Positions 1 to 38,913 of a stretch of DNA of 38,913 bases are shown here, piece by piece. Both the position numbers and the translations under genes were made by a program. The stretch is taken from NCBI GenBank assembly GCA_947475655.1, contig CANJOB010000008.1, positions 1-38,913 on the forward strand. Direction: 5' to 3'. This DNA is from Caulobacterales bacterium. GTDB taxonomy: Bacteria > Pseudomonadota > Alphaproteobacteria > Caulobacterales > Caulobacteraceae. The notes beneath the pieces are model-generated. The model saw only the letters and a program-made list of their open reading frames with translations. It made no database searches and was not told the DNA's origin. Position 1 is the first letter of the stretch. The number at the start of each line of letters is the position of its first letter.

Positions 1-2
1 AC

Positions 3-1244
3 CCGGGCGTGGGCCTGATCCAGTCCATGCCGGTGATCATCAACGGCCAGACCGTGTTCGCCCGCTGCCTGCAGTTCGCCACCCGCCTGTACGGCCGCGT
101 GGCCTGGACGGGCCTGGCCTGGTGGTCGGGCGCCGAGAGCAGCTACTGGGGCCACAACGCCATCGTCCGCACGCGCGCCTTCGCCGAGACCTGCGGCCTG
201 CCCGACCTGCCGGGCCCCAAGCCGTTCGGCGGCGAGGTGATGAGCCACGACGCCCTGGAGAGCGCCCTTCTGCGCCGGGGCGGCTGGGCCGTGCACCTGG
301 CGCCCTATCTGGAAGGCTCCTACGAGGAGAGCCCGCCCAACCTGCTCGACTTCGCCACCCGCGACCGCCGCTGGTGCCAGGGCAATGTCCAGCACATGCC
401 GCTGATCGGCACGCCCGGCCTGCACTGGCTGAGCCGCGCCCACCTGATGCTGGGCGTGCTGAGCTACATCCTCTCGCCGCTGTGGTTCGCCGCCTTGAGC
501 TTCGGCGTCTTCTCGCGCCTGCTGCTGCCGGGCCTGAAGAAGGCCGCCTTCCGCTGGGCCGACGTCCAGGCGGCCGCCCATGCCCTGGTCGACTGGAGCG
601 AGATTCAAGCCACCGCCTGGGCCATCATCCTGACCACCATCCTGCTGTTCGGACCCAAGGTGCTGGGCACGATCCTGGTGTTCCGCGACCCGGCCCTGCG
701 CCGCGCGTTCGGCGGGCGCCGCCGCGTGCTGGGCAGCCTGACGCTGGAGATTTTCCTCTCCGCCCTGGTCGCCCCGCTGCTGATGTTCACCCAGACCCGA
801 GCCCTGATCGAAATCCTGGCCGGACGCCTGTCGGGCTGGGCCCGCCAGCGCCGCGAGGTGGGCAAGGTTTCCTGGAACGAGGCCCGTGTCACCGTCGGCT
901 GGATCAGCATCACCGGCGTTTGCCTGGCCGGCGCCTTCTGGTTCACCCCCGACCTGCTCACGGGCACGTCGCCGATCCTGGTAGGCCTGATCCTGGCCAT
1001 GCCGCTGGCGGTGCTGGGCGGCAGCCAGAAGGCGGGCAATTGGCTGCGGACGCGCAACATCTTCCTCACGCCGGAAGAAACCGCCCCGCCGGCGATCCTC
1101 AACCACGCCCGCCGCAGCCGGCCTGAATCCGCCCCGGTCTGGGCGCCGCAGCCCGCCGCCGTGGCCGCCTTGCAGAGCGCGCCGGAAGGCGCGCGCGAAC
1201 CGGCCGCCCTGGTCGCTGGCGCGGTGGCCGAACCTTCGCGCTAA
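3..1244 (+). CDS. opgH: Glucans biosynthesis glucosyltransferase H, C-terminal part (5' truncated by window edge)
   Basis: Reading frame open to the window start (PGVGLIQSMPVIINGQTVFARCLQFA...). Contains WWSGAESSYWGHNAIVR, DLPGPKPFGGEVMSHDALESALLRR and RDRRWCQGNVQHM motifs typical of OpgH/MdoH, followed by TM segments. Confidence 0.93.
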   Translation, partial: PGVGLIQSMPVIINGQTVFARCLQFATRLYGRVAWTGLAWWSGAESSYWGHNAIVRTRAFAETCGLPDLPGPKPFGGEVMSHDALESALLRRGGWAVHLAPYLEGSYEESPPNLLDFATRDRRWCQGNVQHMPLIGTPGLHWLSRAHLMLGVLSYILSPLWFAALSFGVFSRLLLPGLKKAAFRWADVQAAAHALVDWSEIQATAWAIILTTILLFGPKVLGTILVFRDPALRRAFGGRRRVLGSLTLEIFLSALVAPLLMFTQTRALIEILAGRLSGWARQRREVGKVSWNEARVTVGWISITGVCLAGAFWFTPDLLTGTSPILVGLILAMPLAVLGGSQKAGNWLRTRNIFLTPEETAPPAILNHARRSRPESAPVWAPQPAAVAALQSAPEGAREPAALVAGAVAEPSR

Positions 1245-1396
1245 CCCTCCAGCGCACGTCAGGCGAATTGTGAGTGGTTCGCCGCCCGGAGGTGCGCTCA
1301 CTTTGAATCGCAGCGTTCCGTCTCGGAACGCTGTGGGGACTGGCGAGGCCTCACCGCAGTCACTAGGTTCTCCCCCGTCTGGAGAGAGAGACTGAC

Positions 1397-2284
1397 GTGG
1401 CGCGCCTGTTCAATGCCTATGTGATGGTCGGCTGGAGCGCCGGGGCCAAGCCGGCGACCGGCAAGGACTCCGTGTGGATCGGCGTGCTCAAGCCCGATGC
1501 GCGCTTTCGCCTGCAGTTCGAGGCGCACAACCCCGCCACGCGCCAGGAGGCGGCCGAACTGCTGGCCAAGATCGTCGGCGACTTCGGGCGCCTGCGCCAG
1601 CGCGTGCTGGTTGGTTTCGACTTCGCCCTCGGCTATCCGCAAGGCACGGCGGCGGCGCTGAAGCTCAAGTCGCCCGACTGGCGCGGTGTGTGGGACTTTC
1701 TCGGCAACCGCGTCTCCGACAAGCCCAACAACATCAACAGCCGCTTCAACGACGCGGCGCAGATGAACCGCATCATGACCGACCAGCCCTGGCCGTTCTG
1801 GGGCGCCCCGCCCCGCGACGCGCAGCGGACCCTGACCGCCACCAGGCCGGCCTATGATCCCGCGGGCCTGCCGCCGCTGCTGCGCCGGACGGAAGCCGCG
1901 CTCAAGCCGCAGCCCAAGCCCCTGTGGGCCCTGCACGGCGCCGGCACGACCGGGGGCCAGGCGATCCTGGGCATTCCCCGCGCGCGGGCGTTGCTCGACA
2001 GCCTGGGCGACAAGGCCAAGGTGTGGCCGTTCCAGACCGGCTGGGCCACGCCAGACGTCGACGACCTCTCGGCCCTGATCGTCGAGGTCAATCCCGCCTT
2101 GGTCGAGGTCAAGGCCGAGGCGGCCGAGGTTGCCGATCGCGCCCGCGTCCGCGCCCTGGCCGAGCACTTCGCCCGGCTGGACGACGCCGGCAAGCTGGGT
2201 CCCGTCTTCGCCGCGCCGAAGGGAACGGCCAGCGCCGACATCGAGGCGGTCGAGCGCGAAGAGGGCTGGATCCTCGGGCTCTAG
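1397..2284 (+). CDS. Conserved hypothetical protein (family sometimes annotated as molybdopterin-guanine dinucleotide synthesis-like; function not established)
   Basis: 295-aa ORF with YVMVGWSAG...VWIGVL start, LVGFDFALGYPQG and WALHGAGTTGGQAILGIPR motifs; convergent with the MATE gene. Confidence 0.75.
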   Translation: MARLFNAYVMVGWSAGAKPATGKDSVWIGVLKPDARFRLQFEAHNPATRQEAAELLAKIVGDFGRLRQRVLVGFDFALGYPQGTAAALKLKSPDWRGVWDFLGNRVSDKPNNINSRFNDAAQMNRIMTDQPWPFWGAPPRDAQRTLTATRPAYDPAGLPPLLRRTEAALKPQPKPLWALHGAGTTGGQAILGIPRARALLDSLGDKAKVWPFQTGWATPDVDDLSALIVEVNPALVEVKAEAAEVADRARVRALAEHFARLDDAGKLGPVFAAPKGTASADIEAVEREEGWILGL

Positions 2285-3624
2285 GCAGCGCCCTTCCGCG
2301 TCAGGAACAGGAACCGGCCGATCAGCATGCCGGCCGCCAAAATGCTGGCGGCGAAGGCCGACCAGACGATGCCGCTCAGGCCAAGCCCCATCGGCAGGGC
2401 CAGGAACCAGGCCAGGGGCCCCATCACCACCAGATAGCTGAGGATGTGCGACAGGGTCGGCACGACGATATCGCTGCGCGCGCGCAACGCCTGGGCCGCC
2501 ACCACCTGCAGGCCGTCGGCGACGAAGAACAGGCTGCACAGCGCCAGGCCGCCCGCGGCGATCGGAACGAGCATCGGGTCCGTGGTGAAGGTCATGGCGA
2601 TCGGCCGCGCGGCGACCAGCACCACCACGGCGACGCCGGTCAGGACGGCGATGGCCACGCCAAAGCCCAGCAGGCCGACGCGCCGCACGGCGGCGGTATT
2701 TCCCGCGCCGTAGGCCCGCCCGGTCAGGACGGCGGTGGCCGCCGCCAGCCCCAGCGGCATCATGAAGATCACCGCCGAGACATTGATCATCACCCCCCAG
2801 GCGGCGACCGCCAGCCCGCCGATCCAGCCGGCGACCACGCTCATGCCGCCGAACGCCGCCGCTTCCACCAGCAGGGACGCGCCAGCCCCGTAGCCGATGC
2901 GGCGCTGTTCCACAGCGGCGGCCTTGCCGTCGACCGGCGGGGCGAAGACGCCCATGGCGCGGGCGTCCTTCATGCGGGCGATGTGGATGAACAGCCAGAC
3001 CATCAGCGCCAGGCGCGCGCCGAATGTGCCCCAGGCCGCGCCCTGGGCGCCCATGGCCGGGAAGCCGAACGCGCCGGGGACCAGCACCAGGTCGAGCGCC
3101 AGGTTCAAGAGGTTGCAGGCCCAGGTGGCGACCATCACCGGCTTGGGCCGCGACAGGCCCTCCAGGTAGAGGCTCGCCGCCGTGCCGACGATGGTGAACG
3201 GCAGGCAGAGGGCGAAGACGGACAGCACCCCGGCCGCGCCCCGCGCCAGATCCTGGTTCAGGCGCAACGCCTCGAAGAACTCACGCCCAAACAGGTACAG
3301 GGGCACGGCGAAGGCCGCGCCGATCCAGAAGCCGTAGACGCAGCCGCGGCGCAGCACCCCGCCGACGGCCTGCGGCCGGCCCTCGCCCAGATGGCGGGCG
3401 GTCATCACCTGCGTGCCCTGCACCAGGCCGATACCGGCGTTGACGACCACGCCGAACACGCTCCAACCGAGCACCTGGAACGCCAGCTGGTCGGTGGAGA
3501 AGCGGCCGACCACCACCGTGTCGATCACCCCCATGGTCATGATGCCAAGGCGCGACAGCACCACCGGCCACGCCAGCCGCAGCAGTTCGTACAGGTCGTT
3601 CCGGATCGAGGTCCTGGAGGTCAT
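2281..3624 (-). CDS. MATE family efflux transporter
   Basis: 447-aa polytopic protein; LAWPVVLSRLGIMTMGVIDTVVVGRFSTDQLA N-terminus and two-fold repeat typical of MATE/NorM transporters. Confidence 0.9.
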   Translation of the reverse strand: MTSRTSIRNDLYELLRLAWPVVLSRLGIMTMGVIDTVVVGRFSTDQLAFQVLGWSVFGVVVNAGIGLVQGTQVMTARHLGEGRPQAVGGVLRRGCVYGFWIGAAFAVPLYLFGREFFEALRLNQDLARGAAGVLSVFALCLPFTIVGTAASLYLEGLSRPKPVMVATWACNLLNLALDLVLVPGAFGFPAMGAQGAAWGTFGARLALMVWLFIHIARMKDARAMGVFAPPVDGKAAAVEQRRIGYGAGASLLVEAAAFGGMSVVAGWIGGLAVAAWGVMINVSAVIFMMPLGLAAATAVLTGRAYGAGNTAAVRRVGLLGFGVAIAVLTGVAVVVLVAARPIAMTFTTDPMLVPIAAGGLALCSLFFVADGLQVVAAQALRARSDIVVPTLSHILSYLVVMGPLAWFLALPMGLGLSGIVWSAFAASILAAGMLIGRFLFLTRKGAA

Positions 3625-3664
3625 CCGCTCGTCTCCGCAGCCGGAGCGAGCGGAGTCCTTTTTC

Positions 3665-5041
3665 CTATTCGGCCGCTTGCGGCGTGGCCGAGCGTTCGGT
3701 CTTCAGCTTCTCAGCCACCAGGAAGGCCAGCTCCAGCGCCTGGTCGGCGTTGAGGCGCGGGTCGCAGTGGGTGTGGTAGCGGTCGCCCAGGTCGACATCG
3801 CTGAGCGCCCGCGCGCCGCCGGTGCATTCGGTGACGTTCTGGCCGGTCATCTCCAGGTGCACGCCGCCGGGGTGGACGCCCTGGGCGTTGGCGATCTCGA
3901 TGAAGCTGCGGACCTCGGACAGGATGCGGTCGAACGGGCGCGTCTTGTAGCCGGTGCTGGCGGTCAGGGTGTTGCCGTGCATCGGGTCGATCGCCCACAC
4001 CACGGCGCGGCCTTCGCGCTTGGTCGCGGCCATCAGCGCCGGCAGGCGGGCTTCCACCTTGTCCGAGCCGAAACGGCCGTAGAGGGTCAGGCGGCCGGCC
4101 TCGTTGCCGGGGTTCAGCGCGGCGATCAGGCGGATCAGCTCGTCGGCCTCGACGGTCGGGCCGACCTTGACGCCGATGGGGTTCTTCACCCCCTGGCAGA
4201 AGTGGACGTGCGCCCCGTCGAGCTGGCGGGTGCGCTCGCCGATCCACAGCAGGTGGGCGGAGGTGTCGTACCAGTCGCCGCTGGTGGAATCGACGCGGGT
4301 CAACGCCTCCTCGTAGCCCAGCAGCAGGGCTTCGTGGCTGGTGAAGAACTCCACCTGGTGCAGGGTCGGGTGGCTCGCGCTGTTGACGCCGATGGCGTCC
4401 ATGAATTCCAGCGTCTCGCCGATCTTGTCCGACAGTTCGCGGTAGCGTGCGCCCTGCGGGCTGTCCTCGACGAAGCCCAGGGTCCAGCGGTGGACGTTGT
4501 GCAGGTCAGCGTAGCCGCCGGTGGCGAAGGCGCGCAGCAGGTTCAGGGTCGCGGCCGACTGGCCGTAAGCCTTCAGCAGGCGCTGCGGGTCGGGGATGCG
4601 CTCTTCCGGCGTGAAGCCCATGCCGTTGATGTTGTCGCCGCGGTAGGACGGCAGCTCGACCCCGTCCTTGACCTCGACCGGGCTGGAGCGCGGCTTGCCG
4701 AACTGGCCGGCCATGCGGCCGACCTTCACGACGGGTTTCCCACCCGCGAACGTCAGCACCACCGCCATCTGCAGGATCAGGCGGAAGGTGTCGCGGATGT
4801 TGTCGGCGGCGAATTCCTTGAAGCTCTCGGCGCAGTCGCCGCCCTGCAGCAGGAAGGCGCGGCCTTCGGCGACTTCCGCCAGGCGCGACTTGAGGTGCCG
4901 CGCCTCACCGGCGAACACCAGCGGCGGCATGCCGCGCAGCTCGGCCTCCGCCGCGGTCAGGGCCTGGGCGTCGGGATAATCGGTCGGGATGTGCTTGGCG
5001 GGTAAGGACCGCCAGGACGAAGGGGTCCAGCGCGTATTCAT
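3665..5041 (-). CDS. Class II 3-deoxy-7-phosphoheptulonate (DAHP) synthase
   Basis: [64 protein letters not shown] and [18 protein letters not shown] motifs. Start chosen at [10 protein letters not shown]; the ORF track extends it to 5095. Confidence 0.95.
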
Positions 5042-5104
5042 AAGGGTCTTTCCAACGAAGCCGGCGCTTTTAGCCCAAACCGGCGCCGCTGGCAAAGGTG
5101 GAGG

Positions 5105-6310
5105 TCAGGCCTGCGGCCAGGCGCGCCGCACCACCGCCAGGGCGGCGATGGTCAGGCAGCCCAGCGCCACCCACCACTCCTGCCAGACGCCGAAGCTCAG
5201 GGAGCCGATCACCAGATAGGCGGTCATGGCCCCCGCCCCGGCCGCGGCCTGCGACGGGTGGGTGCGGGCGACCATCGCCAGGCTGGCGGCGATCCACCCG
5301 GCCAGGGCGGCGAACAGGGCCGCGCCGGGGGCGCCCAGTTCCAGCCACACCTGCAGGGCGGCGTTGTGCGGATGCAGGGGGATGGCGCGGCCGAAGCTGC
5401 GGCTGGCGTCGAGGCCCCAGCCGCGCAGCGGGTTCTCGGTGGTCATGGCGGCGGCGAAAGCCCAGATGTCCAGCCGCGCGTCCCAGGATTCCGGCGCGGC
5501 GCGGTGCAGGGCCTCGATCAGGCCGCTGCCCACGCCCTCCAGCATCAGCAGCGGCGCCAGGGTGAACAACATTACCGCCAGGACCAGCAGCACCCGCGCC
5601 GCCGCCGGGCCGATCCAGCGCACCGCCAGCCAGACCACGCCGCCGGCGATCACGGCGAAGAGGGGCGCGTCACGCAGCAGCAGGCTCTCGCTGGCGAAGA
5701 TCGCCGCCGTCATCAGGGCGATGGGAAAGGCCGCCGTGCGCCAGCCCAGGCGGGCGCAGACCTGGGCCGCCGGCCAGAACAGCAGGGCGATGACATAGGT
5801 CGACTGGGCGATGTTGCGCTGAGCCAGGTCGGGCCGGATCGGGTCTTTGATAAGGGTCTTGAACGCCATGTAGATGCGGGCGCCGATCAGGGCGTCGGCG
5901 ATCAGCAGCACCGACAGGGCGCAAACCCCTACGGCCAGGACCACCGCCCCGCGCCTGGCCGCCTCGCGCGGCAGGGAGGCGAAGGCGGAGATCATCGACA
6001 GCCCGGCCAGCATCTGCAGCGCTAAGCGGAAGGCGACGCTGTTGGTCGGGCTCTTGGGCTGGTGCGGGCTCCAGGTGATGCTGATCGCCATCCAGGCCAT
6101 TAGCAGGGCCAGCACCGCCAGCGGCCAGGCGTCGAGCCGCCGCTCCCGCCACAGCAGCGGCAGGGCCAGCAGGCCGGCCACTCCGACGTGGGGCGCGAAC
6201 CCCAGAGGGGCCAGGTAGGCCACCAGCGGCACCCAGGCCATGATGAAGACGACGACGAAGCCGCTCCAGCGGTCCGCCAACGCCTCGCGGTCGCTGAAGG
6301 CCGCCATCAT
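5105..6310 (-). CDS. O-antigen ligase family (Wzy/WaaL-like) membrane protein
   Basis: 401-aa polytopic protein with GWGLDASRSFGRAIPLHPHNAALQVWLELGAPGAALF, the WaaL/Wzy_C-type HPHN loop; 4-bp overlap with gor. Confidence 0.87.
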   Translation of the reverse strand: MMAAFSDREALADRWSGFVVVFIMAWVPLVAYLAPLGFAPHVGVAGLLALPLLWRERRLDAWPLAVLALLMAWMAISITWSPHQPKSPTNSVAFRLALQMLAGLSMISAFASLPREAARRGAVVLAVGVCALSVLLIADALIGARIYMAFKTLIKDPIRPDLAQRNIAQSTYVIALLFWPAAQVCARLGWRTAAFPIALMTAAIFASESLLLRDAPLFAVIAGGVVWLAVRWIGPAAARVLLVLAVMLFTLAPLLMLEGVGSGLIEALHRAAPESWDARLDIWAFAAAMTTENPLRGWGLDASRSFGRAIPLHPHNAALQVWLELGAPGAALFAALAGWIAASLAMVARTHPSQAAAGAGAMTAYLVIGSLSFGVWQEWWVALGCLTIAALAVVRRAWPQA

Positions 6311-7698
6311 CCGCTGACGCCGAGCTCCACCGGCACATGTTTCTCACGCAGGGTGACCAGTTCCTCGGCGAGGGTCGGGTGCACGGCGCAGGTGCTGTCC
6401 CACTGGGCCTTGGTCACGCCCATCTTCACGGCGATGGCCGCCATCTGGATGATCTCCGGCGCGTCGGGGCCGACCACGTGCACTCCGAGCACGCGGTTGC
6501 TGGCCGGCTCGACCACCAGCTTGACCAACGCCCGCTCGTCCTTGCCGGCGAAGGCGTATTTCATAGGCCGAAACTTCGACATGTAGATGTCGACCTTGCC
6601 GAACTGCTTGCGGGCGTCGCCCTCGTTCAGCCCCACCGTGCCGATCGGAGGCTGGGAGAAGACGGCGGTGGCCACATCGCGGTGGTCGTACGTGGTCGGG
6701 TTGCCCTTGAATTCGGTCTCGGCGAAGGCGGCCGCCTCGCGGATGGCGACGGGGGTCAGGTTGATGCGGTCGGTCACGTCGCCAACCGCCCAGATGTTCG
6801 GAGCGCTGGTCTTGGAATATTCGTCGACGGCGATGGCGCCTCCGGCGTTGAGCGTCACCCCGGCGGTCTCCAGACCCAGCCCGCCGACATAGGGCGCGCG
6901 GCCGGTGGCGAACATCACCTGGTCGCTCTCCAGGGCGATGTCGTTGGTCAGGTGGTTCATCAGGCCGCTGGCGGTCTTCTCGATCCGCTCGTGCTCGCAG
7001 CCCAGCACCACGCGGATGCCGCGCTTCTCCATCTCGTCGGCGACATGGGTGCGGACCTCGTCATCAAAGCCGCGCAGGATGTTGGCGCCGCGATACACAA
7101 GTGTAGTTTCCACGCCCAGGCCATTGAATATCCCAGCGAACTCCACAGCGATATAACCCGCGCCGACGATCAGGATGCGCTTGGGCAGGTCATGCAGGTG
7201 GAAGGCCTCTTCCGAGGTGATGGCATGCTCGATCCCCTCCAGGCCCTTGGGCGTGACGGGCCGGCCGCCGGTGGCGATCAGGATCCTCTCGGCGGTGTAG
7301 GTCCCGCCGCGGTCACCCAGCACCTCGACGGTGTGCGCGTCCTTCAGCACGGCCCGGCCGTGCATGATGGTGGCGCCGGCCTTGGTCAGGTTGGTGACGT
7401 AGATGCCCGACAGGCGGGCGATCTCGATGTCCTTGGCGGTGATGAAGCGGCGCCAGTCGAAGGCCGTCTTCGGCGCGTCCCAGCCGTAGCTCTCAGCCAG
7501 CTGGAAATGGTGTGTGAATTCCGAGGCATAGACCATGAACTTCTTGGGGATACAGCCGCGGATGACGCAGGTGCCGCCGACGCGGTGCTCCTCGGCCACT
7601 GCCACACGGGCGCCTGACATGGCCGCCAGCCGTCCGGCGCGCACGCCGCCTGAGCCGGCGCCGATGACGAAGAGGTCGTATTCGTAGGGGGAAGCCAT
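6307..7698 (-). CDS. gor: Glutathione-disulfide reductase
   Basis: FAD-binding GAGSGGVRAGR, redox-active GGTCVIRGCIPKK, VGAGYIAVEFAGI, and C-terminal CAVHPTLAEELVT motifs. Confidence 0.95.
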   Translation of the reverse strand: MASPYEYDLFVIGAGSGGVRAGRLAAMSGARVAVAEEHRVGGTCVIRGCIPKKFMVYASEFTHHFQLAESYGWDAPKTAFDWRRFITAKDIEIARLSGIYVTNLTKAGATIMHGRAVLKDAHTVEVLGDRGGTYTAERILIATGGRPVTPKGLEGIEHAITSEEAFHLHDLPKRILIVGAGYIAVEFAGIFNGLGVETTLVYRGANILRGFDDEVRTHVADEMEKRGIRVVLGCEHERIEKTASGLMNHLTNDIALESDQVMFATGRAPYVGGLGLETAGVTLNAGGAIAVDEYSKTSAPNIWAVGDVTDRINLTPVAIREAAAFAETEFKGNPTTYDHRDVATAVFSQPPIGTVGLNEGDARKQFGKVDIYMSKFRPMKYAFAGKDERALVKLVVEPASNRVLGVHVVGPDAPEIIQMAAIAVKMGVTKAQWDSTCAVHPTLAEELVTLREKHVPVELGVSG

Positions 7699-7707
7699 CT
7701 TGGTCCT

Positions 7708-8409
7708 TCAGGGCAGGATTTCGGTCACACGCCCATCGGCGCCGCCAACCAGGGCGATATCGGCGAGGCCCAGGAACAGGCCATGTTCGACCACGCCGGT
7801 GACGCCCTTGAGCGCGTCGGCCAGGGCCGACGGGTCGGCGATCTCGCCGCAGTCAATATCATAGATGAGGTTGCCGCTGTCGGTGCGGAAGGGCTCGCCG
7901 TCACGTTTGCGCAGGCGTGGCGGCATGGCGATGTCGCAATCGGCCAGCACGTCACAGATCCGCCGCGAGGTCCCCTTGTGGCCAAAGGCGACCACCTCGA
8001 CCGGCAGGGGAAACGCGCCCAGGACCGGCAGCGCCTTGGCGGCGTCGGCGATGACGACGCAGCGGCGGCTCAGTTCCCAGACCAGCTTCTCGCGCAGCAG
8101 CGCCCCGCCGCCACCCTTGATCAGGGCCAGCTCCGGGCCGATCTCGTCGGCGCCGTCGACGGTAATGTCGATGCGGGTGACGTCGTCGACGCCGACCAGC
8201 GGGATGTCCAGCTCGCGCGCCAGGGCGGCGGTGGCTTCCGAGGTCGGCACGCCCTTGACGGCGATCCCTCGCGCCGCCAGGGCGCGGACGAAGTGGGCGG
8301 CGGTGGAGCCGGTGCCCAGCCCGACCACCTGGCCGGGCTCGACCAGCAGGGCGGCGGCCTCGCCGGCCAGCCGCTTTTGCCCATCGATATCGGTGACTAT
8401 GCTGGTCAC
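7708..8409 (-). CDS. rpiA: Ribose-5-phosphate isomerase A
   Basis: [44 protein letters not shown] and [18 protein letters not shown] motifs. Start inferred as a GTG at 8409-8407 overlapping the glmU TGA (GTGA); the longer upstream extension in the ORF track is out-of-frame glmU sequence. Confidence 0.93.
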
Positions 8410-9755
8410 TTGGCCTTCTTCTTCGCCGCCTTCACGGCCTTGAACTTGGTCGCCCAGCCGCTCTTTTCGGTCTGGGCCGCGCGGCCCACCGCCAGGTCGC
8501 CCGGGGCGACGTCGCGGGTGATCACCGAGCCGGACGCGGTCATGGCTCCCTCGCCCACCGTCACCGGCGCGACCAGGGCGGTGTTGGAGCCGATGAAGGC
8601 GTTCGCCCCGACATGGGTGTCGAACTTCTCGAAGCCGTCGTAGTTGCAGAAGATGGTGCCGGCGCCGATGTTGGCCCCGGCCCCGACACTGCCGTCTCCC
8701 AGGTAGCTGAGGTGGTTGGCCTTGGCGCCCTTGCCGACCTTGACCTTCTTCACCTCGACGAAGTTGCCGATGTGGGCGTCCTCGCCGATGTCGGCGCCGG
8801 GCCGCAGCCGCGCATAGGGGCCGACCACCGCGCCGGCGCGCACATGGGCGCCCTCCAGGTGGCTGAAGGCGCGGATGCGGGCGCCCGCTTCCACCGTAAC
8901 GCCAGGCGCGAACACGACGTTGGGCTCGACCACCGCGCCGGGCGCCAGCCTGGTGTCCCACGACAAGAACACCGTGTGCGGTGCGCTCATGCACACCCCG
9001 GCCTCCAGCGCCTCGCGGCGGCGCAGGCCTTGCCAGATGGCCTCTGCAGCGGCCAGTTCGGCCTGGCTGTTGACCCCCTGCACGGCGGCCTCCGGCGCCA
9101 TGACGGCGCGGGTGAGCAGTTCGCGCCCGTGGACGAGGCCGATCACGTCGGTGAGGTAGTACTCGCCCTTGGAATTGGCGTTGGTGACGTGGCTGAGCAG
9201 GTCGAACAGCAGGGCGCGGTCGGCGGCCAGCACGCCGCTGTTGCACTGCTTGACCGCGCGGACGGTCTCGTCCGCCTCCTTGGCCTCGACGATGCGCAGC
9301 AGTTCGCCGCGCGGGTTGATGATCAGCCGGCCGTATTCCGCCGGGTCATGGGCGACGAAGCCGAGCACGGCGACGTCCGTCCCCTTGCCGCGCAGGTCGA
9401 ACAGCGGCGCCACTGAGGGGGCGGTCAGCAGCGGGCAGTCGGCATAGGTCACCACAACGTCGCCGTCGAAGGACGCCAGCGCGTCCCTGGCCGCCAGCAC
9501 GGCATGGCCGGTGCCCAGCGGCGGGTCCTGGATCGCCACCGCGTCCTTGCCCAGGCGTTTGACCACATGGTCGGCCACGGCGGGGCTGTGGGTTCCGGCC
9601 ACCACCACGATCTTCTCGCAGCCCAGGGCCTGCGCCGCGTCTATGGCGTGGTCGAGCAGGGTCCGGCCGCCCATCAGGTGCAGCACCTTGGGTGTCGGCG
9701 AGCGCATCCGCGTGCCCTGTCCGGCGGCGAGAATCACGGCGGCGCGTGCGGTCAT
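8406..9755 (-). CDS. glmU: Bifunctional UDP-N-acetylglucosamine diphosphorylase / glucosamine-1-phosphate N-acetyltransferase
   Basis: [22 protein letters not shown] nucleotidyltransferase motif, left-handed beta-helix hexapeptides, [23 protein letters not shown] and [17 protein letters not shown] motifs. Confidence 0.97.
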
Positions 9756-9819
9756 GTCAGCGACTCAAACCCCCATTGCGGCTTGCAACTCCCACTCCTT
9801 TAGCCGAAAGGCGGCGTTC

Positions 9820-10512
9820 ATGCATAACCTCCCCGACATGACCGGCGCGACGATCGCCTTCGACCTCGACGGCACCCTGGTCGACACCGCCCCCGACCTG
9901 GTCGGGACCCTGAACGCGATCCTGGCCGAGCATGGCCTGCCGACCCATGGCGCGCAGGCGGTCAAGGGCATGGTCGGGGCTGGGGCCTGGAACCTGATCA
10001 AGCGGGGCTTCGCCGCCTCGGGCGAGCCGCTGGGCGAGGACCGCAAGGACGCGCTGTTCGGCCGCTTCATCGACATCTACGAGAACCGCATCGCGCGGGA
10101 GAGCGTCCCCTACCCCGGCTGCCTGAATGCGCTGGACGCCCTGGCCGCCGTCGGGGCGACTCTGGTGGTCTGCACCAACAAGTACAGCCGCGGCTCGGAC
10201 CTGCTGCTCGAGGCGCTGGGCATGACCCGCCGCTTCGCCGCCGTGATCGGGCCCGACCGTGCGCCCGCGCCCAAGCCGGACGCCCGCCACATCGCCGCCG
10301 CCGTCGAAGCGGCCGGGGGCAGCCTGGACCGCTGCGTGATGGTCGGCGACAGCATCACCGACTTCAACGCCGCCCGCGCCACCGGCGTGCCGGTGATCCT
10401 CGTGCCGTTCGGCTACAGCGACGTTCCCGCCGCCACCCTGGCCGCCGACGCCTTCTGCGAGACCTGGGACGAGATTCCCGAAGCCTGCGGGCGGCTCTTG
10501 TCGCGGGGGTGA
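9820..10512 (+). CDS. gph: HAD family hydrolase, phosphoglycolate phosphatase-like
   Basis: FDLDGTLVDTAPDLVGTLNAIL, VVCTNKYS, and MVGDSITDFNAARATGVPVI HAD motifs; divergent from glmU. Confidence 0.88.
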   Translation: MHNLPDMTGATIAFDLDGTLVDTAPDLVGTLNAILAEHGLPTHGAQAVKGMVGAGAWNLIKRGFAASGEPLGEDRKDALFGRFIDIYENRIARESVPYPGCLNALDALAAVGATLVVCTNKYSRGSDLLLEALGMTRRFAAVIGPDRAPAPKPDARHIAAAVEAAGGSLDRCVMVGDSITDFNAARATGVPVILVPFGYSDVPAATLAADAFCETWDEIPEACGRLLSRG

Positions 10513-10555
10513 CCCCAAGCTATAGACCCGCCTCCTTTTGATCGAACGATCAGAC

Positions 10556-10630
10556 GGACGCGTAGCTCAGCGGGAGAGCACGCCCTTCACACGGGCGGGG
10601 TCGTAGGTTCAATCCCTACCGCGTCCACCA
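10556..10630 (+). tRNA. tRNA-Val (anticodon CAC)
   Basis: 7-bp acceptor stem GGACGCG/CGCGTCC; anticodon stem-loop CGCCC-TTCACAC-GGGCG giving CAC; T-arm GTAGGTTCAATCCCTAC; encoded CCA. Confidence 0.97.
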
Positions 10631-10818
10631 CTCCCCTTTTCCAGCCAGAAACCCCCGCCAGGGCCGCATAAAACGTGGCTATCTAGTATTTACTTATCCA
10701 GTAATCACTGTATAAGGATCGTGACACCGAACGAGACCACGGCCCGAGCAGCTCGACCCGACAGCCCCCCGTCCCAGGCTGTTCGAAGTCAGGGGATCCA
10801 AGCGGTAAGTCACAGTAT

Positions 10819-10844
10819 CCAGGCGGGGTGAAAGCCCCGCCTGG
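10819..10844 (-). terminator. Perfect 10-bp hairpin downstream of the 10870-11985 gene (possible terminator, no clear U-tract)
   Basis: CCAGGCGGGG-TGAAAG-CCCCGCCTGG. Confidence 0.5.
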
Positions 10845-10869
10845 AAATCCTGAAAAACCCCTAGAAAAT

Positions 10870-11985
10870 CTAGAAAATGATGTCGACGTGGCCGCCCACG
10901 GCGGTCAGGACGATCGGGTGCTGGTCGTCCGGCAGCAGCAAGCTGCTGTCGGGCTGGACCGCCTCGACGCCGTCCGGCGCGGTCGCCGTATCGGTCCCGA
11001 CCACGTCCGGCCGCTCGTCGCCCGTGGCGGCGCGCTCCAGGCCCGGCGACACCACCGAGGGCACCTTCACCACCGACAGGTCGGCCGAAGACCCGCCCTG
11101 GGTGAAGAAGTTCAGCACCACGCCCATCGAACCGCCGGCCGGCACGGCGCCCGACAGGCCGCCGACGTCATAGACATCGCCGCCGCCGTCGGACTTGGCC
11201 ACCGGCGTCCCGCCCTTGGCGAGTTGCAGCGACAGGGTCTGGCCATCGTTGTGACGGGTCGTCGCCGGCAGTTCGCGTACGTCGTCATTGGCGGCGAAGG
11301 CCTGGGCGGAGGTGGACTGGAACATCGCCGGGATCGGCGGCGCGAGCATCGGCTCGGCCAGCGATGCGGCGTTGGCCATGGGCACGTAGAAATCGTCAGC
11401 CGCGTTGGCAATGTTCAGCAGGGCGCCCCCGCCCTGGAAGCTCATCTCGGCCTGATAGACCTCCGGCGCGGCCGCCACCCCCCAGTCGGGCATGGAAGCG
11501 GTCTCGATCATGCGGAACGACGGCTGGGCCTCGGTGAACTCCGGCAGCGTCGGGGTGTCGAACACACCGTCATAGTTGGCCGGGCGATCGTAGGGGAACG
11601 GGTCGGCCATATCGCCGTCCATCGCGGCGAACATGGCGTAGGCCTGGGTCGGCATGCCATCGCCCAGCCCGGCCGCGGCGGCCGCCAGGCGGCGCAGTTG
11701 CGGATCGGCGATGAAGCGGTCGACCGCGGCTGAAAGGCTCGGCCCCTCGGTGACGATGTCCTCGGCCTCGACGACGAAAATCTCTCGGATGCGGGCAACG
11801 TGGACGACCACCTCGCCGGTTTCATCCAGAACCGCGCACCAGGGATCGCCGCTATCGGTGACGCCGAAGGCCAGGTCGCGGGCGATCCGTCCGGGCAGCT
11901 GATCGACGAGCGTCGTCAACTGGCCACGTTCGAACGTGGTCCAGTCGTTGGCAACCCGAAGTTTCAGCTCGAGAACATTGCCCAT
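10870..11985 (-). CDS. Uncharacterised ~371-aa protein in operon with an XRE-type regulator
   Basis: ORF from MGNVLELKLRVANDWTTFERGQL to VGGHVDIIF; starts 10 bp after the stop of the XRE gene. N-terminal part (CAVLDETGEVVVHVARIREIFVVE) looks like a compact domain and the remainder is low-complexity, acidic and Ala/Pro/Gly-rich. Confidence 0.78.
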   Translation of the reverse strand: MGNVLELKLRVANDWTTFERGQLTTLVDQLPGRIARDLAFGVTDSGDPWCAVLDETGEVVVHVARIREIFVVEAEDIVTEGPSLSAAVDRFIADPQLRRLAAAAAGLGDGMPTQAYAMFAAMDGDMADPFPYDRPANYDGVFDTPTLPEFTEAQPSFRMIETASMPDWGVAAAPEVYQAEMSFQGGGALLNIANAADDFYVPMANAASLAEPMLAPPIPAMFQSTSAQAFAANDDVRELPATTRHNDGQTLSLQLAKGGTPVAKSDGGGDVYDVGGLSGAVPAGGSMGVVLNFFTQGGSSADLSVVKVPSVVSPGLERAATGDERPDVVGTDTATAPDGVEAVQPDSSLLLPDDQHPIVLTAVGGHVDIIF

Positions 11986-11995
11986 GCGGTCGTGC

Positions 11996-12328
11996 TCAGT
12001 TCGCTCCCACGGCCTTGCGCTGCGCCGCCAGGAACAGCAGGCGATAAAGCTCGGGCTCATAGTGGCGCAGCAGGGTGCGGGCGAACACCTCCGGGTCGAC
12101 CCCGACGGCCCGCGCCCAGGCGCCCTGAATCTCGGTCGGCACCCGGCCGACCCCGCCTTCAACCTGCGAAATGAAGGTGTAGTAGCGAAGGTTGACCAGC
12201 TCGGCCAACTCGGCCTGGGTCAGGCCGGCGCTCTCGCGCAGGCCTTTGAGCCACCGCCCGGCTTCCCGGCGTAGCACCTTCGTCTCAGCGGCGCGGGCTG
12301 GATCAACCGCGGCTCTTGGCATGCTCAA
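11996..12328 (-). CDS. Helix-turn-helix (XRE family) transcriptional regulator
   Basis: LKGLRESAGLTQAELAELVNLRYYTFISQVEGG HTH_3-type motif, then a conserved-looking C-terminus ending YEPELYRLLFLAAQRKAVGAN. Confidence 0.85.
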   Translation of the reverse strand: MSMPRAAVDPARAAETKVLRREAGRWLKGLRESAGLTQAELAELVNLRYYTFISQVEGGVGRVPTEIQGAWARAVGVDPEVFARTLLRHYEPELYRLLFLAAQRKAVGAN

Positions 12329-12486
12329 AGCTCCCCCAGGGCGGACCCGCCTACAGTCGATGCTGGACTTAATTCGTACCGGCGCGGTCGCGTTGTCAAT
12401 GAGCCGGAAAGGTAGGGAAGTTATTGCGTTATTACTAGACTTATTATACCGAACACGCTCAGTGGCGTTTGCGACGGAGGTGCGGC

Positions 12487-12867
12487 ATGAGAAAAGTCGA
12501 CGGCTTGCTGGCCCTGAGCCTCTGTCTGGCCTGGGCCGCCTACCACGATCCGGCCGCCATGGCCGTGGTCGCCGGAGCCGGATTCATCCCGGTCCCGTCC
12601 GCCCGCCTTGCCTCGAAACCTCATGGCCGCGCGCCCATGACGCACCCCGCCGCCCAACCCTGGTTGGAAGCCCTGCTCGGGGCGGTGTCGATCCTGATCG
12701 GCGCCGACCTGCTCGACCTGCATCTCGGGGCGACCCTGGCGGTGCTGGCGCTCTACGCCTTCGCCGTGGCGGTCTCGCCCTGCCTGCGCCGGATGGAGGC
12801 GCCGCGTCTCGCCTTACGCCACCCTGCCCGCGCGTCGGCTCAGCAGCAGCATCAGCCCGGCGGCTAG
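12487..12867 (+). CDS. Small putative membrane protein
   Basis: GGAGG Shine-Dalgarno 6 nt before ATG; 126 aa with about two hydrophobic segments; 3' end overlaps the convergent MFS gene by 54 bp. Confidence 0.5.
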   Translation: MRKVDGLLALSLCLAWAAYHDPAAMAVVAGAGFIPVPSARLASKPHGRAPMTHPAAQPWLEALLGAVSILIGADLLDLHLGATLAVLALYAFAVAVSPCLRRMEAPRLALRHPARASAQQQHQPGG

Positions 12868-14058
12868 GACGCCCGCCGTCCCAACCAGGTTGGGCAGGCC
12901 CAGCCACGGCGCGGCCATGCCGATGGCGAAGGCGCCGACCGCGGGGCCGGAGCGGAACAGCAGGCTGAAGATCGACAGCACCCGGCCGCGGTAGGCCGGC
13001 TCGGCCCGATGCTGCAGCAGCGACTGCAGGCTGATGTTGCAAATCACATGGCAGACCCCGACCGCCGCCATGGCCGGCAGGGCCACTCTAAGATCGCGGG
13101 TGACGCAGAAGATCAGAAGAAACACGCACATGCCGGCGCCCGAGGCGAACATCAGCGGGATGAGCGGCTTGCCGCCGTGGCGCTTCATCATGAAGACGGC
13201 GCCGGCCATGGCCCCCAGGCCCTGAGCTGTCAGCAGCAGGCCCAGGGTCTGCGGCCCGCCGGCGAACACCGCCCCGGCGAAGGCCGGCAGCAGCTCGGAG
13301 AACGGCCTCGCCAGCAGGGCGAAGATGACGGCCGCGCCGACGATCAGGGCGATGGCCGGGGTGCGGGCGACATAGGCGAAGCCGCCGGCCATGTCCTGCA
13401 GAAACGGCCGGTGATGTGTGCCGGGCGGGTGGTGGATGTAGCCGCGCAGGCGCGACAGCACGAAGATCATCGCCAGGAAGGAGGCGCTGTTGACCGCGAA
13501 CACCGCCGCCGCCCCGCCCTTGGCCAGCAGCAGCCCGGCCGCCGCCGGCCCAATGCTGCGGGCCACCGCGATCCCGACCGAGTTCATGGCGATGGCTTGG
13601 GAGATCCCGCCCTCCGGGGCCAGGAAGTTGATGGTCGTCATCCGCACCGGATTGTTGAACCCGCTGATGGTCGACTCGATCAGGGCGAACATCATCAGCA
13701 GGCCGATGGTCATGGCCCCGAAGGCCGACAGAGCGCACAGCACCAGGGCGTTGAGCAGCAGCAGCCGCTGGGTGGTCATGAACACCACATAGGGCGAGCG
13801 GCGGTCGGCCATGGTCCCGGCCAGGGGCGCCACCCACAGCAGCGACAGCAGTTCCATCAGCGCCATGGCGCCGACCCACTGCACCGAATGGGTCAGGTCC
13901 CACGCCAGCCAGCCCATGGCGGTCTTCTGCATCCAGCTGCCGATGGCGGAGACGCACTGGGCGGTGGTGTAGGCGCGGATCGGTCCGGTGGTGGCGGGCC
14001 GCTCGAACTCGGACCGGGTTTCCTCGGGGATGGGGGATGGGGGCTCAAGCGACTCCAT
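12814..14058 (-). CDS. MFS transporter
   Basis: 414-aa polytopic protein, 12-TM pattern, GTMADRRSPY motif in the TM2-3 loop. Confidence 0.9.
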   Translation of the reverse strand: MESLEPPSPIPEETRSEFERPATTGPIRAYTTAQCVSAIGSWMQKTAMGWLAWDLTHSVQWVGAMALMELLSLLWVAPLAGTMADRRSPYVVFMTTQRLLLLNALVLCALSAFGAMTIGLLMMFALIESTISGFNNPVRMTTINFLAPEGGISQAIAMNSVGIAVARSIGPAAAGLLLAKGGAAAVFAVNSASFLAMIFVLSRLRGYIHHPPGTHHRPFLQDMAGGFAYVARTPAIALIVGAAVIFALLARPFSELLPAFAGAVFAGGPQTLGLLLTAQGLGAMAGAVFMMKRHGGKPLIPLMFASGAGMCVFLLIFCVTRDLRVALPAMAAVGVCHVICNISLQSLLQHRAEPAYRGRVLSIFSLLFRSGPAVGAFAIGMAAPWLGLPNLVGTAGVLAAGLMLLLSRRAGRVA

Positions 14059-14109
14059 GGGGTGTCTCTAGCTCTTCCCGCCGCCGCCAGACAGGGCTAG
14101 CGAGGAGGC

Positions 14110-14487
14110 ATGACCAGCGCCGAAGATTCCGTCCGCGCCCGGCGGCGGCTGACCAACAAACTGATTGCCGGCAAGGACGCTCAGCGCCTGGCGCCCTTCT
14201 TCACGCCCGACGCGGTGCTGATCGCCGGCGACGGAGCGTCGATCCTCGGCCGCGCGGCGATCATCGAGGCCTTCGCTGCCCAGTTCGCCGACCCCGGCTT
14301 CATCGCCTATGTGCGCGAGACCGCCAGCGTCTCCCTCGACGCCCAGGGGGACCGGGCCGCAGAGCACGGGCGATGGCAGGGCCGCTGGACCAACGCTCCG
14401 CCGATGGGCGGCGACTACCTGGCCGTCTGGCGAAGGGTGACCGGCCAGTGGGTGATCGAGCGCGAGCTGTACGTGACCTTGGCTTGA
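14110..14487 (+). CDS. SnoaL/NTF2-like (DUF4440-type) small protein
   Basis: 125 aa, FFTPDAVLIAGDGASILGRAAIIEAFAAQF ... DYLAVWRRVTGQWVIERELYVTLA pattern of NTF2-like fold proteins. Confidence 0.75.
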   Translation: MTSAEDSVRARRRLTNKLIAGKDAQRLAPFFTPDAVLIAGDGASILGRAAIIEAFAAQFADPGFIAYVRETASVSLDAQGDRAAEHGRWQGRWTNAPPMGGDYLAVWRRVTGQWVIERELYVTLA

Positions 14488-14542
14488 CCGCAACAGGCCG
14501 GCGGCGTCAGCTGGCCGGCGAAATCAGCTCGGGGAGGATTTC

Positions 14543-15496
14543 ATGCGCCTTGAAGGTACGACACTGGCGTTCGCCGCGGCGACGGGTCTCGCGGCCTGCA
14601 CGCTTCTGTTCGCGCCCGCGGCGCCTGTGGCCCAGCCGCCCCCGCGGCCCGCGGGTCCTCCCGGGTCGTGTGGAACGGCCATGCCGACTTTGCCACCGCC
14701 TCCCCGGACGCAGGCCGCGCCCATCGTCACCGATCTGGGTCAGGGCGTGACGGAGATGGTGGGCGATGGCGGCAACATGGTCCTGCTCAATGGCGCCGAC
14801 GGCCTGATCCTGATCGACGCCCAATACGCCACCAGCGCCGCGAACAACCTGGCGAAGATCGAGCAACTCACGGGCGCCAAGCCGAAATTCCTCGTCAACA
14901 CGCATTTCCATGCCGATCATACGGGCGGAAACGCGGTGTTCGCCCAGGCGGGCGCGACGATTTTTTCCAGCGAGAACGCGCGCAAAAGTCTCCTCAGCCA
15001 GGCGACGACCCCGAAGGTCGCATTGCCCGTCGTCACCTTCCAGGACGGCGTGACCTTTCACCTCAACGGCCAGACCATTCGCGTGTTCAAGGCGCCGTTG
15101 CCGGCGCACTCCGACGGCGATGTGATGATCTATTTCGTCGAGGCCGACGTGCTGCACATGGGCGACCTCTACGCCACGAGTTGCTATCCCGCCGTGGGCT
15201 TCTCGCAGTCGGGATTCATTGCGGCGCTCAAACGAGCGCTTGAGGTCGCCGGCCCCAACACCAAGATCGTCCCCGGCCATGGCGATGTCGCCGGCCGCAA
15301 GGATCTCGAGGCGACGCTGGCCATGCACGAAGGGGCGCGCGCGGCGGTGGAAAAGGCCGTGAAGAGCGGCGCCACGCTGCAGCAGGCGATCACGGCGAAG
15401 CCGCTGGCGCAGTGGACGCCGATGTTCGCGCCGCCAGGCAGCTTTGTCACCGATGATGCCTATGTCACCAAGATCTACACCGAGTTGAAACAGTAG
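14543..15496 (+). CDS. Exported MBL-fold metallo-hydrolase, paralog 1
   Basis: Signal-like N-terminus MRLEGTTLAFAAATGLAACTLLFAPAAPVAQ, Pro-rich linker, NTHFHADHTGG (HxHxDH), PAHSDGD, VLHMGD and VPGHGD motifs. Confidence 0.9.
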   Translation: MRLEGTTLAFAAATGLAACTLLFAPAAPVAQPPPRPAGPPGSCGTAMPTLPPPPRTQAAPIVTDLGQGVTEMVGDGGNMVLLNGADGLILIDAQYATSAANNLAKIEQLTGAKPKFLVNTHFHADHTGGNAVFAQAGATIFSSENARKSLLSQATTPKVALPVVTFQDGVTFHLNGQTIRVFKAPLPAHSDGDVMIYFVEADVLHMGDLYATSCYPAVGFSQSGFIAALKRALEVAGPNTKIVPGHGDVAGRKDLEATLAMHEGARAAVEKAVKSGATLQQAITAKPLAQWTPMFAPPGSFVTDDAYVTKIYTELKQ

Positions 15497-15531
15497 TGCG
15501 AACGCCGCGTCGCGCGGTTAAGGGGGATTTC

Positions 15532-16466
15532 ATGCGCCTGAATTTTCGACGCTGGCGTTCGTCGCGGCGACGGGCATCGCCGCCGGCACGCTGCTGTTCG
15601 CGCCCGCGGCCCCTGTTGCCCAGGATTATTCGGCGCCCGTGAGCCGCGTGACCGACGTGGGACCGGGCATGAAGTTGCTGGGCGGCACCCCGGGCGGCAA
15701 CATCACCCTGCTCAACGGACCTGACGGCCTGTTCGTGGTCGACGCCCAGTTCGAGGTCAACGCCATAGCCAACCTCGCGAAGATTGAGGAGATCGCCAAG
15801 GCCAAGCCGAAATACCTCGTCAACACGCACGCGCATTTCGACCATGCCGGCGGCAACGAACAATTCGCCAAGGCTGGCGCGACCATCTTCGCCAGCGAGA
15901 ATTCGCGCAAACACCTCACCGAACAGGTGGCTTCGGTCGACCGCGCAGGGCTGGCGAGACCGGCCCCGCGGAAGGGCGCCTGGCCCGTCGTCAGCTTCAA
16001 GGACGGCATCGACTTCCACCTCAACGGTCAGACCATTCGCGTCTTCCAATCGCCGCAGCCGGCGCACACCGACGGCGACACGGTGATCTATTTCGTCGAG
16101 GCCGACGTCCTGGACATGGGCGATGTCTACACCAAGGGCCGCTACCCCGGCGTGGACGTCGGTTCGAACGGCACGCAGGCGGGATTCATAGCCGCGTTCA
16201 AGCGCGTGCTCGAGGTCACCGGCCCCAACACCAAGATCATCCCCGGCCATGGCGACCTCGCCAACCGCAAGGATCTCGAGGTGACGCTGGCCATGCACCA
16301 GGGCGCGCGCGCGGCGGTGGAAAAGCTCGTGAAGAGCGGCGCCACGCTGCAGCAGACGATCGCGGCAAAACCGCTGGCGCAGTGGACGCCGCAGTGGGCG
16401 CCCTCAGGCAGCTTTACCAGCGACGACGCCTTTGTCAGGGTGATCTACAACGAGCTGAAGCGATAA
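15532..16466 (+). CDS. MBL-fold metallo-hydrolase, paralog 2 (catalytic domain intact from 15639; signal-peptide region apparently frameshifted)
   Basis: NTHAHFDHAGG, PAHTDGD, VLDMGD and IPGHGD motifs. ATG at 15532 aligns with the paralog 1 start but is one base out of frame with the catalytic ORF; the intact ORF in the track starts at a GTG at 15639. Confidence 0.8.
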
Positions 16467-16575
16467 GGCGGGCGATACCCAGCGATACATCTCGTCTAGC
16501 CGAGCCGGAATTTGCTTGAAAAGCCCGGCGGCCGGCCGCGTCATCGGCCGGCGAAATCATGCTCGGGAGGATTAA

Positions 16576-17532
16576 ATGCGTCTTCGATCTTCGCTATTGC
16601 CGCTCGTTGCGGCGGCGGTCTTTTCGGCTCTCGCGCTGCTTGTGCCGGTCGATCCGGATTCGCCCATGGCCCAGGCCGCCAACACTCAGGCGTTCGGCCG
16701 CGTGATCGACCTGGGACAGGACGTCAAGATGCTGATGGGCCAGGGCGGCAACATGGCCATGCTGGGCGGGCCCGACGGCTTGTTCGTTGTCGATGATCAG
16801 TTCACCACCAACGCCGAAGCCAACCTGGCCAAGATCGAGGAGATCGCCAAGGCCAAGCCGAAATTCCTCGTCAACACGCACTGGCATTTCGACCACATGG
16901 GCGGCAACGCCGTGTTCGCCAAGGCCGGCGCGACCATCTTCGCCAGCGACAATTCGCGCAAGCGCATGAGCGGCCAGATCACCTCGCTCGAACTCACAGG
17001 GCAGCCGAGACGGACCTGGGCGAAGGAATTCTGGCCCGTCGTCACCTTCAAGGACGGCATCGATTTCCACCTGAACGGCCAGACCATTCGCGTGATCAAG
17101 GCGCCGGCGCCGACGCACACCGACGGCGATGTGATGATCTATTTCGTCGAGGCCGACGTCCTGCACATGGGCGACACCTACACCAAGGACGGCTATCCCC
17201 TGGTGGACACGCCCTCCAACGGCACACAGGCGGGACACATCGCGACGTTCAAGCGCGTGCTCGAGCTCACCGGCCCCAACACCAAGTACATCCCCGGCCA
17301 TGGCGAACTGGCCAACCGTGACGATGTGGTGGCGACGCTGGCCATGCACGAAGGCGCGCGCGCGGCGGTCGAAAAGGCTGTGAAGAGCGGCGCCACCTTG
17401 CAGCAGACGATCGCGGCGAGACCGCTGGCGCAGTGGACGCCGCGCTTCGGCCGCCCAGGCAACTTCGCCAGCGAGGATGCCTTCGTCACGGTGATCTACA
17501 ACGAGCTGAAGAAGAGCCAGCCGCAAGCTTGA
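16576..17532 (+). CDS. Exported MBL-fold metallo-hydrolase, paralog 3
   Basis: Signal peptide MRLRSSLLPLVAAAVFSALALLVPVDPDSPMAQA; NTHWHFDHMGG, PTHTDGD, VLHMGD and IPGHGE motifs. Confidence 0.92.
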   Translation: MRLRSSLLPLVAAAVFSALALLVPVDPDSPMAQAANTQAFGRVIDLGQDVKMLMGQGGNMAMLGGPDGLFVVDDQFTTNAEANLAKIEEIAKAKPKFLVNTHWHFDHMGGNAVFAKAGATIFASDNSRKRMSGQITSLELTGQPRRTWAKEFWPVVTFKDGIDFHLNGQTIRVIKAPAPTHTDGDVMIYFVEADVLHMGDTYTKDGYPLVDTPSNGTQAGHIATFKRVLELTGPNTKYIPGHGELANRDDVVATLAMHEGARAAVEKAVKSGATLQQTIAARPLAQWTPRFGRPGNFASEDAFVTVIYNELKKSQPQA

Positions 17533-17577
17533 CCATGCCGCCGGCTTGACGGTGTTATGGCGCAACAGGAGAGCGCC

Positions 17578-18306
17578 ATGCAGCACACGCCCCCGCCCCA
17601 GGACACCATCGCCCGCCGGTGGCTCGGCCTGTCCGCCATCGCCCTGGCGATCCTGTTCAACGCGCCGTTCTCGATCCTGGCCGGAACCTACGACTATCCC
17701 GACGTGCTGCGCCGGCCCGCCGGTGAGGCGCTGGACCTGTTCACGGCCGGCGGTCCGTCGCTGATCCTGACCTGGCACGCCTTCGCCCTCGCCGCCCTGG
17801 CCTTGGCCCCGCTGGCGGTCGGCCTGTCGATCACCGCCGGACGGATGATCCGCCATCCGGCCCTCGCCGTCGGGGCGGCGGTGTTCGGCGCCATGGCGGG
17901 CGTGACCCAGGCCATGGGCCTATGGCGCTGGGTGTTCGTCATCCCGATGCTGGCCCGCGACCACGCCGCCGGATCGCCGGAAGCGCGCGCGGCGGCGGAA
18001 CGTGCCTTCGCGGTGCTGAACCAGTACGGCGGCGTCGCCATCGGCGAGCACCTGGGGCAGATGCTGACCGCCCTGTTCGTGCTGTGCCTCTCTCGCCTGC
18101 AGTGGATCGAGGGCCGCAAACCCACCGCCCTGGCCGGCTATGTCACCGCCGCCGCCATTGCCGTCGGAACCACGGAAGGCGTCGCCATCGCGCTCGGCCG
18201 GTCTGGCGAGACCTTCGGCCTGGTCACCATCGCCGGCTTTCTTGGCCTGACCGTATGGCTGCTGATGACCGGCGCCGGCCTGTTGCGGGGCCGCCGCGTC
18301 GCCTGA
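17578..18306 (+). CDS. DUF4386-like integral membrane protein
   Basis: Polytopic protein with ILAGTYDYPDVLRRPAGEALDLFTAGGPSLILTWHAF pattern; AGGAG upstream of the second ATG (17578). Confidence 0.75.
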   Translation: MQHTPPPQDTIARRWLGLSAIALAILFNAPFSILAGTYDYPDVLRRPAGEALDLFTAGGPSLILTWHAFALAALALAPLAVGLSITAGRMIRHPALAVGAAVFGAMAGVTQAMGLWRWVFVIPMLARDHAAGSPEARAAAERAFAVLNQYGGVAIGEHLGQMLTALFVLCLSRLQWIEGRKPTALAGYVTAAAIAVGTTEGVAIALGRSGETFGLVTIAGFLGLTVWLLMTGAGLLRGRRVA

Positions 18307-18382
18307 AGGGCGCCAACCCTTTGCTAACCCTGTTGGGCCATGGTCCTGCGGGGCGGCTGAAGGCCGCAGTTAGAGACCGGCC

Positions 18383-18595
18383 ATGTCCTTTGCGCGACTG
18401 TTGATCCTGGCGGCGGCGGCCCTGAGTGTTTCGGGCTGTCTGCAGACCGACTACGGCTCGCTCTATCCGCTGCCGCTGAACTATCGCCGCGGCGTGCCGG
18501 AGCGGAATTTCGGCGGCGGCCCGCTGCCGACGCCCGGCCCGAGCACTTTCCCGAAGCGTTCGCCGGCCAGACTGCCCACGCCGCAAGCGCGGTAG
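18383..18595 (+). CDS. Small putative lipoprotein
   Basis: 70 aa; lipobox LSVSGC after a hydrophobic signal; stop codon directly abuts the next ATG (TAGATG). Confidence 0.68.
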   Translation: MSFARLLILAAAALSVSGCLQTDYGSLYPLPLNYRRGVPERNFGGGPLPTPGPSTFPKRSPARLPTPQAR

Positions 18596-19855
18596 ATGCG
18601 CCGCTACCTGACCTCCGCGATCGAGCAGGCGCTTTCGTCCCTGCTCAATCTGGGCGTCAACCTGGTGCTGATCCGGCTGACCGCGCCCGAGCAGTACGGG
18701 GCCTTCGCCCTCTGGGCCAACACCGCTTTCGTCATCAGCGGCCTGCAGGCCGCCCTGACCCTGATCCACCTGCAGGTGGCCGAACAGGGCGACGGCCTTT
18801 CCGAACCGCGCCTGTCGCTGGAGCGGCTGATGCACCGTATCACCCAGCTGTTCCTGCTGGCGTCCGGCGTCGGGGTGCTGGCGGCAGCCGTGATCCTGCA
18901 TCTGCGCGGCAATCCGGTCGGCGCCCCGGCGGCGGCCCTGTTCGTCCCGGCCTTCCTGGCCCAGCAATATGTGCGCGCCCTGCTGTTCGCCCGCGGCCTG
19001 CCGACCCAGGCGACTTTCCAGACCGGCGCTGTCCTGGCGTTGGCGGCCATGCTGCTGACCGGCGGCGAGATGCTGTTCGCGCCAATGAGCGCCAACATGA
19101 TCCTGACCCTGATGGGCCTGGCTTACGGCGTGGTCGCCGCCGCCGGCTACTGGCGCGCCACGCGCGGCCAGGGCGGCATGGCCTGGAGCGGGATCGGCGG
19201 TTTCGCGTCCTACGCCAAACAATCCGGCTGGGTGTTCCTCGGCGTCACCACCACCGAGCTGATGGCCCGCTTCTACGCCTTCGCGGTGATCGCCGCCCAC
19301 GGCCCGGCGGCCCTGGCGGCCCTGGCGGCCACCCAACTGCTGCTGCGGCCCATCCCCCTGCTGGCCGCCTCCTGGAGCATGGTCGCCCGCAACGACCTGG
19401 TGCGCAGGCGCGAGGCCGGCGACTGGCGCGGCTTTGGCTTGCTAATCGCCCTCACCCTGGCCGGCGGGGTGATGGTCGCCGCCGCCTGGACCGCCCTGGT
19501 GCATTTCGGCTGGCGGCCGCTCAGCACCGTTCTGTTCCACGGCAAGTACGCCGACGACGGCTGGATGGTGCTGCTCTGGGGTTTGTCGGCCTTCATCAAC
19601 TTCTGCCAGATCGCCATCGGCATCGGCCTGCAGGTGCTCAAAGCCTTCAAGGTCCTGGCCCTGGCCAACGCGGCCGCCTCCCTGGTGGCGGTGGCGGCGA
19701 TCCTGGTCGCCATGCACGCCTACGGCCCCGGCGGCGCCATCCTCGGCACGGTGATCGGCCAGGGGATCGAGCTGCTGGTGATGGCCGCCCTGCTGGTCGG
19801 CGGCATGCGGGCTGCCTCACGCCTGCCCACGACGCCGCAAACCGCCGCCGCATAA
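18596..19855 (+). CDS. Polysaccharide flippase-like (Wzx/MATE-like) membrane protein
   Basis: 419-aa polytopic protein, NLGVNLVLIRLTAPEQYGAFALWAN start typical of polysaccharide export flippases. Confidence 0.8.
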   Translation: MRRYLTSAIEQALSSLLNLGVNLVLIRLTAPEQYGAFALWANTAFVISGLQAALTLIHLQVAEQGDGLSEPRLSLERLMHRITQLFLLASGVGVLAAAVILHLRGNPVGAPAAALFVPAFLAQQYVRALLFARGLPTQATFQTGAVLALAAMLLTGGEMLFAPMSANMILTLMGLAYGVVAAAGYWRATRGQGGMAWSGIGGFASYAKQSGWVFLGVTTTELMARFYAFAVIAAHGPAALAALAATQLLLRPIPLLAASWSMVARNDLVRRREAGDWRGFGLLIALTLAGGVMVAAAWTALVHFGWRPLSTVLFHGKYADDGWMVLLWGLSAFINFCQIAIGIGLQVLKAFKVLALANAAASLVAVAAILVAMHAYGPGGAILGTVIGQGIELLVMAALLVGGMRAASRLPTTPQTAAA

Positions 19856-19952
19856 GGCGTTTTAGGAACGGATCACGGCCCGCCGGTTGCATTTCAAGCC
19901 CTTAAGACGGTTAAGCTGTCCCGTGGTGGGACAAACGTCGGGTGGGGGCCAC

Positions 19953-21560
19953 ATGCCCAAGGCGCAGCCTAAGGTCGGGAACGGAGCGTGGCCGCTGGCC
20001 TGCGCCCTGACCCTGCTCGTCTGGCTGCTGGCGCGCATCGTCGCCGACGCCCTGCGCGGCGGGCTCAATCCCGACCCTGACGCCGCCTACGGCCTGATCA
20101 TCGCCAGGAACCTGGTCGAACGCGGCCTGGTCACCTTCGACGGCCAGACCCTGACCAGCGGCTTCTCGCCCTCGTGGGTCGGGCTTCTGGCGCTGCAACG
20201 GCTGACCCTTGGGCCCAACCTGGCCTTCACCTTCATCGTCGAGGCGGTGCTGCTGACCGCCGCCCTGTGGATTCTCCTGCGCGTCTCGCCGGTGCGCAGC
20301 CGCTTCTTCCAGGCCGCCTTCACCGCCGCCTTCGCCTGGATCGCCGCCGGCATGGGCTTGCTTGGGCTGGAAACCTCCCTGCTGGCCTTCGGTTTGAGCG
20401 TGTTCGTCGCCGCCCTGGTCTGGCGCACCGAGAGCCTGCTGGGCGGCTGGGCGCTGGGCTTCGCCGCCCTGCTCTGCATCGCCACCCGTATCGAGGCGGC
20501 CTTCTTCGTCGTCCCCGCCCTGATGCTGGCGCCGACCCGCGTGGCCAACCGCGTCACCGGCCTGCTGCTGCTGACCCTCGGCGCCCTGGGCTACGGCGCC
20601 GCCGACCTCATAAAGTTCGGCGCCGCCCTGCCGATGACCAGCCAGGTCCGCTCGCTCGGGGGGCTGCAATTCAACACCGCCCTGATCGACCAGGGCTTCG
20701 AGGCCTTTGCAATCGACGGCTACGGCGCCCGGCTGCTGATCGCCGGCGCCGCCCTGGCCATCGCCCCGCTGTTCATCCCGCTCACCCGCACCGAAACCCC
20801 GGCGCGGGCGCTCGGCATCGCCGCGGCGGTCGGCGGCTGGCTGTTCCTGGCCCGGCTGCTGCTGTTCTCATCCTGGCGGGTCGGTCCCAGCCAGGAATTT
20901 GGGGTGCTGTTCCCCCTGCTGACCGCCTATTTCGTCATCGCCCCGGCCCGGGCCGCCGGTCTCGCCAAGCTGCACGGCTGGATGGGCCAGCCGCGCCTGC
21001 TGCAGCCGGCCTCCGCCTCTCTCGCCGGCCTGGTGCTGGCCGTGTTGCTGGGCCAGTCCGCCCTTGCGGCCACCGACAACATGCCGCCGCCGGCGCAGGC
21101 GAAGGCGCAAGCCGACGAAGCGGCGGCGCTGATCGCCCGGCTGGTCGACCAGTACGGCGCCCGGTTCGACCGCGGCCGCATGGCCATGGGCGACGGCGCC
21201 GGCCTGCTGGCCGTTTCCTACGCCGGTCCGGTCAGCGGCCTGGAGGGCCAGGCCAGCGACCTCGCCTATCTGAAGATTCTCGAGGCCGGCGGCGACATCA
21301 CCCCTCTGCTGTGCGCCCGGGGGGTACGCTACTTCGCCGCCCTGCAGCCGGACATGGGACGCTATGGCCGCGCCAAGCTGGCCGTGCTCGACCCGGCCAA
21401 GACCACCCATGCCGGCCCCACGGTCGATATCGACAGCCGTGACGAGGTCGCCCACCTCACCGCCCCCCGCGCCCAGGCCAGGGGCCTCTACGTCTGGCGC
21501 CTGGGCGCCTGCTGGCGCAACGGCTACGCCGCCCTGCCCGATCATCGCCTGTTTCGGTGA
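19953..21560 (+). CDS. Large polytopic membrane protein (glycosyltransferase/mannosyltransferase-like topology, GT-C-like)
   Basis: ORF of ~535 aa with multiple TM segments, an early LNPDPDAAYGLIIARNLVERG acidic loop and a C-terminal periplasmic-like domain. Start chosen at MPKAQPKV. Confidence 0.7.
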   Translation: MPKAQPKVGNGAWPLACALTLLVWLLARIVADALRGGLNPDPDAAYGLIIARNLVERGLVTFDGQTLTSGFSPSWVGLLALQRLTLGPNLAFTFIVEAVLLTAALWILLRVSPVRSRFFQAAFTAAFAWIAAGMGLLGLETSLLAFGLSVFVAALVWRTESLLGGWALGFAALLCIATRIEAAFFVVPALMLAPTRVANRVTGLLLLTLGALGYGAADLIKFGAALPMTSQVRSLGGLQFNTALIDQGFEAFAIDGYGARLLIAGAALAIAPLFIPLTRTETPARALGIAAAVGGWLFLARLLLFSSWRVGPSQEFGVLFPLLTAYFVIAPARAAGLAKLHGWMGQPRLLQPASASLAGLVLAVLLGQSALAATDNMPPPAQAKAQADEAAALIARLVDQYGARFDRGRMAMGDGAGLLAVSYAGPVSGLEGQASDLAYLKILEAGGDITPLLCARGVRYFAALQPDMGRYGRAKLAVLDPAKTTHAGPTVDIDSRDEVAHLTAPRAQARGLYVWRLGACWRNGYAALPDHRLFR

Positions 21561-21655
21561 AAGGTCCTTAGCCGCGTAGGGATTTCCATCCTCGGCTCGT
21601 AATCCGCTGCAGGGACGCCATCCGACCGTTCCTTATCCCACCAATGAAATGATTG

Positions 21656-21686
21656 GGCCCCTGCCGTCGCGGCAGGGGCCTTTTTT
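21656..21686 (+). terminator. Rho-independent terminator
   Basis: GGCCCCTGCC-GTCGC-GGCAGGGGCC followed by TTTTTT. Confidence 0.88.
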
Positions 21687-21714
21687 CCAGGCCTGCGCTG
21701 TGGAACAACCGCGC

Positions 21715-23160
21715 ATGGCTTTGGCGCCCCCATCTCCCGGCGATGAAAGCGGCGCGCTGGCCGGCCTGCGCGCGGCTTATCAGGGCCGTCTGATCGTCGA
21801 CGCCGACGAGATGGCCCCCTTCCTGACCGACTGGCGCAAGGCCTGGCGCGGCCAGGCCATGGCCGTCGTGCAGCCCGACACCGCCCAGGAGGTGGCCAAG
21901 GTCGTCGCCTGGGCTAGCGCCAACCGCGTGGCGGTGACGCCGCAGGGCGGCAATACCGGCCTCGCCGGCGGCTCCCCGCCACTGCCGACCGGGCGCAACA
22001 TCGTGCTCTCCACCGCCCGGCTGAACCGCGTGCGCCGGATCGACCCGCTCAACAACACGGTCACCGTCGAGGCGGGGGTGATCCTGCAGATCCTGCAACA
22101 GACCGCCGAGGCGGCCGGGCGCCTCTTCCCGCTGAGCCTGGCGGCGGAGGGCTCCTGCACCATCGGCGGCAACCTCTCGACCAACGCCGGCGGCACGGCC
22201 GTGCTGCGCTACGGCAACGCCCGCGACCTGTGCCTGGGGCTGGAGGTGGTCACGCCGCAGGGCGAGCTCTGGGACGGCCTGCGATCCTTACGCAAGGACA
22301 ACACCGGCTACGACCTGCGCGACCTCTACATCGGCGCCGAGGGCACGCTGGGAATCATCACCGCCGCGGTGATGAAGCTCTACCCACTGCCCGCCGCCAA
22401 GGTGGCCGCCTTCGTGGCCGTGTCGTCGCCTGAGCAGGCGGTGGCCCTGGTGCAGCTGGCGCAGGCGCGGGTGGGCTCGACCCTGACCGCCTTCGAGCTG
22501 ATCTCGGCCCCGGCGCTGGGCGTGGTGCTGAAGCACTTCCCGGCCTCGCGCTCGCCCTTCGCCGATACCCACCCCTGGAACCTGCTGCTGGAGGTCTCCA
22601 CCCCGGTCGACGAGGCGCACGGGCGCGGCGAGCTGGAGGCCATGCTTGAGACGGCGTTCGAAACCGGCCTGGCGCTGGACGCGGTGGTCGCTTCCTCCCT
22701 GGCGCAGTCGGCCGCCCTGTGGGCCCTGCGCGAGAAGATTTCCGAGGCCCAGAGCCTGGAGGGCGCCAGCATCAAGCACGACATCTCCGTGCCGATCTCC
22801 AACATCGCCGCCTTCATTCCGAAGGGCGAGGCGGCGATCGCGGGCATAGCGCCGGGTGCACGGCTGATGGCGTTCGGTCACCTGGGCGACGGCAACCTGC
22901 ACTACAACGTCTCCTACCCTTCCGGCGGCGACGGGGCGGCCTTCATGGCGCTGCAGGGCGCCATCAACCGCGCGGTGCATGACCTGGTCGCCGCCGCCGA
23001 CGGCTCTATCTCGGCCGAGCACGGCCTTGGCCTGCTGCGCCGCGACGAGGCGGCGCGCTACCGCCCGGCGGTGGAGACGGCGCTGATGCGGACCATCAAA
23101 CAAGCGCTCGACCCTCTGTGCATCATGAACCCCGGCAAGGTTCTTCCGCCCCAGGATTAG
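21715..23160 (+). CDS. FAD-linked oxidase (D-lactate/2-hydroxyglutarate dehydrogenase-like, GlcD family)
   Basis: VTPQGGNTGLAGGSPP, GNLSTNAGGTAVLRYGN, DLRDLYIGAEGTLGIIT, FGHLGDGNLHYNV and SAEHGLGLLRRDE motifs. Start could also be GTG 21700. Confidence 0.92.
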   Translation: MALAPPSPGDESGALAGLRAAYQGRLIVDADEMAPFLTDWRKAWRGQAMAVVQPDTAQEVAKVVAWASANRVAVTPQGGNTGLAGGSPPLPTGRNIVLSTARLNRVRRIDPLNNTVTVEAGVILQILQQTAEAAGRLFPLSLAAEGSCTIGGNLSTNAGGTAVLRYGNARDLCLGLEVVTPQGELWDGLRSLRKDNTGYDLRDLYIGAEGTLGIITAAVMKLYPLPAAKVAAFVAVSSPEQAVALVQLAQARVGSTLTAFELISAPALGVVLKHFPASRSPFADTHPWNLLLEVSTPVDEAHGRGELEAMLETAFETGLALDAVVASSLAQSAALWALREKISEAQSLEGASIKHDISVPISNIAAFIPKGEAAIAGIAPGARLMAFGHLGDGNLHYNVSYPSGGDGAAFMALQGAINRAVHDLVAAADGSISAEHGLGLLRRDEAARYRPAVETALMRTIKQALDPLCIMNPGKVLPPQD

Positions 23161-24653
23161 GGTTCGAACCGCGTCGTCCAGCTCTCGGAGACGGCGGCGC
23201 CGGCCTCATCCAGCAGGGTCAGAGCCAGATCCGCCGGCCCGTCCGGCTTGAGGGCGAATGTGGCTCGCCACACCCCCGGATCGGCGTGAGGGATCAGGGT
23301 GCTCCACAGGACCTCGCCGGCCCCCGCTTGGGCCACGGGCCGGGCGCGGGAAAGGTCGCCGCCATCGAAGTCCACGGCCAACAGCACCGCGTTGCCGGTG
23401 CGGCCGATGCGGGTGCGCACCACCCGCGCCAGCGGCGCCGGATAGGGCTCGGTCCCGAAATGCAGCCGGTAGGAAAGGTCGATCTCCGATCCCGCCGCCC
23501 AGGGCGCGGCCGGGCGCCAGAAACAGGCGATGTTGTCGTCGGTCTCGAGACGTGTCGGGATCTCCAGCAGATAGACCGCCCCCATGCCGAACGGGGTGAC
23601 CGGCTCGACCCACAGCGACGGGCGCTTATCGTAGCGCGCCTCCAGGTCGCCGTAGGATTCGAAGTCGCGTTTGCGCTGCATCAGGCCGAACCCGCGCGGA
23701 TCGGTGTCGGGGAACTGGCTCAGGCGCAGCTTCCCCGGATTGGCGAGCGGCCGCCAAAGCCGCCGCCCGTCGCCGGCCCAGATGGCCAGGCCGTCGCTGT
23801 CGTGCACGCCGGAGCGGTAGTCGCGCGCCGATCCGCGCACGTCCTCGGGATCGGCCAGGTCGAACAGGAACATGCTGCTGGCCGGCGCCACCCCGGCATG
23901 GTCGACCGTGACGCGCGGATAGATCTTCGCGCTGACCTCGAACACTGTGTTGGCTCCCGGCGTGATCTGGAAGCGGTAGGCGCCCGCGCAGCTCCTGCTG
24001 TCGAGCAAGCCGTGCGCGGTGACGAAAGCCGCCCCCGGCGCCGGCCGCTCCAGCCACCAGGCGACGAAGTCCGGAAACTCCTCGCCGTTGTCGCCCGTGC
24101 CGATGGAGAGGCCGCGGGCCGAAATGCCGTAGGCCTGATCGCGCCCCAGGCTGCGGAAATAGCTGGCCCCCTGGAAGGCGCCGATCTCGTCCCACTGGCC
24201 CGGGCGGTTGATCGGCGCCAGCAGGCGGAAACCGCTGTAGCCGGTCAGGCCCCCGCCGGCCGCCGTCGCCGCCGCCAGGGCCGGCGGCATGTCGAACAGG
24301 CCGGGATCGAACGGGATCGGCCGCGCCGATCCGTCCTGGGCCAGGTTCAGGTCGACGATCTCGTCGGCGGAATAGGCGGCGGCGAAGAAGTTGGCGGCGA
24401 AGCCGAGCGAGGGCTCACCGGCCCACAGCCAGCGGTCGGGGCGGAAACGAATCTGGCGGTATTGGTCGTAGGTGAGGCCGGCGGCCGGGCCGGGGGCGCG
24501 CCGCGGCGGCGTCCAGGGATTGAGGCTGCGCGCCCGCGCCAGAGCCTGGACGCTCAGCGCCGAGAAGCCCGTCTGGGCGGCCGCCGGGCGGTGTGTGGCG
24601 GCCAGGGCCAGCAGGCCGGCGAGAACGCCCCGGCGTCTAGGGAAACCGATCAT
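23157..24653 (-). CDS. opgG: Glucan biosynthesis protein of the OpgG/OpgD (MdoG) family
   Basis: LTYDQYRQIRFRPDRWLW, GYSGFRLLAPIN, EIGAFQGASYFRSLGRDQAYGISARGLSI, EEFPDFVAWWLERP and RPSLWVEP motifs. N-terminus MIGFPRRRGVLAGLLALA is a possible Tat-type signal, more like OpgD. Confidence 0.93.
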   Translation of the reverse strand: MIGFPRRRGVLAGLLALAATHRPAAAQTGFSALSVQALARARSLNPWTPPRRAPGPAAGLTYDQYRQIRFRPDRWLWAGEPSLGFAANFFAAAYSADEIVDLNLAQDGSARPIPFDPGLFDMPPALAAATAAGGGLTGYSGFRLLAPINRPGQWDEIGAFQGASYFRSLGRDQAYGISARGLSIGTGDNGEEFPDFVAWWLERPAPGAAFVTAHGLLDSRSCAGAYRFQITPGANTVFEVSAKIYPRVTVDHAGVAPASSMFLFDLADPEDVRGSARDYRSGVHDSDGLAIWAGDGRRLWRPLANPGKLRLSQFPDTDPRGFGLMQRKRDFESYGDLEARYDKRPSLWVEPVTPFGMGAVYLLEIPTRLETDDNIACFWRPAAPWAAGSEIDLSYRLHFGTEPYPAPLARVVRTRIGRTGNAVLLAVDFDGGDLSRARPVAQAGAGEVLWSTLIPHADPGVWRATFALKPDGPADLALTLLDEAGAAVSESWTTRFEP

Positions 24654-24801
24654 CGCCGCCTCGATGGGCGGCGCGGACGGCTTCGTCAACGTCCCGCGCA
24701 ACAAGGAGGCGACAGAAGCGTTCAAGCTTGGCTGAAAGCTCTGCTAAGTTGCTAGCCCAGGTCACTCGCTAAGCCGTTTCAAGGACAGACTTCCCTCCCC
24801 C

Positions 24802-25917
24802 ATGGATGCCGACGCAGATTTCAGCCTGCTGGAGACAGCGGCGGGTCCGACCGCCCGTCTGACCGGAGATTGGACGGCCACGCGGCTCCATGACGCCGGA
24901 CCGCGCCTGGCAGAGGCCGTGGCGCAGCACGACGGCCTGTCGCTGGACCTGCGCCAGATCGGCCGCTGCGACACCGCCGGCGCCTACACCATCATCCAGG
25001 CCGCCGACAGCCGCCGCAAGGCCGGCAAGCTGCAGGCGAGGCGCGAGACCCTGCGGCTGATGGAACTGGTCGAGGCGGCCACCCAGGCCGAGGCCCCGGC
25101 GGAGAAGAAGCAGCGCGGCTTCCACGAGCTGATGGATCGCCTGGGCCGCGGCATCTACGGCCTGCGCGACGACTTCTACGAGACCATGATCTTCAACGGC
25201 CATCTGATCAGCGCCGCCGGGCGCTGTCTGGCCAACCCGCGCCGTATCCGCTGGGCGGCGGTGATCTCCGCCTGCGAGCGCACCGGCCTGGACGCCCTGC
25301 CGATCGTGGCCGTGACCAGCCTGTTCATCGGCGCCGTGGTCGGGCTGCTGGGCGCCAACATGCTGCGCGACTTCGGCGCCCAGGTGTTCGCGGTCGAGCT
25401 GATCGGCATCGGCGTGATGCGCGAATTCAACGTGCTGATCACCGCCGTGCTTCTGGCGGGCCGGTCCTCCTCCGCCTTCGCCGCCGAGATCGGCGCCATG
25501 AAGATGAACCAGGAGATCGACGCCATGGGCGTGATGGGCGTCGATCCGTTCGAGGCCCTGGTGCTGCCGCGCTTCATCGCTCTGCTGGCGATGATGCCTC
25601 TGCTGGTGTTCGTCGCCACCCTGGCGGGCCTGGCCGGCGGCATGCTGGTGGTCTGGGGCGCGCTGGACCTCACCCCGACCTTCTTCCTGCAGCGCATCGT
25701 CGACAACGTCGGGGCACAGCAGTTCTGGATCGGGCTTTCCAAGGCGCCGGTGATGGCCACGGTGATCGCCGCCATCGGCTGCCGTCAGGGCATGGAAGTC
25801 GGCGGCGACGTCGAATCCCTGGGCCGCCGCGTGACCGCCGCCGTGGTTCACGCCATCTTCTCGATCATCCTGATCGATGCGGTATTCGCCGTGATCTACA
25901 TGGAGCTCGAGCTGTGA
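24802..25917 (+). CDS. mlaE: MlaE-family ABC transporter permease with N-terminal STAS-like domain
   Basis: MlaE permease core (VTSLFIGAVVGLLGANMLRDFGA..., EIGAMKMNQEIDAMGVMGVDPFEALVLPR) preceded by ~100-aa STAS-like domain (LSLDLRQIGRCDTAGAYTI). Confidence 0.93.
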   Translation: MDADADFSLLETAAGPTARLTGDWTATRLHDAGPRLAEAVAQHDGLSLDLRQIGRCDTAGAYTIIQAADSRRKAGKLQARRETLRLMELVEAATQAEAPAEKKQRGFHELMDRLGRGIYGLRDDFYETMIFNGHLISAAGRCLANPRRIRWAAVISACERTGLDALPIVAVTSLFIGAVVGLLGANMLRDFGAQVFAVELIGIGVMREFNVLITAVLLAGRSSSAFAAEIGAMKMNQEIDAMGVMGVDPFEALVLPRFIALLAMMPLLVFVATLAGLAGGMLVVWGALDLTPTFFLQRIVDNVGAQQFWIGLSKAPVMATVIAAIGCRQGMEVGGDVESLGRRVTAAVVHAIFSIILIDAVFAVIYMELEL

Positions 25918-26747
25918 TCGCCGAGGACGAAGACTCCGAGGGCGCCGACGCCGGCGGGCTGGACGAGCAGGCGCCGCCCATCGAGGTGAGGGGCCTGATG
26001 TCGGCCTTCGGCGACAACGTGATCCACGAAAACCTCGACCTGACCGTCAAGCGCGGCGAGGTGCTGGGCGTCGTCGGCGGCTCGGGCGCAGGCAAGTCGG
26101 TGCTGCTCAACACCGTCATCGGCCTGAAGATTCCCGAGGGCGGCCTGGTGAGGCTGTTCGGCCAGGACCTCGAGCACGCCACCCGCCGTAAGTGGAAGGC
26201 CATCGAGCGCCGCTGGGGGATCATGTTCCAGCAGGGGGCGTTGTTCTCTAACCTGACCGTGCGCGAGAACGTCGCCGCGCCCCTGTTCGAGCACACCAAC
26301 CTGAGCAAGGCCGAAATCCTCGAACTGGCCGACTTGAAGATCGGCATGTCCGGACTGCCGCTGACTGCCGGCCTTTTAAAGCCAGCGGAGCTTTCCGGCG
26401 GGATGCGCAAGCGCGCCGGCCTGGCGCGCGCCCTGGCGCTCGACCCCGAACTGCTGTTCCTGGACGAGCCGACCGCCGGCCTCGACCCGATCGGCGCCGC
26501 CGCCTTCGACGAACTGATCCACGACCTCTCCGACAGCCTGGACCTTACCGTTTTCATGATCACCCACGACCTCGACACCCTCTACGCCATCACCGACCGC
26601 GTCGCCGTGCTGGCGGACAAGAAGGTGGTGGCCGTCGCCCCGGTTGAGGAGCTGGAGAAATCGGACCACCCCTGGATCAAGGAATATTTCCTGGGCCCGC
26701 GCGGCCGCGCGGCTGACAGGGCCCCGGCAAGGATCGGACATCGCTGA
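25914..26747 (+). CDS. mlaF: MlaF-like ABC transporter ATP-binding protein
   Basis: Walker A GGSGAGKS, signature LSGGMRKRAGLARALA, Walker B LLFLDEPTAGLDP; 4-bp overlap with the permease. Confidence 0.94.
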   Translation: MIAEDEDSEGADAGGLDEQAPPIEVRGLMSAFGDNVIHENLDLTVKRGEVLGVVGGSGAGKSVLLNTVIGLKIPEGGLVRLFGQDLEHATRRKWKAIERRWGIMFQQGALFSNLTVRENVAAPLFEHTNLSKAEILELADLKIGMSGLPLTAGLLKPAELSGGMRKRAGLARALALDPELLFLDEPTAGLDPIGAAAFDELIHDLSDSLDLTVFMITHDLDTLYAITDRVAVLADKKVVAVAPVEELEKSDHPWIKEYFLGPRGRAADRAPARIGHR

Positions 26748-27682
26748 TGGAAAGAAACGCCAACTACGCCCTGGTGGGCATCTCGTCCCTGCTGCTGTTC
26801 GGTGGCCTGCTGATCTTCGTGGTCTGGCTGGCGCGCTTCCAGTTCGCTCGCGACTACGACCTGTACGACGTGCTGTTCGTCGGCCCCGTGCGCGGCCTCA
26901 ACCAGGGCGGCGAGGTGCACTTCAACGGCATCAAGGTCGGCGAGGTGACGCGCATAGCCCTCGACAAGGTCAACACCAACCGCGTGATCGCCCGCATCCG
27001 CGTCACCTCCGACGTGCCGATCCGCACCGACAGCCGCGCCACGCTGGAACCGCAGGGCATCACCGGCGTCAACTATGTGCAGATCACCGCCGGCAGCCAG
27101 GACAAGCCTCTGCTGAAGACCACGGTGCGCAATGAGGTGCCGGTGATCCTCAGCCAGAGTAGCGCCATCTCCGATCTGCTGGCCGGCGGCGGCACGGTGC
27201 TGACCCGCGCCATCGAGGCGCTGGACCGCGTCAGCCGCGTGCTGTCCGACGCCAACATCAAGAACTTCTCCGGCGTGGTGGGCGACGTGCGCGGCTTCAC
27301 CGCCGAGCTCAACGCCCGCAAGTCGGTGGTCGCCGACACCCAGACGGCGATGATCAATTTCGGCAATGCGTCGAAGGACATCAGCAACCTGACCCAGAAC
27401 ATCAACGGCACGGTCGAGGGCGACGGCAAACAGGCTATCCGCGACCTGGCCGAGGCGAGCCGCGCCATCAAGGACGCGGCCCGCAGTGCTCAGAGCATGA
27501 TCGGCAAGCTGGAGGGTCCGGCCGGCGACTTCGCCACCACCGGCCTACCGCAGCTGTCGGCGGCCATCGTCACCCTGCAGCAGGCGGCCGAATCCCTCGA
27601 CCGTCTGGTCAACGAGGTCGAACGCGACCCGCGCGGAGTCGTCAGCAAAGCGCCCGCCAAGGAAGTGGAGGTCCAGCCATGA
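26747..27682 (+). CDS. mlaD: MlaD family (MCE domain) substrate-binding protein
   Basis: N-terminal TM anchor; VRGLNQGGEVHFNGIKVGEV and TLEPQGITGVNYVQITAGS MCE motifs. Confidence 0.93.
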   Translation: MERNANYALVGISSLLLFGGLLIFVVWLARFQFARDYDLYDVLFVGPVRGLNQGGEVHFNGIKVGEVTRIALDKVNTNRVIARIRVTSDVPIRTDSRATLEPQGITGVNYVQITAGSQDKPLLKTTVRNEVPVILSQSSAISDLLAGGGTVLTRAIEALDRVSRVLSDANIKNFSGVVGDVRGFTAELNARKSVVADTQTAMINFGNASKDISNLTQNINGTVEGDGKQAIRDLAEASRAIKDAARSAQSMIGKLEGPAGDFATTGLPQLSAAIVTLQQAAESLDRLVNEVERDPRGVVSKAPAKEVEVQP

Positions 27683-28428
27683 TCCGCCCCCTGCTCAGAA
27701 CCGGCGCTATCGCCGTCATGGCCCTGTCCCTGACCGGCTGTGTCAGCCTGTTCCCCAAGGCCGACCCGGCGCAGCTGTTCCGCTTCGGCGGCGGCGAGGG
27801 CGAGGCGGCGGCCCCGACGGCCCAGGCATCGCCGGTCGGCGCCTTCGGAGTGCTGAAAGCCCCCACCGGCTTCGTGCGCTCGGCGGCAGGCGACCGCATT
27901 CTGACCGTCAGCCCGGGCGGCGAGACGGCCTATATCGGCGGCTCGCGCTGGGTCAGCGCCGCCTCGGTGCTGTTCGACGAGGCGCTGGAGCGGGCGTTCG
28001 ACGCCGATTCCGGCCGCGCGCGGCTGATCTCTCGCGGTGAGGTCGGCAAGGCCGAACTGGTGCTGAAGCTGGATGTGCGCGCTTTCGAGGCCGACTACGC
28101 CAACGGACCCAAGTCCGCCCCTGCCGTGCGGGTAGAGGTACGGGCCCTGATCACACGCAACCTCGACCGCTCCCTGGTGTCCGACCAGGTGTTCACCGCG
28201 CGCATTCCCGCCGGCGAAAACCGCGTCGGCGCCATCGCCGCGGCGTTCGACAAGGCCACCGCTCAGGTGTTCGCCCAGGTGATCTCGGCGGTGAACGCCG
28301 CCGCCCCGGCGGCCGACCGCGCCCCGGCCGCCATCGCCCAGCCGTTGGCCGGCGGCCCACCCGCGCCGACGCCGAGCACGCCGATCGCCCCGCCGGTGGC
28401 GACGGGACCGGTCCGGCCCGCTACCTAA
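27679..28428 (+). CDS. ABC-type transport auxiliary lipoprotein
   Basis: Lipobox SLTGC; W-X-A-pattern GGSRWVSAASVLFDEALERAF typical of PqiC/auxiliary lipoproteins; 4-bp overlap with mlaD. Confidence 0.88.
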   Translation: MIRPLLRTGAIAVMALSLTGCVSLFPKADPAQLFRFGGGEGEAAAPTAQASPVGAFGVLKAPTGFVRSAAGDRILTVSPGGETAYIGGSRWVSAASVLFDEALERAFDADSGRARLISRGEVGKAELVLKLDVRAFEADYANGPKSAPAVRVEVRALITRNLDRSLVSDQVFTARIPAGENRVGAIAAAFDKATAQVFAQVISAVNAAAPAADRAPAAIAQPLAGGPPAPTPSTPIAPPVATGPVRPAT

Positions 28429-28432
28429 TATT

Positions 28433-28523
28433 CCGCTCCTCCCCGCGAAAGCGGGGATCCAGTTCTGTCCAGCGAAGAACTAACGAAAAAAGCCTGGGTC
28501 CCCGCTTTCGCGGGGAGGAGCGG
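28433..28523. repeat. Compound palindromic inverted-repeat element (REP/MITE-like) between convergent genes
   Basis: Left arm CCGCTCCTCCCCGCGAAAGCGGGGATCCAG and right arm CTGGGTCCCCGCTTTCGCGGGGAGGAGCGG are near-perfect reverse complements; each arm is itself a 6-bp GAAA/TTTC hairpin. Confidence 0.85.
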
Positions 28524-28526
28524 GTT

Positions 28527-29417
28527 TTAATCGTCGATCCCGTTCAGCCGCTTGGCGGCGGTGACGGTGTTGGCAAGCAGGCAGGCGATGGTCATCGGCC
28601 CGACACCGCCCGGCACCGGCGTGATCCAGCCGGCGACCTGAGCCGCCTCGTCGAAGGCCACGTCGCCGACCAGGCGAGTCTTGCCCTCGGCCGCCTTTTC
28701 CGGATCGCGCGATGGAACGCGGTTGATCCCGACGTCGATCACCGCCGCGCCGGGTTTGATCCAGTCGCGGCGCACCATCTCGGCCCTCCCCGCCGCGGCG
28801 ACCAGTATGTCGGCTTCCCGGCATATGGCGGGCAGGTCACGGCTTTTCGAGTGGGCGATCGTCACGGTGCAGTCGGCGGCCAGCAGCAGTTGCGCCATCG
28901 GCTTGCCCATCAGGTTGGAGCGCCCGACCACGACCGCGCGTTTGCCGGCCAGGTCGCCCAGCGCGTCACGCAGCAGCATCATGCAGCCGAGCGGCGTGCA
29001 GGGGGTGAGGGCCGGCAGGCCGCTGGCCAGCCGTCCGGCGTTGATCACGTTGAGGCCGTCGACGTCCTTGTCCGGGCTGATGGCGGCGACCACGCGGGCC
29101 TGGTCCATGTGCGCCGGGACGGGGAACTGCACCAATATGCCGTGGATCGACGCATCGTCGTTCAGACGCGCCACCAGGGCCAGGAGGTCGTCCTGCGATG
29201 TCTCGGCAGGCAGGCGATGGGTGACCGACTTCATCCCGGCCGCGTCGGTCTGCTCGCCCTTGTTGCGGACATAGACCTGGCTGGCTGGGTCCTCGCCGAC
29301 CAGCACTACCGCCAGGCCGGGCTGTAGGCACTTGGCCCTCAGTTGGGCGACGTCCGCCGCCACCTGTTCGCGTAGCCGGGCGGCGAAGGCCTTGCCGTCG
29401 ATGATGTTGGCGCTCAT
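28527..29417 (-). CDS. folD: Bifunctional methylenetetrahydrofolate dehydrogenase / methenyltetrahydrofolate cyclohydrolase
   Basis: [58 protein letters not shown] and [18 protein letters not shown] motifs. Confidence 0.96.
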
Positions 29418-29455
29418 GGCGCGCTGACTAGCGGCTTAGCCAGCGCAAATCCACC

Positions 29456-29989
<534 letters not shown>

Positions 29990-30218
29990 GGGTGATCTTC
30001 ATTCCCTTGACGCGAACCGGCTAGGTTAACCGTCACGAAACCGCGTTAGTCTCATCCTAGTCGGGCGATTCGAGGCGTGGCTAGCGTCTCGGCCCGCGGA
30101 GGGGTGTGAATGGCGCCATCTGGCGTGCTTAAGCGGCGCACACCGCCGCCCATTCTGGAGATTTCCGCACGGCGGGCATGCCCGGCCGCGGACCGGCTAC
30201 AATTCACTCCCGTTGCAG

Positions 30219-30250
30219 AAGGGCGCGCCATTCCGGCGACGCCCTTTTTT
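30219..30250 (+). terminator. Rho-independent-like terminator upstream of phoH
   Basis: AAGGGCG-C-GCC-ATTCC-GGC-GA-CGCCCTT followed by a T6 tract. Confidence 0.72.
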
Positions 30251-30285
30251 CTTGGCTTTTTTCCTGGTCACCGAGGAGGTTGCAT

Positions 30286-31077
30286 ATGACGAAGCGGGCT
30301 CAAAAGCGGGTGATGCGCGAAGGCGCGTTCGATGCCGGTCAGTTCGATCATCGAGGCGGGGCCGCCGTCGATGACAAAATTCGCCGCCTGCCGCTCAACC
30401 GCACCGGTTGGAGCCCCCTCTCCAGAGACGACCACGACCCGACCCGCGAACAGGGCTACCTGAAAACCATCAAGGCCAAGTCGGACGGCCAGGCCCAGCT
30501 GATGAAGGCCGTGGACGAGAAAAACCTGGTGCTGGCGCTTGGCCCGGCCGGAACGGGCAAGACCTACCTGGCCATCGCCAAGGCGGTGGAGGCGCTGGAA
30601 TCGGGCAGCGTCGCCCGCATCGTGCTCTCGCGACCCGCCGTCGAGGCCGGTGAATCGATCGGCTTCCTGCCGGGCGACGCCGAGGACAAGCTGGCCCCCT
30701 ACCTTCGGCCGCTTTACGACGCCCTGTCGGACCGGCTGTCGATGAAGCGGGTCCGCTCCCTGATGGCCGAGGGCATGATCGAGATCGCCCCGGTCGGGTT
30801 CATGCGCGGCCGCACCCTCAACAACGCCTTCGTGGTCATCGACGAGGCGCAGAACTGCACCTATGTGCAGCTGAAGATGCTGCTCACGCGCCTGGGCTGG
30901 AACAGTACGATGGTCGTCACCGGCGACCCGAACCAGTCCGATCTCCTGCAAGGTATCTCTGGTCTGGCCGACGTGGCCGACAAGCTGGAAACCTTGCCGA
31001 ATATCGCCGTGGTCCGCCTCGCCGACCGCGACATCGTTCGCCACCCGCTGGTGGCGGAGATGCTAGGCGTGCTCTAG
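30286..31077 (+). CDS. phoH: PhoH family ATPase
   Basis: LALGPAGTGKTYLAIAKAVEAL Walker A, RPAVEAGESIGFLPGDAEDKLAPYLRPLYDAL, FVVIDEAQNCTYVQLKMLLTRLG and TGDPNQSDL motifs. ATG 30286 preceded by GGAGG. Confidence 0.93.
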   Translation: MTKRAQKRVMREGAFDAGQFDHRGGAAVDDKIRRLPLNRTGWSPLSRDDHDPTREQGYLKTIKAKSDGQAQLMKAVDEKNLVLALGPAGTGKTYLAIAKAVEALESGSVARIVLSRPAVEAGESIGFLPGDAEDKLAPYLRPLYDALSDRLSMKRVRSLMAEGMIEIAPVGFMRGRTLNNAFVVIDEAQNCTYVQLKMLLTRLGWNSTMVVTGDPNQSDLLQGISGLADVADKLETLPNIAVVRLADRDIVRHPLVAEMLGVL

Positions 31078-31102
31078 CGCCTCTAAATCAGAGCAAAGAA
31101 AT

Positions 31103-31128
31103 GGGGCCGGCGGTCACCCGCCGGCCCC
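31103..31128. terminator. Strong hairpin, likely bidirectional terminator between convergent phoH and DUF3126 genes
   Basis: GGGGCCGGCGG-TCAC-CCGCCGGCCCC followed by GATTTCGTTT; minus side followed by ATTTCTTT. Confidence 0.75.
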
Positions 31129-31154
31129 GATTTCGTTTCCAGGACGGCGAAGCC

Positions 31155-31358
31155 CTATTCCAGGTCTTCGGCCAAGATCGCCATTTCGAACAGGAACGAG
31201 CCCGCCTCGTCCTCGTCCTCGTAGATCACGCCGATGAACTCGCCCTTCAACTCGACCTCGGCCGAGTCCTTCTGCTTGCGCGCCTTCACCTCGAAGTGCG
31301 GGTTGCCGAAAGTGCGCTTCAGGTGGGCTTGCAGCTGCGCGATATGCTTGTCGTCCAC
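31155..31358 (-). CDS. DUF3126 family small protein
   Basis: 67 aa: MDDKHIAQLQAHLKRTFGNPHFEVKARKQKDSAEVELKGEFIGVIYEDEDEAGSFLFEMAILAEDLE; located next to cysE. Confidence 0.85.
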   Translation of the reverse strand: MDDKHIAQLQAHLKRTFGNPHFEVKARKQKDSAEVELKGEFIGVIYEDEDEAGSFLFEMAILAEDLE

Positions 31359-31432
31359 GGCCTATTCTCTCCCGAAGCGTCGTTGCGCTGGACCCTAGAT
31401 GGAAACGCGTTCCGGTTGAAACTGGAAATTCG

Positions 31433-32263
31433 CTAGATCACGTAGTCGTACACCACGTCGGCCAGGGTGTGGTCCATGCTGCGCGCCGGCTCCTCGCAGG
31501 TCGGGCAGTTCATGATCCGGGCGGGCACGCCGGCGGCGGTGCAGCCGGCGGGCACGGCCCGCAGCACCACCGAACCGGAGGCGACCTTGGCGTAGTCGCC
31601 GATCTCGATATTGCCCAGGACCTTGGCCCCCGCCCCCAGCAGCACGCCCTTGCCGATCTTCGGGTGGCGGTCGCCGCGCTGGGCCCCGGTGCCGCCCAGG
31701 GTCACACCGTGCAGCATGGAGACGTCGTCTCCCACCACCGCCGTCTCGCCGATGACGATGCCGGTGCCGTGGTCGAGGAAGACGCCCGAACCGATCACGG
31801 CGGCGGGGTGGATATCGACCTGGGTCAGTTCCGACATGCGGCTCTGCAGATAGAGCGCCATCGGCTCGCGGCCCTGCGCCCACAGCCAGTGGGCGACACG
31901 GTAGGTCTGCAGGGCCAGGAAGCCCTTGAAGAACAGGAACGGCTGCAAATAGCCCTTGCAGGCGGGGTCGCGCTCGAACACCGCCTTCAGGTCGGCCTCG
32001 GCGGCATCCAGCAGCGACGGGTCGTCAGCATAGGCCTGTTCGGCGATCTCGCGGGCGCTCATGGCCCGCAGTTCCACGTCCGACAGCTTGCGGGCGATCT
32101 GGTAGGACAGGGCGTGATCCATGCTCTGGTGGGTCAGGATCACGGCGTTGATCAGCGACGCCAGGGCCGGTTCGGACGCGGCGGCGCGCTCCGCCTCGTT
32201 GCGCAGGGCGGCCCAGACGGGCGGCGGCGTGTCCGCGTCGATCACTTCCAGGTGCTGGGCCAA
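31433..32263 (-). CDS. cysE: Serine O-acetyltransferase
   Basis: DIHPAAVIGSGVFLDHGTGIVIGETAVVGDDVSMLHGVTLGGTGAQRGDRHPKIGKGVLLGAGAKVLGNIEIG. Confidence 0.96.
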   Translation of the reverse strand: MAQHLEVIDADTPPPVWAALRNEAERAAASEPALASLINAVILTHQSMDHALSYQIARKLSDVELRAMSAREIAEQAYADDPSLLDAAEADLKAVFERDPACKGYLQPFLFFKGFLALQTYRVAHWLWAQGREPMALYLQSRMSELTQVDIHPAAVIGSGVFLDHGTGIVIGETAVVGDDVSMLHGVTLGGTGAQRGDRHPKIGKGVLLGAGAKVLGNIEIGDYAKVASGSVVLRAVPAGCTAAGVPARIMNCPTCEEPARSMDHTLADVVYDYVI

Positions 32264-32285
32264 GCTCTGAGCTCCCTCGCCGCCT

Positions 32286-32906
32286 TTAAGGCGTTCCCAC
32301 TAACATAATACGCGCCAAGGCGCGCGGCAGTTCGCCGCTGACCGCCATATGGTGAGCCCTAAGAAGCATGGCTACCGTGAGGGAATCCTGAATCTGGCCG
32401 CCGATGGCCAGGGCCAGCACCTCCTGGAACGGCGCGCGGGCGATGGCCAGGTCCTCGGTCCCGTCCGGTTCGGAAGGCCCCTGGATAAGCCCCATGGCCA
32501 CATAGCCTATGGCCAACTCATCGGTGACGGAGTTGGAAAGCTGCAGCTGCAGCACTTCGCGCCAGTCGGCGGCGATCAGCCCGGTCTCCTCGGCCAGCTC
32601 GCGTTTGGCCCCCTCCAGCGGGTCCTCGCCCAGCGGCGCGCCGCCCTCGGGGATCTCCCAGCTGTAGTCGCGGAAGGCGAACCGGTTCTGGCCCACCAGG
32701 GTGACGGTCCCGTCGTCGTGCAGCGGCAGGACGGCGATCGCGCGATTCTTGAAACCCACCACCCCATACAGCGCCGGGCGGCCCGTGGGAGCGGTGGCGT
32801 CGTATTCGGTCAAGGACAGCCAGGGATTTTCATAAACGAGCCTGCCCGGCCCGGCATGCCAGGGCTTGCCGTGGTCAACCATCCAGTCCGGTTTGCCCGC
32901 CGCCAT
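32286..32906 (-). CDS. NUDIX hydrolase
   Basis: NUDIX box GGAPLGEDPLEGAKRELAEETGL; AGGAG upstream of the start. Confidence 0.9.
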   Translation of the reverse strand: MAAGKPDWMVDHGKPWHAGPGRLVYENPWLSLTEYDATAPTGRPALYGVVGFKNRAIAVLPLHDDGTVTLVGQNRFAFRDYSWEIPEGGAPLGEDPLEGAKRELAEETGLIAADWREVLQLQLSNSVTDELAIGYVAMGLIQGPSEPDGTEDLAIARAPFQEVLALAIGGQIQDSLTVAMLLRAHHMAVSGELPRALARIMLVGTP

Positions 32907-32928
32907 TGCTCCTGCTCTCCCGGTCGCT

Positions 32929-32977
32929 GGAGCCTTCCCGATTGCGATGAATCATCGGAATCGGATCAGAAGGCTCC
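32929..32977. repeat. Compound stem-loop 1 in NUDIX/nitroreductase divergent intergene
   Basis: GGAGCCTTC...GAAGGCTCC (9 bp) enclosing CCGATT/AATCGG and CGATG-AAT-CATCG. Confidence 0.85.
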
Positions 32978-32991
32978 ATCTTTAGAGTTTC

Positions 32992-33039
32992 GAGCCTGTC
33001 CAGGCGGCGAAACCGCTCACACTTTCGCCTGACAGGCTC
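32992..33039. repeat. Compound stem-loop 2 in NUDIX/nitroreductase divergent intergene
   Basis: GAGCCTGTC...GACAGGCTC (9 bp) enclosing GGCGAAA-CCGCTCACAC-TTTCGCC (7 bp). Confidence 0.85.
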
Positions 33040-33076
33040 TAGGTGAGGTCTCATAACCGCAGAAAAGGCCTTCGTC

Positions 33077-33685
33077 TTGACCGTTCCGCCCGCCCCGGCC
33101 TTCGGCGAACCCATAGCCGACCAGGCTTCCGCCGAGGTGCTGGCCTTCCTGGCGCGCCGCCGCTCGGCCTCGGCCATGGCGTTGACCGGCCCGTCCCCCT
33201 CTTCCGCCGAGCTTGACGACCTGCTCCGCCTGGCCGCCCGGGTGCCGGACCACGGCAAGATCAACCCCTGGCGCTTCCTGATCCTGCGCGGGGCGGCCAA
33301 GGACGCCTTCGTCGCCCGCCTTGAAGCCCTGGCCCAGGCCCGCCCCGACTCGCCCAAGGCCACGGCGGCGCTCGGCAAGATGCGCATCCCGCCGCTGGCG
33401 GTGGCGGTGATTTCCAGCCCCGTCGAGGGCAATATCCCGCTCTGGGAGCAGCAGATGTCGGCCGGGGCGGTCTGCGCCACCCTGGTGATGGCGGCCACCG
33501 CCATGGGCTACGGCGCCAACTGGATCACGGACTGGTACGCCTTCGACGACAAAGCCCTGGCGATCCTGGGCCTTGCCCCCGGCGAGCAGATGGCGGGCTT
33601 TGTCTATATCGGCTCCCACGGCGAGCCGCCGCAGGAGCGGGTTCGGCCGGACCTGAGCACCCTCGTCAGCGACTGGAATCCCTAG
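33077..33685 (+). CDS. Nitroreductase family protein
   Basis: [61 protein letters not shown] motifs; TTG start per ORF track. Confidence 0.9.
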
Positions 33686-34137
33686 CCGCGCCCGCGGTAA
33701 GGTGCGACGCCCTGATCAGGCAGCCAGAGGCCCTCCGGGGCCGGGCCGGTCTGCCAGAACACGTCGATGGGGATGCCGCCGCGCGGGAACCAGTAGCCGC
33801 CGATGCGCAGCCATGTCGGCGCCGCCACCTCAGCGATCTTGCGCCCGATGGCCACGGTGCAGTCCTCGTGGAAAGCGCCGTGGTTGCGGAAGGCGGCCAG
33901 GTACAGCTTCAGCGACTTGGATTCGATCAGCCACTCGCCCGGGGCGTAGTCGATCACCAGGTGGGCGAAGTCCGGCTGCCCGGTAACCGGGCACAGCGAA
34001 GTGAACTCAGGAACGGTGAAACGGGCCAGGTAGAGCTGTCCCGCCTGCGGATTGGGCACGCGCTCCAGCACCGCCACCTCCGGGCTTTCGGCGGGGGCGG
34101 CGACTCGGCCAAGCTGGGTCAGGGGCGTCTCATCCAT
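33682..34137 (-). CDS. queF: NADPH-dependent 7-cyano-7-deazaguanine reductase
   Basis: [54 protein letters not shown]. Confidence 0.96.
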
Positions 34138-34333
34138 GCTTTGCGCTTAATCCACCCCGGCCCCGGCGGCAATCCACCCTTGTGACGCACAAATTTCATG
34201 CGCTATTCACGACTGAGTGCCTATTCGTTGATCACTGCTCGCTTCGTAAGCACACTAGCGGCGACCTACGTTGCACCTGCGAAGGGAAACGCGATGTTGG
34301 GGCAGCCCGGGGGTGCGAGAAGCCACTGGCTAG

Positions 34334-34353
34334 CGGCGGGCGTTGGCCCGCCG
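34334..34353 (+). promoter_or_regulatory. Hairpin in presumed 5' UTR of porin gene
   Basis: CGGCGGGC-GTTG-GCCCGCCG, 24 bp upstream of the porin ATG. Confidence 0.5.
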
Positions 34354-34377
34354 GAAATGACATAAAGGGGATATCAC

Positions 34378-35079
34378 ATGAAGTTTCTCAAGCTCGCTCT
34401 CTGCGCCGCTACCGCCTCGCTCGCCCTGGGCGGCGCCGCCATGGCGCAAGAAGCAAGCGGTCCGAGCGTGTCCTTCAACGTCGGCGCGAACACTGACTAT
34501 TCGTTCCGCGGCCTGACCCAGACGGAAAAGGATCCGTCGGTGTTCGGCGGCGCCGACGTCAGCTCCGGCCCGGTCTACGGCGGCGTTTGGGCCTCCACCG
34601 TCGGCTTCGCCGACGCGGAAGTCGACCTCTACGCCGGTGTGAAGCCTGCCGTCGGCCCGGTCACCTTCGACCTGGGCGTGATCTACTACGGTTACGTCGG
34701 TTCCGACGTCAGCAACGCCGCCTACTGGGAAGGCAAGATCGCCGCCTCGATCGCCGCCGGCGCCGGCACCCTGGGCGTCGCCTACTACTATTCGCCTGAG
34801 TTCTTCGGCGACACCGGCAAGGCCGACTACTACGAGCTGAACGGCTCGGTTCCGCTCGGCAAGGTCAGCCTCAGCGGCGCGGTCGGCCACCAGAGCCTGG
34901 CCCGCGGCAGCTACGGCGTCGACGGCTACTCGACCTGGAACGCCGGCGTCACGATTCCCGTGTTCTCCGACAAGGTCGCCCTCGACCTGCGCTACGTCTA
35001 CACCGACGACGACGCCAAGATCGCCTGCGTCGGCTGCAACCTGAACAAGTTCATCGCCACCATCAAGGCGACGTTCTAG
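34378..35079 (+). CDS. TorF family putative porin
   Basis: Signal peptide MKFLKLALCAATASLALGGAAMAQ; FNVGANTDYSFRGLTQTEKDPSVFGGADVSSGPVYGGVWAS. Confidence 0.92.
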   Translation: MKFLKLALCAATASLALGGAAMAQEASGPSVSFNVGANTDYSFRGLTQTEKDPSVFGGADVSSGPVYGGVWASTVGFADAEVDLYAGVKPAVGPVTFDLGVIYYGYVGSDVSNAAYWEGKIAASIAAGAGTLGVAYYYSPEFFGDTGKADYYELNGSVPLGKVSLSGAVGHQSLARGSYGVDGYSTWNAGVTIPVFSDKVALDLRYVYTDDDAKIACVGCNLNKFIATIKATF

Positions 35080-35106
35080 TCCTTCTGTCGATCGAATAGC
35101 GTACCC

Positions 35107-35146
35107 GGCCGCCGCGGCTCCCAATCCGCGGCGGCCATTTTTTTTT
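35107..35146 (+). terminator. Rho-independent terminator after porin gene
   Basis: GGCCGCCGCGG-CTCCCAAT-CCGCGGCGGCC-A-T9. Confidence 0.95.
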
Positions 35147-35213
35147 GCGCTGACCGCGGCCATGGCGCCCGGTCCGCAAAGCGCCCATGCTTGCCTCCCG
35201 CAGCGGAGGCGAC

Positions 35214-35780
35214 ATGCCCCAGGCCCATTCCCCCGAATTCACCGCGGCCGCGCGCCGCTTCTTCGACAAGTCGCCCGAGCAGCTAAGCGAACACCAGCAC
35301 AAGGTGCTGAAGCGCTCGATCTCGCGCCAGGCGCTGGACATCGACCTCGCCGCGCCCGAGCCGAGCTTCGGTCAGAGGCTGGCCGACCGGGTCGCGGCTG
35401 TCGGCGGATCATGGGCCTTCATCATCGGCTTCGGCGTCGTGCTGATCGCCTGGGTTGGACTGAACGTGGCCCTGGCGACGAAGGCGTTCGACCCCTACCC
35501 CTTCATCTTCCTCAACCTGATGCTGTCGATGCTGGCGGCGATCCAGGCCCCGGTCATCATGATGAGTCAGAACCGGCAGGGGGCGAAAGACCGGGCCGAC
35601 GCCGCCCACGACTACGAGGTCAACCTCAAGGCCGAGATCGAGATCATGGCCCTGCACGACAAGCTCGACCAACTGCGGGCGCAGGACATTGAAGCCCTGA
35701 TCGGCAAGCAGAACGAGCAGATCGCCCTGCTGACCCGCCTGGTGCGCGCGAGGCCAGCCAAACCGCGCGCCACTGGCTGA
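35214..35780 (+). CDS. DUF1003 domain-containing membrane protein
   Basis: LADRVAAVGGSWAFIIGFGVVLIAWVGLN...FDPYPFIFLNLMLSMLAAIQAPVIMMSQNRQGAKDR. Confidence 0.93.
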   Translation: MPQAHSPEFTAAARRFFDKSPEQLSEHQHKVLKRSISRQALDIDLAAPEPSFGQRLADRVAAVGGSWAFIIGFGVVLIAWVGLNVALATKAFDPYPFIFLNLMLSMLAAIQAPVIMMSQNRQGAKDRADAAHDYEVNLKAEIEIMALHDKLDQLRAQDIEALIGKQNEQIALLTRLVRARPAKPRATG

Positions 35781-35784
35781 CTTT

Positions 35785-35871
35785 TGGTGCGGACGGAGGG
35801 AGTCGAACCCTCACTCCCTTGCGGGAAACGGATTTTAAGTCCGGTGCGTCTACCAGTTCCGCCACGTCCAC
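35785..35871 (-). tRNA. tRNA-Leu (anticodon TAA)
   Basis: Reverse complement GTGGACGTGGCGGAACTGGTAGACGCACCGGACTTAAAATCCG...GGTTCGACTCCCTCCGTCCGCACCA; class II variable arm; encoded CCA. Confidence 0.97.
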
Positions 35872-35907
35872 CTGAATGTAGGTCGTGCCACAGAGGCACG
35901 ACGGACG

Positions 35908-36666
35908 CTAGGCGTCGACCAGCGTCGCCCCGGTGATGCCCGCGCCCTCGAGGGCGGCGATCAGGTCGCCGACGGCGCGTTCCAGCTCCGCCTCGTCGCG
36001 GCCGCGCAGCACCAGGTTGGAGCCGAAGCCGTCGGGCCCGAAGAACGGATAGCTACCCATCGACATCTCCGGATAGGCGCGCGCCGTGGCCTCCAGCGGC
36101 GCGGCGATCACGCCCTCGCCGAATTTCTCCACCCGCACCGTGCGCGACAGCACTACCGCCCCGCCTTTGAGACGCCAGCCCACGTCGTTGAGCATGCCGC
36201 GCATGATCGAGGGCACGCCGGCCAGGACGAACACATTGCCGATCATGAAGCCGGGCGGCCCCTGCACCGGGTTGGCGATCAGCTCGCCCCCGTCCGGCAC
36301 CCGCGCCATGCGGCGGCGGGCGGCGTTCAGGTCGCCCGCCGCGTAGCGCTTCTCCATCATGGCGATGATCTCGGGGTGTTCGTACAGCTTCACACCGAAC
36401 GCGGCGGCGACGCCGTCGGCGGTGATGTCGTCGTGGGTCGGGCCGATGCCGCCGGTGGTGATCACATAGTCCCAGCGCCCCCGCAGGGCGTTCACGGCGG
36501 CGACGATGTCTTCCAGCACGTCGCTGACCACGCGGGCCTCAGCCACCTCCACCCCCAGCACGCCGAGGAACTTGGCGATGGCGCTCAGGTTGATGTCCTG
36601 GGTGCGGCCGGAGAGGATCTCGTCGCCGACGATCAGGACGGCGGCGGTGACGCGCTGGACAGACAT
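35908..36666 (-). CDS. Competence/damage-inducible CinA N-terminal-type (molybdopterin-binding) protein
   Basis: AAVLIVGDEILSGRTQDINLSAIAKFLG, VITTGGIGPTHDDITADGVAAAFG, GPPGFMIGNVFVLAGVPSIM. Confidence 0.92.
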   Translation of the reverse strand: MSVQRVTAAVLIVGDEILSGRTQDINLSAIAKFLGVLGVEVAEARVVSDVLEDIVAAVNALRGRWDYVITTGGIGPTHDDITADGVAAAFGVKLYEHPEIIAMMEKRYAAGDLNAARRRMARVPDGGELIANPVQGPPGFMIGNVFVLAGVPSIMRGMLNDVGWRLKGGAVVLSRTVRVEKFGEGVIAAPLEATARAYPEMSMGSYPFFGPDGFGSNLVLRGRDEAELERAVGDLIAALEGAGITGATLVDA

Positions 36667-36721
36667 GCAGAACTCCGGTTTCCGCTTCCCGCGGACGTAT
36701 CGCTTAGGATAACCGGCGCGG

Positions 36722-37429
36722 ATGCAGTTTCCAGGCCCTCTCGCCCACGGCGTGCTGATCGACCGCTACAAGCGCTTCTTCGCCGACGTGATGCTGGACG
36801 ACGGGCGCGCCGTCACCGCCCACTGCCCCAATCCGGGCGCCATGCTGGGGCTGAAGTCACCGGGCATGGGCGTCTGGGTCAGCCTCTCCGACAATCCCAA
36901 GCGCAGCCTGGCCTGGACCCTGGAGATGGCGGAGGCCGACGGGGTTCTGGTCGGCGTCAACACCCTGCACCCCAACCGGCTGGTGGCCGAGGCCCTCAGC
37001 GATGACGCCATTCCGCACCTGGTCGGCTACGAGACCATCCGCCGCGAGGTCCGCTACGGCGAGGCCAGCCGGGTCGATTTCCTGCTCACCGGACCTGATC
37101 GCCCGGCCTGCTGGCTGGAGATCAAGAACTGCCATTTCATGCGAACGCCCGGCCTGGCCGAGTTCCCCGACTGCGTCGCCGCCCGCTCGGCCAAGCACCT
37201 GCGCGAGCTGGAGGCCATGGTCGCCGCCGGCGACCGCGCGGTCGTGCTGTTCGTGGTCCAGCGCGAGGACTGCGAGGCCTTCAGCGCCTGCCGCGACCTC
37301 GACCCGGTCTTCGCCGCCGCCCTCGACCATGCCGCCGACGCAGGGGTGGAGGTGATGGTCCACGCCTGCGCCATGTCAAACAAGGCAATACGGATAGCGT
37401 GGCCACTGGTATGGCGGCGTTCGCCTTGA
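36722..37429 (+). CDS. sfsA: DNA/RNA nuclease SfsA (sugar fermentation stimulation protein)
   Basis: [91 protein letters not shown]. Confidence 0.95.
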
Positions 37430-37485
37430 CTCCGGCCGGGGCGAGCGCCTAGGGCTCGGACTGCCGGCGGCGCCGGCCGTAAGCG

Positions 37486-37511
37486 TTCAACGTCATTCAA
37501 CGCACTCAACG
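37486..37511 (+). repeat. Three direct copies of (T)TCAACG at exact 10-bp period
   Basis: TTCAACGTCA TTCAACGCAC TCAACG, upstream of the MFS start. Confidence 0.75.
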
Positions 37512-37578
37512 ATCCTCGGGGGATCGGGGTGCGTTACGCGTCGCGCCCCGTCGATCGAGGACAGATCCGGAGCGCGCC

Positions 37579-38766
37579 TTGGCCTCATCATCGACCGCCG
37601 ATCCGGCCAAGCGCCAGCTGCTGCTGCTCGTCGCCGCCCTGTTCGTCGCCTACATGTGCGTCGGCATGTCCCTGCCGGTGACGCCGGTGTTCGCCAACAA
37701 GGTGCTGGGGTTCGACGCCTTATGGGCGGGGGTCGCCGTCGGCGCGGCCTTCCTGGCGACGATCCTGACGCGCGGCCATGCGGGCAAGCTCACCGACCAG
37801 GCCGGACCCAAGAAGGCGGTGGTCCGCGGTTTCTGCTTCTATGTGGTCAGCGCCATCGTCTCGGCCGCCGCCGGGCTTTGCATCCAGTGGCCGCAGGCCG
37901 CCTACGCCGTCCTGATCGCCGGACGGGTGCTGCTGGGCCTGGGCGAGAGCCTGGTCACGGTCGGGGTCGTCACCTGGGGCATCGGCATCGTTGGCCTGCC
38001 CCGCTCGGCCACGGCCTTGGCCTGGATCGGGGCGGCGCTGTACGGCGCCCTGGCCATCGGCGCCGCCGTGGGCCTGAGCCTGCTGGACCGGGCCGGGTTC
38101 GCCGGCGTGATGGCGGTCAGCCTGATCCTGCCTTGCCTCGGCCTGGCCCTGGTCGGCCGCCTGCCCGCCCTGCCGCCGCATCCCGGCGAGCGGCCATCGC
38201 TCTGGAAGGTGGTCGGCAGGATCTGGCTGCATGGACTTGTGGTGTGTGGGCAGGGCGTCGGGTTCGCCGCCATAGGCGCCTTCTTCGCCCTCCACTTCCT
38301 CGACCAGAACTGGGCCTACGCCGGCGTCGGCGTCACCGCCTTCGGCGCCGGCTTCGTGCTGGTCCGCCTGCTGTTCGGCAGGACGCCGGACCGCTTCGGC
38401 GGGATCAACGTCGCCCTGGTCTCGCTGGCGGTCGAACTGGTCGGCCAGGCGCTGATCTGGCTTGGGCCGAGCCCGGAGGTCGCCCTGGTCGGCGCCTTCC
38501 TCACCGGCTTGGGATGCTCGCTGGTCTATCCCGCCATGGGGCGGGAGGTCGTGCGCATCGTCGAGCCGCACCTGCGCGGCACGGCCATGGGCGGCTTCAG
38601 CGCCTTCCAGGACCTGGCCTACGGCCTGACCGGACCGCTGGCGGGGTTCGTGGCCGACCGCAGCGGCTACGCCGACACCTTCCTGATCGGCGCCGTCGCC
38701 GCCGGCATGGGTCTGATCATCGCCTTCATCCTCAAGACGAGGCCGCCCGTCCCGCCCGGGTCTTGA
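37579..38766 (+). CDS. MFS transporter (YhhS/YfcJ-like)
   Basis: 395-aa 12-TM protein; YMCVGMSLPVTPVFANKVLGFDALWAGVAVGAAFLATILTRGHAGKLTDQAGPKKAV; TTG start per ORF track. Confidence 0.9.
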   Translation: MASSSTADPAKRQLLLLVAALFVAYMCVGMSLPVTPVFANKVLGFDALWAGVAVGAAFLATILTRGHAGKLTDQAGPKKAVVRGFCFYVVSAIVSAAAGLCIQWPQAAYAVLIAGRVLLGLGESLVTVGVVTWGIGIVGLPRSATALAWIGAALYGALAIGAAVGLSLLDRAGFAGVMAVSLILPCLGLALVGRLPALPPHPGERPSLWKVVGRIWLHGLVVCGQGVGFAAIGAFFALHFLDQNWAYAGVGVTAFGAGFVLVRLLFGRTPDRFGGINVALVSLAVELVGQALIWLGPSPEVALVGAFLTGLGCSLVYPAMGREVVRIVEPHLRGTAMGGFSAFQDLAYGLTGPLAGFVADRSGYADTFLIGAVAAGMGLIIAFILKTRPPVPPGS

Positions 38767-38913
38767 TCCGCCAGGCATCGGAGACCACCGCCAAGCGAAA
38801 GCGGCGAAAAGGCTCAAGGCCCCGCCGCGATTTCGGAGCGGTTGAATTCCTGTGCTATGATTGCGACATAAGTTTCCTGCAAGATCATACCGGCCCGCCC
38901 TCCCTGCCCGGCC

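Follow-up and report, generated by a model that had tools for sequence, protein, structure and literature searches.

A missing base in the signal peptide of the middle copy of a tandem MBL-fold hydrolase triplet looks like an accidental loss

The stretch of DNA analysed here, 38,913 nt in all and referred to as the window, is contig C8 of a fragmented, MAG-like Caulobacterales assembly (239 contigs, 83% complete). It carries three tandem MBL-fold genes, at positions 14543–15496, 15532/15639–16466, and 16576–17532, which are called copies 1, 2, and 3 below; copy 2 is 67% and 71% identical to its two tandem paralogs. The features of the triplet are as follows.

14543–15496, forward strand: copy 1, an intact MBL-fold gene with a signal peptide and a lipobox-like LAAC, Cys19 (Pfam PF00753, E 2.2e-16)
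15520–15527, forward strand: Shine-Dalgarno sequence AAGGGGGA of copy 2, 4 nt 5' of the ATG (−9.7 kcal/mol)
15532–15642, forward strand: ATG frame of copy 2, an Arg-rich, 36-residue dead-end peptide with its stop, TGA, at 15640–15642
15538–15547, forward strand: region with one base missing relative to copy 1 (CTT to CT, or T5 to T4)
15548–15638, forward strand: remains of the copy 2 signal peptide, coding in the catalytic frame (...STLAFVAATGIAAGTLLFAPAAPVAQDYSAPV) by codon statistics and hydropathy
15639–15642, forward strand: GTGA, in which the GTG start (15639–15641) overlaps the TGA stop (15640–15642) at −4 spacing
15639–16466, forward strand: copy 2 catalytic ORF of 275 amino acids, with HAHFDH (64–69), H143, D162, and H204 intact
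16576–17532, forward strand: copy 3, an intact MBL-fold gene with a signal peptide

Read from the ATG at 15532, whose Shine-Dalgarno sequence ranks among the strongest of the window's starts, copy 2 gives only the peptide MRLNFRRWRSSRRRASPPARCCSRPRPLLPRIIRRP. The catalytic frame is open from the TAA at 15519–15521 onward, and upstream of the GTG at 15639 it contains no ATG, GTG, or TTG; the only NTG or ATH codons there are CTG 15552, ATC 15576, CTG 15591, and CTG 15594. CTG 15552 was considered as a start and rejected, having no Shine-Dalgarno sequence (−0.9) and an n-region without positive charge. The original prediction, that a 1-nt deletion frameshifts the signal peptide of the middle copy and leaves its catalytic ORF with only the GTG, was borne out by reading the frames, in both sequence and coordinates. 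If one base of codon 3 is set aside, copies 1 and 2 align across the signal peptide with no more gaps, and 84% of bases are identical over the first 34 alignment columns. The missing base lies within codons 3–6. Its identity is ambiguous: the proposed change of CTT to CT gives the fewest mismatches to copy 1, but it does not fix the base, as loss of a T from a T5 run at about 15544–15547 is equivalent and affects the frame identically.

Downstream of the break, the signal peptide is still legible. A phased Markov model was trained on the genome's other contigs. Under it, positions 15548–15638 have log-likelihoods of −106.0 (catalytic frame), −127.5 (ATG frame), and −120.9 (third frame), so that the catalytic frame leads by 21.5 and 14.9 nats, respectively; the match to a signal peptide is thus not due to chance. 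The Viterbi path places the beginning of the copy 2 coding frame at about 15546, and hydropathy peaks at 1.9 when the catalytic frame is translated, compared with about 0 for the ATG frame. Comparing copies 1 and 2, dN/dS (Nei-Gojobori) is about 0.39 in the signal-peptide region, albeit over few sites, and about 0.59 in the mature region. Together with the retained coding signal, these values indicate that the break is recent relative to the divergence of the copies.

Two further features of this region are recorded here. The lipobox codon of copy 1 (14597–14599) lies in LAAC, as in most close relatives, and that of copy 2 (15585–15587) lies, in the catalytic frame, in IAAG; judged from the sequence, copy 2 may have lost its lipid anchor earlier and separately from the frame break. 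Positions 15532–15760 are also a mosaic, ~86% of bases at the 5' end of copy 2 being like copy 1 and the start of its mature region being nearer to copy 3 (about 81%, against 67%), a pattern that suggests recombination or gene conversion near 15640.

Copy 2 scores 58.0 bits with PF00753, for which the curated cut-off is 22.7, and is thereby assigned to the MBL-fold metallo-hydrolases; the enzyme is probably zinc-dependent and normally exported. The HxHxDH, His, Asp, His metal site is conserved, H64, H66, D68, H69, H143, and D162 being invariant in both alignments and H204 invariant in one and nearly so in the other. Identity as a beta-lactamase was rejected, at least by profile, because scores against the metallo-beta-lactamase NCBIfam equivalogs were far below each family cut-off (B1, best 56 bits against 200; B3, 42 against 240; B2, 33 against 240). 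The GTG at 15639 coincides in the alignment with the start of the conserved mature domain, and the ORF from it is predicted to form a complete MBL fold (pLDDT 84, pTM 0.86), for which the best PDB matches are 8d2z, SPM-1, and a chlorothalonil dehalogenase.

An ortholog of copy 2 was found neither among 75 genomes of the genus nor among 390 of the family; a scan of genome contigs gave nothing beyond relatives of 23–36% identity, and plasmid records gave only relatives below 60%. Within the order, relatives at 61–66% identity occur in one genus of another family, most of them paired in tandem. Each of the 48 related genes that were examined (33–66% identity) has an in-frame start followed by a hydrophobic N-terminus; the signal peptide was called by a simple rule in 47 and on reading in the other (L135), and the close relatives are mostly lipoprotein-like (LAAC and similar). 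The observation named beforehand as contrary to a frameshift, relatives without a signal peptide and starting at the GTG, was made in none of the 48. In the tree, copies 1–3 cluster with 100/100 support, which indicates triplication in this lineage, and adjoin the genus of the other family; the branch of copy 2 is not longer than those of its sisters. As the duplication occurred in this lineage and copies 1 and 3 are intact, the loss in copy 2 is derived and recent. A derived loss of one base from an ancestral signal peptide is therefore well supported by the 48 relatives with signal peptides, the intact frame-specific coding signal, and the two intact sister copies.

For the triplet as a whole (14543–17532), close relatives are lacking within its own family, and its place in the tree is beside a genus from a different family of the same order; on sequence grounds, this suggests horizontal acquisition followed by triplication. 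Two genes flanking the triplet served to look in congeners for an empty site or a shared neighborhood: no relative of the neighboring MFS gene was found in the genus at E 1e-60, and the transporter gene downstream gave matches of 49–59%.

As a proxy for assembly error, the same genome was scanned for frame transitions with a coding-frame HMM, counting same-strand breaks without a nearby stop. Eight candidates were found in 838 kb. Three of the eight were confirmed by the match of their two halves to neighboring segments of a single profile: a GTP cyclohydrolase II (PRK07198 6–175, then 181–419; L147 near 18270 of contig C1), an exopolysaccharide transport protein (TIGR01005 3–319, then 325–743), and a sugar transferase (TIGR03025 192–303, then 313–444). 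Not all eight are certain, as one (L180) may be a gene boundary. About 0.4 breaks are expected per 39 kb window, or about one per 100 kb, and one break within the present window is thus unremarkable. The scan is blind to the break in copy 2, which is too near the gene start, and it misses other events of this kind for the same reason. In congeners, the same scan found six candidates in 400 kb of G003 and none in 383 kb of G026. The candidates in G003, a single-contig genome, are at L188, L189, L193, L196, and L206, with one beside a G7 run, and are possibly long-read indel errors. Two of the confirmed breaks in the present genome lie about 10 kb apart on contig C4, in exopolysaccharide genes (Wzc/EpsF-like, L150 near 13604, and the sugar transferase, L170 near 3512), and could mean either that this strain has lost its exopolysaccharide or that the assembly is locally faulty. 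In the GeneTack survey, 54 frame transitions per Mb were predicted in Proteobacteria, about one-third of them false (PMC3711429).

The original prediction offered three causes for the break: sequencing or assembly error, a recent mutation, and ribosomal slippage; the first two survive, and the last has no support. We give about an even chance to a consensus or assembly error, which makes it the likeliest cause. Copy 2 would then be the gene for an exported MBL-fold hydrolase with an N-terminal signal peptide, like its sisters and all examined relatives, and the normal exported protein would be made in the cell. We infer an error rather than a real mutation from the nature of the assembly, with its many contigs, incompleteness, and eight candidate breaks, and from the resemblance of copy 2 to a working gene in every other respect: the Shine-Dalgarno sequence, ATG, signal-peptide frame, and metal-site residues are kept, the predicted fold is complete, and the branch is no longer than those of its sisters. 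Homology-confirmed singleton frameshifts are, in the expectation of Antonov et al. (PMC3711429), sequencing errors and not true indels. Against this, the site is TT or T4 and not one of the long homopolymers where errors concentrate, the contig sizes point to a short-read assembly, a kind with few indel errors, and the unbroken 383 kb of G026 indicate that breaks are not inevitable; moreover, with two intact sister copies, a real loss would be tolerated.

To a real, recent, and accidental deletion of one base we accord somewhat less than an even chance. The exported product of copy 2 would be lost, leaving the useless 36-residue peptide and, at most, a signal-less enzyme from leaky reinitiation at GTG 15639, which would be tolerable given copies 1 and 3. 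That the break affects only one of three tandem paralogs of a single recent clade is in keeping with such an event. The signal-peptide frame and the whole ORF are, however, without decay, so that the event, if real, was very recent. The original prediction gave both coordinates of the GTG start and the TGA correctly but overlooked that the two overlap as GTGA. Among coupled genes of prokaryotes, NTGA is the overlap met most often, and the −4 spacing is efficient in coupling (PMC12548453), so a real deletion could still give some signal-less enzyme. The cytoplasmic enzyme originally proposed would be made only if ribosomes use this GTG, and the sequence 5' of it, an AGGA about 13 nt away, is near background (−4.1 kcal/mol, the random median being −3.1), so that output would probably be low. 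Coupling commonly, though not invariably, depends on an intragenic Shine-Dalgarno sequence ahead of the second start. Removal of an internal Shine-Dalgarno sequence has been found to reduce reinitiation to varying degrees (PMC6728339).

There is only a slim chance that the base is really missing and that the GTGA overlap makes an exported enzyme cytoplasmic in a single step, and it is very unlikely that a deletion was retained for relocalisation, coupling at GTGA yielding a functional cytoplasmic hydrolase under selection. The exact coincidence of the GTG with the beginning of the conserved mature domain, the complete predicted fold of the ORF from it, and the overlap itself would all suit such a form. 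The overlap was nevertheless rejected as proof of design because such overlaps arise automatically when one base is lost: codons of the shifted frame are made up of positions 2, 3, and 1 of the original ones, and each TGA among them consequently falls on an in-frame NTG. Among simulated one-base losses near gene starts of the same genome, 40% ended on ATGA, GTGA, or TTGA and 52% on CTGA, with the stop after a median of 24 codons; many ATGs were used per gene, and these counts are not independent. The near-background Shine-Dalgarno sequence and the predicted export of all 48 relatives also speak against relocalisation, and nothing points to selection for an enzyme in the cytosol.

Highly improbable is −1 slippage of tRNA-Phe on the TTTT, by which the frame would be restored and the exported protein still made. 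The ATG frame reads CTG AAT TTT CGA at the site, and the proposal is correct in that a −1 shift on TTT continues by reading as TCG ACG CTG in the catalytic frame. This arrangement permits single-site slippage only: there is no tandem slippery heptamer (X_XXY_YYZ) in the starting frame at the site, the RNA beyond it is no more stably folded than shuffled sequences (z = 0.32, calculated without pseudoknots), and none of the 48 relatives has a frame transition there. Programmed −1 ribosomal frameshifting was rejected on the site reading, the z value, and the in-frame relatives. A further reading takes GTG 15639, where the catalytic frame has its first standard start codon, as the original start of a copy 2 that was always cytoplasmic, and the likeness to a signal peptide upstream as incidental. 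This reading is hardly credible, as coding signal in the catalytic frame reaches upstream to about 15546, copy 1 aligns throughout, all relatives have signal peptides, and the strong Shine-Dalgarno sequence lies at ATG 15532 and not at the GTG.

Overall, copy 2 appears to have lost its base by accident, whether in assembly or by a recent mutation, rather than through any new mechanism. At roughly one frame break in every 100 kb of this assembly, the lack of a signal peptide in one of its genes calls for caution and should be taken as biological only if the reads bear it out. If the deletion is real, copy 2 would be a clean natural test case for the relocalisation of an enzyme by a signal-peptide indel through stop-start coupling. 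A search of the literature turned up no frameshifted MBL signal peptide. On the improbable reading of one-step relocalisation, signal-peptide indels in GC-rich genomes could more generally move one of a set of tandem duplicates to a new compartment in a single event, because one-base losses put TGA on an in-frame NTG.

Among the known systems nearest to copy 2 are the uncharacterised MBL-fold metallo-hydrolases of the other genus of the order (L117–L125), which at 61–66% identity have the same metal-site motifs and occur mostly as tandem pairs. They keep the signal peptide or lipobox, whereas copy 2 is broken and, in its catalytic frame, has Gly in place of the lipobox Cys of copy 1 and most close relatives. 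Copy 2 shares its predicted fold (Foldseek E 1e-14 to 1e-15, TMq 0.60–0.80) and the HxHxDH motif with subclass B1/B3 metallo-beta-lactamases, chlorothalonil dehalogenase (6uxu), and 8d2z, but it is only 18–22% identical to them and has an invariant Asp, D162, in a conserved GD motif. Termination-reinitiation systems at NTGA overlaps (PMC6728339, PMC12548453) likewise have an upstream TGA and a downstream GTG at −4 spacing; in copy 2, the overlap is a by-product of a one-base loss within one gene, the Shine-Dalgarno sequence is weak, and use of the GTG is only putative. Finally, the singleton frame transitions of GeneTack (PMC3711429) resemble copy 2 in that one gene has one break, homologs are intact elsewhere, and there is no recoding motif, but the break in copy 2 is at the extreme 5' end, within the signal peptide, and leaves the whole mature domain open from the GTG.
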